NCBI GenBank assembly: GCA_025024175.1
Contig: QCXZ01000086.1
Coordinates: forward strand, 18,442,245-18,506,244
Direction: 5' to 3'
Source of the DNA: Rhyzopertha dominica
Lineage: Eukaryota > Arthropoda > Insecta > Coleoptera > Bostrichidae
DNA: 64,000 bases
Shown: positions 1 to 64,000 of the stretch, piece by piece
How the letters are laid out: every line of letters begins with the position of its first letter
Position numbering within the stretch: the first letter of the stretch is position 1
Position numbers and translations under genes: made by a program
The notes under the pieces: generated by a model
Databases searched by the model: none
What the model was told of the DNA's origin: nothing
What the model saw: the letters and a program-made list of their open reading frames with translations, nothing else

Positions 1-199
1 CATTCACCACCGAATTTAACCTTGGCTAATGGTAAGAAATTATCTGGATATCGCAAATTAATGGTAAATATTGCATAAATAAATTACAACAATGTTCACG
101 TAACTTATGTATTAATATAGCACTTGATTGAAATAAGGCATTGAAAGAATTTAAAATGTCTCTTCTCTTCAATTCTTGCTGTTATTCCTTGCGTATATT

Positions 200-614
200 T
201 TTTTGTCCTATTTCATTTCTGAGTCTTTCTAAAGTTATAACGTCTTTTGTTTTTCTTGCTGGTTTTATCCTTACTTATTTTTTGTTAAAGTTTTGTCATC
301 ACCATGTAGTGGTGCGTATCTGCATTAGCACCTCTATAAGTTCTTACGTCTTCAATCGATGACTTGTGTTTTCTTGATACCAATATGTGATCTATTTGAT
401 TTTCTATTGTTTCTCTAGGTCTCATCTTTGTCATTCTATGTTCTTCTTTGTGTTTGATTCATGTACTGACTATTTCTATTCCCATTGTTGCTGCAAAATT
501 ACATATTCTCGTTCCATTGTCGTTTGTCTTTTCATGATGGGAATATTTTCCTGCTATTTCAGTTACATAATCTTCTTTCCCGATTTGTCCGTTAAAGTCA
601 CCCAGTACTATTAA
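200..614 (-). pseudogene. LINE endonuclease fragment, C-terminal part
   Basis: Read on the minus strand from 614 downward, this encodes the second half of an apurinic-type endonuclease from a non-LTR retrotransposon, which nicks target DNA for target-primed reverse transcription. Visible motifs are GDFNGQIGKEDYV (the catalytic DFN strand), NGTRICNFAATMGIEI, and IDHILVSRKHKSSIEDVRT, followed by a degraded H-Y-M-V block where the catalytic SDH should stand. One stop lies after EIVST and another after MTKL. The first half of the same domain lies at 1936-2490, with a mariner inserted between them. It resembles the endonucleases often annotated as craniofacial-development-protein-2-like in insects. 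The LINE clade is not certain. Confidence 0.7.
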
Positions 615-616
615 TA

Positions 617-1933
617 CGAGAGTAAATCAAATATAAGCCGACCTCCATCAATTTACAAACCGACTCGCATACTTTTTGCATCAGGGAATTATGCAGAAAC
701 GACACGGATTATTTTGAGAAGAGTGGCGACCCTTTCCATGCATTTCGCATAGTAACCGGTTTTCCCTTCCCTTTCTGTCAGTAGCGTGAAAGTTGAGCGA
801 GGCCATTGTACATGTTGCGTTTGCGCAACGGATAATCGTAAAGTTCCTCAGCAATGAAAACGTTGGGCCCGCTGAAATTTGGCAGAGACTCAAAGCACAG
901 TATGGGGAATGAACATTGTCAAAGACCCAGGTGAAAGTTTGGCATAAAGAATTTCTGCTAGGGTGTGAAACTGTGGAGGACAGGAACCATTTGAGACGCC
1001 CTAGAACAAGCGTCACACCGGGGAACGTCGCAGCTGTGGAAAACCTTATCGAAGACGATCGTCGCCTCACATTAGCAAAAATTGCATCAAAACTGGGCAT
1101 AAGTTATGGCAGTGTGCAGACAATAGTACGGAATGAGCTTCGGTACAGAAAAATTACTGCCGGATGGGTACCAAAGCTTCTGAATGACGACCAGAAAGCA
1201 GCACGCGTTGAAATTTCTCGGAGACTTCTTAGACGGTTTGAAGGTGAGGGGAACATGTTTTTGAATCGCATTCTCACCTGTGACGAGACGTGGGTTCACC
1301 ATTACACGCCGGAGACAGAGCCAGTAAGGAATGGCGCCGGCGCGACGAAAATGTTCCAGTCAAGGTCAAAACTCGTCTTTCCGCGGGAAAAGTTTTGGCC
1401 ACCGTTTTTTGGGACAACAGGGGCATTGTGCTCGTGGATTTTCTTCACGAGCGCAGAACAATCAATGCACAGTACTACTGCGAATTTCTTGACCGTGTTC
1501 GAGCTGCTTACCGGACCAAAAGATGACGTGTCCCCATTAGTAGCGTGTTTCTTTTCTACGACAATGCCCGGCCCCATACGGCTGCCCAAACTCGCNCAAA
1601 ATTGGAGAAAATGCATCGGACTACTGTGGAACATCTTCCCTACAGTCCTGGCCTCAGTCCTTGTGATTTCTATCTTTTTGATCCCCTAAAGGAGGCGCTT
1701 GGGGGCGAGCGTTTTGACAGTGATCAATAAGTAAAGCAATTCGTGCGCAATTGGCTTAATACGCGTCCCCAAACATTTTTCAATGCCGGCATTAGTATGC
1801 TCCCGCGACGTTGGGGGAAATGCATAGAGCGCGAAGCAAACTATATAGAAAAATGAAATGTACTGAATTTTGAATCTCTTGTTTAAATAAAAAAGAAATT
1901 GATGGAGGTCGGTTTATATTTGATTCACCCTCG
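617..1933 (+). mobile_element. mariner transposon, complete ends, TA target duplication
   Basis: A 1317-bp element bounded by inverted repeats of about 38 bp (617-654 and 1896-1933, a few mismatches) and flanked by TA at 615-616 and 1934-1935. It interrupts the LINE endonuclease reading frame, so it inserted after the LINE. Internally it carries a broken DD34D transposase on the plus strand. Both ends are intact, so it could in principle be mobilised in trans by a related transposase. Confidence 0.92.
790..1730 (+). pseudogene. mariner transposase (DD34D), frameshifted
   Basis: The transposase would bind the inverted repeats, excise the element and reinsert it at TA. The N-terminal helix-turn-helix region is readable from about 800 (IWQRLKAQYG, then a TGA at about 909), followed by VKVWHKEFLLG and an RRP linker. 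The catalytic residues are all visible: D in LTCDETWVHHYTPE, D in FLFYDNARPHTA, and D in YSPGLSPCDFYLF. Thirty-four residues separate the second and third, which defines the mariner family. At least two frame changes (near 1320 and 1540), one stop and one ambiguous base make it non-functional. The remaining ORFs in this interval are shadows. Confidence 0.88.
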
Positions 1934-1935
1934 TA

Positions 1936-2490
1936 CATCTTGTTTTGGTATTTATTCACATGTTTTTTCTACTTCATCATACATCTCTTCCCCATGTTTC
2001 TCATCTGCCTCTTCTGTTGGTTAATGAAAGATTAGTTAAATGGTCTCGCATGGATTCTTGTGTACGCTACTCTTCCACTAACCGCTTTAAATTCAAGTAT
2101 TGCGTTTTTAACTTCTTCATTATCATGAAAGCCACTCAATTTCTACCCTGTTTATCTTCCCCTTGCTCTTGTATCCCATCCATTTACTATATTTAGTTTT
2201 TTGCATTTGGTTCGGACAATGTATTTGTGGTCCTGTCCCATCTCCAGACTGCCGTCCACCGTGATTTTATTATATCCGACTATAACATACTTTCCTTTCC
2301 CTTTCTCTTCCAATGCTTTTACTCTTATGATTTTTTGTTTTTCTCTTTCATATTTGGTGAAGTCATCATTAATATATACTCTGATATCCGTTATCTGCTT
2401 CAATTTTGCTTTGTTCTGCATAACTTCTCGCTTGTCATCTACAAATCCATTACCTATTACAAAATATCTAACTTAATAGGTCCTCAATAA
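1936..2490 (-). pseudogene. LINE ORF with endonuclease, N-terminal part
   Basis: Minus-strand coding remnant that joins the 200-614 fragment across the mariner. At 2421-2152 it has the linker seen upstream of the endonuclease in this LINE type: IYINDDFTKYEREKQK, then KGKYVIVGYNKITVDG. From about 2150 to 1936 it continues in shifting frames into the endonuclease core (VSGRVAYTRIHARPFN, then INQQKRQMRNMGKR). Several stops are present. No reverse transcriptase is seen next to it, so the element is truncated on both sides. Confidence 0.65.
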
Positions 2491-2510
2491 ACGGGATTCT
2501 CTTATCTCTA

Positions 2511-3585
2511 TTAGTTTGTATACCGTATAATATTCTTTGCTTTGAAACAAAAATCAACGGCATCTAATACCCATAATGTTTTGTACGTATAATTATTGAT
2601 GATAACGTATGCAGCCGTTACATTTATTAGTGATCCTATCACGAGTATGTATGGTTGAACGGTTTGGACATATTTAAACATTGTTACATCTTTTGTGGTT
2701 TCGATTGCACTAGCTGAATTTATTAGTACCATTAAGTTGTGGTGACATTCTGTTACTGATGGTTTCCAATGTTTGTTTCCTGGTAGCCTTGATGGCCCTT
2801 TTGGAGGTAGTAGAGCTGGTAACAAAAATATAACATAAGAGCAACTTTGGAATCTGCAACAAATAAATATAATAAAAAATTGATGAAATGCTGCTTTTTT
2901 ATAAATTTACCTCTTGTTATACTCGAATTTATTAATTCTAAAAGCGAAACCTCAGCCTGTGTCAGTTTTGACCGTCCCTGGTTCAATATTGTTCCAAATA
3001 AGTTTTCATACTGCCCTTCTAAGTCTTCAAGTGGCGGAGCATAAATCTGTTGAAAATCATAAGTTACCTATAAGTTTATTATTTAATTATGGATTACAGA
3101 ACAAGCATTTATACAAAACTTGTAAATGGAATGGAAGTAAGAATTTAGGATGGCAATGCCATCTGTCAGCATTACACTGACATGATGACAAAGCCACCTA
3201 GCTGCCTATATATGGAATATTTTTACAAGTATCTCAAATACTATCCAAATGAAGTGTTTGGCATTTATTAGATATTTAAGTGATACGAGGTTCGAAATGC
3301 CTGCATGGTCGCCACAAAATACCAGAAATCGTGAAGTACCACATTGGAAGGTCTTTTTTGCTGCACTAGTTGAAGGTATTATAGTATCATCATCACTAAC
3401 ACTGCTGGTAAAAACTTCAGTGACATTTGAAATTGCTGTTGGTGAGGCAATGTAGAGGGGCATTTCTGTTACTGAAGTACCGGAACACACAGTAATAATC
3501 AGGAGATTTATAGTGTTTACAAACGGTGCTTCCTTTAGTACTTTTTCAGTTGGGTGAAGCAAGCAATCTTCATCAATTTCCTCGT
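2511..3585 (-). CDS. Unrecognised protein, three consecutive exons
   Basis: Three minus-strand exons with matching phases: 3585-3287 (acceptor AG, donor GTATCA, ends phase 0), 3046-2911 (ends phase 1, donor GTAAAT) and 2815-2511 (acceptor CAG, ends at a stop). The middle exon begins IYAPPLEDLEGQYENLF. The last contains KHWKPSVTECHHNL and then AYVIINNYTYKTLWVLDAVD. This last motif recurs in diverged form at 48.1-48.3 kb and 50.4-50.6 kb, where it sits near C2H2 fingers, so I infer a repeated transposon-linked protein family rather than a unique host gene. The function is unknown. The upstream exon or exons are not certain; 5831-5640 is a candidate. Confidence 0.5.
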
Positions 3586-3828
3586 CTATAGAAGTACAAC
3601 AAATATAGCAATTTTAAATTTTTGCATGACAGTTAAACATTTGGATCTCAGTTATACTGTAAAAGTTTCTCTATGACTGTATTGAATTCTAGAACATCAT
3701 TAGGCCTGTTTCTCTTTTCTTTATTAAAGTTGATATTAGCAAAACACAAGGTGACACTACCTTAAAGTACACTCAGAAAAATATGTGGTTAAAGTAGCTA
3801 AAATTTTGGTGATCCTCACAATATTGTA

Positions 3829-5086
3829 TTGGGTTGGCAGCTAAGTCATTGCCGATTTCAAATAAGAAGGCAAATTCAGAATTTTTGTTTAAAAATATTC
3901 AATTAGATATTGCCCGTTCTTGTCGATGACCTTTTTCCATCGTTCTGGCAGCGTAAAAATTCCCCGTTCGTAAAATGTCTGGTCTTTGCTATTAAAAAAC
4001 TGAATTAGGTGTGATCTGACATCATCCGCGTTGTTAAAAATTTTACCATTTAAAGAGTTTTGCATGGAACGAAACAAATGGTAATCCGAAGGCGCAAGGT
4101 CAGGGCTATATGGTGGGTGTGACAAAACATCCCAACTTAGTTCCAATAATTTTTGCCGAGTAACCAAAGATGTGTGGGGCCTTACGTTATCATGATGGAA
4201 AACAACACCCTTCCGATTTGATAATACCGGCCGCTTTTCTTCAATTGCATCCTTCAGTTTGTCGAGTTGTTCAACATACACATTTGAATTTATCGTTTGG
4301 TTCTGTGGCATGAGTTCAAAATACAAAATTCCTTTGTAATCCCACCAGACTGACAGCATAATCTTTTTTGGTGATCTCTGCTTTTGATGCTGTTTGGGCT
4401 AGTTGATCTTGCTTCACCCACGATCTCTTGCGAGTAACATTGTTATAAACTATCCACTTTTCGTCGCCAGTAACTAGGTTCTTCAGAAATGGATCACTTT
4501 CATTGCGTTTCAGTAGCGAATCACAGATGCTAATCCGTTGCGTCAAATGAATTTCCTTTAGCTGGTGAGGGATCCATGAATCAAGTTTCTTGACATAACC
4601 AAGGGTTTTTAATTTTTTTCAATGCATGTATGCGACACATTGAGTTTCTCTGCAATGTCTCGTGTTGTGCTGTGACGATCTGAATCGATAATGGCCTTGA
4701 TATGGGTTTCATCCACTTCGACTGGGCGGCCAGATCGTTGTGCATTTTTCAGAGAAAAATCATCGGAACGAAATCTTTCAAACCAATTTCGACACTGCCT
4801 TTCTTTTAAGACTTCATCTACATATACGACACATAACTTCTTTTGTACTTGGGATTCGCTCTTGTCTTTCCGGAAGTAATACAATAAAATGTGTCGGAAG
4901 TGCACGTCCTGTTCTTCCAATTTAAATTGGGATATAAAATAAATAAATTTTTTTACTAATTAAACGTAGAAGTCCATACAGTAAGAAAAAAATATAGGTT
5001 AGATGCTCTGGCCACGTTAACAAAACAAAAGAAAGTGTAGAGTGAATCTATCGACAAAAACGGCAATGACTTAGTTGCCAACCCAA
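3829..5086 (-). mobile_element. mariner transposon, mellifera-like
   Basis: A 1258-bp element with 26-bp inverted repeats (3829-3854 and 5061-5086, one mismatch) beginning TTGGGTTGGC, flanked by TA at 3827-3828 and 5087-5088. The end sequence and the encoded protein resemble the mellifera-type mariners that are also the source of SETMAR-like annotations. It lies between candidate exons of the unrecognised minus-strand gene at 2.5-5.8 kb, in the same orientation. Confidence 0.92.
3889..4920 (-). pseudogene. mariner transposase (DD34D)
   Basis: Begins MEEQDVHFRHILLYYF, a typical start for this subfamily. The paired helix-turn-helix region follows (RSGRPVEVDETHIKAI, then STTRDIAEKLNVSHTCI). The catalytic aspartates are in VTGDEKWIVYNNV, VFHHDNVRPHT and YSPDLAPSDYHLF, with 34 residues between the last two. 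A TAA at about 4609 interrupts the DNA-binding half, and a single-base frame change near 4360 precedes SVWWDYKGILYFEL. The C-terminus (ERWKKVIDKNGQYL) is complete. It is inactive, but the decay is limited. Confidence 0.9.
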
Positions 5087-5089
5087 TAT

Positions 5090-5460
5090 ATTCAGTATAG
5101 AGACAAACATATATTTTGTTATTGCGACCTAAACTGTATTGTAACAATATATGGTATTATACGATCTCAGTTATTTCAACGGTATTTACATTGTACAGGT
5201 TACAATAAAATATGGTATACAGTACTATAAAATTTGCATGGGAAAAGTTATTACTGTTTTATGTTAGCTATATTGTATGTCAATAGTCTCTACACACCTT
5301 TGTCAAGTCAACGACATTAATTTGCAACAAGAGCAATTCTAATAGTGAAATGTTTTTACTTACCCTGTTGTAGCACCAGTGCCATATAGTAACGACACAT
5401 CGGTGTGATTCGATTACCGTTATTTGTATGCACAAAAACACTTTTACAATTGATGCCATT
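5090..5460. other. AT-rich spacer, nothing recognised
   Basis: Sequence between the mariner and the candidate exon. No ORF with a recognisable product, repeat or promoter was seen. Confidence 0.4.
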
Positions 5461-5639
5461 ATTTATATCATAAACCCAACACACACATATATAATGTATT
5501 CTAGTAGTTCAGATCTGTTATTCACTGTCACAGAATTTGTATGATCAGATTCACAGGAAAAATAAAATGCACCGGTGGTAAAAGTCGTGTATAATGAAAA
5601 AAAAAAAGAAAAAAAATGCCAATACAGACAATAATAATA

Positions 5640-5831
5640 ACATGTAAAAAAAGCTTCTGGGTTTTCCACAGTCAAAGTACTTGGAGATGACGATACATCG
5701 AACAGTACTACTGCTATATCCGAAAAAGAATACTTTTCATGCTTTTGTTTAAATTTAACCCTATCCCCAACTTTTGGAATCACCTCTTTAGTGGCGGGTT
5801 CATCTAAACATTTGAATGCTTCGATATCCAC
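5640..5831 (-). CDS. Possible exon of an unrecognised gene
   Basis: An open minus-strand stretch reads VGDRVKFKQKHEKYSFSD, then SSSPSTLTVENPEAFF, and runs into low-complexity TTATTATT sequence at about 5640. Codon choice and amino-acid composition look coding up to that point. A pyrimidine-rich tract and AG precede 5834, so it may be an internal exon. It lies upstream, on the same strand, of the three-exon gene at 2511-3585, with a mariner between them. I could not find a convincing donor, so membership in that gene is only inferred. Confidence 0.3.
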
Positions 5832-6149
5832 ATTTTCTTATGTAAAAACAGCATAAAGTAAGTAAATAAGTTTTTGTAAACAGTTCGTTCATGCAATGTC
5901 AACGTAGTTTACAGGTGTTAATTGATTTAATTTTATAGCTTCTGGAGCTGAGTCTTAGGATGATTCTAGATAAAAATATATAATCCGTGTCCAAAACGTC
6001 TTCATTAGAACATATTAAACTATTTGGGTATATTTAATTTTTTCTGATATTTATAAAACCTCTGTGTATATTTTGGTAGCAATTAGTGCATGGCCAGTTA
6101 TTATCTAATTTGTTTTTTTTTCGAAATTGGTGCGTCAATTAAATTTTTT

Positions 6150-7445
6150 TTAAAATATTTTTATTGGGAAATGTTTGTCTTTGTAAGTCGTTTACATAGG
6201 TACCTTCACCAAGTTTTAACAAAACATCTACTGAGGTTTTGCAAATATACAAAAATCGACTTTATAAAAGTTCAGCATTTTGTAATGACGAAGACGTTTT
6301 CGATTGGGAATATATTGTCCAAATAAGATTTGAAGTTGATGTTGTTTTGACACCAGAACAGCCAGAAAAGGAAGACGTCCTTTTTCTTCTTTTTCCATTT
6401 TCACATTAATGTTAGTGAACGAGAATTTAAAGTTTCCAAAAACTTATCAATATTATATATTCTGGTGTTAAATACAGCACAACCATTATCCAAGTAACGT
6501 AGCCATATCCGAGGAAAATATTGGTTTTCGTTTTCAAGGTCGGTTTCAAAACGGCCCATAAATAAATTTGCCGGAAAAGGGGAAAGACTATTTTCCATGG
6601 CAGTCCCTTCGTATTGTTCGAAAAACTCTTTGTTAATCTGGAAACAGTTCTGGGACATGCATAAAGATGTCAGTTTAATGTATTCTTGAATTTGGATTTG
6701 TTTAATATTATTACTGGCCAATAGCTCCTCAATATATTTTAACGTTACTTCTATGGGTACACTAGGAAATAAGGATGTTACATCAAAAGAAATGAGTCGT
6801 TCGCCCTCCTCAAGTTTAATGTTTTTATATTTTTTTTTATAAACTAGCGAATTTTTTACCGAGAAATCTAAGTGGGTGAGTTAATAAATGAAACAATAGG
6901 CCTCACCGATTTACCTGTTTTGTGTATCTTAGGCCAGGACATACACTTTAGGCATTGTTGGATTGGAAACAAGTAGCTTATATTTTAAAGCAGGTGTAAT
7001 AAGATTTTGACACTTAGCAATAACATTTTTTGTTTTTTGAATTAATTTGGGCAATGGGTTTCGAAGTAGTTTGTTATATGGACTTTTTTCGAGAAGGTCA
7101 TTGACCCTTTAAAAATAGTCCTCTTTATCCAATATCACAATCTTACCTTTGTCAGCTTTCAGATAAAAAACAGTTTTTATCCGTGAGGCCTTTAATGATA
7201 TTATGATCTTTTGTTTTCTCTTGTTTTGTGTTATTGTTTAAATTATTCCTTATTTGAATTTTACATGAGTTTCTAATATAGTCCTTATCGGAAGAATCAT
7301 ATACCAGCTATGATTTCAGAAACCGGTGGGTTTCTATACGGTAAATTAAATTTCATACCTTTATTAAGAAACGCTATTTCTTTTTTACTAAAAGTCTCAA
7401 GTAGAAGGCTGTCACAGCAGCTGGCTCACTCATTTGCATATTAGC
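6150..7445 (-). pseudogene. Penelope-like element reverse transcriptase remnant
   Basis: The minus strand carries an eroded Penelope-like RT, which copies RNA at a free 3' end. In order from 7445: the 5' edge (MQMSEPAAVTAFY), NKGMKFNLPYRNPPVSEI, ADKGKIVILDKEDYF, NPLPKLIQKTKNVIAKCQ, SFDVTSLFPSVPIEVTLKYI, FFEQYEGTAMENSLSPFPAN, and a degraded catalytic box RYLDNGCAVFNTRIYNIDKF where functional copies have Y-V-D-D. The sequence continues to about 6150 in shifted frames. Frameshifts and the loss of the second catalytic aspartate make it inactive. Its 5' edge (7405-7450) matches 39.80-39.85 kb almost exactly. No GIY-YIG endonuclease is visible here. Confidence 0.8.
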
Positions 7446-7449
7446 CTGT

Positions 7450-7900
7450 ATGAGCATGTGTAATTCGCTGTTGCAATTAAAAAAATTGAAAAAAAATTGA
7501 TTTTTTTCTTTTTGCAGAATTCTTGCATATGGTGGTATTGGATGTGGAATATGATATTATGACTAGAATTTGCATGTTGATGAATAGTATTAGCGAGTTC
7601 ATTAGGCGTATTTTCGCAAAAAAAATCATTTTTTCTCGGATTAATGAGCTGTTTTTTTTCTTTTTAAGAGGATAATTTTTTATCTTCTCTGTATAAGTTA
7701 TAGAAACGGGATTTGATCCGAATGTTTTTTTGTCTAAGGAAGCTTTTTTGAACTCATTTAAATATTACTTACCCTTTTCAGTGGCATATACACACTTGAA
7801 AACAAAAACTCACTTTACACATCACTTTTTTCGAGCTGGAATGGTAGGACAACAGCGAAAGACATACATGTAGACTAGGAATATTTTTTATTTTACTTCC
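7450..7900. other. AT-rich spacer upstream of the Penelope remnant
   Basis: Poly-A and poly-T runs and no coding potential. It should contain the 5' non-coding part of the Penelope copy. I looked for a hammerhead core (CTGATGA with GAAA), which some Penelope LTRs carry, and did not find one. Confidence 0.3.
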
Positions 7901-7905
7901 TATTA

Positions 7906-9455
7906 CAGGGTGTCTCAAAATTGACGCCCGTCCTTTGAGAATATGAATCGGGGGGGCTAAATCAAATCGAAATGTAAGAATAAAAAAATTGCGTTTAGGC
8001 CATGGTTACCGAGTTATCGATAAAAAAACACAGATCTGAAAGACAACCTTTAAACTCTATTAAAAACAAATAATTGTTACAAAACAAAAAATTAGNTTAC
8101 AAAACATGTTCAACCACNTCGCCGTCTACCTCAATACAAACGTTTGCACGATTTATCATTGAATCACGCACCCTCTGTAGCATGTTATCGTCTATAAGTG
8201 TCACAGCAGCGTGAATACGAGCCATTACATCTTCCGGGTTCTCAACAGGTTCCAAGTACACCTTTTCTTTCAAGAATCCCCAGAAGAAAAAATCTAAAGG
8301 ATTTAGATCCGGGGATCTAGGAGGCCATAGCACGGGTCCACCCCTTCCAATCCAGCAGTCTGGGAATTTTTGATCTAGTAAAGTTCGCACTTGTCTACCA
8401 TAATGTGCAGGGGCACCATCAAGTTGGAACCAACAATTCAATCTAGTTGCTAATGGAACTTCTTCTAGCAATGGCAGTGGTAAATTGTCATTTAAAAAAT
8501 GAAAATACGAGTCTGAATTAAGTCGGTTAGGTAAAATGTTTGGACCGATTACATTATTATTTAATAATCCAGCCCAAATGTTTACTGACCATCGTCTTTG
8601 GTGGCATCTTTTACGTATTATATGGGGGTTTTCCTCACTCCATTTATGTAAATTATGGTTATTTATGATTCCTTCCAGCGTAAATGTACACTCATCAGTA
8701 AACATAATATTTTCTATAAAATGAGGATCATTGTTTACGCTATCCAATAACCATCTACAAAAATTAATCCGAAGCTCCCTATCTCCTTCATGTAAAACTT
8801 GAACTTTTTGAGGTCTAAAGGGATATAAGCCATTCCTTCTTAATAATCTACGAATGGTATCTTTTTTAAAATGAGTTTGTCTCGATGCAACTCGAAGACT
8901 TGTACCAGGTTCCGCTTCAACAAAATTAAGAATTAGCTCTTCTTGGACGACGTTGAGCGTAGGACGACGTCCCCCCTTATTTAATCTGGGATTTAAATTA
9001 CCTGTTGCCAGTAATCTTTGTTCAACCCGTCGTATAGTTTTTGCATCAGGATGCCGTCGATCAGGGAATTTTACTGCATATGCTCTAGCTGCACTGGTGG
9101 CATTATCATTATACGCACCTAATACTTTTAACATATCAACGTATTCTCGATTGGAATAATAACGTTCCATTTTTAAAACAAGTAACCGGATGGAATAGTT
9201 AATACTTATAAATGACAGAAGTTGACAGAACTAATAATAAACATTTAACAATCACCATAGCCACCTATGCCAGTCATTTGTTTTAAGCCGACTTCGTTTT
9301 CAGTACAGTTTAAATATGGACTTTCAGATCTTTGTTTTTTATCAATAACTCGGTAACCTTGGACAAAACGAAATTTTTTTATTCTTTGGTTTCAATTTGT
9401 TTTAACCCCAAGATTCATATTCTCAAAGGACGGGCGTCAATTTTGAGACACCCTG
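7906..9455 (-). mobile_element. rosa-type (DD41D) Tc1/mariner transposon, apparently complete
   Basis: A 1550-bp element with perfect 44-bp inverted repeats (7906-7949 and 9412-9455) beginning CAGGGTGTCTCAAAATTGAC, flanked by TA (7904-7905 and 9456-9457). Similarity between the two ends continues imperfectly for roughly 155 bp, so the full arms are long. It carries one uninterrupted transposase ORF. It sits exactly where the minus-strand RING gene appears to end: the reading frame of that gene's last exon runs into the element's right repeat. Confidence 0.94.
8097..9170 (-). CDS. rosa/DD41D transposase, intact ORF
   Basis: A 357-residue transposase starting MERYYSNREYVDMLKVLG. The N-terminal helix-turn-helix pair is followed by GGRRPTLNVVQEE. 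The catalytic D residues are in IMFTDECTFTLEG, NCWFQLDGAPAHYG and PPRSPDLNPLDFFFWG. I count 41 residues between the second and third, the DD41D signature assigned to the rosa family. The frame is open from ATG to TAA, with one ambiguous base near the C-terminus. With matching terminal repeats this is the best candidate in the window for a recently active transposon. Host proteins are not needed for this family's chemistry as far as is known. Confidence 0.93.
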   Translation of the reverse strand: MERYYSNREYVDMLKVLGAYNDNATSAARAYAVKFPDRRHPDAKTIRRVEQRLLATGNLNPRLNKGGRRPTLNVVQEELILNFVEAEPGTSLRVASRQTHFKKDTIRRLLRRNGLYPFRPQKVQVLHEGDRELRINFCRWLLDSVNNDPHFIENIMFTDECTFTLEGIINNHNLHKWSEENPHIIRKRCHQRRWSVNIWAGLLNNNVIGPNILPNRLNSDSYFHFLNDNLPLPLLEEVPLATRLNCWFQLDGAPAHYGRQVRTLLDQKFPDCWIGRGGPVLWPPRSPDLNPLDFFFWGFLKEKVYLEPVENPEDVMARIHAAVTLIDDNMLQRVRDSMINRANVCIEVDGXVVEHVL

Positions 9456-10010
9456 TATATGCATATATACATACATATTTAAATACTAAAAGAAAGGATA
9501 TGGAGGATAAGGAGGAGGAGAAGGCATAGGGATGCGGATGATAGCACTCAGGTTCTGCAACAAAAAAAGAAAAAACATGGTATAAGTATTAACAAAAATT
9601 ATATAGAAGAAAAACTTTTACCTCTATGACAATGCTGTTTCCCTAGCCGCATTGGCCCTACATGCGGCAGTTGCTGATACTCCTGAGACGCTAAATGTTG
9701 TATTACCATGTCGTANAAGCTATCTAATGAGAAAAAAAGCATGGGANTAGGTTTTTTCTCTAAATTAAGAAAGACTTATTTACCTCTAAAAGGATAGCTC
9801 CCTACCATGGGCTGCCACCGATGCTCATGTATCTGATGTGGAATGGTTGCATCTAAATAATAATAATAATAATAATAGGTCTTTATTGTGTAATCATATA
9901 CACAGGCGAAGTCTAGCATAACTATTCTACTTAATCTGTGTACAGAAATCAGTAAACTTAAAGGTAAGATAACAGAAAAAAAGAGAACCTATCAATGATA
10001 AACGTAAAAA

Positions 10011-12809
10011 CTATTGTAGCTCGACAAGTATATTCTTGATAGCCTTACGGAAGCTGCTGATATTGAAACGCACTAAATCCTTACAAAAGCGGTTATGTAA
10101 TGTTACAGCGTTATACGTAAATGACCTGGAAAATAATGACGTACAATACTTAGGCATATCGAGTGACGAGGAGGTGAAGCGCAACCCAAGCTGGTGAACA
10201 CTACTTCTAAATTTCAATTTTTCTCTTAGATATGACGGAAAATCTGTAAGCAGTACTCTATGCACCAGAGAAAGCAACTGTAAGCGGTAGACATTAGACA
10301 TTTTCAGCCATTTAAGTTCATTGATCTTGGCAGAAACATGATCAAACTTTCTTAGACTGTATATAAAGCGACAACAACTGTTCTGGACCATCTGAATCTG
10401 ATTTTGTGTTCTTGAGTTTAAACATGGAAAGAAAATTACTAGACCATAGTTAAGCAATGACAGGACTAAGGTTTCTGTAAGCTTTTTGCGAGTTTTGAAG
10501 TTAATTATATCCATGTTGCTGTATAGCAGTTTGAGAACAAAATAACATTTTCTAATGAGTAAGGAGACGTGGGTGTCAAAGCGGAGGTCTTCGTCGAAGA
10601 TTAAACCAAGGTTCTTAACTTCAGAACATATATTGATGGGTACACCTTCAATAGCTAAACTCATGTGTGATTTAACCAACTGAGTTATTACAGCAGGCGC
10701 AAAGCATATTACCTTACATTTATCAGCATTTAGTTTAAGATTGTGGTCCATGCTGTATTTAGAGATGGAGTCGAGATCGCAATTAAGCTGCTCGCATGCG
10801 GTAGTTGTGTCGCACATCTTAAAGGATAGGTACAGTTGGGTGTCATCAGCATATCCTAGAATATTAGAAAATTTAACACGGCTAAATATATCTGAAGTAT
10901 AGATTAAATATAGAAGGGGTCCCAGTACTGACCCTTGGGGCACACCACTAGTAACTGGCACTTTATCCGAAAGAAGCCCATTAACTCGAACTACTTGGAA
11001 GCGGTCTTTAAAGTAAGACACGAAAAATCTACATGCGATTGCATCAAGTCCAAAGTAAGACAATTTGGCACACATTAGCTCGTGATCGATTGTGTCAAAC
11101 GCTTTAGAGAAATCAAGTAAAACGAGAGCCGTGCAGTTGCCCTTATCACGCTCTCTTATTATATCGTCCAGGACTTTCAACAGTACCGTGGTAGTACTTT
11201 GATTTTTCTGAAAACCTGATTGGAACGGTGAAATTATATTATTCTCTAATGCGTAATTCTAAAGTTGCAGATGTACAACTTTCTCGATAATTTTTACAAA
11301 TGTAGGTACTAAACTTATGGGACGAAGGTCACTAAAGTTAACCGGATTGTTTATTTTTGGAATGGGAATAATAACGGAGGTTTTCCATGATACTGGGAAG
11401 TAACCGCTTTCGAGGCAACAATTAACTATATGTGTGATATGAGGAGCAAGTTTTGGCAAGCAAAAATTGATCATCTTCGCAGAAATGTCATCCCACCCAG
11501 GACTGGAAAGCTTAAGTTTAGATATTATATTTTTAATATCGTCTATGTCAGGAAGTACAAAAGAGAATACCGAGCCTTCCTTGTATTTAGTTGAAGTATA
11601 ATGAGTAGTGGCTGGACGTCGATCATTAAGGCTTGAGAATACAGAACTAAAGTAATGATTAATGTCATTAGGATTGCGAAGCTGCAAAGGGATATCTGTA
11701 CAGCGATTATTTTTAATTCCTAAGTGCTTTACAGTCCTCCAAAGCAGACCAGGGTCGCGAGATCGCTCGGCCGCACAGATGTAAGACTGTTTCTCACTCC
11801 TAATTGCTGAAACCGTCACGTTACGCATGATACAATAGTAATTCCAGTCTAGTGGGTCCTTAGTTCTTTTAAACTTTGAATGCGCCCGATTCCGTTCTGA
11901 CATCATTAGTCTGATATTATAAGTTAGCCATGGAGCATATGGCTTAGTGACGCGAGAAGAAATGTAGGGCGCATGAAGATCAAAAAGATTTTTAATGTTA
12001 CTTGTCAAAAAATCGACTTTGCTATCAATATCATTGATGTAATAAACGTCATCCCATTTTACACTCTCCAGGTCTCTCAGAAAGTGATCATATGCGAATT
12101 GTTTGTAATTTCTATAAGTAATAGTTTTAGGTGGTGATTTAGTAACTTCATGTTTNAAAATACAAAAAGTTAAGGAATGATCAGATATTAAGTCGGCATT
12201 TAGTACTCCTGAAGATGCAACTTGCTCAGGTTTATTATAGAAAATGGCATCCAAGAGGGTCATCGAAGAGGCGGCCACCCGAGTAGGTTCAGAAATTAAT
12301 TGTTCAAAGCCATAGTTGGACATGTTACGGAGCAAGGGATTATTGTAAAGTTGATCNACATTAANATCACNCAAAATCATTACGCGGTCAAAAAGAGGCA
12401 GTGTGGCCGAAATTACATTTTCCGTATAATTAATTAACGAGTTCATACTAAAACGCGGAATAACATAAAGAACACAAAACAGTATTGACAAACGACTAAA
12501 TTTAATCTCCAAAAATAGGGCATCAATACCCGGAAAGGTAACCGGTGCGTCAACTATATTCACGATAAAATCACTCCTCACGTAAATCGCCACTCCACCA
12601 CCCCGTCCATCTCTATCACTACGAACTAGCTTATAGTTGGGAATAACAAACAAAGAAGAAGATACATTAGTGGTTAGCCAAGTTTCTGACAGGCACATAA
12701 CATCAAAACTGTGCACAAGCACAATTTCCCTAAGATGGTCAAAACCTGTCGACAGAGAACGCACATTTAAGTGTCCTACTTTGAGATAACCTGGAGCTAA
12801 CCTAACCAT
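10011..12809 (-). pseudogene. CR1-like LINE ORF2: endonuclease and reverse transcriptase
   Basis: The endonuclease begins LKVGHLNVRSLSTGFDHL, with CLSETWLTT (catalytic E) and DLISDHSLTFC (catalytic D-H). After a linker comes the RT: FSKAFDTIDHEL (first catalytic D), SGVPQGSVLGPLLYLIYTSD, and NILGYADDTQLY (catalytic DD). The thumb and C-terminal region ends KNILVELQ. One TAG at about 11257 splits the frame between the endonuclease-linker part and the RT. Three ambiguous bases lie in the endonuclease. The motif set fits the CR1/Jockey group. It would nick chromosomal DNA and reverse transcribe the LINE RNA there. Confidence 0.85.
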
Positions 12810-14007
12810 AGTTGATTCTTAATCGATATTGGTCTATCATAATCTGTCGAACTTTACAGGTAGTGTCATTTGTGGAATGATCTGTCGGAAAATTACACTT
12901 ACGCTTTTCATTTAAACTTATACAGTTTGAACAAGAAAATGTGTTAGAATTGCAGTCTTTGAGTGCATGATCTTGACTACATTTAGGACAAATCGATTTA
13001 CTACTTTTACAGTCTTTTTGGTAATGACCAAATCTAGAACAACGATAACATCTCAATAAATGTATATGCTCCTTAACATAACAACGCTTCCAACCTACAT
13101 ACATAAAGCCTTTATCATTAAAAAATTTAAATAGTGTAGAATTCATCTCTAGAACTAAATTAAAAACACCTTCCTTGTACTTTACAGCAGTAATTAATTT
13201 AAGATCTGGTACGTCGCAGTTTAACTCATTCTTACTAATAATGTCCGGGATAAGAGCTTCAGAGCGTGCGACGGCTTCTTTGTCCACTCCATATACAATT
13301 AGCCTAGGATTGCGCTTTAAAGGTTCGGCGATGTTATAGGTAGACCCAACTTCTTGAACCAGAGTGGATTTTAGCTTGTTACGTGCAGCTTCATTTTCGC
13401 AATTTATTAGCATAGCTCCTTTTATAGGCTTAGTGTTGATTACTTTTACACAGGGGTTTAATTTGGATTTAATTTCGTTTTCGATGTGTTTATTACTCGT
13501 ATTAGACGACGATCCATCCTTGGTTTTTACAAGTAGGATAGCTGATGAAGCGCTGATAGGTTTTTTCACAATTGCACTGTATGAGGTCACGGCTCGTTGT
13601 TGGAGCTGAATCGCATTATCAGTATTGCACTTTGAAAGTTTTTCTTCAAGATCTGCTATCCTCTGCTTTTGTAAATCATTTACATACGAAGTTTCATTCA
13701 CCAAACGATTTAGAACATCCATTTCCCTTGTTAAGCATTCATTATCCTTTCGCAGTAACATGTAATCAGTTAAACTTACTTGTTCGCTAGTACTCGCGCC
13801 ATGTTTAACACAATTTCTGCATCGCCACGATGATTTATCAATCACAAAGATCCTTGAGCAGGCCTCGAAGCATTATGCATGTACAACGGTTCCACAGCTG
13901 GTGCTATTACACTTTACTCCACCAACGCGAATACTATCATTACACACTTTGCATAATTTTTGTTTATTCACAGCACAATCGGAATCATCGTCTACGTCGT
14001 CCGCCAT
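12802..14007 (-). pseudogene. CR1-like LINE ORF1: PHD-type finger, coiled coil, zinc knuckles
   Basis: RNA-binding protein of the LINE. From ATG at 14007 it reads an acidic start, then a PHD-like finger (CKVCNDSIRVGGVKC, CGTVVHA, then SSWRCRNC) interrupted by a TAA at 13873-13875. A coiled coil follows (about 13760-13620), then an RRM-like region (RLIVYGVDKEAVARSEAL). Three cysteine motifs come last: CYRCSRFGHYQKDC, CPKCSQDHALKDC and CSNC. It ends by overlapping the ORF2 start (ATGGTTAG), an arrangement that suggests termination-reinitiation. The single TAA is the only clear break, so the copy was recently intact. Confidence 0.8.
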
Positions 14008-15317
14008 CTTTCTTCTTCATATATATGTCTAATAATTCTCTAACGACTTACGGTGGAGCAGCCCAACATTTGGCGAGGGCTGGTGATATCCAGCGGGCGC
14101 CTCGTAAAAACCATTTAATGAGAAAAAAGTATGAGACTAGGTTTTTCTCCAAATGAAGAAAATTCTGACTTACCGTTAGCAGGAGGGTTCCCTGCTATTG
14201 ACGATGATCGCGGTGACAGCGCATGCTGCAGTGGAATACTCGCATCTACTGAGAGGGAAAAACATGAAATTATGTTTTCTCTAATAATTCTCTAACGACT
14301 TACTGTGCATATCCCAGTGTTCATGTATTGGAGACGGTCGATATAACACAGGCTCCAGCGGGTTTCTATAACCCTCATCTGCATCTATTGATCAAAAAAG
14401 AAACAAAATTAAGTTACTAAAATTAAAAGGAAAAAACTGTAAATTTAATAACTTACTGAAAAATGGCAGCGGCTGTAGGATTTGCCTGTGGTTAGCAAGA
14501 ACGATCGCCTCCACATCGGGGTGTTCTGCAATTGTAAAGAATGGAAATTGTAAAAATAAAACGATCCTTTAAGAATAATAAAAAACAGGCAGTATTAATT
14601 AATTATATTTCTATGTAAAAAGATTACCTACCATTGCGGTTATCCCATTCCCTCAGCGGATGCGCATCATCTAATACCTCGGAGGTGGGCATATCGTCTA
14701 TAGCTATACATATTGGAAAAAATTTTTTTCTTAAGAAATTGAACACTTAAAAATCAATTTAAATAATATTACCCATTTGAGGATGCTGGCTATTGACCCA
14801 CTCTCGGACACGAAGTTCCCTGGCGGCCGCAAATTCAGCATAATCTGTGAAAACCATAACAATTCTTTAAGGATAAAGAAAAAACTAAAACTGCTTATAT
14901 TTACTATCAAATTGTACAAGTTACCAACCATTATAGAGCTCTTGCGATGCTTGCTGCTGCGGCTCGCCAACTTCGAATGACTCTGTTTCATCTTCATCAC
15001 TGGAACCATATACGGCTAACGAAAAAGAAATAAATTAATAAAAATAAATAATAAACATTGGATAACTCACTGTACACCCGTGGATCAATATTTAAATTCA
15101 GTGTTTCAGAATCGAAAACAGAATCGTGGTCATCGACGCCAGCATCTGTAAAACATGAAAATGAGAAACAAACAGAATGCACTCACCCATTTCCCGAGGT
15201 AGATGCATTGGGAGGTCCATATTGTTGACACCAGAGGGGCCAGCCAGCTGATCTAAAAAAAAATTGACGATAAAAACAATGTAAACTAGAAAACAGTTGT
15301 AAATATACATATCATAC

Positions 15318-15706
15318 CCGAAGTTGCCGTGTTGTCATCATCCGGCAAGCTGAAAATATATGACCGACTTGATGACGATCCCGATGCCATGAATTCGTTC
15401 AGTGGTCTTATTTCCATTTCGTCAGGGTCGGCGTTCAGTCCCGCTGGAAAGAAGACCTGACAAATGTTTTCAACGAAATTGTTAAAACGATCCAGCGGAA
15501 CCCTTTCGACCCTACAAGTCGGACAGCTAATCGTCTTCGAATTCGCCGGCTCCCTCAGTATTTTTTGCGAATGCGCACACGTATTGCACACGTTGTGTGC
15601 TCAGGGGCAGTAGAATATCCGCTTTGGCGGTGCAAAGGGTTGGAAACACACCGGACATTTCAGCGACCCCCCAACGGCATGTAATAACATTACATACCTT
15701 ACAATT
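15318..15706 (-). CDS. RING-type zinc finger exon (SIAH-like spacing), in-frame TGA
   Basis: Translation after the first exon gives a C3HC4-type finger: LKCPVCFQPFAPPKRIF, then YCP, a TGA, AHNVCNTCAH, and finally ISCPTCR. Cys and His spacing matches RING domains, which bind an E2 enzyme and pass ubiquitin to a substrate. The TGA stands where E or G is usual, one base from GGA. The finger is followed by a long acidic tail ending SLPDDDNTATSG at the splice donor. There is no clear signal peptide: the first exon encodes MEHANRRLRSYALTAYD. Either this copy is dead or the base is a polymorphism or sequencing error. The RING call is firm; activity is not. Confidence 0.65.
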
Positions 15707-15879
15707 CTGCAAATTAAAAATAATTATAATAATAAATATTATCGACTTTTTAAATATATGTGTACTTACATGTCGTAAGCGGTGAGAGCATAGCTCCTCA
15801 GTCTTCTATTAGCGTGCTCCATAATAATAAGAAAAATCGTGTGTATCTCAAGGAAACGAACTATATATTCTAAGTTTCA

Positions 15880-17280
15880 TTTTTTGGTTAAATTTATAAC
15901 ATCGCACACCCCCTCTAGACAAAAACATCTTCTAAAGAGGGGTGTCAACGAAAAATTTGATAGGCTGTCTACATTTGAGAGGGTGTATTCAGATAAGCGA
16001 AAAGTTGCCTTAAATAAGAAACACCTGCACTTTCAATAATTCAAAAGAAAATTATAAAAAAGCCAGATGACTATCTCACACATCGAAAAAAGATAATATC
16101 ACTCTGAGTTAACAAGACCACCCCATTGCTAAAAAAAAAACTCCTGTGTCACATAATTCCGAGGGTGAGTCGTAAAAAAAGTATGATCTCGAGCATTGGA
16201 ATTTTATCTATTGTCAAGCCCCCCGCTGTTCATATATCTAATTCCAAGCCGTCGCGTCTATGCGATATCTCAAAGGTAGGTCGTTTGTTATTTTTATACC
16301 TGGCTACGGACAGCGGTCACCCCCATAAACCGACTGATTAAATGCTGACCATAGAAAATCAGACGAATATTCAAGCATATATAAAAAAAGAGATCAAAAT
16401 CTTTTCTGAATAATGAAACTGCTCATCATTAAATCGTATNCCGTCTAAAACGCGATTAGNGAGAATTATACTTAACATTTGCAGAGCGGGGGGTCAGTTC
16501 TATAATCATACATGTTTGAATTCTAACATTAATGAGATGCCCTTTGTATTGTTAAAATATATAGCCTGACATCTCATAACTTAAAAATTCCAGTGGAAAG
16601 ATACAATCTTTTCACCTCTAAATATTTTATTCATTGTGACGCAGATAAAATTTACATTAGGCAATATCAACAATGAAATCAGGATACATTTCGGAGAAAA
16701 CACCTGCGTTTTCAATGGTTAATTTTCAAATAAGTCAAAGTCAAAAAAGATAATGGAATGAGTTTCTCCTAATGTACAGCTTTGAATTCCGGCAAAAGGA
16801 TACGATCTACATTTTTTTACCCTATAAAGCACCACCCATTGCAAAGCAACTAAAATTCATATTGGATGGTATCAATACGGCAATCAGGGTGAATCGGCAG
16901 GTTAAGACATGTTTGAAGCTCCTTTTATTATTTAATGAATGCCCTTCGAAGAAACGTGTAACATTTTAGAAATGCAATCTAATACGTCAGAAAGATAATG
17001 GAACTAGTTAAGCTGATAGTATCACATCGTGAAAAAATATAAAAAATACTGTAGGTAATAAATTCCAATTGTCAGACTTTTTTTATCAGAATATACTTAC
17101 ATGTCATATATATCTGTCAGGTATCACCTGCTCTTAGACAAGTTCTAACAAGTTAGAAGTTTTTTTCTTCTCATGAATGCCTCCCAGCAAAGCAGCTGGT
17201 TTTTATCGCCATAATACCTGTCATGTATGATATAACATGAATTCCACATTAAGATCTTTATCGAATTAATTTAAAAGCAG
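15880..17280. repeat. Diverged repeats and hairpins between divergent genes
   Basis: Gene-free spacer between the RING gene (minus) and the small ORF at 17.6 kb (plus). Diverged repeated blocks are visible: AACACCTGC followed by a TTTTCAAT-like string at about 16020 and 16700 (CACCTGCTC again at 17130), AAAAGATAAT at 16090, 16745 and 16996, and a C-rich CACCCATTGC block near 16115 and 16825. A hairpin with CACACCCCCTCT and AGAGGGGTGT arms lies at about 15905-15945. Copies are too diverged for me to set a unit length. Function unknown. Confidence 0.35.
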
Positions 17281-17290
17281 CTTATTTCTG

Positions 17291-17326
17291 TATATAAAGA
17301 CGGAAGGCAGCGACGTTATCCTCAGT
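17291..17326 (+). promoter_or_regulatory. Arthropod core promoter: TATA box plus TCAGT initiator
   Basis: TATATAAAG starts at 17291 and a TCAGT initiator lies at 17322-17326, placing the presumed start about 33 bases after the first T of the TATA box. This is the normal insect spacing. It precedes the 17596 ORF by about 270 bases of leader. Confidence 0.6.
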
Positions 17327-17595
17327 TAAGTTTTTAGTGCGTGTGTGTGCGTTAGTGGCCAACATACGAGCGTAGTCTATGAAAGTGCTTCGCGTTTTTT
17401 TTTTCTTTCCATAATTTCAATCTTAATACTGCTAGTTTAAAAGTATTATTATTTAGTATAAATTCGGCATAGTTTGATATCGTTTTAGAATATTACTTAT
17501 AGTGTTTAATAAGTGAGTTCAATCGGGTTTCTGCAGAACGCAGTTTGAGCTTCATACATTTTTATTTTACGGGCAAAGGTAAATTTAAATCAATA

Positions 17596-17937
17596 ATGGA
17601 TTCTTTAAATCAAATATCTTCAGCAATGCCGCAGTTTGAGAATAAACGGATTAGAGCTGAAGAATTGGAAATTGGAAGAGCTTATAATGTAATGAAAATT
17701 AAGCAGACACAGACGAGATTCGGTAAATGTACTTACGCGATTATTAGAGTTGCCGATACCGAGGGAACCGTTAATCGCGTTATTTTTTTACCGAACCGTC
17801 TTAATCAGGCGTTTACAGATTCAGTCTTGGAAACATTTAACGCTGTTCCTGATGCCAAATATCTTAAAAATCTTGGCTCTAAAAAAATGTATGAAGGTGC
17901 TCGGCCTACCCACATTTTCGAATTTGGAGACTTATAA
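17596..17937 (+). CDS. Small protein of unknown function, 113 residues
   Basis: Open from ATG at 17596 (context AATAATGG) to TAA at 17935-17937. The frame is also open upstream to a TTG at 17545, but no earlier ATG exists, and a possible donor (AAAG-GTAAAT) lies just before. Visible features: MDSLNQISSAMPQFENKRI at the start, ELEIGRAYNVMKI, TRFGKCTYAIIRV, and VIFLPNRLNQAF. Alternating hydrophobic residues suggest a small beta-barrel, possibly OB-like, but that is a guess. It has a good promoter and no stops. I do not recognise a named family. Confidence 0.5.
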   Translation: MDSLNQISSAMPQFENKRIRAEELEIGRAYNVMKIKQTQTRFGKCTYAIIRVADTEGTVNRVIFLPNRLNQAFTDSVLETFNAVPDAKYLKNLGSKKMYEGARPTHIFEFGDL

Positions 17938-17939
17938 TT

Positions 17940-18304
17940 AATTAGATAATTATGAGTCTCACAAATATTATAGGTATAAGGCTTATTATTCTAAATATTT
18001 GTTCAGTTTTAAATATAATTCTACAGCATAGTTTGACATCTATAAGAATAAGGATTATTTTTAAAAATATATTTTTAGTTTAATTATAATTTACTATATG
18101 CGCACTTCCCAAGCACGCTTGATGACTTAGGCAACTTTNTTATTAACATACACGCATAAAGTTTCAACTANACCATCAATTCCATTAAGGTAAGCGCTTT
18201 TTTTTATAAGCCAGCATAATTTTCCAATATATACACATATAATATTTACTAGTGGGTATAGGGAGCATTACTTAGTCAAAAAAAGGAAAAAACCGAATAT
18301 CTAC
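17940..18304. other. AT-rich spacer before the gypsy element
   Basis: It would hold the 3' UTR of the small ORF. A TTCAATGG-like hairpin or terminator is not evident, and nothing else is recognisable. It ends in TCTAC (18300-18304), which is one copy of the gypsy target duplication. Confidence 0.4.
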
Positions 18305-18487
18305 TGTAATGTTCTTATGGGTTCGTGGAAATTAAACACTGTATCACAATTTAAACCCTTATTATTAAACACCCGAAATCACGTCTACATGCACCTTCAG
18401 CTTACTCTCTATCACTCCTGTCTTGTACCTGCGCATCGCAACTCCCCCACATATTCATACATCCTTGAAAGATATACATATACTACA
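18305..18487 (-). repeat. gypsy 3' LTR with adjacent polypurine tract
   Basis: Begins TG and ends CA on both strands (TGTAATGTTC at 18305, ATACTACA at 18487). The next bases (18488-18499) read CTTTTCCCCCCG, which on the element's strand is a G/A polypurine tract directly abutting the LTR, marking this as the 3' LTR. Confidence 0.9.
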
Positions 18488-18510
18488 CTTTTCCCCCCGT
18501 AACAAATAAT

Positions 18511-18768
18511 TTAATGTGCAACGGTATATCTTTCAGGAGCTTTCCTAATTCTAATCGGTCTATCAAGCCTAGATGCATTTTCTGTCAGTGACACTTCTTC
18601 CGCTTCGTCTCGGACAGGTAAACTTGGAAATTGCGAAATTGGTTGCAATTCTTTTGATGGAACATGCTTTCTTATTTGGTTTACATGCCTTTTCCAAATT
18701 CTCCCATCCGGCAACTCTACAATATAAGTACGACATCCCAAAAAGGGGTACAAAAAACTAGAACACAC
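18511..18768 (-). CDS. gypsy integrase C-terminal tail
   Basis: Reads TYIVELPDGRIWKRHVNQIR, the small C-terminal barrel (GPY/F-like region) of gypsy integrases, then an acidic tail ending PERYTVAH. Only this end of integrase remains; the zinc-binding and catalytic domains are gone, replaced upstream by the nucleoprotein-like gene. It sits next to the polypurine tract, as expected for the 3' end of pol. Confidence 0.75.
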   Translation of the reverse strand: MCSSFLYPFLGCRTYIVELPDGRIWKRHVNQIRKHVPSKELQPISQFPSLPVRDEAEEVSLTENASRLDRPIRIRKAPERYTVAH

Positions 18769-18871
18769 AAAGGCACAATGCCTGCAGTCAAAAAAGAGAG
18801 ATCATCTGTTTCATAAGGAACTAAAGAGACGCGATTCAGTCTCACAAACGAAAAAGGGCCTTGAGGGCAGT

Positions 18872-20308
18872 CCTAAGTTTCACCCATGTCATCGACATCA
18901 GGGCGATAGATTCTTGAACGACGGGGCGTCTGTTGACGGGTGGTTTGGGTTGCAGTACCACTAACTTCCCCTGTGCCGACTCCCCTACTTCTGGTCATGT
19001 ATCTGTGGCCAGGGGTAGACGGGCTTGTACCAGGGGCTGGCCTCGGTTGCTCTCGGGCAGGAGGAGGTTTGGTCCTGCCCTCAGATCGTCCGCCTCTACC
19101 AGTTGCAGGTGCAGGAGGAGGTGGTGGAGGTGGTGGCTGATGGGGTCCACCATGCCCACCTGTATCGTCCCCATCACTCCTGCGTCTTGCAGGGCCTCCC
19201 GGACTTACCGAAAATCCTGACGGAGAGCCTGGATGGCCTCGTCATTCAGCCCTTCCATTTGCACAATGCTATTAAGGGCATTTCGTGCGTTCTGCTGCGA
19301 CTGGAGTTTGTAAGACTGCAACAGCTGCTGCCAATCGGGGTCGTAGTCCTCATAGCTTTCTACTTTATGTACTTCCAGGTGAGGAGATGCTGCAAGGGTA
19401 GAGCGCCCAAATATTTGACGAATAAAGGTTCCGACCCTTCCTAGATAGACTTCCATCCCTGTATCTTGATAGTGAGCTCTGGGGGCTCCTGTTAGATAGG
19501 AAGCTCCTATATGGAACGTAGCAGGTGCTTCTCTGATCATAGCCACCACAGGCGGTATTTCTGAAAGGTTGGAGGCATTGGGACAGTGCTTCACCAGTGG
19601 ACTTCTGGCAAGCCGTTTAGCCCCTTCAAAGGCGATCACAGCTCTGTGCGTCCCAGCCGGAAACGAGCCGAATCGTAATGCTGAGTCCGCGGCCAACTGA
19701 AAAGTGAATCCTCCAGCGAGAACCGGGTCACTAACCATGAGTAGTCCTTCGATCCCCGCAGCATGGAGCATGTATATCGTACTAATCCAGTGTCCTATAG
19801 TGTGGGCGGCTGTCACGATGGTCTGGTGCACATTTCTGCCATACTGTGCCTCAAGTACTTTCCTCACATAGCCAGCAACCTCTCCTTGCCCGGTGTGGTG
19901 ATTTGTCAGCCACCAGTTGGCCTTCGTGGCAACTAGCACGGTGACTGCACGCTGGATAGCGTCTATTGTGCAACATTGGTTTAGAATAGGAAGATCAGCT
20001 GCTAAAGGCGCGACAGCTGTCTGTACTTCCCTCCAATCACCATCAGGATTAGGGCCAACTCGTCTGATTAGCTTGCAAAATATAGCAGCCGCAGCACCGG
20101 CAATGTATAGATCTCGGGCTTGGTGGTCGACAGTTCTCCATCTTGTCAACGCCCAATTCATTGCATGTTGAGCCGCGTCTTCAATCTTGCCGTTGGTCAG
20201 AACAGGTAGCCGGTCGTCTTCGGCAAGCCTAGGGTCTGTCCCCACAGCAAGCCCTGCCTCCATCGTGCCATTAATGTCTGGAAGGAAGATCTGCAGTTGC
20301 GTAGCCAT
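18872..20308 (-). pseudogene. Nucleoprotein-like gene of probable negative-strand RNA virus origin
   Basis: A GC-rich ORF of 367 residues starts at ATG 20308 (MATQLQIFLPDINGTMEAG) and runs to 19205. Past it, a frame change near 19210-19260 leads to a Pro/Gly/Arg-rich tail that ends at a stop at 18872-18874 after YRPDVDDMGET. The composition (an Ala-rich helical core with motifs such as WWLTNHHTGQGEV, TAAHTIGHWISTIYML and YLGRVGTFIRQIFG, then a disordered basic tail) fits an RNA-virus nucleocapsid protein that coats genomic RNA. I lean to a chuvirus-like (Jingchuvirales) origin from general resemblance, but cannot test it. The core ORF is intact, and base use differs strongly from the AT-rich flanks. 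It lies inside a gypsy element, so it would be expressed from the LTR. Confidence 0.5.
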
Positions 20309-20417
20309 AGTCCTTGGTTAACAGTCGACAAAACCAGAGATAATAAAAATAGTCTATACAAAGTCGAAAGCGAAGTTACCACAATGGGTCAACAACCACA
20401 ACAGTTTGGGAAGGCTG

Positions 20418-20892
20418 GGTTGTTTCAATAAGGGAACAATCTCTTTAAATGTAAATAAGGATGCAGAACCTAAATTTTTAAGAGCTCGTACTTTGCCCTT
20501 TGCTCTTCGGAGAAAGGTTGAAGTAGAAATCGCTCGATTAGTAAAAGAAAATATTTTAACTCCGGTAGATTATAGCGATTGGGCNACGCCCATAGTGCCG
20601 GTTCTCAAAGCTGACGGAACGGTGAGGATTTGTGGGGACTTTAAAGCCACGATTAATCCAATTTTAAAACCAGATCAGTATCCGTTGCCGCAAATAGAAT
20701 ATTTATTTTCCAAGTTACAGGGCGGTGTGACCTTTTCTAAAGTTGATTTGAAACATGCATATCAACAAGTTTGTATTTCTGAAGATTCCAAACGATATGT
20801 AACAATTTCTACACATAAAGGGTTGTTTCGATATAACAGATTGCCTTTTGGGGTTTCATGTGGCCCTTCAAAATTTCAACGTATAATGGAGT
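20418..20892 (+). pseudogene. gypsy RT N-terminal fragment, inverted
   Basis: On the plus strand, opposite to the rest of the element: TISLNVNKDAEPKFLRAR, VEVEIARLVKENILTPVDYS, VRICGDFKATINPI, FSKVDLKHAYQQVCI (first catalytic D) and RLPFGVSCGPSKFQRIM. It stops before the YXDD box. The inversion's left end duplicates the linker sequence GGGTTGTTTCAATAAGG, which is present in inverse orientation at about 20931-20945. The right end abuts the duplicated nucleoprotein tail. It cannot make RT. Confidence 0.85.
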
Positions 20893-20930
20893 CGTTGACG
20901 GGTGGTTTGGGTTGCAGTACCACTAACTTC

Positions 20931-21461
20931 CTTATTGAAACAACCCATGCCTTCCGAAAAAAGGTTTCTGTATTTTCTGTACAATATTTCTAACTCATCA
21001 CTGTGCTCAGTGTGATTAATTCCGTTTATCTCAATACCTAATGGCCCTAACCATTCTCTACCTAACAAAGGGGGTCCATTTGACCTAACCACGTACATAT
21101 TTCCCGTAAAAGAGCGACCCTTAAATTCTACGTTAACATTGGCCATACCGTAAGTACACATTTTTCCGCCTGTATAACCTAACAAATATTTATTTGTCTG
21201 TTTTAACGGTATATGTGAAAAATCTTTATTGTACATCCAGTCTGGCATTACGGTGACGGACGCTCCCGTGTCAATTTCCAAATCCACTACTTTGTTTGCT
21301 ACACTCAATTTTACCACTATTGGCGGATTTGCACTTAAGTTATTTGTGGAAATTTGAAACAAAGATGCAATCTCCTCTGATTCGACAAAATGGGTTGCTG
21401 GCTTTTGTGAACTGCTACTGCCGGATTTCACCACTCTTCTATTTTTACAAACCCACATCAA
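20931..21461 (-). CDS. gypsy aspartic protease
   Basis: Follows gag in the -1 frame. The active site is LEIDTGASVTVMPDW, and GNMYVVRSNGPPLLGREW follows in the flap and C-terminal strand region. The frame then reads the linker towards RT (YRKYRNLFSEGMGCFNK) and stops matching gypsy at about 20931. There it runs for 38 bases into a copy of the nucleoprotein-gene tail (EVSGTATQTTRQ) and then the inverted RT block. The protease itself has no stops, so it may be functional. Confidence 0.82.
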
Positions 21462-22213
21462 GTGTCCTTTTTTCCACAGGCGTTACATGTATAGTTTTGG
21501 AACTTACATTTGTTTGAAGAATGATTCCTCTTACCGCATACGCTGCATGGATACGACCTTTGTTGATGTGGAACTCCAAATTTCCTAGTGCCGCTAGTGC
21601 CTGCCGCTCCAACCCTGTTTACTTCAGCTTCTTGTTTGATGGAAACTGCCATAGGGCCCTCCTCTGCTCCATAGTTTTGCCTAGTAGCCTCTTTGTTGAC
21701 TGCTATTTGCAAAGCTTGTTCACTAGTGAGTTTGGTGACATCCTCTTCAAAGATTCGGTCCATAATGTTCTTAACACCAAATCCCATTATGAACCGGTCA
21801 CGTATCACTACTGCCAGTTCAGCACTGAATTTACAATGCGCTGCTAAACTCTTCACGCGTGCCATCCACTCGTTTGCGGATTCCGATTCACTTTTGCAAG
21901 CCGTATAAAATTTATATCGTGCTGCAAAGTACGATTTTGCTGGCTGAAGGTGTTTATTTAATAACTCCGTGATTTGTACGTAAGTCTTTGTCTCTGGNAA
22001 ATCGGGAACGCACAAGTTATAAATTAACTTATAACACGTTTCATTAAATGTGTTTAACAACAAAGCGCGTTTCCGTTCTTCGCTAGTGATAGCATTTGCC
22101 ACAAAAAACTGCTCAAGGCGAGCTCGGAATACTGTCCAGTCCGTATTCTCATTGAACTCGCGCAGATAGCCCAAAAAACCTATATCGGGTGTACCTGGAT
22201 TCGGCATTTTCAC
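21458..22213 (-). CDS. gag: gypsy Gag with zinc knuckles
   Basis: Gag of about 250 residues from MKMPNPGTPDIGFLGYL. The capsid-like core contains WTVFRARLEQFFVANAI and an ANEWMARVKSLAAHC helix. The C-terminus has one CCHC knuckle (CSVCGKRNHSSNKC) and the start of a second (CNACGKK). The frame stops inside the second knuckle. The full knuckle, CGKKGHLMWVC, is completed in the -1 frame, which leads into protease. It would package element RNA. One ambiguous base is present and there are no other breaks. Confidence 0.85.
   Translation of the reverse strand: MKMPNPGTPDIGFLGYLREFNENTDWTVFRARLEQFFVANAITSEERKRALLLNTFNETCYKLIYNLCVPDXPETKTYVQITELLNKHLQPAKSYFAARYKFYTACKSESESANEWMARVKSLAAHCKFSAELAVVIRDRFIMGFGVKNIMDRIFEEDVTKLTSEQALQIAVNKEATRQNYGAEEGPMAVSIKQEAEVNRVGAAGTSGTRKFGVPHQQRSYPCSVCGKRNHSSNKCKFQNYTCNACGKKDT
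21467..21473 (-). promoter_or_regulatory. Candidate -1 ribosomal frameshift site
   Basis: On the element's strand the gag codons GGA AAA AAG contain the slippery heptamer A-AAA-AAG. A -1 slip here moves translation from gag into the protease frame in the middle of the second zinc knuckle. No downstream pseudoknot was modelled. Confidence 0.55.
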
Positions 22214-22270
22214 TTTTCACCTTTACACTGTAATTTATTAACAAGTTTTAATCAACCACCTCGTCGCCAC

Positions 22271-22454
22271 TGTAATGTTCTTATGGGTTCGTGGAAATTA
22301 AACACTGTATTACAATTTAAACCCTTATTTATTAAACACCCGAAATCACGTCTACATGCACCTTCAGCTTACTCTCTATCACTCCTGTCTTGTACCTGCG
22401 CATCGCAACTCCCCCACATATTCATACATCCTTGAAAGATATACATATACTACA
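22271..22454 (-). repeat. gypsy 5' LTR with primer-binding site
   Basis: Copy of the 18305-18487 LTR. Immediately inside it, on the element's strand, is TGGCGACGAGGTGG (22269 downward), which has the TGG start expected of a tRNA primer-binding site. Which tRNA is used is not certain. Confidence 0.88.
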
Positions 22455-22459
22455 TCTAC

Positions 22460-23700
22460 AAATTTCTAAGCTATAATAATATCTAATAATAATATTACAG
22501 TAACTGAGCAAGCCTTAGTTAAAATTCCACATGAAGAAATGTATTTAATATAGAAATAACAGCGTCGCGTCGCCTCGCCATTTTTCCGAATAACCATTAT
22601 CCGAACGGCCATTATTGTTTACAACCAGTCAAGCGCCTTCGATACCTACACATCAGCCTCCAATGGCATCATATGCCATTCACAAACTTCTCAGCGCTAG
22701 GGAGGGTTTGAAAGCCAGGTGGCTAAGTATCTCAATGATCGTCTTACGGGCAAAGCGGACATCTTTAATTTTAATATCAATACTGCCAAATCTCCCATAT
22801 TTACCGATATGTCGTCCCGGTAAAAAGCGATTTTTAAAGGAATGAGCAGGATTATCTGTAATGTAAAGTGGTATACTTCTCCCCGTCTTTTAAGGTTATA
22901 TTGCCACGGTAAAATATTTTAACTCTAATAATGAGAGATTACATACCACTCCAGGTCCCCTTATAAAAATACTGACAAACAGATAATAAATTATTCACAG
23001 ATAACTAGGATATAGGCATTGCTTCAGTACTAGCCTGATTCGACCCGCTTGAATAAGGATTAAGCTCTTTTTGTAAATTCTGCTTAAACCCTAATAAACG
23101 GATAGGAAAAAACAAAATATGCGTAATGAATATTATACAAAGTTATATCTAAAAAAAAACTGTTTCAAATGGTAGCACATCTTCTTTTCTAGACTAATGT
23201 AGACAATTCTAATAATGGTTCAGTACAATTGTCTCTTACCTTTCACATATTCTGATCCTGTAGACCAGGATGCAATTTATCACTTTCAGTAACTATCTAT
23301 TATAGCAGTTATGACGCCTTTTTCGTTGAGCGGCGGAACGGGCCTTCGGATCGGAGGGCGGACGGTCGGACGGTTACGTAATGAGCGGTACGGTGGTGAC
23401 GTAAGCACTAAGCTCAGCGTCAAAACGGTTTCTCGGGCGCCAGTTTTTTTTATTATACTGAGGTATGCTCCTCAGATTCCTGTGCACTATCCCCCTTAGC
23501 ACACAGACCAGGGCAGCTACAGTGGAGACCGGCACTCCAGGGAACAACCCTCGAGGGTGAATGCCGTAAGCTGAAAGAAAGGTGTTAGCGGGGTGCGGTG
23601 GTGCTGAGCAGAAAGAAAAACCAACAAGAACCTACAAACACAGTTTATTACTCTTCAATAATCATTTATTACACATGCAACAGAGGCGTCTATACTAAAT
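22460..23700. other. Spacer with no recognised gene
   Basis: AT-rich to about 23.3 kb, then GC-rich. The complement of 23640-23690 has two AATAAA-like signals downstream of the second gypsy LTR, so the LTR could extend further than I call it. No protein was recognised. Confidence 0.35.
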
Positions 23701-23702
23701 TA

Positions 23703-24813
23703 TGTAACGGCCCCCCCTCACATGCGGTGCCCAGCCAAGCAAAATTACGGTTATGCAATACGGTGATATGAAACGGGTCTACTATTATTACGGTTACGAT
23801 ACAAGCAACGGGGCGGTGGTTGTGATGCAACAAGCGGATGAAAAAGCGGTGAGATTACGGTTACGGTTCAAGCAAGCGTGAGAAAAAGCGGCGCAAGCGG
23901 TAACAAAACTGAGTGAGCGTGTTATATCTGGTGACGCAGGTGGGTTATGTTCTCAGACAGGGTTATGGGTTGATTGACGGAGTAGGTAAGGAACGGACGG
24001 AGGCGTAACAGTCTACAGTCGATGACGGGTGTCGGTAATAACGGTTGGTGACGTAAGAAAGCCGTTCACGAGGTATGGGCCGCCTACAAACCTAGCATGC
24101 GGCAAACACCAAGTGGACAACTCTCCTTGTCTGCTACGGGCGAACCGCCTACAAATCTAGCATGCGGCGCACCCACAACAGACGGTCCCTTTAGTCGGTG
24201 TCAGTAAAGAACGGTGGATGACGTAAGAAAGCTATTCACGAGGTACGGGCCGCCTACAAATCTAGCATGCGGCAAATACCAAGCGGACAGCTCTCCCAAG
24301 CGGATAGCTCTGCCACGGGCGAACCGCCTACAAATCTAGCATGCGGCGCACCCACAACAGACGGTCTCCACGGTCGGGGTCGGCTGGTGACGTAAGAAAA
24401 TTACTCACGAGGTACGGGCCGCCTACAAATCTAGTATGCGGAAAATACCAAGCGGGCAACTCTCCCTGTCTACTGCGAGCGAACCGCTTACAAAGCAAGT
24501 ATGCAGCACGCTCCACAGTCGGTGACGGTGGGATATCAGGGATCGGTTATGGATGTGATAGATAGGAAGGCCACAACAATACAAGTGCTAAGCCTAGAGC
24601 TCACTCACCTGGTCTCTCGTTGATCTGCACCACAACACGGCGTGCTGAGAACTGACTGAACACGGAAAACCGGCATGCTTTATCCGCGGCAGTCGGATTG
24701 ATTAGCGGGAGAATTTGATGGCAGATGTTCTCAGTGCCACCTACGCGGGCTTTAAATGAACAGACGGGCGCGGAAAGGAACTTGGCTGAGGCCGTGTTTG
24801 TAACTTCGTTACA
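23703..24813 (-). repeat. 3' LTR of a second gypsy element
   Basis: On the minus strand a purine tract (AAGTAAGAGGAGAA) abuts TGTAACG at 24813. The mirror-image end CGTTACA occurs at 23703, giving a candidate LTR of 1111 bp with inverted TGTAACG ends. Inside, a TTTAAAG box and TCAGT initiator strings (complement of about 24645-24755) look like a promoter. The start is well supported; the far end is uncertain because its partner LTR has been lost. Confidence 0.5.
24047..24540. repeat. Tandem repeat, three units of about 170 bp, in the LTR
   Basis: The string GACGTAAGAAA recurs at about 24050, 24220 and 24389, a period of 169-170 bp. Each unit contains two copies of GCCTACAAATCTAGCATGCGG (slightly varied), itself framed by GCCGC and GCGGC, so the unit is an internal duplication. 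Such arrays in LTRs often hold enhancer elements, but no factor can be named here. Confidence 0.8.
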
Positions 24814-25001
24814 TTCTCCTCTTACTTCGAAGGGGGGGGGGANGAATCCGGAAATTAACTTTTTATTATCCTGTTAAATACAATAACTAAACTATATTAC
24901 CTTACAACTAAAATATTTCAATACAAAAAAAATAAACTTAACCGGCGGACTCTATACAATAATAATAATAAAAACGTAGTCGCGGTTCGCGGGTTTTGTC
25001 G

Positions 25002-25781
25002 TTAGTCGATCTTCGGAGTGGAGTGGGCGCTGTCCATCGCTGTGGTGCGGGTGACATCCTTCGGGGTGGAATGGACGTCATCCTTCGGGGTGGAGTGGGC
25101 GCCCTTCTTCGGTGCGGAGCGGCTATGGAAGTGCTTCCGTCGGGGCGAGTACCGGGGTGGACGTCGTCGGTCTACCTTCGGCCTGCAGGCTTCTCTCACC
25201 AGTTCTCCGGCACATGAGCAGTCGTACGATTGTACTCCTATATGGCCGCACCTGGAGCAAAAGATAGTCCCTAGGTTGGTGCACGTGCTTCGGAAGTGTC
25301 CGACCTCTCACCGGGATATCGGTGGAAGGCCCACCGGGCGTGGAGCACTAGTTCCCCGGCGGTATTCAGACGCCCAATTTCATGCAAGGGCAGCTTGTCC
25401 GGGAGAATGGCGGGATTTGGGGGGCCCCGTGAGAAGTTCTCCATCGTGGGGAACGTATCCGCCGATGTACTCAACGGTGGAGTCGGCGGTCGGATCCACG
25501 TCCATCGGTTGCGGCGGAGTAGCGGAGGATGCGCCAGGGTGGGCTATCTTTGTCGGAGTTGTGCCGGAAGAGGTGACGGTCGCCCTTGTGATGTGCATGG
25601 ATGGTCCCCCTGCTGATGTGGCAGTTGGCTCGGTGCTGCTCGGGTGCGGACGGTCCGGTGATGCGGTTGCTGGTTCGGTGGGATTCGGGTTCGGTCCCAC
25701 GCCCTCCCCGAGTTCTTCTAGAGCTCGGGTCATCTCGGCGACCAGGTCCGGAGTAGATAGTTCCAGAGTCGGGCTGTTCAT
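25002..25781 (-). pseudogene. Gag-like ORF in env position of the second gypsy
   Basis: Begins MNSPTLELSTPDLVAEM. A Pro/Thr-rich segment follows (TSAGGPSMHITRATVTSSG, then PPQPMDVDPTADSTVEYIG) and the first frame stops at 25380. Adjacent frames continue with RLNTAGELVLHARWAFHRYP and a zinc-knuckle-like CSRCGHIGVQSYDC (about 25215-25260), then short repeats of HSTPKD encoded by a degenerate 27-36 bp tandem repeat at 25010-25120. It lies between integrase and the LTR, where env would be. A gag-like ORF there is unusual. The identification is tentative. Confidence 0.4.
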
Positions 25782-26103
25782 GCTGGTGGCAGGCTGCTGT
25801 CCGGGTGAGAACTAACTTGAGGGTCCCCTGACTCTTGCTCTTATAGCTGAAAAGAAGGTGGGGTAGTCCTATTGAACTGGTGGGAGGTCTGCGCGCGCCG
25901 GATGCCTATTGCTGGAAAAAGAAAGAAAGGAAAAGGTGGGGATTAAAACCACTATGTATTTCGGAACATTTATTTCAATCAATTTTTTTTCTTTTATTCG
26001 GAACAGCTTTATACGGTTTTTGTTCCCGTAAGGTCGGAAGCGGAAGGCCTTCGCCTCGGGCCAGTCCCCCGGAAGCAACTGTTGAGCTGCCTCCTGCAGT
26101 TCC

Positions 26104-26670
26104 CTAGGCCATTCCTGGAAGGGCCTTGCCTCGGTGGCTACTTGGGCCTCCAGCGTGGGTGACTGGCGGGTTGCCGGGCCGGGTCAGCACATCTGGTGTT
26201 CGGGCTTCCGGCGGGGGCGGAACGGCGTCGGGTGCATTGAAGGGGAACGGGCCGGCGGCGGGCGATCCACGGGAGCCGATGATGGGCATGTCCGGCATCC
26301 GGACTTCTGGCGGGGGCGGAACGGCAACTGGAGCATCTGAGGCGGCCGGGCCGGCGGCAGGCAGTTTGGACGTGTTTGTCCGTTGGGAGCCCGAGGGGAC
26401 CATAGGAGGTGGTTTCAACTTGCGTATCACCGCGTCCAAGTTGTCCAGGCTCGGGGTGGCGCGCGCTTCCCTCCATGGTTTGGGCGGTCCCCCGTCTCCC
26501 ATCCCGTCGGCCGTGCTCTTCAGGTGGGCCGGTGCGCCGTTGATCATCGGGTGGAGTCGCCCTTCCTTTGCCAGCGTTTTTGTGAGCCGGGTCTGGGCGT
26601 GCTCCTTTTTCCTTCGTTTTGCCCCCTTCTCGGTCGGGACATGGGCGGTTTCTGTTCGGTGGTTCGGCAT
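26104..26670 (-). CDS. Pro-rich ORF overlapping the integrase tail
   Basis: From MPNHRTETAHVPTEKGAK, in a different frame from the 3' end of integrase. The N-terminal third is basic. The rest is Pro/Ala-rich with two imperfect repeats (VAVPPPPEVRMPDM and DAVPPPPEARTPDV) matching a tandem duplication of about 110 bp at 26170-26345. It may be the real C-terminal extension of pol after a frameshift, or a separate small product. No domain is recognised. Confidence 0.35.
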   Translation of the reverse strand: MPNHRTETAHVPTEKGAKRRKKEHAQTRLTKTLAKEGRLHPMINGAPAHLKSTADGMGDGGPPKPWREARATPSLDNLDAVIRKLKPPPMVPSGSQRTNTSKLPAAGPAASDAPVAVPPPPEVRMPDMPIIGSRGSPAAGPFPFNAPDAVPPPPEARTPDVLTRPGNPPVTHAGGPSSHRGKALPGMA

Positions 26671-27845
26671 TCTGCGAAGGTACGTGGTACATTTTAAGGT
26701 CCCTTATGTGTACCCGGGGTGTAATTTTACCGCTTGCATCCTTTAAACTATACACGACTGGAGATAGCACCCGGTAAACGGTATACGGCCCGGAAAATTT
26801 TGGCGCAAGCTTGGCGGCATACCCCTGTGACCCGGAGGAGAGTGGATGCTCTCGTTTCAAGACCTTATCCCCGACCCTACATCGCCATTCCCGCCTTCTA
26901 AGATTGTAGTGGTGACTCTGGGCGGTGAAAGCGCGGGACAAGTTTAGCCTTACCAATCGGTAGATGTCTTGAAGCTTATCCAAACGGTTTCGGTGATTCT
27001 GGCGTTGGTCATTGCTGGGGGCGGCCTCGGCATCGGTGGTCCTCTGATTTTCACGGTGTAGGCTCCCTGGTAGGTCGTATTCCCGACCGTAATTTAGGAA
27101 GGCGGGAGAGAAACCTGTGCTCTCATGCTGGACGCTGTTGACCGCCATCATTAATGATGGTAAGTGCTGGTCCCACCTTCGGTGGTCGGAGTCGCAGAAT
27201 TGCGCAATCATGGTCTTGAGCGTCCTGTTGGCACGTTCTACTGGATTATCCTGCGGGGTATACGATGGGGTGAGACGGTGTGTTATGCCAAACTCTTGTA
27301 GCAGTTGTTTGAAGGTTAGGCTATCGTATTGTACACCGTTATCGGAGATGACGGCCTTCGGTGTACCAAAACGGGTGATAACTTCTTCAAACAGAGCCTG
27401 GCTAACGGTGGCGGCGGTAGCTCGGCGGAGCGCCTTTACTTGGATCCATTTTGTAAAACGGTCCTGAAAAACGGCCAGGTAACGGTTTCCTCGCGTAGAG
27501 CGGGGAAGCGGTCCCACTAGGTCGGTACTAACGGGCTCCCATGGCAGGCGGTTCGGCGTTGGCTGAAGTAGTCCCGGTGTTTTCTGCTGCGACACTTTGA
27601 AGCGCTGGCAGTGCAAGCATCCTCGGACATACTTCACGGCATCCCGGAACATTCCTGGCCAGTAGTATCGCTGTGCCAGACGGGCTATCGTCTTCGCGAT
27701 TCCTAAATGTCCGGCGGTTGGTGCGTCGTGGTTCTCTTCCAACACACGACGGCGGAGCGGTTTCGGTACGCACAGTTTCCATGGTTCGGCTAGCTCGCTC
27801 GCTGAACGCCAGACCGTTCGGATGTGCATGCGGAGCGAGAGTTGC
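26138..27845 (-). CDS. pol: Second gypsy element, integrase and C-terminal tail
   Basis: Integrase inserts element cDNA. In order: the zinc-binding domain with H-H-C-C residues (ENHDAPTAGHLGIAK, then GCLHCQRFK), and the catalytic core with D in VSTDLVGPLPRST, D in AVISDNGVQYDS and E in PQDNPVERANRTLK. A GPY/F-type module follows: AAKLAPKFSGPYTVYRVLS, then HIRDLKMYHVPSQ. The frame is open through a long Arg/Pro-rich tail, probably a shadow of the overlapping Pro-rich ORF. Upstream of about 27845 protease and RT are missing, because the R1-like LINE begins there. The integrase domains have no stops. Confidence 0.88.
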
Positions 27846-27877
27846 TAAATTGTCGCAAGTGCAATACAGCAATAAAG

Positions 27878-27990
27878 AAAGTAGGTCGCGTGTGTAGTTA
27901 CGCGAAACAGTGGCGGTTGCGTAAAGTAGGCCGCGAACGCAGCAAATTCGTATGAAATTTCGTGCCTGATTGCGCTAAGTAGGTCGCGTA
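27878..27990 (+). repeat. Repeated motif in the LINE leader
   Basis: AAGTAGGTCGCG or AAGTAGGCCGCG occurs three times (about 27879, 27924 and 27977), spaced 45-53 bp, upstream of ORF1. Repeated 5' UTR monomers in LINEs often carry internal promoters; that role is inferred here. Confidence 0.5.
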
Positions 27991-28113
27991 TGGTGAAATT
28001 TCGCTTGCAATCCGTGCCTGAAGTAAACGTGTCGGCCGTGTTGTGCGGGTGTTGAACTTAAAATAGGACAGATTCGAACACGTGTATGATGAACTAAAGA
28101 TAAGATCTCCGAA

Positions 28114-29252
28114 ATGGCTGAGGGGATTAAGAGGAAGAGTTCGGTAGGGGACGCAAGTGAAACTGTGTCACCATCAAAGAGGGAAATTACATTGGAAGAG
28201 AGGTATGCAGACCTCTTGGCATTCGTGGAGAAGGACCTGGACCCGTCAAAAAGATTGAGCAGGGTGTTTGTGGGGATGCTGAGACAAAAAATCACGGAGG
28301 TAGCTTTCGCCCAGGCTGGTTTAAGAGGCGAAAATAAATTTTTAAGGGAAGAGATGGAGAAATTAAAAAGTGAAAACAAGGGGCTAACCGAACAGCTGGC
28401 TGCGCAAGGGAAAGGAGAAAAAACTGCTCCAATGCAGGTGTCTTTCGCCGATGTTCTTAAAACTAAACAGAGCAGTGTGCAACAAACAATTAGTGAAGTG
28501 AACAGTGTACCAAAAACTACACTGTTCATAACTGCTAGAGATGGTGAAGACGCTAAGAGCGCCCAGGAAAAATTCACTAGGGTGATAGATCCGGCAAAAG
28601 ATGGGATACAGGTCAGAGGGATGCGCGTGTGCGGAAAAGTATTAATAGTGGAAACTAGATCGGAAAAGGACGCCGAGAAAATCTTAAAAAACAAGGAAGT
28701 GGAGAAGGTACTTAAATGTGAACCACCAAGGAAAAGACGACCCCTAATGATCGTCTATGACGTGCCAACAAAACTGGCCGAGGACAAGTTTTTGGAAGCT
28801 GCGTATGCGCAAAATTTCGCGGATACAGTGGAAAAGAAAACCTTCGGAGACAACTTCAGTATTAGAACCAAGACTGGGCCGCGAGAAAAATCCACTGTAC
28901 ACTACATAGTGGAAGTAAGCCCGGAACTACGGAAAATGCTGGTACAGCAAGGGAGGCTGTTTGTGTGGGATTCCGGTCCCTGTCCGTGAAGGATTACCTG
29001 GTGGTACCGAGATGCCACACGTGCCAGGATCTGGGCCACGTCGGGAAACACTGCCCCCAAAAAGATGAGGCGTGTGCACACTGCGGGAAAACAGGACATC
29101 GTAAGGCAGACTGCCCTGATAAAGATAAAACAAAAACATGCATCCCATGCCAGAGACGAGGAAAAGCCTGTAACAGTAAAGACATCAAGCAGTGCGCTAC
29201 ATATAAGTTGCTAGTGGAAAGGTTGATCGAAAAAACAGACTATGGACACTAA
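28114..29252 (+). pseudogene. R1-like LINE ORF1 with three zinc knuckles
   Basis: RNA-binding protein starting MAEGIKRKSSVGDASETV. It has a coiled coil (FLREEMEKLKSENKGLTEQL), an RRM-like central part (MRVCGKVLIVETRSEKDAEK), and cysteine motifs CHTCQDLGHVGKHC, CAHCGKTGHRKADC and CIPCQRRGKAC. The frame changes near 28970, just after RLFVWDS, where ORF1 proteins of the R1 clade read continuously. The last cysteine motifs overlap the start of the next ORF by 11 bases. The layout is typical of R1-type ORF1. Confidence 0.82.
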
Positions 29253-30020
29253 AGCTAGTGCAGCAAAGTCGGAAGCGGAAGAGAAAAAACAGAAACATAA
29301 ACCACCCAGCAGGCTAAGGCGAGATTTTCTACGAGCCAAAGCATACTGGGAGAGTAAATGGAGGACAGGCACTGTTTCAAAGAAAGATGAAGCGAAGAGC
29401 GACGAGAGCATGGGTGAACCTTCTCGCGCTAAGCGAAACATAGAAACAGGGGCAGAAGGGGACGACAAACATAAAACGGGGAAATCTGTGTGGAAAAGAA
29501 TATCCAAATTCACAAAAATGGGAAGAAGAAATCAGATAAAGCAGGATTGCATCAGGCGGAAGTGGTACTGGGAGAGGTGTCCTCGACCACCGGAGAAGAG
29601 AACTCTGCAAACCAGGGGGGCACGGAGGCTGGAGACAGGGACGGTCTAAACGAGAAGAAGAAAAAAGGAGGAATCGGCCAGGTCTATCAGGATCTGGAAG
29701 ACAACATGAGACTCAGCAGGCTGGAGGAGGAAAGGAATTTAATTCTTGCCCTACGATATCTGGTGAGGAACCTACACGAGGGGGGAGGATGCATAGCCTT
29801 CCCGACACCGCAGGCCGTGGACAGGATCCAGCTTCGGTGCAACAACCTGCCAACGGAGCCGAGACAGCTTCTGGAACTCGTGGAACGTGTCTTTTGCAGA
29901 AGGGGTGAGTACCTGAATCTAAAAGACATATATGAGGATTTTGTACGGTCGCACGGGCGCGTAGTTTTCGACAACAGGCAGGAATGGCCACAGTGCTATT
30001 CGTTAATAAGACACCCTTAG
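29242..30020 (+). CDS. Extra ORF between LINE ORF1 and ORF2
   Basis: Starts MDTKASAAKSEAEEKKQKHK, overlapping the end of ORF1. The first third is Lys/Arg-rich (RLRRDFLRAKAYWESKW, SVWKRISKFTKMG). A frame change near 29515 leads to an acidic linker and then a folded-looking helical part: DNMRLSRLEEERNLILAL, LPTEPRQLLELVERVFCRR, LKDIYEDFVRSHGRVVF. It ends at TAG 30018-30020, two bases before the ORF2 frame opens. I do not recognise a domain. R1-type elements normally have two ORFs, so this is either an extended ORF1 or a third protein. Confidence 0.5.
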
Positions 30021-30021
30021 T

Positions 30022-32136
30022 TTAAAATTAGCTACAATAAGAAAATCAGACTTGCACAAATAAATGCAGCGAGAAGTGCGACCGTGACGCAGGAAATTGT
30101 ACGCGTAGCGGGTGAACTCAAGCTGGACGTTGTATGTGTACAGGAACCTCACACAAAAAACGGCAAAATGCTAGGTGTGCCCGTCGGGATAAAGCAGATA
30201 GGAATAGGAGATCGGCCAATGGCGGTCACGCTAATTTTCAGTGGAGATGTAGGGACAACGCTAATAAGACAGCACACTAACAGCCACTGCGTGTGTGTGG
30301 AAATAAAAATTAAAGACCTGAATGTTATACTGGTTAACCAGTACTTTCAATTCGCGGACACTATTCAGGGACATCTCGAAAGCACCAGAAAGNTTCTGGA
30401 CGACTACAGGACGAGCGAGGTGATCATCATGGCGGACGTGAACGCAAAGTCAGTAATGTGGCATTGCGATAACACGGACGAGAGAGGAGAAGAGGTAGAA
30501 CTGATGATCGCCGAGAGAGCTCCACTGTGCTAAATAGAGAAAATAACCCACCAACCTACAGGGGAAGAGTAGGGGTAAATTCAAATATTGACGTTACCCT
30601 TGCCAGTGAGGGCGTAAGCGCTGCCATAAGAGGATGGAAGGTGGAGGACATGCTAACCTCCAGTGATCATAACATGATACACATGTGTGTCGAGAATACA
30701 CACGATCGTATGGAAGAAGGGGGCGGTGCTACTAAAAAGTACAACCTCCGGAAAGCCAACTGGCAGCGCTTGCAAAGCGAATATGCCGAGCAGCCACCGA
30801 TAGAGATGGGACACCCTAATGAAATGGCTAGAGCCTTAGTGCTAAAAATTAGGAGGGCAATGGATGCCTCGATCCCAAAGGTACGTAGAAATACGACCAA
30901 AACACGTAGTCGGTGGTCTGACAGATTAACGGAACTAAGAAAGGAAGCAAGAAGAAAAAGGAAGCAATATCAGAGAGCCCTGACAGCAGACGAGAGGGAA
31001 GAGGGTTTGCAGGATTACAGGCGAGCGAAACGAGCCTATGAAAAGGAGCTGTGGGAGGAGAAAGCGCGCTCATGGAGCGAATTCATCGGAAGCTGCATGG
31101 AAAGGGACATATGGGGAATGCCGTACAAACTAGTAAGTGAACGAGTAAAAACATCTGAAGGGTTGTCTACCCTTCGCACAAGCGAAGGTACTATGACGAA
31201 GGACTGGAGAGAGACAATGAAAGTATTGATGGACACACTGCTGCCATCCGATTCTCCGCAAGGCGAGAGTGCCCTGCAGGAGAGCCTGAGATTGGACATG
31301 GCTCGAGAGTACGGTGCGAACCATACGAGCCCACCTTTCAGCAGAGAGGAGGTGTCGGCTGCCGTGAATATGCTGAAGAAGAGAAAGGCTCCGGGACTGG
31401 ACGAGATACAGGCGGAGGTGCTACACTTTCTGAAAGAGGAAATAGCTGGGGATCTCCTTGCAGTGTTCAATCGCTGTTTGACACGGAGGAAATTCCCCAA
31501 CGTCTGGAAAAGAGCGGACCTGGTCGTGCTATACAAGGGTGGAGACAAAGATCCGGAGGCGGCGAAGTCATACCGACCGATCTGCCTCCTAAGCAACCTC
31601 GGGAAGACACTAGAAAGATTAGTCTGTGGAAGACTGAAACAACACAGGCAAGAGATGGGGTTGCTCCACCCGGACCAGTACGGATTCAGGCCTGGCCGAT
31701 CAACAGAGAACGCGCTGAACAGGTTGGTGCTGGAAGTCGAAAGTGTAGACGCCAAACACGCGCTCGTGATATTCGTGGACATCGCGGGTGCGTTTGACAA
31801 TTTATGGTGGCCATCCCTGTTTAAAGAACTGCGGGACATGCGGTGCCCGGGTGATGTGTATGGACTCTTAAAAAGTTACTGTCAGGACAGGTATGTGATC
31901 ATGCGGTGTCCTGGTGACGAGGTATCAAAGTGCGCGACCAAAGGGTGTCCTCAGGGATCGATCTGCGGACCGGTCTTCTGGGACATCATAATGGACAAGC
32001 TACTGAGATCAATTGGCAGTGGAAACAGTGTTAGGTCGACGATAGCCTATGCGGACGACCTAGCACTCCTGATAGAGGGAAACTCTCGAGCAGACCTGGA
32101 AAGGAAAGTTGAAATGGCTATGACTGAGTTGGACGC
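30022..32136 (+). pseudogene. R1-like LINE ORF2: endonuclease and truncated RT
   Basis: The endonuclease starts at about 30048 (RLAQINAARSATVTQEIV), with VVCVQEPHT (catalytic E), EVIIMADVNAKSVMWHC (D and N) and TSSDHNMIHM (catalytic D-H). A frame change sits near 30530. The RT follows: MLKKRKAPGLDEIQAEVL, YRPICLLSNLGKTLE, YGFRPGRSTENAL, IFVDIAGAFDNLWWPSLF (catalytic D), KGCPQGSICGPVFWDIIMD, and TIAYADDLALL (catalytic DD). The CPQGS motif and overall motif order fit the R1 clade. The protein stops matching 30 residues after the catalytic box; the thumb, C-terminal zinc knuckle and 3' UTR are absent. Confidence 0.85.
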
Positions 32137-33036
32137 GGTACCCGGCTAGATAAACGCTTATCCAGAGGAGATCCTGGAATCAAGCAGCTTGATAAAGCTT
32201 GTAAAGAGCACGATATTGCGTACAGGGATAACAGCGGTTTATCGAAACGTTACGAAGCCGATCGTATTCTCGAACACAGGGCTTGGGAAAGAGTTGTTTC
32301 CAAGGACGCTGGATTTAAGGAAAAAGCTGCATCTTATTTAGTTACAAACGTAATGAAGTTGAAGCGGCGTTTAGGTTTGGGTTGTAGAAGCAATGTTGTT
32401 GCTGTTAACAACAGCTCTCAACCTGCAAGAAAAAAAAACAAGGAAAACGCGGGCGAAGAAAAGGAACCGTACAGGTCTGGGATGTGCACAATATCCGAAA
32501 AAAAAAACAGGAGAGGAAATGTTCGAAGGAAGAAGAAAACTAAACTGAACAGAAAGACTGGCGGTAAATTATCTTTCCAGTCTAATTTTATACAAAAGAT
32601 ACGTAATGCCTTGAGGAACGGAATCCGCTCAAAATCTAACGTCAGCAGTGGTGGGGGTGATGTACAACAGGCGGTAAAAATTGCTCTGCGGGCAGCACGT
32701 CGAGCACTAAAGGCTATGGGTGGGAGGCAGCGCGTTCAAATTCCACGAGTGATACCTGTCCCAAAAACCGGCGGTGTTTTGCCTCTCATACCGATATTTG
32801 CCGGACTCTCAGCGCTAGGATCTCTGGCCGGATCGGTTTCTGGTATAGCTAAAGCCGTACATGATGCTAGAATAGCACGATCGCAGTTGGAGGAAGCGAA
32901 ACGTCATAATGCGGCTATGGAAAGTAATTCTGCTGCGGTGTCTGTCCCTGTTAGTGGTAATGGATTGCACTTGAAACCATATCGAAAAGGCTTTGGTTTA
33001 TATCTGACCAACTACAAGAACTTGTCAAAAAACTAA
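32137..33036 (+). pseudogene. Polinton phospholipase A2-like plus hydrophobic protein
   Basis: Open from the LINE junction to TAA at 33034-33036. The first 70 residues match the parvovirus-type phospholipase A2 domain seen in Polinton and densovirus structural proteins: the catalytic His-Asp pair lies in DKACKEHDIAYRD. The calcium-loop glycines are cut off at the 5' end. Then comes KRRLGLGC, a basic linker, and a hydrophobic stretch, GGVLPLIPIFAGLSALGSLA, typical of Polinton minor virion protein X. The end is HLKPYRKGFGLYL. It probably helps virions cross membranes in the intact family. Its start is missing here. Confidence 0.75.
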
Positions 33037-33125
33037 TTGCGCTGCCTCGAAGACCCCTTACAAACTATGACATTGAATATTTTGCCAGAGACGTTTTACA
33101 CATACCACATTTTAGAGGTGTATTT
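33037..33125 (+). pseudogene. Polinton cysteine protease, 5' part
   Basis: Reads LPRRPLTNYDIEYFARDVL and stops at the Sola insertion. No ATG starts it; the codon at the expected start is ATT. The rest of the protein is at 35708-36010. Confidence 0.7.
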
Positions 33126-35703
33126 GGGGACCGTTTTTTTAAAACTCGATAACTGCAAAAATTAACATTTTCAGGAGAGCATTTTTACTGTGTTGAAGAA
33201 CTGCTATCGGAAACAAATTAGAGGAAAATACTAGTCGGTTAGTTAAGCATAAGCATAGTTTATTCACAAAAATAAAATATATGCCATTCTTTGTAACGAA
33301 CAAGAAAAAAAAATAAGAAAGATGCAGGTTTCTTGAAAACTCGATAAGTACCATAACTCGATATGTGCAATTGCCAGCTTCCAGCTAAAAATAAGTGGGT
33401 TTTAAAAGTAATCAAATGCAATAAAAGAGTATTACCCTCAGCAATCGATTTCAATATCATCAAATAATTTCCTGGTATTATCGTTGTCTGTAACACCACT
33501 TCCTCTCATGACTTCTTCATAAAAGACATGTGCTTCATTGTTTAGATCGCAACCACGCAAAAGCTTTTGGACATCAGCTTTCTTCAAGTCACTAACATGA
33601 TTAACAGCAGGAACTGCAGATGCTATACTCATTTCATTAGCATTTTTTACGCCTTTCTTGAATATACTGACTTCTACGTCACTACCAGTATAAGTACTGC
33701 GTATTTTACAAATAATTGATTTTTCATTCTTCTTTTGGTATGTTATCACCTTGACGTCGGTCATTTTGAAGGGCAATTTTCTTTTCAAAATTTTCTGGGA
33801 AATTGTTTTATAGTCGAAGGTTTTCCAATTCTTACCCCAAATATTGACTGTACCATGGTTCCTTAAAATCTCGTAATATTCTGTTGATGATAAAATTTGT
33901 TCTCTTTTTCGGTAATCTTTCTCTACTCTTCCAAAAACCCTATCAGCGGGCATGAAGCTGTGACCTCTGATAGGAAAAAAATGACATATCTGTTTAAAAA
34001 CTTGCGATTTCTGTAAGAAGTTGTGAAGAACGGCCATCATTATACAATTCTTATTCTGAGCGCTACATGAATCAGAAAACAACTCCAAAACGAGATCGTT
34101 TTTTCCTTCTACATGTAATTTGTTTTCCAGCTGCTTGAGATAATGCAGAAGGCCCGAAGCTATTTCATTACTACCCCGACCTGACTGTGTTTCTAACCAA
34201 GTGTAGAAGCTGACATCTTCTTTTTTCTGTTTATTTTTGCGGTGATGTACAACGCCCAAATTGTACAGCCAGACTTGTCTTGAATAGAATACCTCACCTA
34301 CTGACATTTTGGGCAGAGGCTGATTCTGCTAGCAGTCAAAACAAACTTTTACTGTGTCTTCCTTATGATTGTTCAGGTATTTAAAAAAAGCTTTTGCTCT
34401 CATCTTGTGAAGCCTGTATTTGGTACGCAGCTCAGTTTTCTTTTCCAAGATTTTGGTTTTCTTTATGTCCACCAAAAATTTTTTACAAATAAAACACGTG
34501 TCACAATGGGGATTTCCAAAGCCTAGATTGAAATTTTGGTAAAAAATTTTCTTGTACTTAGACAAGGAACATTTGAAGTTTGTGCTTCCACAAAAGGCTG
34601 CATACATTTTTTGTTAATTTAATTCTGGAGGTAAATAACTTCTCCTGCATTTGGAACGTGAGTAGTGAGACTCTCTACACTTGTAACTGCTTATATGTTT
34701 TTTTGATTGCCTCACTTATATCTTTATCAATTTGTTTTTGTTTTCGACCTCCACGTTTCTCTACCAACAACTCCCCAGATAAATATTTTTTCGAAATCCC
34801 AGACAGTCTGTCTTTGCTTGCACCTACAAAAAATTTCAGCAGGATAAAGATAATGTATTATGCATATTTTTTATATACCAGCAACTTTTTGAAAAGTAGA
34901 TGCACAAACTGGTATGTTTCCTTTAGATGTTCTAATAAAATACTTTACTGAAAGTTTTCGTTTGCGAACCTGACTCGATTCATCAGATGTCTTTCGTTTT
35001 GGCGAAGTTATGTCCATGTATTTCAACAATATCTTATCCTGTTCAATTTTTTTATTAGCATTTGAGTATATTAAGTTTCTGAAAGCTAGGAATTCATTGT
35101 TATTTAAATCAGTTAACAAAACNTAAAAACCTGCTTACCAACTATTTCATTCCTGTTTAGGTCTCCTGCATTGCACATAACCCTACTTTTGTTGTTTGAA
35201 TGACTGCATCCAATATCAGGATCGCTCAGCTTTGTGCTGCAATACCGCGAAATTTTTTGCATATCCTCACCAGATATTTGTCGGGATATACGGTGCTTCC
35301 TGCCCTTTTCTATCGAACACACCTTTTTATTATATTCACCTTCATCTGCACCATCCATATTGAATATGCACAGGCATACAGGCAACAACCACCACAAGTT
35401 TGTAAGCACGCCGGTTGCAAGAACGACATGTTTAATCTCTTGCGAAATATTAATAACGTCTGCGTTAACGGAAATAAATTGATGCGCAAATGAAGTTTTC
35501 ATTTATCGAGTTTTAATAAAACAGATGCGCTTATCGAGTTTTAAAAAACCGCAAGAAATTCTGTGTGCTACAACTCTTTCATTTGTCGTGTTTTAAAAGA
35601 ACTAACATCACCAGGCGTCGGGCAATCGAATTTTCATAGGGATACCATATATAACTCAATATGACGAATTTTGCAGTTATCGAGTTTTAAAAAAACGGTC
35701 CTC
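33126..35703 (-). mobile_element. Sola-type DNA transposon inserted in the Polinton protease
   Basis: A 2578-bp element with 35-bp inverted repeats (33126-33160 and 35669-35703, one mismatch) starting GGGGACCG or GAGGACCG, flanked by the 4-bp duplication ATTT (33122-33125 and 35704-35707). Four-base duplications and GRG-type ends are known for the Sola superfamily. The string TCGAGTTTTAA is repeated near the right end (about 35507, 35534, a variant near 35590, and 35680), so subterminal repeats are present. Taking out the element with one ATTT copy would leave the Polinton frame in register. Confidence 0.75.
33438..35502 (-). pseudogene. Sola-like transposase, spliced, two stops
   Basis: Exons with GT-AG borders at 35502-35139, 35078-34879 and from 34823 down. 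Cysteines and basic residues dominate the N-terminal part. Then come RRSYLPPELN, NFNLGFGNPHCDTCFICKKF, PLPKMSVGEVFYSRQVWLYN, QSGRGSNEIASGLLHYL and LELFSDSCSAQNKNCIMMA. This set belongs to a widespread insect transposase-like family that I associate with Sola. The acidic residues in SDSC and elsewhere may be catalytic. Stops occur at about 34614 (TAA) and 34329 (TAG), so the copy is dead. Confidence 0.65.
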
Positions 35704-35707
35704 ATTT

Positions 35708-36010
35708 ATGCGTGAAGCATTGCCACAGAAAGGACCCCGTAAAAATGAATCCTTCCTTATATGTCTGGATGATTTACATGCTCCAGGTTCTCACTGGTGT
35801 GCCGTACAAAAGAAAGGTTCTACAGTGAATTACTATGATAGCTTTGGAGATCTGGAACCCCCACCTGAATTGATAGCATACATACAGCGGCAGACATCCC
35901 CTCCAGTTAGAATTTTCTATAATTACGAGCAGCAGCAAGACTTTGATACAGTGTGGTGCGGTCACTTATGTTTGGCGTTTCTATCATCGTCTTCGTTTCG
36001 CTTACGCTAA
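35708..36010 (+). pseudogene. Polinton adenain-like cysteine protease, 3' part
   Basis: Catalytic region of the Ulp1/adenain-fold protease that matures capsid proteins: His in APGSHWCAVQKK, the acidic partner in VNYYDSFGDLEPP, and Cys in TVWCGHLCLAFL. It ends at TAA 36008-36010. The upstream part is separated by the Sola element. The residues of the triad are present, so the gene was functional until the insertion. Confidence 0.8.
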
Positions 36011-36024
36011 CCGATCGCAATACG

Positions 36025-36528
36025 ATGGATAGGGAATCCATTAAAAGGATGAGCAAATCTCTCAAGGCATATTCCAAACACAAAAGATTAGGCAGGATGA
36101 GCGTTGAAGAATTGAAAAATCTACCCAAGGAGGTTATTATTGCGTGCGCTGCAGATCAAATCGCTCAAGTGTGGCAGAAACTACCAGAACATCCACGAAA
36201 CGATAAGGATATATGGCAGTATTCGTATTGTACCGAACATTTTGGTAATAATAAAACAAACGAAGATGAGTTTGACGGTCCACCACCGAAGAGGTTATTC
36301 TGCTGCTATTGCAATATGTCAGATGTGAACATTGATGTTGGAAAGTCGAATCACGATGGAAGCAATCAAACTGTATGCAATGTTAATAATAATCATAATG
36401 ATGATGATGATGATAACTCCAAATGTTATAAATTGTTATTTAAGTGTTGTTGTAATCACAGTAATAAAAGATCTCAATATGATATGATAGTAGTCAGTTC
36501 TTTAATACCTATCATCCTAAGCGGAAGT
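36025..36528 (+). CDS. Polinton-associated ORF of unknown function
   Basis: Starts at ATG 36025 (MDRESIKRMSKSLKAYSK), 14 bases after the protease stop. The N-terminal half is basic and helical (MSVEELKNLPKEVIIACAAD), then DIWQYSYCTEHFGNN and PPPKRLFCCYCN. An Asn/Asp-rich low-complexity run at 36380-36415 comes from a GAT and AAT microsatellite. The frame continues without a stop into the minor capsid start at 36529. I do not recognise a family beyond its place in the Polinton. Confidence 0.4.
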
Positions 36529-37275
36529 ATGTCTCGAACTTTTACGCTCATTAGCGATACAAGTGTTTTAAGCTCTAACTTTTACCCGCCTATTGAGCTG
36601 GAACAATCTAAATCTTATGGCTTGGGTTTAATAGGATTTTACTCTTATAACTATTTTCAACATTGATGAAACAAATAACAGGGTGGTATTTGTTAGCAAA
36701 AGTACAAAAGTTCAGACCGCGATAATTTCCCGCTATGTCGTAAAGATTCCCCCGGTAGCCTATGAAATCAGCGAGATAAATATGGCCATTAAACGAGGTC
36801 TAGCGAAAATTATCGACGACAACAATGATCAGCTGTTTAATCTACAAGCTAACAATAATACGCTTAAATGTGAAGTTATGTCGTCAACATTTGACATCGA
36901 TTTTGGTCTTCGCCATTCAGTGGGTCCTGTATTAGGGTTGAAACAAAGAAGCCATTAGCGGCTAACACAAAACATGAATCTAATTCACCGGTTAATATCA
37001 CGAAGGTTAGGCTTATACGTATAGACNGTAATATAGTAACCGGGGCATATTTGAATGAGGATGAACAGCATACACTCTTCGAGTTTGATATAGACGTTGA
37101 AGCCGGATACAAACTTACCAAGGAGCCAACTAACATTATATATATGCCAGTTCACCCGAGCGGTCGTCAGTTTGTCGATAACATTACAATACGCATCTTA
37201 GATGACAACGGACATCTAATCAATTTCCGCGGGGAGAAAGTTATTGTAAAGGTTGAACTGAAGAAATTGTCATAA
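36529..37275 (+). pseudogene. Polinton minor capsid (penton-like) protein
   Basis: Starts MSRTFTLISDTSVLSSNF, with PPIELEQSKSYGLGLIGFYS next, as in Polinton minor capsid proteins (single jelly-roll, pentons). Frame changes at about 36655 and 36945 split it into three readable parts. The middle has VVKIPPVAYEISEINMAI and the last has TKEPTNIIYMPVHPSG and FRGEKVIVKVELKKL. One ambiguous base is present. The gene lies between the small ORF and the major capsid gene in the usual order. It is not functional as it stands. Confidence 0.7.
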
Positions 37276-37277
37276 TA

Positions 37278-37549
37278 ATGGGTTTCGTTTATAAAAAAAA
37301 TAATGTTTCAATGGTTATAAACCGAAGGGGAGATGACAGTGGCAAATCTAAAAAGAAATCAAACAATAANNGAAGGCGATCTATGATCCATGCTCCCAGT
37401 ATTGTACTGAACGCACAGCAGTTACAACGAGCGCAGTAGCCACACAACAACGACAGCAGCAGCAGTTTCGATCTAGAGCTGCCGTATAAAATTTCAAAGC
37501 GAGATATTGAATTTCTAAAATCCATAGGATTGCGACCTCGACAACCATG
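37278..37549 (+). pseudogene. Small Polinton ORF
   Basis: ATG at 37278 reads MGFVYKKNNVSMVINRRGDD, followed by a basic segment with two ambiguous bases, a TAG at about 37437, and then YKISKRDIEFLKSIGLR, ending with a stop that overlaps the major capsid ATG (ATGA). Small basic proteins with a closing FLKSLG-like motif occur at this place in other Polintons. The role is unknown. Confidence 0.45.
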
Positions 37550-38786
37550 ACATTCAACAGCAATTTCACCAATAGCGAGAAACTTGAAGTATTCGAAGAG
37601 CCAGTCTTTGATGATTCACTCGTTAGCCTGCATGAACATACATACAAGCCTTATGGATCGCCGCAATTCAACAATTCCGATGAGGTGCGAATCGCCGTCA
37701 ACTTTCAAGATCTGATACTTGACATTTCCAACAGTTATCTGTACATTGAGGGTACGTTTACACCCAGTGAAGCCAACAGAATTTGCTACCTTACAAATAA
37801 CACCTTTGCGTTTCTATTCGATGAGATTCGCTATGAGCTAGGCGGTGAACAGGTTGCTCTAGTACGAAAACCAGGTATTACGACGGCACTAAAAACAATG
37901 GTGTCATTTGACAAATCACATGTACAAGCTCTTATTACAACCGGTTGGGGTTTGAAGGTGGACAACCAATGTCTGCAGGATGAGACCAGTCATACGTTCA
38001 GCGGTAAATTGCCCCTGAGCTACTTGATGGGCTTTGCTGAGGACTACAACAAAGGCATCGTAAACGTCAAACACGAGCTCATCCTCATCATTGCACGCAG
38101 TTTCAAAAACAGTTACTTTGGAGAAGTCGATGCTGAGGTTAAAATTAACAAGATTGAATGGAAGATTCGACATGTGATACCGGAGGATCGTTATAAGCTA
38201 AAACTTTTAACACGTATGAAGAAAAATGTAATTGTAAAGGTGCCTTATCGCATGTGGGATTTATATGAACTCCCTGCATTACGTCAGACCTCCTCCGATG
38301 TGTGGTCCTTGAAAACGAGCACTAATCTTGAAAAACCCCGTTATGTAGTTATAGCATTCCAAAATGCTAACAATTATGACAATCGACAGGCAGATGCCAC
38401 CAAGTTTCTACATGTTAATGTTAGCGATATTCGTCTCTTTCTAAATTCTAGCGTATATCCATACGAGCGATGGAATTTAAATTTCAGCAAGAAACTATGC
38501 TCCAGCTTATTATGCATATGAGCAATTCCAAAGTAGCTATTACAACCGGTCAACATCTGATTCGCTCATGGATTATGGTGAATTTCTCTTAAATCCTGTA
38601 TTTGTAATTGATTGCTCTCATCAAGCTGATGCTTTAAAATCGTCAATTGTCGATATCAAGATTGAATTTGAAACACGCGAGCAAGCCTTTCCAGCCAACA
38701 CCAAGGTATATGCTATTGTTTTTCACGATGCCTTTTTAACATACAACTCTCTAGATGGCATTGTTAGCAGAATGACCTCACTGTAA
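37547..38786 (+). pseudogene. Polinton major capsid protein
   Basis: Double jelly-roll major capsid protein, which forms the icosahedral shell in intact polintoviruses. Start MTFNSNFTNSEKLEVFEEP. Recognisable motifs are FQDLILDISNSYLYIEG, FAFLFDEIRYELGGEQVAL, KPGITTALKTMVSF and KIEWKIRHVIPEDRYKLK. The frame is open for 324 codons, then shifts near 38495. The remainder, with LMDYGEFLLNPVFVID and a stop at 38784-38786, is in another frame. Total length of about 410 residues is near the family norm. One frameshift is the only break. Confidence 0.75.
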
Positions 38787-38924
38787 ATATTTTACATACC
38801 CCCTCTCCTCTACTTCATCCCCTCCACGCTTCAATTCAAATATGTTTCTATACATACACCTTATTTCTCTCAGTCGAATTTGAGGTGTATGTTGTTGTTG
38901 TTGTACTAATTGCTCCGCGATAAT

Positions 38925-39548
38925 ATGTATTCAGAACCGTCATATTTAGTAGTAGATATTCAAGGATTTCAATATGGAAGAGGTGGCAACTTTATAGTCA
39001 AAGAACTTGCAGCTGTGTGTTTGCAGAGCAGAAGGTATATGCATGTTCTGTTTAAACCACCCAAACCTTTTAAGAAGTTATCTAAGCGAGAGCAATCTCA
39101 ATATCGTTGGTTAGAAGGGAACTATTTAGGCGGTATAAGATGGTCGGATGAATATGCTGATCTAAACATGTTACCATCTTTATTGCGTAAAATGCTTACA
39201 TCATGCACCACAAATAAGAAGAGGAAGAATTCAACAGATATGGACACGCAACCCATCGACGATGTGTATATATTATGCAAGGGAAGTGAGAAGAAAACCA
39301 TTCTACAATCGTATATCGATCATAACGATATGGGTATTGCTGCCTCAGCTGTTGATTGGATGATTATCGAGCGTACTTCCCCGATATTGGAAGTTTACAT
39401 AGAGCACAATCATCGGACATACCAACATGTCTCTTCCACAATNCTCAAAAGAAATGTACACATTGCGCATCAAAAAATGTATGGTATATATGTAATATTC
39501 TGTCACGCTATAATTTACATTATATATTGTAGAAGAAGAAATCAATAA
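38925..39548 (+). CDS. Polinton-linked protein, possibly RNase-H-like
   Basis: From ATG 38925: SYLVVDIQGFQYGRGGNFIV, KELAAVCLQ, LFKPPKPFKKLSKREQSQYR and WLEGNYLGGIRW. The opening hydrophobic strand with D-I-Q-G-F resembles a nuclease-like or RNase-H-fold strand in a family common in insects and Polintons, but catalysis is not shown. The frame is open to TAA at about 39546, with one ambiguous base. An AATAAAGAAAATT signal overlaps the stop. It may be intact. Confidence 0.5.
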   Translation: MYSEPSYLVVDIQGFQYGRGGNFIVKELAAVCLQSRRYMHVLFKPPKPFKKLSKREQSQYRWLEGNYLGGIRWSDEYADLNMLPSLLRKMLTSCTTNKKRKNSTDMDTQPIDDVYILCKGSEKKTILQSYIDHNDMGIAASAVDWMIIERTSPILEVYIEHNHRTYQHVSSTXLKRNVHIAHQKMYGIYVIFCHAIIYIIYCRRRNQ

Positions 39549-39764
39549 AGAAAATTATAAGAATATTAACATTCTTTTATTCTAATATCAGAGATAAAAA
39601 AGCTTGTATAAAATAACAAAACGTTAAAATTTAGAGATCAGATATAGACTAATGCCCTAATTAGATAATCAATAAAAAAACGCTAATTACTGGTTATCAA
39701 CATGCAAATTCCCGTTATAATATCATATTTCACATCTGATATAATCACATGCAACAAATTAAAA

Positions 39765-39860
39765 CCTGTTTTAAAACGCGGCGGCGATTTACACCCTCAT
39801 CCAGGCTAATATGCAAATGAGTGAGCCAGCTGCTGTGACAGCCTTCTACTGTCTCAAAAG
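39765..39860 (+). repeat. Penelope 5' edge, second copy
   Basis: The plus-strand string from GGCTAATATGCAAATGAG to GACAGCCTTCTAC (about 39801-39849) is the same as the complement of about 7405-7452 at the 5' edge of the Penelope remnant, with weaker similarity for about 30 bp upstream. The copy is truncated right after the start (MQMSEPAAVTAFY). Confidence 0.75.
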
Positions 39861-39869
39861 ATTGATTAA

Positions 39870-40600
39870 CTACAATGTCCTATTGGATTGGGTCTTCTCT
39901 AACCGAAGCTGCAGAAGGAAGCAATGCTTCGAACTCTATATTGTTTGTGGAAAAGATGTTCTCCATTTTATGAAATATGACTTCCTGCATGTTACGGTGA
40001 AAGTATAACCACTCCGAATATTCAAGGTCACTTAAACCCTTGACAGGCTTTAAATGAAGTTGATACTTATCTAATTCCTATCGGCTACATTTGAGTACAG
40101 ATTTCCCTTTATTAAAAAATTTTTCTTTTAAAGAACAATTCATTTGTTAATAGACTAAATAGCACATTGCTCAACACAATATCACATGACAAGATTATTA
40201 TTATTATTATTATTTTGATATTTGGATGGTTTTGTTAAGAGAACAAACTACCACTGTCTTCTGTTAGTTAAGTGTTCTATGTAAATGTCTCATGACCACT
40301 TTATCACTTCCGGGCACATAGTTTTTTCATTAGTCGCGCATATTTCACCGATATCCTAATCCTTCGGAGGACTCCGTCGTTCTGGAGATCCCATGACCCC
40401 AGGCTACCTACGATTATATATTTATATATTTATTTATTTATTTTTATTTATATATTATATATTTCTAAATTAAGCCACATCTGTTTCGCGCATGTAGTAA
40501 TTAAATGTCTGAATATAGAAGGGATCGCATTAAAATTATTTCTTCTTCTTTTTCTTTAGTGTCAACCACACAGTTTGCATTTGTTGTGCTTGCCGTGGGA
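39870..40600. other. AT-rich spacer with microsatellites
   Basis: Contains a TTA repeat at about 40196-40215 and a TATTTATT-rich run at about 40420-40460. No gene was recognised. Confidence 0.4.
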
Positions 40601-41182
40601 CTAATGTTTCATGGGACTGGAGGAGTGTCTTCGTCAACTAGAAAAGCGTAGTCAGGAATGGAGTGTGAATTAAATGGGAAAATCCCAGTAGTCCTGAATC
40701 CGGTCAAAGCGTTTTCTTGAGTTGCTGCGTTACACCATGCCTCGGAAAATAGCTTCCCAAATACCAATCGCGTTATCTTCCTATATGGATTTAGTCTCAA
40801 GCAATTATTACAGGCATTGTAATAGAAACTTTTGAGGGCTTTAAAAATGATCTGTCTAAGGGTTGTCGATAATGTGTTGTGTGGCTCCGTAGACACATTA
40901 AGATAATGTTGTGTTCTTCAGCAAATTCAAGAGTTTCCACAGAGTTGCAGTGAGAACTATGGCCATCTAAAATGAGAACAACAGTGTCCTCTAGTTTTCT
41001 CGGTACGAAATGGTTTTTAAGCCAATCGTAGAAAATATAAGCTGTAACGTAAGCAGACACGTAAATATAAATGGTTGAACCGGGTGGCATTCCATCTTTG
41101 TACTCAGCCTTTTCTTTTTTTTCCTTTGAACACACAACACGTNGGTAAAAATGTGCCTTCGGTGTTACAGCACACAATGACA

Positions 41183-42892
41183 CCTATTCTGTAACTTTTA
41201 CTAAATCGAATAGGAATGCTCGCGTGAAATCGGAATGTTGACAAAACGGAATACTCCGTTCCGACTTTGACGTCCCCGCTTCTAAATCGGTATTCTGTAA
41301 CTCGCGTCGGAGCCGGACCAAATCGGAAACTGTATTTCCGNTTTGATGCGCATGGTGAAACCCGGCAACGTTGTATTTTCACTCGAACATCAACATTTAT
41401 TAACCAACTGACAGTCCAAAAGTCTAAAAGTGTGGTTATACATACCACACCTGTGTATTGTAACCTTGTTGTTACTTTAGTGCTTGCGCCTGTTGAACAC
41501 ATGTTTTATAATAAGTGTCGTGTCCGTGTCATAAAATGCCAGATGCGATTGAATTAACTGGATTAAATAAGAATAGTGATTAGTGTAAATCATAAATACT
41601 TTTATTTCAATTTAGTACTTAGTTTGATTACATTATATGTATTTGTAAGTAAATTTTAATTATACCTAAGTAAAATTATTGTAAATAACCTGGTTTCTTA
41701 TTCTACGACCAAGAGTTAGCAAATTCCCGTCTTCATCTCCTAAAATGAAAGGTGAATTACATACAGGTAACATAGCTGAAGTAATTTGTCTTACCATTAT
41801 TTTCATGTGCTTGGTCAATGCTGTCGTTAATGTCTTCCACATTATCATCATCAAATTGTATGTTTCTCATTATTAAAATATTATGCAAAATACAACATGT
41901 ATAAATAATCTTTGCAGCCTCGATAGGGGTGTAGTGTAGTACTCTATCTTTTAAGAGGCAACGAAAACGCATTTTTAATGCACCATTGCACCGCTCAACA
42001 CTATTTCTAGCTCGAACATGAGCTGAAGTGTATTGACTTTCTGGCATTTCATCAGCCGCACCCTGGATTGTTGTTAATAGTCAGGGTTGCAAAGGATAAC
42101 CAGAATCTCCTAAAATAATATTAAGTAAAATAGCAATAAATGTAAGCTGTAAGTAAAATTTGTATTTACCCAGTAACCAATTTAAATTATAAGGTTTGCA
42201 TCAGAAATCTACAAAAAAGCTGTTTTCATATTTCATACTAATTACAGTAGATAGGTATCTTACTATTTGGCAATTACTACTGTGAAAGCCCTTTCGGTTT
42301 AAATATGCAGAAATGAAGTTATTTCATTTATGACTTCAACAGCAATTTTCTTGGGCAAGCGATAAAGATTTCTAAATAGCTGCTATGGCATTTCAAAAGG
42401 GTTGCTTCTGTCATTAAGAACCTTCTTTCCAAGTTAAATACTCGTATATGCCTGTAGTAAAAAGATGAAAATAGATAAACTTAATTCTTTTGTATTACTA
42501 TAATTTTTATTATTAACTTACCTTTCTAGAGCGTTAGCTACTTAATCGCCGAAAACAACACCTTGGAGTATCACGTCCATGTTTTAGTTTGTTGAATTTG
42601 AGCCGCTTTTTATTTTCGACAGTATCCAGAACTAGGGAACAAATTACAGTTACCAAAAACGTTATCGAAGTTTCAACCGTTTCAACTGCGATCTGATCTT
42701 GCGCGAATATCATTCCGATAGTTGGAACGGCAATTCGATAGCGCTAGGCTTGTCGCAGACCATTCCGAGCAAGTAATTCCGACGATCGGAATTAGGAGAG
42801 TTACTGAATACGAATTTCTACGATTCCGATTTCGACCGGTCCATTCCGATCCGATCAGAAGCATTCCTATTCGATTTGAGGTTACAGAATAG
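41183..42892 (-). mobile_element. PIF/Harbinger element inserted in the pogo remnant
   Basis: A 1710-bp unit with ends CCTATTCTGTAAC and GTTACAGAATAG and a 3-bp duplication, ACA (41180-41182 and 42893-42895), as is normal for Harbinger. Both subterminal regions are dense in variants of ATTCCGAT or ATCGGAAT, and the end string TATTCTGTAACTCG is repeated internally at about 41289. Removing it rejoins the pogo reading frame. Confidence 0.8.
41757..42430 (-). pseudogene. PIF/Harbinger nuclease fragment
   Basis: Two readable parts on the minus strand. About 42430-42280 matches the N-terminal helical region (VLNDRSNPFEMP, FRNLYRLPKKIAVEV). About 42115-41757 holds the end of the nuclease: ILGDSGYPLQP (catalytic D), then NSVERCNGALKMRFRCL (the E region) and TCCILHNILIM. 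The middle, with the first catalytic aspartate, is missing or unreadable. Stops are present. Confidence 0.75.
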
Positions 42893-43734
42893 ACATGAAT
42901 GACGGAGATGGTGTTCCCCTTCTCCCTGGATGTAACATTAGGCAGGTTTTTTTAACCTTAGCTGCAATCACATATCCGGGTTTCAGTTGTGTTCAGTTGA
43001 AGTCCCGACTCATCAACATTAAATAAACTTCCTGGTTTGTTTACTAACCCATGCGTAGCTAATATTTAGCCACAGTCTCTTTGTTCATGTTGTGACAGCG
43101 AGCTTGTGATACGCCTTCAGATTTTCTCACAGTCAGTTCTGGATTTCGTGTCATAAGGAGGTTAAGTCAATCTAGTCCTGCCATTTTTTTCCCGATTGAA
43201 CTTATGTTTCAGTTTTAGTAGTTCGGCCAGTCTGTAAACTATTATTCGAATTTCTGATCTTGTTGGGCAGAATCCGTATTTTTGGAGCTTAAAAATATGC
43301 CTGATCAGCTTCTTGTCACATTCCTGCCCCAAATAGATGACGGTCCTAAGGGTTTCTTAACCAAGCAGTTGTCGACAAGTCTCCGTTGGAGAGTGCTCCA
43401 AGAAATCCCGAAGGTTTTCGCAGCTCGATTCACGGACTCTCCAGCTCTAACGGCGATTGCAGCATTCTGTAAGTCTTCTTCAGTCCATCACCCCTATTCG
43501 AGGTTCGTTTTCGTTTGTAAAAAGTCGGCATTGTTATCTTCAACAAAATTCAATAATCTTAATAAAATGTTTAACTCACCATTTCGCCCACTTCACAAAT
43601 CTGAATTCTTCATACTTCAAATTGATGTAATTTTCTGTGGCATCAACATGAGATTTCGTATGATAATTTAAATTGCGTTTTTCATTAAAATTTTTTCCAC
43701 ATATTTTAAAGCTATGGAGATAGTGGGTAGATGT

Positions 43735-43845
43735 TTTATAAAGTTTAGGCGCTAACTTATCAAATGTTTATTCTTTATATGTTTCCTGAGATTACTTGCG
43801 TTGGAATATTGTTTCTCACATTTGCTACAACGCTCCATCACTGAT
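43735..43845 (-). pseudogene. C2H2 zinc-finger fragment
   Basis: Minus strand reads ERCSKCEKQYSNASNLRKHI and then KNKH, a clean C2H2 finger. It is isolated from other coding sequence. Similar single fingers at 47.9 kb and 50.8 kb belong to remnants of the same transposon-linked family. Confidence 0.5.
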
Positions 43846-44159
43846 GGTAACTAAAAAAAAGAATTTCCTTACCTCGTAGAAAAAATTCACCTTTAAATTC
43901 CTTACCCTGCTTATTGCTTATTGCCACCTGTGAATTCAGTTTATTTTTATTTCTTTGTTTTATTTGCATTTCGAACAAATGCATTGTACACGTGCATATA
44001 CAAATTAAATTAATCGTCGAATCAACTTGGATTGTTAGTAGTTCGTACTTACACAGTAGAGAAATATTCATACTGTGATACAACTTCAAGGTGCCCCGTT
44101 AATCTACTACTATTGCGCGCGCACCTTGGATCATTTGTAGCCTATGCTATCTAGACAAT

Positions 44160-45180
44160 TGTTAAAAGACACATCATTTGTATTTTGATTTACAATGATT
44201 GAAAGGATTACCCCAAAAACTGGTTGAAAATCAACATAATCGGTTATTAGTTTCAGATCAAAAGCATATTTTATTCCATGAATTTTGATCCACGTAGTTG
44301 CAGAATATTCGTCAGTAGGTAATTAAAATTAAGGAAGGATGAAAACAAAAAATCCAATTTCGGTTGTACTAGCAAACCCGTTTCTTGCCAATAAGCTGTG
44401 GCACATTATTAATTGATTATTTGTATACAAAATATTTTTTGTTGGACTCACTGCATTTCCTGTTGTTTTCATTCATTCAAAACATATGGAAGATACTTTT
44501 TTCAGAAAGCCAATTTTACCTAACAGTCTTGGATAACGAATAAGCAAATGATGTTCAGGTTTTATATCTCCAAAAAACTGCACGCACATAACATGATGCT
44601 CCGCTATCAGTGTTTTGAGCAATTCAATAAGGTCTGGATTAACAACATCACCAGTAATAATATCAGTAATTTGAAACAAAACCAAAAACATTTCCCATGT
44701 GGGGTTACCAATAGGTATACTACTCCAACAATAAGGGTCAAATTTTTAACAAAAGCAGACATCTCAGCAGCGGAGAAAATTATATGTTTTTTCAAAAGCG
44801 GATACTTAGATGTATGTGGAGGTTTGTTCTTATGCAAGAAATTAAAGAACTGAATACGATTATTTAGGGTTTGTAGTTAAAATAAATTGTCGACATAAAT
44901 AGAGTTACATAAAATATTACCCACGTCATATCTACAAATGCATTATGTCACAAGACATAATGCTTGTAAGGTGGAAATTTGACAAATTGTGCCATACACA
45001 TCTTTGTTTTATAGCACACTTCTTTGATGTCAAATCGTCTTCATAATTGTTAGGCGAACGAAGTAAACAGCTGCGATTGGCTTTGTTTTTGCTAAAACGG
45101 TAAAATGTGCAGTAATAATTAGTACTGAAACTTTCTTTCAATCCTAACATTGAGTTTATACCCAAATTGTCACCCAACAC
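44160..45180 (-). pseudogene. TNP2-like transposon protein remnant, C-terminal half
   Basis: Minus strand: LGDNLGINSMLGLKESFSTN, CTFYRFSKNKANRSCLL and SPNNYEDDL at 45180-44940. Then ITGDVVNPDLIELLKTLIAE with PEHHLLIRYPRLLGKIGFLK (44690-44480), and WIKIHGIKYAFDLKLITDYV at about 44300. These match a large family of insect and cnidarian proteins with an N-terminal C2H2 finger, which I relate to CACTA TNP2-type proteins; that link is from memory and moderate. Stops and frame changes are frequent. The N-terminal half is at 47.3-48.3 kb, with Penelope and LINE pieces between them. Confidence 0.5.
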
Positions 45181-45854
45181 TAATGCGACCCAAAATTAAG
45201 CAGTGTACAATCTCCAGTTTTAGTATGTATTTTAATACCATTATTTTCTAGCAATATAAAATCTGAAATAATTTTTTAAAATTTCTGTTCATTGCCGGAT
45301 GATTTTGCATCAGATGAACTGCAACAGAAAAATATTTTCTAAAAGTGACGAACATTCCGGTGGCAAGCATTCTAAAGAAAAGTAAACACTAAAAACTATG
45401 AACACCAGCATGATTTCCTAAAGTATTTCCAATTTCTAATTTCATCCCCATAAAGATATATGGGGAAATTCAAAATTGGATCCATATTCTTATGTTCAGT
45501 TGGCGTGTAATTGAATAAAAAGTAAATAGAAGCTGGTCTTCTGAACTAGATGATAATACAGTAGTGAAATAATTACATATTAAAAATTAAATTGAGAAGT
45601 GCAGCGGAAGGCACTTATTTTATGAAAAATCACCGTTTAAATGTAAATGACATTTTTACAAATGGAACGGCGCGCTGACTGCAAACTACGCTTTTTAACA
45701 AAGATGACCTACGACAGTTGAACAAAATGACAAACCGCAGAAACATGAAACGAAACATAGAGCGGGCGAACATAGAGCGCCGATCTTTGATCGCAAGGTC
45801 AGGAGAACGAGGTGAATAACCTATCAAATGGCCGAGTGTGCGCGATTAAATTTA

Positions 45855-46225
45855 GATAGATAGATAGATATAAGGAACGCAAAAATTACTTTTCGTTACT
45901 GTTCAGCCAACAAATGTCTTTTTAGTGCAACTTTGAAGGCTTTAATTTTATTATTTAGCTTTATATGTTTAGGTATATTATGACTGAAGCTACGTTATAA
46001 ACAAAAGGTCTTTGAAATATAGCAGTACGGTGTTGTAATAAGTGATTTCCTTCTAACATTCATTGTGTACATCAGTTCTGAACCTTATTTTGTTGTAGAG
46101 ATAAATTGGCTTGTGAGAGTTTATAAGCAGCAGCGTGGAAAAGACGGCGGTTTTTCATGTTTAGCCACCCTATATCTGTTATTCTTTTTGAGATACTTTC
46201 CCTGCGTCTCACCCCACAAATCAAA
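45855..46225 (-). pseudogene. CR1-like LINE 3' end with tetranucleotide tail
   Basis: Minus strand: ICGVRRRESISKRITDIGWL, then YLYNKIRFRTDVHN, and a closing LNNKIKAFKVALKRHLLAEQ. These are typical of the C-terminus of CR1/Jockey-group ORF2. After the stop, on the same strand, there is a TATC microsatellite (complement of TAGATAGATAGATAGA at 45855-45872), the expected 3' tail. The element is 5'-truncated, joining directly to the Penelope GIY-YIG region. Confidence 0.65.
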
Positions 46226-46430
46226 TGAATATGTAAGACTGTAGGTTCTGGAATAAAATTATAACCGGATTTTGAAATATGTTCTGCAAAATTGGAAACA
46301 TAAGGTTGCTTTTTGTTAAGTTTTATTTGTTGAAAATGTTCCTTGCATCTTATTTAGAAGTTTCTGAAAGTTCTGCCAACATAGAACATACCACAGGTGC
46401 AATCTAATCTATAAACACCACTTTTTGTCA
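46205..46430 (-). pseudogene. Penelope GIY-YIG endonuclease fragment
   Basis: Minus strand: SGVYRLDCTCGMFYVGRTFR, a stop, then IRCKEHFQQIKLNKKQPYVS and FAEHISKSGYNFI. This is the GIY-YIG nuclease module at the C-terminus of Penelope polyproteins: G-V-Y, Y-V-G and R residues are visible, and the first stop lies just after the catalytic R region. The RT of this copy is not seen. Confidence 0.7.
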
Positions 46431-46599
46431 ATGGATCATAATTTTCAAAGGGTTTTTGAATTAGAGAAATAAATATTGATGTTAGAGTTTTTATATTGTT
46501 CTTTTGATGGTTTGAGAAATGCGGGGAAAGAAAGGAATCTAGTTCAGAAGACCAGCTTCTTTTTACGTTTTATTCAAATATGGGGAACGCCATATTATT

Positions 46600-47270
46600 T
46601 TTAAAACTGTTTCTTTATTTCATGCCACATTGCATGAGTATATTAGATAGAGCACATGACTCTCCTTTTAAGTCTGACATATAAGAACAAATAGATTCAA
46701 AAACCCAGATAGTAGCTCTAAAAATAATTGTAATGTTCTTGGATTGATATGATTGGCAAGTAACGCAATCTGCTAAGCTAAGTGTTATTGTAGACTATTC
46801 TTTTATAATCTATTCCGAGAGTAATAACTATTGGTTTAATAAAAAAGTTTGACGACCCGAAATACCGAAACCGCAATTGTTCCGAATTAACATTTTCAAA
46901 AATATTACTTGGTGAATGTCTACACACATAAAACGATATTTGTTTGTATATACACAACAAAGTATTTATTTGTATTAAGAAATATTTATTCTTGATATAT
47001 TTTATTAGAAATAAGTAAACAAAGCTTGCACCACTGGTAAGTTATGTTTTGAATTAACAGTGCTTTCGTTTGTCTCAAATAATATTTTTTTTTTCAAGAA
47101 ATTAACATTTTCTTGCAATAATTAAACCTTTTCTTAAAGCTCAAATATATTTATATTTATAGCTTTGTTTTTATGTAGCACATTTCCCCACAATCTTCAT
47201 TAAGGATATTATATTAAAACCCCTGAAATATTTTTTAGTAAGTTCTTTTGACAATTTAAAACTGTTGTAC
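46600..47270. other. AT-rich sequence, no gene recognised
   Basis: Only short frames and A/T runs. It may be the middle of the eroded TNP2-like gene, but no motif can be read. Confidence 0.3.
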
Positions 47271-47279
47271 TCGTATATA

Positions 47280-48281
47280 CTCCTGGAAGTAATTTAGTCT
47301 TTTTGAAAGAAACAAAATAAACTACTTTTTCTTTAAGCGAAAGAAAGTTTGTCAATTATTTNTCCGGCTTTCTGGAGACAAACCTGCAGTATTAGGGATA
47401 GGTTCAATTAGATATTTACTATTTTCAAAATATTTAGTTCTATTGTATTCTGTTAGAAATGGTTGAAATGTCGAATTAAAAGCTTGAAACACGCAATGAA
47501 CACAACCTTAGANAAGAATTCTGATCTCAAATTGTTTTCATAATATTTGAAAAACGGGGAAAAAGAGTTTGTCATGTTTACTTTAATCTGAATGGTAGTA
47601 CGAGGTAAGCAAAGGCTACCATATAACTAGACAACAAATTGTTCAAAGCTAGAATGACATTCCATCATAAAAAGTTTTAAATTATTTTCCTTAGTAGAAG
47701 TTTTTTCATTTGGTTCATAATCACCATTAAGGGTACTTTCTGTCTTACTTTCTAAATGATATACCACGCACTTTTCCGACTGGTCACTTCTACAGTAGGT
47801 TGATTTAGAATTTGAAGAGATTTGACATGCTTCATCATTAAATGCCGCCTAAAACAATCATTTCTCTGAAATTANCTATGACAGCCTGACTTTGAGCAAG
47901 TAAAAATATGATCAACGTAATGAATGTATTCTAAATGAAAAACAAATTTGTTGGGGATATTAAATTAAATGACCACTTCATATTAGGGAAGAAGAAAAAT
48001 TAATTTCGCTGTATTTCAGTTGTTTCACCACAGCTACAAGGTGTGGTATTAATATGTCACAAGAAGTACTATGTACTAATGCCTCAAAAATTCTTCTGAA
48101 ATAGTTGCCACACATGGGAACTGGGTAAATGAATTGTCTTAAAACATATATCAAATGCTCTTATAATGCTATCGAATTCGTACCTAACATAATCTATTAC
48201 CACATAGGCTTTCTGGATTGTTTGAATGGTGGCGCCTTCTATGATAATGTAAGAGTGAACAGTTTGTTTGTGAGTAGTCAA
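47280..48281 (-). pseudogene. TNP2-like transposon protein remnant, N-terminal half and short partner ORF
   Basis: Minus strand: at 48281-48084 an ORF with AYVVIDYVRYEFDSIIRAFD and KTIHLPSSHVWQLFQ, the same motif as in the 2.5 kb gene and the 50.4 kb fragment. At about 47910 there is a C2H2 finger (FTCSKSGCHS, then CFRRHLMMKH). It continues with LPRTTIQIKVNMTNSF and NSKYLIEPIPN at about 47600-47370, as in the family at 44-45 kb. Many stops. Together with 44160-45180 it appears to be one eroded gene interrupted by retroelement pieces. Confidence 0.45.
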
Positions 48282-48417
48282 ACTTTTGTATCTGTCTATT
48301 TGCTTGTCGATGTCTCCAGGAATCTGAAAGTTTCATTCTCATATAATTACATTGATTATAAACATTTATTTAAAGGTTTGTACCTTTACATGTTGTATTT
48401 ATTTAGCTACAATATTA

Positions 48418-49925
48418 AATTATTATTATTATTATTGTTAATTACATATAAATAATACGATATTTAACCACAAAACTAATTACATATACATTAACAGTTA
48501 AATAAACAACAGACATAATAACCTTTCTAAACACAGTTGAGACACATAAAATTCACATTTGATGCCGAGAGTATTAGCCTCCTTGATAAATCTAACCATA
48601 GGCAAATAACATATGTAATTAGTGAAACAAGACAGAACCACAAACAGATCGTTACTCCTCGTAGTACGAGAAAGCACCTGAAACGTCAACGCTCCCAACA
48701 GTTGACGACAATCAACGTTACCCCTGACAATCTTATATAGCATCAATAAATCACACAAAATTCTTCGCGATTCTAAACTACTTAGATTCAATAAACGCAG
48801 TATCGCGGGGCACAAGTTGTTATCATGCACTTGACCCATGTAAGCAACATAGAACTTTGTTTGTAAAGATTTCAGCTTTGAAACATAAACTGCATAATGT
48901 GGCGACCAAACTGGTCAACACTGTCAATAATGATCGAACAAACGCTATATAAACTCTCTTTAATGAACCAACTGACAAATGTCTCCCGTTCCATAAAATG
49001 CATCCCAGGATCCGGAAAGCCCTACTACATAATTTATCAATGGGAACTGAACGTTAGCTACTCATCTAAAATAACGCTAAGATCCTTAATCTCACTAACG
49101 CGATTTAATCTCACGTTATTTATGGAGTAATTAAAATGTATCAATCTGCTCCTTCTGCCAAAGGTGATGCAATGGCAGTTAGTAATATTTAAGGACAGCA
49201 TAATCCTTAGACCACCCCACAAGAGAATCTATATCACATTGAAGCTTCAGGCAACCTTCTGTGTTTCCAATAGAAAGAAAAATTTTCATGTCATCTGCAA
49301 ACAACAAATAACTGCAGTATTTAAAGCATCCACCAATATCATTAATGAATAAGGAAAACAATACTGGCCCCAAATGCAAATTCTGGGGAACACCAGAGTG
49401 GACAACAATGGAATCCGACACATGTCCGCCAAACTTGACGGACTGCTTACGAGCCACAAGATAGCTACGAAGTCTTAATTTATGCAAAAGCAGGTTGTGA
49501 TTGACCCTATCAAAAGCTCGAGAAAAATCGGTATAAATGGAATCAACCTGTTGTTTTTGTCCAATGCTGGCCAGTAAATGTTGCTGATAATTTAGCAAGT
49601 TAGAAGTGGTTGATCCATGTTGCTGGTCAACAATAATGTTCTTACATTGCCAGGATACAATAGGAGTAATGACGCTCTCGAACAGCTTGGGAATCGCTGA
49701 CAGTATGCTATTTGGTCTGTAATTCTATACATCTGATCTAGCACCAACGTTTTTAAATATTGGAATTATATAACTATGCTTAATGACTTAAATTCAGCGA
49801 AGAATTAAAAAGGCGATGAATTGGCAAGGATAAGGTGTGAACACACCTCCTCAACAAATAAGGAGGAACACCATCGGGGCCAAAGCTTAAGCCATCCTAG
49901 AAATACCCTCAAAACTATCGTTCAT
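48418..49925 (-). pseudogene. LINE ORF2, RT to C-terminus, with AAT tail
   Basis: Minus strand from about 49880: RISGDGVPPYLL in the linker, IIPIFKNVGARSDVQNYRP, then the RT with IYTDFSRAFDRVNH (first catalytic D), VHSGVPQNLHLGPVLFSLFI and LLFADDMKIF (catalytic DD). The C-terminal part is at 48839-48500 (LRLLNLSSLESRRILCDLLM). The 3' end is an AAT microsatellite (complement of 48419-48437). It is 5'-truncated and belongs to the CR1/Jockey group. Several stops. The palindrome-array cassette begins right at its upstream break. Confidence 0.75.
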
Positions 49926-49929
49926 TGAA

Positions 49930-51420
49930 TAATAAATCGGTACATCAAACTGTGATCAGTTCATTGGTTCAATGAATTACTTCATTGATTTTCAATGAAT
50001 CGATTCATTAATATTATGAATTCCTTCATTGGGTCAATGAACTTATACATTGGTTCAATGATTTTTTTGTCTACAATATCAATGAACTCACCACCAGTTA
50101 ATGTACCGTTTCATTGAAACAATGTACCTGTATGTTGGACCAAAATTAATGTACCGATTCATTGTCTCAATGGACAGTTTCATTATTATACTTACTTATA
50201 CATAGCTAAACATACGTATCTTCCTGTCTCACAATAAAGAGAGAAATGCCTACACAACATTCATTTTTGACTTTCCGTTTTCAGGTATTCGGACATAATA
50301 TGGACTTTTGAGAACAAACTAGTCTTTTTCAAATTATAAAAGTGGAATTCAATGAAACTTCATAACATGTTTGATTCAGTTGCAAAGTCCAGATCAAATA
50401 GATACATTGTTTTGTAGCAGATATCGACTGCTCTGGGTATAATCGTAAAACTAAATCTAATTTCATTGAAGTACATTATAATATCCTCCGGTTTCGTTAT
50501 ATCACTTCCAACACTCATGATAAAAGGCTGAGTAGCATTTTTTTTCGACTTGAGGAACCTCAAATGATTTTCTAACTCTTGGTGGGATTTAGCTAGATAT
50601 CAGAGACTCCTGCGAATATTTGATGGTGTATTTTGTTATTTCTGCTTTAGCTACTCCATTTTTCTTCTTTACAATTTTGCCCGTAAGAACAAAATAACCA
50701 TGTAGAGCGCAAAGTAGTGCCGATATCATGCTTCGTTCGAAAATGTCTAATGAGAGTGCTTAGCGACCCAAAATTCCTTTTGCAGGCGAAACAAATCATT
50801 TTATGAAGGTATCTCGGTAGGGATACTCACTTATTAAATCTATTACACACAATCTATTCTATTAATTTCACTTCCACCATTGCGATTCGAAGACTTGTTC
50901 GAAACTAATAAATTAAATAGGAAGAAACTGAAAAGGAATGGGAGGGTTTTGACTTGTTAGATCGCACGCGAATCTTCAACGACGTGAAGATTACACGTCC
51001 ACTACCATCACCAATGACGTTGAACGATATAGGGCTAGACAAATATCGCATTTATTTGTCCATATAATAATGTAATGTACGTATACATCGAAATAATTTA
51101 CGGTTACACTGGTCCAATGTATATGAACATCATACTAATGTACCTAGTAATAGTTGGTAATAATGTCATTGGGACAATGTAATGCCACAGACCGATGACA
51201 TTATACATTGAAAAGATGAAAGAATAAATGGCCACGTTGAATTAAATCATTGGGCCAATGTTTTATTATATTGAAAGTTAATGAACGCCAATTCATTGAA
51301 CCAATGAACGGTTCATGGATCATTGAACGGAAATTCATAATATCAATGAATGATTCATTGTTATAATGTACAGAAATTTAATGACTTGTGTTCATCAATA
51401 TTATGTACACTTTTCGGTGT
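49930..51420. repeat. Cassette framed by two arrays of TTCATTG-CAATGAA palindromes
   Basis: About eight imperfect palindromes of the form TTCATTG-NNN-CAATGAA lie at 49940-50195 and about eight more at 51115-51400, each 15-19 bp and 20-40 bp apart. Some end in CAATGTA. The roughly 900-bp middle has fragments of a C2H2 protein. It separates a LINE from a gypsy remnant, so it behaves like an inserted element, but I found no clean terminal repeat or duplication. Confidence 0.6.
50360..50830 (-). pseudogene. C2H2 finger and conserved short protein inside the palindrome cassette
   Basis: Minus strand: a finger at about 50805-50735 (MICFACKRNFGSLSTLIRHF, then RTKHD), then broken frames, then MRFLKSKKNATQPFIMSVGS and DIIMYFNEIRFSFTIIPRAV at 50563-50360. 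The second part matches the motif at 2.5 kb and 48.2 kb. So a C2H2 finger next to this short motif is a recurring unit. Function unknown. Confidence 0.45.
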
Positions 51421-51429
51421 AGTTCACAA

Positions 51430-52020
51430 TTATTTATAAATTTAGTGACATTTGCTTTTAGGAATTTCCAATAATAATTAGCCTTTAAAAATGTAATTGG
51501 TCTTTTTTTTAAATATTTTTTCAAGAATTTAGTAACTGCACTGATATTAGCTGGAATGGTTGCTTTGATGATTTTATTTCCATCGAAATTTTCGCGATTG
51601 ATTTCTTAATAATCGTCATATGGTGATTTCGTCACTACTAATTGTTGAATTTTGTTATTGATAATTTCGTCAAAAATCGGTATGTCCGCGAGAGTTTCTG
51701 GCGTGTTTGCACTATGTGCGGTATTGGAAGTATTTGAAATCGGAGGTCGAATTTGAATATTTTGCAGAATTCTGAATTTGGGTTCTTTCACCGGGGGTTC
51801 AATAATTTTGAGTGCTTCTGACACTTCATTTGGGTCTAACATGTTTGGGTCGTAATTTGAACTAAAAATTCTTCGATGTTAAAATTTATGTCCTCTGGAT
51901 TAATAAGTATTGATTGTGTTTCCACTGCATTTAATCGGATTCTAGAAAGGGCGTCGCGTTCGAATTGTGTTTTCCTCTTTATATATAATTTCTTAGTCGT
52001 ATTTATCGAGTTTCAGTCGT
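51430..52020 (-). pseudogene. gypsy (errantivirus-like) RNase H to integrase remnant
   Basis: Minus strand starts with RDALSRIRLNAVETQSILIN, the end of RNase H (ADALSR in intact copies). Next come LDPNEVSEALKIIEPPVKEP, IPANISAVTKFLKKYLKK and ANYYWKFLKANVTKFINNCE, the integrase zinc region. Frame changes at about 51845 and stops make it a remnant. It ends at the palindrome-array cassette. Confidence 0.55.
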
Positions 52021-52029
52021 CATCGCATT

Positions 52030-52395
52030 AATATTTAATTCAGCTCTTTTAGATCGTTATCGGAATCACAATAATTATTTGGTTCAGAATATTATTCATA
52101 TTAATCGGTATTTTCGCGTCCGTTTTGTTCATTATTGATGAATAGGCGTGGATAATATAATGTTACAGTGGGGGGCTTAAGCCCCTCGGATAGAAATAAT
52201 AACAATAATTTACGATAGTTAATAAAAATTACATATTCATAAAAATTTTAAAAAATTTATTTATTGCTAATTTTGATATTAACAGTTGGTAAAAAGTAAC
52301 TTTCAATATATATTGATTTCAGAAGTTATTTTCTCGGGTCCTTAGGTATTAACCAAAAATAACATGAAAAGATTTATTGAAAAATATAATTTAGA
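52030..52395. other. AT-rich spacer with a 14-bp perfect palindrome
   Basis: GGGGCTTAAGCCCC at 52172-52185 stands out in AT-rich DNA. It may come from an LTR. No gene was seen. Confidence 0.35.
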
Positions 52396-52399
52396 CTGA

Positions 52400-52625
52400 A
52401 AAATTACTTCACAGAATTATGAAAGTTTAAAGTTATTTTTCTGTTGCCCCGTTTGACAAATTCATTCAAAATATCTTCTGGGTTTAGCTTTGCAGCTAAG
52501 CTACTTTCGATATTTATTATTGCCAGGCTGCTAAATCTTTGTACAGTCCAGAGTAGGATCGTTTCTACGGAAACAACTGTATAATATTTTTTTAACAGTA
52601 TTAGCACACGAAGTATTTTTTCTCA
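52400..52625 (-). pseudogene. hAT-type transposase C-terminal fragment
   Basis: Minus strand reads VQRFSSLAIINIESSLAAKL and NPEDILNEFVKRGNRKI. This resembles the C-terminal dimerisation end of hAT transposases of the zinc-finger MYM/TTF type. The upstream SAERSFS region is partly readable. It is isolated and short. Confidence 0.45.
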
Positions 52626-52639
52626 TGCGGAATATTTTT

Positions 52640-53310
52640 CCAAAGAATTAGGCAGTTAATTGGTTAGCCCTAATATCTACCCATAGAGGATTACTTGACT
52701 GACCGACTGTAGCCTTCTATATGCCTCAATTTCCTCATCTGTCTTTTAACGATAAAAGCAGTACTTTACTTTTATTTTCCATGTCGTCTGTACTTATACC
52801 CAATTGTGCTACCTAAATGTTCGTCCAACACAGCGCCGTAGTCAGCATCTTGTCCTCGAGTTTTTCTGCCTTTCGTGCTCTTTTGTTTTTTTTAGCTTTC
52901 TTTTACTTTGTCTGTTAGGAAATCTTCTTTATATATTTTTGTGTAATTATACATGGGCTTTTATTGTTACACCAAGATTTGTGTATAATTCGATGGCTTT
53001 CTTTGCCTACGTTATAAAACAATGCTGCTGCATTCCAGCGAATTTAGTAGCTCCCTCTTAGAGAAAAGTTGATTCTTTTTCCACCTACAGATTTACATAC
53101 AATGGAGTTGTAGTGTCCAGCCATATTTGTGTCCATATTGCATAAAAGACTAAATGGATTTAGTACCATTCTGTTCAAACGTTCTGTATATCGTCTAACA
53201 AATCAAAGTCTGTATAAGATTATCTTCTTTCTCATGTGTATTATTGCATTAGAAACTCTGGTACAAAAATATCTAATGGCTAGGATGAAACTGAACCAGC
53301 TTCAAATAAC
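52640..53310. other. No gene recognised
   Basis: Short frames only. It ends at the left terminal region of the Harbinger element at about 53319. Confidence 0.35.
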
Positions 53311-53589
53311 ATCTATAGGCCCCTCCAGACGATGCGTACAACGCTAGCCAATGCTGGCGTTTGTGTATTTGCCAAACGTTTGCCTCAACTTTTTAATCGC
53401 TGCGGCATTTGCCACATGATCCTCCACACGATGCGTCCAATGCCAAAGCCAGTGAAAAGGCGAACTTGAGTCCAACGTTTCGGCCAGCGTGAAAGTTAAT
53501 ATTTATCTCTTATTAATAACTACAATTTAGCATAATAATAATTGGGTGAGCTATAGAATTGTCTTTATCTCGTGAATAAACCTTTAGAA

Positions 53590-55706
53590 ATGAATAGTGA
53601 AGAAGAAATTATAGCCGCAAGCAGTATTTTGCTTAGTTCCTGTGCGTATTTAATACGGCAAAAGTTCTTAAAAAAGCAGAGGCGCAGAAGATGGTGGATG
53701 CTGTCTCTCAACAAAAGCCGACAAAGGTAAGTTACAATTTAAATTGGTGTTCTATTAAAAATGTAAGTATTTATTTTCTCTATTATTACAGATATGATGC
53801 TACAGATTTGTTGATAGACCTGAGAAGAGAATTATCCGGAAAATTTGAAAATTTTTGTAGAATGTCTGCCGTGGATTTTGAATACTTACTAAATGGCATT
53901 GCAGCTCAAATATCAAAAACAGATACAAATATGAGGAAGTCCTTTCCAGCCCAAGAAAGACTAGCGGTTACTCTAAGATTTCTAGCAACTGGAGACAGCT
54001 ACTAAAGTCTTTCTTTTTTATTCAAAATCTCACCTCAATTAATATCAACTATAATACCTGAAGTTAGTAGCGCTTTGATTGATTTACTCAAAATCAGAAC
54101 AAAGGTAAGTAACGCCAGCATAGAGTTTTAATGCATTTATTTTGGTAAAAAACTGAAATACATTCTACAATATAAATAAACAATAACTCTTATTAACAAA
54201 TTTACAAACAAACTATTTTAAAGAACTTCATAAATATTATTGGGTGTTTGTTCCAAGTAATTCACGAGTGTGGCGGATACCTCCGGTATTTCTTCATTTG
54301 TTGATGGTAAATAAACGGATTGCAAAGAGGAATTAGGTGAATGAAGAGAGTTTGAAGTGGACTCGAGAGATTGTGAGGTGTGGTGGGTGTGGAACGTAGA
54401 AGTATTATTACCAGAATCCATTTGTGCTATTTCGGCCTTAAAAATTAAATTATTGATTTCATGCATTAAAAGTTTTTGTGTTCTCTGATTTAATGTTTTC
54501 AGTTTAGCGGCCACCAAATTTCCAAAGATTGAGCATTCATCTTGGTGTTGAAAATTATCCAGTTTTGGGCGTTTGTGTAAATTTTCTAATGCATCTGAAG
54601 CGCGCTTCATAGCTTTCTGAATTACGGTGTCGAAAGGTGTACGTGGTGTTTTAATTCTTTTGTCTCTAGGTGGTGTAGCGGTAATTTCGCCTTGTGAATT
54701 ACTATCATTCAAACCTGCACTGCTGATTGGTGAATCAATTTGCTCACTGTCGTCGTTCCTATTTTCGGGTGAGGCGGGATTTGATTGTTCAATATCTTCA
54801 CTCTGTTCATCCTACAAAATTATTATACATGTTTTATTTTGTCACAGCTTTAATGCCTATAATTATTAGTTCTTTATTTGTTTCAGCTTCCACGGAGTCA
54901 TCAAGAATGGGAGAGGGTTGCTGAAGATTTTGATCGTTTGTGGAATTTCCCCAACTGTATATGAGCTTTGGATGGAAAACACATTCTTATCCAAGCTCCC
55001 TTTAATAGTGGGTCTGAATTCTACAACTACAAAAATACGTTCAGTATTGTGCTGATGGCATTAGTAGATGCTAATTATTGTTTTCTCTTTGCCGATGTGG
55101 GATGTCAAGGAAGAATCAGCGATGGCGGTGTGTTCAGAAACACCAGTTTATTAAAAAGGAATGGAAAACAATGAACTAATCTTTCCATCGCATCGGCTTT
55201 TACCAGAACAAAAAGTTCCTATGCCGTATGTTTTTGTGGCAGATGATGCTTTTCCTCTCAGTAGTCGTATAATGAAACCCTATCCCGGAACACACAGAAA
55301 AGGTTCTAGACAACGAATATATAATTACCGTCTATGTAGAGCTCGACGAATAGTAGAAAATGCTTTTGGAATATTAGCAACAGTTTTTCGCATTTTAAGA
55401 GCACCAATAATATTACAACCGAATAAAGCATCTTTAGTAACCCTTACTTGTGTATTGTTGCACAATTTTTTAAAAAACAGTAAAACATCCAGACGAATTT
55501 ATTTTCCAGCTGGAACATTTGACAGGGAAGAAGAAGGGGGGATAATTCCAGGGACATGGCGGACAGAAATGATGCAGATAACATCACTTCTTCCACTGCA
55601 GAAAACTGGCCGAAAAGCCACAGTTGAAGCTCAAACTGTGAGGGAAGAATTTACCAATTTTTTTATGACAGCTGGCAAAGTTGCATGGCAGGATTTATAT
55701 TCTTAA
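53590..55706 (+). pseudogene. PIF/Harbinger nuclease, three exons
   Basis: Exons 53590-53726 (ATG; ends phase 2), 53792-54104 and 54887-55706, all with GT-AG borders. The second reads FCRMSAVDFEYLLNGIAAQI and then RLAVTLRFLATGDSY, with a TAA at 54003. The third has a TGA at 54962 just before ALDGKHILIQAPFNSGSEFY (catalytic D), a one-base shift near 55160, YVFVADDAFPLSSRIMKPYP (second D) and RARRIVENAFGILATVFRIL (catalytic E). The C-terminus is complete. The protein excises and inserts the element with the MADF partner. Three lesions make it inactive. Confidence 0.85.
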
Positions 55707-56186
55707 AAATTCCTTACTTTATGTGAAGCAGCATTACCCAGAAATTTAACTTGATATTGGATTTTTTGCTTGTTTGAAATATATTTATTACATAGTCCCT
55801 ATTTTTATGAAATAACACTTATTTTTACATACCATATGTATAATACTGTAAGGAAATAAATTGACTCTTACCTCCGTATTAATGGTTTCATTTGCTACTC
55901 CTGTTCTTCTCAAAAATCGATGCATTTTTTCGAACGCAAACCAGGAGGTCATGGAAGCTATAACTTTTCTTTTAAGCGTTCTATACGTTGACATTAAGCT
56001 TTCCTTTTTTCTTTTGAGAAAATCAACGGAAACATCTACACTCAGTTCATCTTTAATGCTGTGCCATGCATCAGTTATGTAATTTCTATTTTTGTGATTT
56101 ATGTTTATTGGGTCCCAAATGGCCGGGTGTTTTTCATAAAGTGAGAGAAACTCTAACACTAACTCGTTACTCCAACATGACTCCAT
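54218..56186 (-). CDS. MADF-BESS DNA-binding protein of Harbinger copy 1
   Basis: Exon 1 is 56186-55872 (ATG; MESCWSNELVLEFLSLYEKH, a MADF domain, with TSWFAFEKMHRFLRR near the end), donor GTAAGAG. Exon 2 is 54811-54218 (acceptor TAG, phase 0). It begins with acidic residues, then DKRIKTPRTPFDTVIQKAMK, a BESS-like helix pair (ECSIFGNLVAAKLKTLNQRT, then EINNLIFKAEIAQ) and a Ser/Thr tail ending TPNNIYEVL. I see no stop in either exon. It likely binds the element's ends and brings the nuclease to DNA. Nuclease exon 3 lies inside its intron. Confidence 0.8.
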
Positions 56187-56483
56187 TATACCTCTTATTT
56201 ATATCACTATATATTGTAATAATAACAATCGCCCCCCTCCACGCTTCACACACACTAATTAAACGAGTGTTATTAATAATAAATATCACATGCAACGCAG
56301 TACTACCCCCGACAATCGCAACACATCGTGTGGATGATGCAACAAATGCTTTGTCATTTGTTATTATATTAGCTGGTTGGAAAGTAATAAATGATTTTGA
56401 TAAGAAGGAATCGAATCGATGGCAAAGGGTAAGTTTTAATTATTTGTAGCAGCGTCTTGTTAATATTCTAAAATCTCTTTTCC

Positions 56484-56776
56484 AGATGTTATAAGTTTTT
56501 ATGCAGTTGAAAGGTGTTTACCGTGTCTTAAGCAATTTAAAGAAGAACTTGAGGTGTTGGGTGTGTATTACTACATTAAAAAATACCCACAATATTTTAT
56601 TGAGCTGATGTCTTACACAGTAGAAGGGTTATTGACCCTGAAGACTGTTTCATATAGCGAACAGGGGAGCAATTATAGAAATGTGGAAAGTAGAATCGTG
56701 GCGTTTTGGAAAGACTACTTACTCGAATGTTATGGTAACGAATTGTACTTGTACTTAGGGGAAAGCTGCCTTTGAT
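56484..56776 (+). pseudogene. HECT-associated region-like fragment
   Basis: After an acceptor (TTTTCCAG at 56482), the plus strand reads CLPCLKQFKEELEVLGVYYY, IKKYPQYFIELMSYTVEGL, EQGSNYRNVESRIVAFWKDY and LLECYGNEL. This pattern (a QFxEGL start, then EGSN, then the helix before the end) resembles the segment found in G2E3-like HECT proteins and many transposon-linked copies. A preceding exon with donor at about 56429 is possible. Identification is tentative. Confidence 0.35.
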
Positions 56777-56784
56777 GGCATACT

Positions 56785-57420
56785 TAATTTTGACACCTTA
56801 GTATAACCGTATCTATAACTAAAAAATATATTGGGTGGGTGATTTAAATAGGCAGTTACATAAACTTTGATACTAAGTCATCAAATTTCCCATACACTCC
56901 ACATTTTCTGGGGGAACGTTAAAAACAAAAAAAAATAAGACCAGTGTGATATCATAGGCAGTACAATCCCTATGATAGCACACCTTAAATTTTCAAATTA
57001 TTTTGAAGTATATTTATTATTCAGATAATGGTTAATAACGTACATTCTTAAACGAGGAAACAACTTACNTAATAAAAAATTTGAAAAATGAAAAGTATTG
57101 ACAAAGTTCGCAGATAAATTGTTTTATTCGTTCTGCGACACCTGTGCATTCACAGTGACGCCATAAATGACAGTTCTGACATGAAATACAAGCTTCTTTT
57201 GCTTTGGATCGGGAGTATAAGTCATTACAGTACAGTAACAACATGCATTACTTTCATCNATCTATCTATCTANCTCATCACTGTCACGTACATCTTCATT
57301 TTCTTCAAACAAAATATTTTTTGCCTTTCGTGATAATTTTTCTCTTTGCTTTTTTGCCTTTTCATCTGTTTCCTTTTTCAATTCAATCGGGCGTTGAATT
57401 TAATTGCTCTTTTTTGCAGG
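56785..57420. other. AT-rich spacer with an ATCT microsatellite
   Basis: A CTAT repeat with ambiguous bases at about 57258-57275. The end (57306-57420) is the Lys-rich 3' tail of the pogo-like gene on the minus strand. Nothing else was recognised. Confidence 0.35.
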
Positions 57421-57423
57421 GCT

Positions 57424-58165
57424 TCAGTAATTTTTCTTTGAAGTTCCAGGTGCCATTTGCGGCAATGAAGATAATTCTTGAAGACTATATTTGCTTTTTT
57501 TAGGCGAAGGAAGTGTTTGTGCCGGAGATTTTGTTTCAGTAGGTTCTACATCTCTTTGCTGTGCCTGTTCTGGATCATCTAGGGCTTGGTTTTGATTATC
57601 CAGTGGTTTATCGGTTCTTATAGAGGGCTGGAACATCCACTCCTCAAAGATGTTGCCATTAAACGGATATATTCCAGTTTTAGCAAAAGCATCTACTGCA
57701 TTTGCAGGTGTAGCAGCTTTTAAATCAGCTTTATTGAATAGACCAGCAACTTGAAAAGGTGTGACAAATCTGCCAGGATTTTGTTTAAGCCATGTTTGAA
57801 TTTCTTGTCTATAGTAGGTCTGGAGAGGTGCAAAGAATTCTACATCCAGTGGTTGAACACGGTGAGTACAATATGCGAGGAAGCAAAACAATACCACAGC
57901 ATTTTCCTTCGCATATTCTAAAGCTTCTAGGCTTTTGTGGCTATTATGGCCATCCAGAAGTAACAGGACTTTGTTTTCTCTTGAAGCTTTCGTGTAATGT
58001 ACAAAATGTTCTAACCACTGAACAAAAAGCTCCCTACACATCTAACCGTTTTCCTGACAAAAGGCTCTGCTGCCAATTGGGGTGTTGTCCATAAGCTCAT
58101 TCTTCATCCGTTTCTTCGGAAATATAAAGGCTTATAGTACAAACGTACCCATTGCATTCATACAG
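57424..58165 (-). pseudogene. pogo-like DDE_1 transposase fragment
   Basis: Minus strand: FPKKRMKNELMDNTPIGSRA and FCQENG, a stop at about 58042, then KVLLLLDGHNSHKSLEALEY (catalytic D), CTHRVQPLDVEFFAPLQTYY and DAFAKTGIYPFNGNIFEEWM, ending in a Gln/Pro tail. The DNA-binding half is missing: at about 58170 the sequence switches to a BEL/Pao gag on the same strand. It is different enough from the pogo remnant at 40.6 kb to be a separate family. Confidence 0.75.
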
Positions 58166-58169
58166 TAAG

Positions 58170-58693
58170 CTACGGTGTTGTCGTCGTTCAGCACTGGACA
58201 ATGCTCCTACTTGTTTGCGTCCAGTCAGTTGTAATGACTGGATGACCTGTTTGGCCTCGCCAAAAAGAACTGATTGTAAATAGTGAAACTTTTGTATGTT
58301 AGAAAGAGCTTCATTGGAGTCAATGAGCTAGGTGAAGGTGCCATAAAATCCCAACCATTGGTCATATTTCCCGTCGAAGGATGGCAATCGAATCTGCATT
58401 TCCTTTGTGGAAACAGGGGTTGAATTGTGATGATCTAAAGAAGTTGTTTGTGATTGTTTTGCATTAATGAGATCAACTGTTTTGGTAGCAATGTGTAATA
58501 TGCATTTTCAAAAGCTTCCCGTTCCTTGTCTTCGTGGCGTTCAGTTCGATCAAATCAATTTGCGTCTGTATGTTATACTTTTCAGTTCGCAAATTTAGTT
58601 GTGTGACATCTAGAGTTGCACTATCTAAGAATTTTTCAAATCTTTTAACATGCGCTTTTACAAGACCGCGTTCTTTTCTAAGTTGCTCCATAG
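58170..58693 (-). pseudogene. BEL/Pao gag fragment (DUF1759-like)
   Basis: Minus strand from ATG at about 58693: MEQLRKERGLVKAHVKRFEK and ATLDVTQLNLRTEKYNIQTQ. After shifted frames it reads LIDSNEALSNIQKFHYLQSV and LFGEAKQVIQSLQLTGRK, the typical Pao gag core (the F-H-Y-L-K and G-E-A motifs). Two or more frame changes. It ends abruptly at the pogo fragment. Confidence 0.7.
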
Positions 58694-58699
58694 TGCTCA

Positions 58700-59225
58700 C
58701 AATGGCCGTTTAGAATAAGGGTCAAAATGCAAGACGTAGGTTTGAAATGTGTGAAACAAAGGATAGGAGATTCACTTACCTCCAGTCCCAAAATCCTGGA
58801 TTTGGCCCGCGTGTGATGGGAACCAGATGTGAGAAAGTGGCTGCGTTGCCGGGTCGGTACGTTGGCTTGCTGATGCGTTCTTTGGATATGACGTTGTATT
58901 GCGTTTCCATAAATTATCACCTTTTTATCGACAATATCACTTACACTGCTTATTAGATCCGGCTCGAAGGACAAAAAAAATAATTTCGCGCGTTTTTCGT
59001 TATACGGAGCACCTACTTGCACTCTCGCGAACAACGTAAATTTGCCCAATTCAAACACAGTGGCAAGTAAATGAAACGACCGACAAGGTGATTTAATGAA
59101 CACACTTTATTTACAACTTTAACTACCGAATAATATGAATGTTACTAATGTGATGCGGATTTAGGGAGTGACCGTTGCAAAGGTGTACAAGTTTAATATT
59201 ATTTGTGTACTTGTTGGAATTTTTG
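58700..59225 (-). repeat. Probable BEL/Pao LTR and leader
   Basis: The complement of this stretch has an AATAAAGTGTGTTCATT signal (near 59100), a TTGTTCGCGAGAGTGC string, and then a GC-rich leader ending in a possible donor (GGAG-GTAAGT at about 58780) before the gag ATG. The layout fits an LTR and leader in the same orientation. Ends are not defined. Confidence 0.4.
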
Positions 59226-59229
59226 CGCC

Positions 59230-59780
59230 CTCACCAGCTCATGAGGTTGGAGGTTCTAACGATAGAGGGCGTCAGAATTGAGCAATAAGAATGCATGGTT
59301 GTCATGCAAACTAGAGATGGAGAAAACGGCGACTTTTCAATCACCGTGATCACTGCAGTGGTGGCCGAGCGATAGCGGCTCTTTTTAACGGTGATCATAT
59401 CACTCTTTAGATAACCGGTCTGCGTGTATCGATTAGAAGAGCAGAGAATGATAGGCAAAGGCCGAACGGTAAATGAAAGTGATCAATTGCATCGCGTAAA
59501 CGCGTTCCTTCTCGTTCGTTCGTACCTACGTTATTTTAGATTCTTTATGAAGAATTAACATACGGTGGCCATGCAGTGCTGGTTTACAAACGCCAAAATC
59601 ACGAATCAGTCGGGTATTATTTATATATATTTATAGAAAACTTAGTAACATTCTTATTTTGACAAAACTGTTCAAAACAAAATAACCTTTTAATTCTTGT
59701 GTTAAAATAAATAAAATGATGCAAACATATACTTCTGCAGAATGAAATGTTTAGCTGATTTCTCAAAAGCATAAAAATTT
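59230..59780. other. Spacer, possible hAT end
   Basis: CTAGAGATGGAGAAAAC at about 59308 has the TAGAGATG form common at hAT ends, but no matching inverted copy was found upstream of the transposase. No gene was recognised. Confidence 0.3.
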
Positions 59781-59783
59781 TAC

Positions 59784-61235
59784 CTAATTCCGTTTAAAAA
59801 TAAACAACTTATTGACCTTAGTATCACTGAGTCTTGAACGACGTTCCGTTAACATATAATTCCCTCGAGAAAAAAGTCTTTCACAGGGTACTGAGGTAGC
59901 AACCATGCATCCTTTGGTCAACATAAGTTCTGCCAAATGAGGGTAAACGTGTTGGTTATTTCGCCACCATATAAGGGGATCATCATTTCGGTTCAATATA
60001 ACATCACCAATGTATCGCTGCACTTCCATAATAGCCACAGATCTGCTATTTCTCAACGGCGGTATTGTCGAAATTTTTGAATGATACTCAGCGTAATATG
60101 ATAGCTTTTCGGATTCCGTCTCTTCCTCTCCAGTGGCTAATTCTATTTCGTTATTAACCATCACTGGCCTCTGATGGGAGCGTTCCAATAAATTTGTTTG
60201 TTTCTTTTTTTCAACTATCTTTGTAACACAATCTATAATTTCTTGTTGTGTTGTTTGAAGTGCACTTGGATCGTCAAATATATGCGATTTGAAACGGGAA
60301 TCAAGGAAAGTGCATTTCGCTATGGTTAAACTATGCTCGACATTTTTAAACCTGTTTCTCATTTCTGTGAGCAATATTTCCGCCACGGGATTTACGGCTT
60401 CACATTTCTTTCCCTCAATTAGTTTTTCTAATAATTTTGTGAGCCCCTTGGCTATCACATTTATTTTGCTGCCCGTCAAGTACCTTTCCCCGCTCATTTC
60501 TTTCGTAGCTTGTTCAAATGGGTGAAGCAATACACATAGCTGCGTAGCTGATTGGCGCAAGAAGTCCAGTGGTCTGTAGTAATGCATACACCTTTTATTT
60601 TACATAACTGTTGCAATAGAATTTCCTTCCCCTCTTCATACATTGCATCCAACAAAGTGTTAGAAAAATAGTGCCTACCTGGAAGCGTATATTCCGGAAA
60701 AATTTCGTTGATTAATTTCCTGAAACCATCGTCCTCAACCATCGAAAATGGTTGAAAATCTTTGATAAACAAGTCCATTATTAGTCGATCTATGCGATCT
60801 TTTTGTGCTTTTGTATGTTTTCTTGGCATGTAAGCTTGAATACTGATTTGATTTCGCTGTCTCTAGTTCTGAGCGCTGTCGCATTTTGAAGATAAAGCTT
60901 GACCAACTGAGGTGGAGCTACAGGTTGGTAAAACTGAATCAATCGTTGAAGTAGAAGCTAAATGTTCTGGTTGGTTGGTGTAGCTGTCTGTGTTTGGTAT
61001 TTGTTGTGTAGATGCTGATTCCTCGTTGTCGTTATCGTTAGGTTCATTACGATCTTACGTAGTTCTCATCTAAACTGTAGGATGTTTACCATTCATATGT
61101 CGTTTCAGATTCGTTATAGTAGTTTTGAACGACAGCTTCTGCTTGCACAAATTGCAAGATGCAAATTTATCCCCTAGCGGCTGAAGTCGTGTGAAATGAA
61201 ACCACAAATTGCTCGATTTTTTTCGGCCACTCATT
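59784..61235 (-). pseudogene. hAT transposase (ZBED-like), internal deletion
   Basis: Minus strand from about 61235: SGRKKSSNLWFHFTRL and a BED finger (CNLCKQKLSFKTTITNLKRH, then MNGKH), with stops soon after. At 60829 comes RKHTKAQKDRIDRLIMDLFI, then ICTTDHWTS-like text (VCITTDHWTSCANQ; catalytic D). Right after this the sequence jumps, in another frame, to LRQSATQLCVLLHPFEQATK, so the central part is deleted. The C-terminal dimerisation domain is complete: ATSVPCERLFSRGNYMLTER and RSRLSDTKVNKLFI. It is inactive. Confidence 0.8.
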
Positions 61236-61259
61236 TCTGCAGTATCAAAATGAATATAT

Positions 61260-61765
61260 AAGAATTAGTACATATCCTTGCAATTACTGACTCGTACATT
61301 TACCTGTTTAAATAAATGCACACACTTAATTGATTAAGTACAGTCTTGCGAAAAGCCCGAGAAATTTTTATTGTAACCTAAATGGATTCTATGTCAAATG
61401 TAATATGTTAAGTATTGTACAGACCTGAACATTACGCCGCACAACACGCCGAACATCAAGCAAAACAGCAAACGACACACCAATTTGGACGGGGCGACGA
61501 ACGCATTTGCAAACAGATTAACGTTTGCGTTCGTGCGCGCGGTCGATCCATCTGTTGTCGGTTTTTCGACAAACACCAAAGGAAAAGCGCGCGAATGTGT
61601 TTGCAGGTTTGGACGTGATTTATTAAACCACGAACAAAACGGCAAATTGACTTCTTACTAGGGCTAGGGAGTACTGTGTTGTAGCGTGATTTTTTATTAT
61701 TTATTATTATTTGTTTATTGTTATTATGCAATTTATTTTATTATTATAACACTAGAACTTTTATT
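61260..61765. other. Spacer before Harbinger copy 2
   Basis: GC-richer at 61430-61620, with CG-rich strings. The first MADF exon of Harbinger copy 2 is expected here but could not be recognised. Confidence 0.3.
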
Positions 61766-61767
61766 AT

Positions 61768-61861
61768 AGGAAGGGATGACATATATGGGAGTTCTTGGTT
61801 TGCTTTCAACGCGATGATATTCCTGCAGGACAAAGATGAACCCAGGCAAAGACTAAATACT
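61768..61861 (+). CDS. MADF exon of Harbinger copy 2
   Basis: After an acceptor (TTATTATAG) the plus strand reads RDDIYGSSWFAFNAMIFLQD and KDEPRQRLNT, followed by GTAAGTAAG. This is the end of a MADF domain, aligning with the SWFAFEKM part in copy 1. It ends in phase 0 and fits the BESS exon at 63125. Confidence 0.65.
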
Positions 61862-61931
61862 GTAAGTAAGTTTTAATTATTTTTTCCTTGGTAATTATTA
61901 GGATACACTTGTATTAATAATAAGAACAACT

Positions 61932-62748
61932 TCAGGCGTACTCATTTTGCCATTCAACTCGACCTTCCTCTGTTATAAAATATTCTGCCAATTCAAGTCG
62001 AATTTGTTGAGCTGTCTGAGCTGATCTACGCGGAGTGTTTCGTAGGGGCAAGAATGACGCTGCATTTTTATCAGTCGTTGTTCGCCACTAACATTCCTAA
62101 CTCTGTCTCTTGATCGAATGTTCCTGGTGGCGTGTACAATTGTCTAGATGTTTTATTTCTACGCAAAAAATTGTGCAGGTGCGCTACTGTCAATACAATT
62201 AATTGCGCCTTTTCAGGCTCAAGAAGTAACGGTTTTCTTAAAACTCGAAAAACAGCTGACAAAATTCCGAATACGTTCTCCACTACCCTACGAGCTCGAC
62301 ATATACGATAGTTGAACAGTCTCTGTAAAGATTGCCTAGGAAAATAGCCTGAAAATGGTTTCATAACATTTTCAGATAGTGCAAAGGCTTCGTCGCCAAT
62401 AAAAAAATATGGTATTTCCTTATCTCTTATTCTTAAAGTAGCCGGCCGAGGAAAGTTTAAACTTCCCTGTTCCATTTTTTTATATAGTATACTGTCTTTA
62501 AAGACACCTCCATCCGAGATCCTTCCCTGACAACCAGCATCAACAAATAGTAGGTTGTAGTCAGCATCGACTAATGCAAAGAGCACTATACTGAATGTGG
62601 ATTTATAGTTCATAAATTCAGAACCACTCAACACTGGTTTCTGAATTGCTACGTGTTTGCCTTCTAGGGCTCCTATACAATGCGGGACATTCCAGCTTCT
62701 TTCATATTGATCTGAGATTTCAGTCCATTCAATTGCGGTTTTAGGTAT
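61932..62748 (-). pseudogene. PIF/Harbinger nuclease, last exon, copy 2
   Basis: After an acceptor (TTTATAG), the minus strand reads IPKTAIEWTEISDQYERSWN, CIGALEGKHVAIQKP, SGSEFMNYKSTFSIVLFALV, DAGCQGRISDGGVFKDSI, FFIGDEAFALSENVMKPFSG (catalytic D) and RARRVVENVFGILSAVFRVL (catalytic E). Where copy 1 has D in ALDGK, this copy has E, so the first catalytic residue is altered. A frame change at about 62090 precedes the last part, with NTPRRSAQTAQQIRLELAEY and a stop at 61932. Otherwise open. It is related to copy 1 but clearly diverged. Confidence 0.8.
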
Positions 62749-63124
62749 CTATAAAGAATAAACACACTATTATATTTTAACAAATAAATAATACTTTTGA
62801 GTATTATAATTATAAAGAGTGGACAACTAAAACAAGTACCGCATATATGCTTGGATTTGTCAGACCTATTTCGAACCCATATTGTCGGAATTTCCGAAGA
62901 AAAGAAGTAGGGCAAAATCAAATTCTAGTTTCGATCGGTACCCGTTTATTACAATATGTGCGGTAATTCGGGAAGAGAAGACCTGTTTGTATATCCGTGC
63001 ATTTACAAATTTAGATTAATATTTAGACAATTTAATAATAGCATATACTATCTCATCCATATTATTAGAGAACCACATGTAGAAAATATATTATATTGTA
63101 TTTAATAAAATGCGTACTTTGCAG

Positions 63125-63799
63125 TTATCGGAGAATGACAATTCTGATTCTTCCGAAGGAACGCCACCGGCAGATATAGTTTTGGAGGATACGTCCGAAA
63201 ATGGAAACGAGACGCCGCCAACCAGGGTAGAAAATTTGCCCCAAATGCCACCGCCCACAAAACCTCCACTCCGGAAAAATAGAAAGAGAACCAATAATGA
63301 AAGGTTAGATGAGGCTTATAATATGTTACAAGCATCGGCATCGGCGGCATCATCGGCAGTGCGAAGCGAAGAAAATGAACACGACGTTTTTGGCAAGCTA
63401 GTGGCCACAAAAATACAAAAGTATAGTCCTTATGTGCGTAGTATTGTACAGGAAGAGGTAATGAAAATAATGTTTAAAGCCGATAGAGGATGGTACAACG
63501 TTAACAATCAACAATTCCCTCCTTCCCAAGTCTTTTCTCCTTCACACACACCAACTCATCAACAATCACAACAGCCGGGCCATTACATTTACAATGCCAA
63601 TTCCAGCTCTTTCCATCCCAATCCCTCAAACACCAATACATCTTTACCCCAAAGCACTGACCAGACAACGCCTCCNNCTACTACACTAACTCCTCAGACT
63701 TCTCCAGTAAGTCACTACTACTCCAGCTTTCTCCTAAATACTTCGGAGATATCAAACTCAGCTGCTAGTTCTAATACCGAACGGTTAGAAANATTATAG
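63125..63799 (+). CDS. BESS-type exon of the Harbinger copy 2 MADF protein
   Basis: Acceptor CTTTGCAG at 63124, then LSENDNSDSSEGTPPADIVL, a Pro/Lys-rich segment (NRKRTNNERLDEAYNML), a BESS-like helical part (DVFGKLVATKIQKYSPYVRS, then EEVMKIMFKADRG) and a long Gln/Pro/Ser-rich tail. Three ambiguous bases. It ends at a TAG at about 63797. The phase matches the MADF exon at 61768-61861. The copy 2 nuclease exon 61932-62748 lies in the intron between them. Confidence 0.7.
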   Translation, partial: LSENDNSDSSEGTPPADIVLEDTSENGNETPPTRVENLPQMPPPTKPPLRKNRKRTNNERLDEAYNMLQASASAASSAVRSEENEHDVFGKLVATKIQKYSPYVRSIVQEEVMKIMFKADRGWYNVNNQQFPPSQVFSPSHTPTHQQSQQPGHYIYNANSSSFHPNPSNTNTSLPQSTDQTTPXXTTLTPQTSPVSHYYSSFLLNTSEISNSAASSNTERLEXL

Positions 63800-63980
63800 A
63801 ATGACTGGCTTACTATATTTATATGAATGTATTCTTATTTTCGAGAAGAAAACATTTTGTGTGTATTTTTATATTGATGTGTTTTGGGTGTTTTGATGTA
63901 GGTAGAATACATATTTATTTTTGTAACAATGTTGTTGTCTTTTATAAAATGGATGCAAATAAAAAATATTTTTTACTTAC

Positions 63981-64000
63981 CTTGATATTTTCTTTAAAAC
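63981..64000 (-). CDS. End of the upstream nuclease exon, copy 2
   Basis: The complement reads AAAGAAAATATCAAG followed by GTAAGT, so the codons LKENIK end at a splice donor as in copy 1 (LKIRTK then GTAAGT). The exon continues beyond the window. Confidence 0.55.

Follow-up and report, generated by a model that had tools for sequence, protein, structure and literature searches.

Organization of the gypsy element

The window analysed here is a 64,000-bp stretch of the Rhyzopertha dominica genome (contig QCXZ01000086.1, positions 18,442,245 to 18,506,244), in which positions 18305-22454 of the minus strand form a Ty3/gypsy element. It has a pair of LTRs with a PBS-like and a polypurine stretch at their edges, retains gag-protease and the tail of integrase, and encloses a copy of a virus-like nucleoprotein (N) gene. 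Its features are as follows, with strand and basis in brackets:

18300-18304 (unstranded; flank comparison): target-site duplication TCTAC, left copy
18305-18487 (minus; LTR comparison): 3′ LTR, 183 bp
18488-18498 (minus; read at LTR edge): polypurine stretch GGGGGGAAAAG, adjoining the 3′ LTR
18488-18740 (minus; alignment with sister copies): integrase C-terminal tail and pol 3′ end
18741-18871 (unstranded; neither own gypsy nor recognised virus): filler, border with virus approximate
18872-20411 (minus): copy of a plus-sense RNA, qinvirus-like by predicted fold, with 5′ UTR from TCCCAAAC, N ORF and a Pro/Arg-rich second frame
18932-18969 (minus): viral 38-bp stretch, exact direct repeat at 20894-20931
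19205-20308 (minus; ORF list, predicted fold): nucleoprotein ORF, 367 codons, unbroken
20412-20901 (plus; RVT_1 match, sister map): own-RT fragment of gypsy, inverted relative to the rest of the element
20894-20931 (minus; exact repeat): repeat of the viral 38 bp, bridging the inverted RT and the protease
20930-22213 (minus; ORFs, Pfam, sister alignment): gag and protease
22256-22269 (minus; read at LTR edge): PBS-like stretch TGGCGACGAGGTGG (also given as TGGCGACGAGG), adjoining the 5′ LTR
22271-22454 (minus; LTR comparison): 5′ LTR, 184 bp
22455-22459 (unstranded; flank comparison): target-site duplication TCTAC, right copy

The LTRs (183/184 bp) were in direct orientation with TG..CA ends and differed by 1 substitution and one 1-bp indel. 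A sequence-only reading had described a gypsy with such LTRs and a TCTAC duplication, which LTR and flank comparison confirmed, and the gag, protease, integrase tail and polypurine tract that it had listed were recovered by sister alignment, by a Pfam RVP match and by reading the LTR edge. The RVP match of the protease piece scored 21.9 bits (cut-off 20.7), and gag was called from its position only. No Rfam families were found within the element. In agreement with an insect, though without pointing to an order, the best vitellogenin frame matched PDB vitellogenin 9enr, a honey bee protein; a vitellogenin-like protein had one relative at E <= 1e-30, and a COX1 search gave a single match, 58 positions long and containing a stop.

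Ten sister places were fetched from the same genome, and a perfect 5-bp target duplication was present in 7/7 sisters with both LTRs found. Region 20930-22270 (gag/protease) was 97-99% identical to eight sister copies and the integrase tail (18488-18740) 97-99.6% identical, over its full length, to seven, the family identity ending at 18740; sister elements that match at 97-99% over hundreds of bases mean that the gypsy pieces are not due to chance. One sister, L046, was a coding-complete gypsy of 4.37 kb with identical LTRs and a frame of 1,307 codons containing RT, RNase H and integrase domains in that order. The gypsy order gag-PR-RT-RH-IN was thus seen as RT-RH-IN in L046, with the protease recognised in the window piece.

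By comparison, the window copy retains gag, protease, part of RT in reverse orientation and the end of integrase. About 1.9 kb of pol is absent, and with it RNase H and the greater part of RT and of integrase; the frame that runs on from gag into protease in L046 is broken here between the two. The window copy therefore lacks the RT, RNase H and integrase, intact in one frame, that define an autonomous gypsy. The RT fragment at 20412-20901 (ca. 490 bp) matched RVT_1 with 41.5 bits and was reversed on the sister map, and both edges of the adjoining patch at 20894-20931 overlapped their neighbours through short homology. The filler from 18741 to about 18871 (ca. 130 bp), beside the integrase tail, contained a part (18756-18848) 83% like C86:9925068, the sole other match found in the genome. 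Inspection by eye revealed short homologies at three joints: GGAAGGC, GTTGACGG and TTCC. It was also noticed that the inverted RT, the 38-bp viral repeat and the filler are features beyond those listed from the letters alone.

Identity and copies of the nucleoprotein gene

The ORF in the place of most of pol had been described as GC-rich and virus-like. The viral stretch (18872-20411) had a GC content of 0.53 versus 0.41 in gag-protease and 0.38 in the RT part, and the unbroken frame was confidently modelled (pLDDT 89.9), with its best fold match in the viral library being Wenzhou qinvirus-like virus 1 (E 4.9e-26, TM 0.83, 32% identity); qin-named entries were 4 of the 8 fold matches at E <= 0.001. 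By predicted fold, the ORF is a negative-strand virus nucleoprotein nearest to Qinviridae (Muvirales), which upholds the proposed nucleoprotein but makes Jingchuvirales, Bornaviridae and Rhabdoviridae, the groups that had been suggested for it, seem less likely. The Pro/Arg-rich second frame had its stop codon at 18873-18875.

The fold search named the virus group where sequence comparison alone had failed. The N ORF matched no family in Pfam or NCBIfam, a 27-member alignment of its relatives had no Pfam family in common, PDB sequences gave nothing credible (two matches with E of 0.65 and 1.5, and none on a further search), and no relative was found in the viral contigs scanned. A large protein database yielded 27 N relatives at E <= 0.1 among the 7,996 candidates with most shared words, most of them unnamed, and a second pass with the 27-member alignment added no further protein; four came from named insects, Formica fusca, Diachasmimorpha longicaudata, Bemisia tabaci and Frankliniella fusca. 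Of the two-segment genome with an RdRp that marks Qinviridae, the element carries N alone; the Mononeg_RNA_pol profile gave 0 matches in the genome, the controls being equally silent.

Three N copies were found in the genome, and in all of them viral similarity started at one common base, TCCCAAAC, preceded by unrelated sequence. Because the third was missed by DNA search and found by protein search alone, copy counts are lower bounds. The window copy is fused at TCCCAAAC to the gypsy of 18305-22454. The copy on C97, in the region 88702-89563, is joined near TCCCAAAC to the RNase H-integrase region of another gypsy family, and among 37 further matches listed for this gypsy stretch none extends beyond the joint with the virus; its viral 3′ side adjoins repeats abundant on C97 and elsewhere, with no recognised gypsy end, so the C97 event did not finish as a clean LTR insertion. 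The copy on C64, in the region 19560465-19561941, to which the window virus is similar over 18910-20411, runs at its 3′ side into the 5′ end of a LINE; this LINE matched 5 other places, and both of the two that reach the joint stop there. A search for a target duplication around this LINE-virus unit gave none. The 3′ end of this LINE seems to be lost.

Two of the three N copies were full-length and unbroken, and one was truncated near residue 255. Changes between the window and C64 copies numbered 53/27/238 at codon positions 1/2/3, and C64 versus C97, the only pair with a computable dS (the pairs with the window copy had none), gave a dN of 0.037 and a dS of 0.675. Such third-position bias and low dN relative to dS fit divergence inside a replicating virus, and by sequence comparison the three copies look like separate captures.

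Origin of the chimera

Entry into animal genomes of genes of RNA viruses that never reverse transcribe is usually inferred from neighbouring sequences. Here a capture appears frozen together with its joints, with short homologies and patches copied to and fro, and the same viral 5′ start recurs in three captures beside three retroelement families of one genome; the preserved joints and the common start make a run-off-and-switch model directly testable.

We consider it likely that the locus is a defective chimeric gypsy provirus, formed when RT switched template to viral RNA and then integrated once. Template switching, also the route proposed in the sequence-only reading, is the best-supported origin of the chimera, given the joint homologies and the common viral 5′ start. 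That the chimera formed before it integrated, and which templates served, is our inference. During reverse transcription of gypsy RNA, the enzyme would have left at the integrase region, crossed a short third template (the filler) and copied a qinvirus-like plus-sense nucleoprotein RNA to its extreme 5′ end, as a run-off. By way of short homologies it would next have passed to an RT template of the opposite strand and to another short piece of the viral RNA, until it rejoined the gypsy RNA at the protease and completed gag and the LTR. Gypsy integrase could then have inserted the product, with its intact LTRs, a single time, making the 5-bp duplication usual for the family. Consistent with this, the LTRs, the target-site duplication and the PBS-like and polypurine stretches are all intact. 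On the sister map, some 1.9 kb separates the gypsy sequences that flank the virus, so that no duplicated target surrounds it, and no poly(A) was seen at the viral 3′ side in the window.

A later capture, in which viral cDNA, other gypsy DNA and filler patched a double-strand break in a resident gypsy through microhomology-mediated template switching and some 1.9 kb of pol was lost, is possible but decidedly the less likely. Break repair, too, typically leaves inverted pieces and short templated patches, and the inverted RT piece, the repeated 38-bp viral patch and the filler all fit it. The intact LTRs and target-site duplication give no date for viral entry, as they would look the same after a later capture, and the nearest sister was L049 in the integrase tail, L044 in RT and gag and L046 in the LTRs, a pattern that does not separate origin before from origin after integration because both models allow a mosaic. 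The chimera was found once in the genome (a lower bound), and no target duplication was found around the C64 unit, both of which count against the main reading; the C97 copy runs out into local repeats, which an end-joined cDNA might also do. However, a later capture requires an independent viral cDNA, and the other two N copies also adjoin retroelement sequence and share the start base with the window copy, which argues for reverse transcriptase at work rather than random repair.

The sequence-only reading had further supposed that the chimera moved as a unit and that N was under LTR control. In its strong form, this would be a gypsy whose cargo spreads with it and is expressed from the LTR, serving against viruses as a gene or as a source of piRNAs. 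The unbroken N frame and the intact LTRs, PBS-like and polypurine stretches would suit this, and the coding-complete sister could mobilise the chimera in trans; but the genome search gave one chimera, so that movement beyond the element's own integration found no support, and the losses from pol, the interrupted gag-pol frame and an N start codon separated from the LTR by some 2 kb that include gag also speak against such a cargo element. We regard such an element as very unlikely. Slightly less likely still is a domesticated host nucleoprotein gene under selection with an incidental gypsy neighbourhood. Full-length, unbroken frames in two copies, substitutions mainly at third positions and protein annotations of N relatives in the genomes of four other insects (one relative spanning only 56% of the query) agree with it, but viral evolution predicts a low dN/dS equally well, one copy is truncated, and the copies have different neighbours with nothing in common before the viral start. 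An assembly chimera is the least credible: undetermined bases do occur inside the element at 20585 and 21998, but the contig is 26 Mb long, precise LTRs and target duplication enclose the whole element, the inner joints carry short homologies, and two analogous captures lie on other contigs.

As a protein, the window N probably has no present role via ordinary scanning translation, because gag precedes it; at most, the chimera is a heritable source of virus-matching RNA. It is improbable that retroelement particles or enzymes repeatedly take up qinvirus-like N RNA in this host (gypsy twice and a LINE once, always to the 5′ end) and that the gypsy-borne copy, trans-mobilisable by the coding-complete sister, acts as an antiviral RNA or decoy protein that is both heritable and transferable.

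Relation to known captures

The IAP-LCMV chimera of Geuking et al. (2009) and the LTR-virus chimeric cDNA that Goic et al. (2013) described in Drosophila reportedly arose, like the element proposed here, when the enzyme of an LTR element switched to the RNA of a non-retroviral virus; these are said to be experimental or somatic, whereas the window element is germ-line and fossilised.

LTR-EVE chimeras are already known in insects. The mosquito Anakin elements are BEL/Pao elements with a chuvirus glycoprotein, resembling the window element in having a negative-strand virus gene inside LTR boundaries via recombination; they differ in gene, in family (Pao) and in having many copies, 13 of them complete and likely autonomous, as against one defective gypsy copy found here with a qinvirus-like nucleoprotein, so that multiplication of the virus gene by retrotransposition of the chimera was not observed (the count of one being a lower bound) (PMC7642597). 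In Aedes aegypti, where NIRVS are enriched near Ty3/gypsy, AeBunya1 is likewise an RNA-virus piece embedded in an LTR element, a full-length Pao-Bel one, and template switching is mentioned by the authors; the gypsy elements flank integrations, and none is said, in the sections consulted, to enclose one (PMC5497376). Jingchuvirales glycoprotein EVEs of Hymenoptera and other orders also have gypsy neighbours, being flanked by gypsy fragments, but a clear gypsy capture is not reported in the portions consulted, whereas here gypsy LTRs enclose a gene of an RNA virus (PMC10084718). A gypsy with an intact qinvirus-like N is a new form of such a chimera: a search of the literature, PMC6932829 included, with most subscription papers and all preprints outside its scope, listed related work but, in the titles, abstract openings and passages covered, no case of gypsy-nucleoprotein or qinvirus-retroelement capture.

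For the same virus clade, an RdRp fragment is described as a qinvirus EVE in the ant Camponotus floridanus (PMC6540820), and qin EVEs occur in basal hexapods, near which the authors found no retroposons (PMC6955108); the present case differs from these in being N with retroelement joints. The locus also records infection of the host lineage by a qinvirus-like virus, and qinviruses gain an endogenous nucleoprotein record.

Outer structure and inner layout of the gypsy element

The window lies on contig C86 (26 Mb) of a 479-Mb assembly of 138 contigs; its genes are consistent with those of an insect. The two LTRs differed by 1 substitution and one 1-bp indel and TCTAC was present at both outer borders, confirming the near-identical LTRs and the target-site duplication (TSD) of the sequence-only reading; PBS-like and polypurine stretches were located just inside the LTRs. 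Among ten retrieved loci of this gypsy family, an LTR pair was detected in 7, all having a perfect 5-bp duplication, with 0, 1, 0, 0, 3, 0 and 0 LTR substitutions (in the seventh, one LTR was aligned over just 151 of 184 bp); six were 4355–4369 bp long and the remaining one 2583 bp. The one sister checked for coding, L046, had a single 1307-codon frame with RT, RNase H and integrase domains. Based on the sister LTR identity, the duplications and this frame, the family is recently active and the window element, judged by its outer parts, is a normal insertion of it.

Mapping against sister copy L044 gave the following inner layout.

Parts of the window element (window coordinates)
18305–18487, minus strand: 3′ LTR, 183 bp
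Up to 18740, minus strand: integrase tail (L044 mapping)
18741 to ~18871: filler, neither this gypsy nor recognised virus
~18872–20411, minus strand: viral segment
20412–20901, inverted relative to the rest of the element: fragment of the family's own RT
20894–20931: 38-bp exact repeat of viral 18932–18969
Beyond the 38-bp viral repeat, minus strand: protease, then gag (L044 mapping)
22271–22454, minus strand: 5′ LTR, 184 bp

Relative to L044, pol was short by about 1.9 kb; RNase H was missing, only minor parts of RT and integrase remained, and the gag-pol frame was interrupted. The RT and protease pieces overlapped by 30 bp on the sister map, thus giving a short inverted repeat (18 bp exact) on both sides of the RT fragment. 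By eye, short homologies GGAAGGC, GTTGACGG and TTCC were seen at the virus/RT, RT/viral-repeat and viral-repeat/protease-region joints, respectively. Filler 18756–18848 resembled C86:9925068–9925158 (83% over 93 bp), the sole other genome place found. A Pro/Arg-rich viral frame (18873–19241, minus strand) overlapped the end of the nucleoprotein (N) frame; its first in-frame ATG was located only near the frame's end, and it may have been read through frameshifting in the virus.

N copies and their retroelement joints

A protein search of the genome, with counts as lower bounds, revealed N in at least three places: the window, C64 (C64:19560738–19561838, full length, 85% identity) and C97 (C97:88806–89582, residues 1–259, 82% identity), the single reported stop of the last being at the transition from virus to other DNA. 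Mutual similarity of all three started at TCCCAAAC, preceded by different sequence in each, and such a coincidence in a stretch of ~1.5 kb is hardly due to chance. Identical starts would be expected if reverse transcriptase copied plus-sense viral RNA (mRNA or antigenome) up to its end and there changed template. Gypsy sequence lay at the viral 5′ end in two copies; in one, a LINE adjoined the 3′ side of the virus. In C97, RNase H-integrase sequence from another gypsy family, in the same sense, preceded the viral start after a six-base gap; 5 sister places matched this stretch at 99% from the first base through base 1390 and then stopped, and 0 of the 37 other matches listed extended past that joint. 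Among the 5 other places matched by the C64 LINE, 3 ended earlier, and the 2 reaching the joint (88% and 68–71%) lost similarity no more than 4 bases apart, 10–14 bases ahead of recognised viral similarity.

At the C64 locus (L003, C64:19556735–19566000; joints at 3721/3722 and 5207), N was unbroken and full length. The LINE joined by its 5′ end to the 3′ side of this copy had long open frames for ORF1 and ORF2, and its 3′ part continued into another gene-like frame; no target duplication was found around the LINE-virus unit. At the C97 locus (L076, C97:87306–91082; joints at 1390–1397 and ~2258), the truncated N adjoined, on its non-gypsy side, a repeat matched many times on C97, C86 and C64. 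A public contig, P0002, encoded an N agreeing with the C64 copy at 364/367 residues and may represent a circulating virus or another allele.

Probable separate captures and order of events

The window and C64 N copies were identical at 783/1101 bases and 311/367 residues, with 53, 27 and 238 differences at codon positions 1, 2 and 3, respectively, and the window and C97 copies at 209/250 residues. The C64 and C97 copies shared 647/750 bases, with dN 0.037 and dS 0.675, this being the only pair for which dS was computable. The pattern would reflect purifying selection, most simply within the virus; host selection on N is less likely to explain it. Together with the different neighbours, it argues that related viruses were captured on three occasions and that the loci are not duplicates of a single fossil.

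As regards the window element, intact LTRs and TSD cannot discriminate viral entry before gypsy integration from entry after it. Later entry by repair in the integrated gypsy appears rather unlikely, whereas joining before integration is probable, since the 5′ run-off and the repeated jumps suit reverse transcription and the sister captures also involve retroelements. With an insect mutation rate near 3 × 10⁻⁹, the single substitution between the LTRs (183 bases) points to a recent insertion, roughly a million generations ago or more recently, with wide error. The earlier proposal that the chimera moved as a unit lacked support beyond its own integration: a search for further copies with the same junctions revealed no second chimera, the gypsy-filler joint being absent elsewhere among the 35 matches listed and none of those places carrying the window's N among the DNA and protein matches listed (lower-bound counts). 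There is therefore no evidence of its multiplication.

The N frame was unbroken in the window element. N protein is unlikely to be made by ordinary scanning, because its start codon lies ~2 kb from the LTR, downstream of gag; virus-matching RNA, including piRNA, could possibly arise from the locus.

Relation to known cases and other observations

Endogenous viral elements (EVEs) neighbouring gypsy are already known. AeBunya1 is an EVE within a full-length Pao-Bel element (PMC5497376), Anakin is a chuvirus glycoprotein in Pao (PMC7642597), a 2023 survey found no clear capture of a Jingchuvirales glycoprotein by gypsy (PMC10084718), and qinvirus EVEs are known from an ant (PMC6540820) and basal hexapods (PMC6955108). 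The first two lie in Pao-type elements and the ant EVE is an RdRp, whereas the window holds an intact qinvirus-like N inside gypsy LTRs. No gypsy-nucleoprotein or qinvirus-retroelement capture was found in the literature covered, which excluded all preprints and most subscription papers. New here are the intact qinvirus-like N between gypsy LTRs and two parallel captures with a common viral start.

A Vitellogenin_N profile gave 13 genome matches (C86, C1, C43 and C53), some in very long open frames, which hints at several vitellogenin-like genes. Open frames at window 32128–33036 and 37511–38521 and at locus L064 (~4800–5560) may resemble phospholipase-like and double-jelly-roll capsid-like proteins of Maverick/adinto-like elements.
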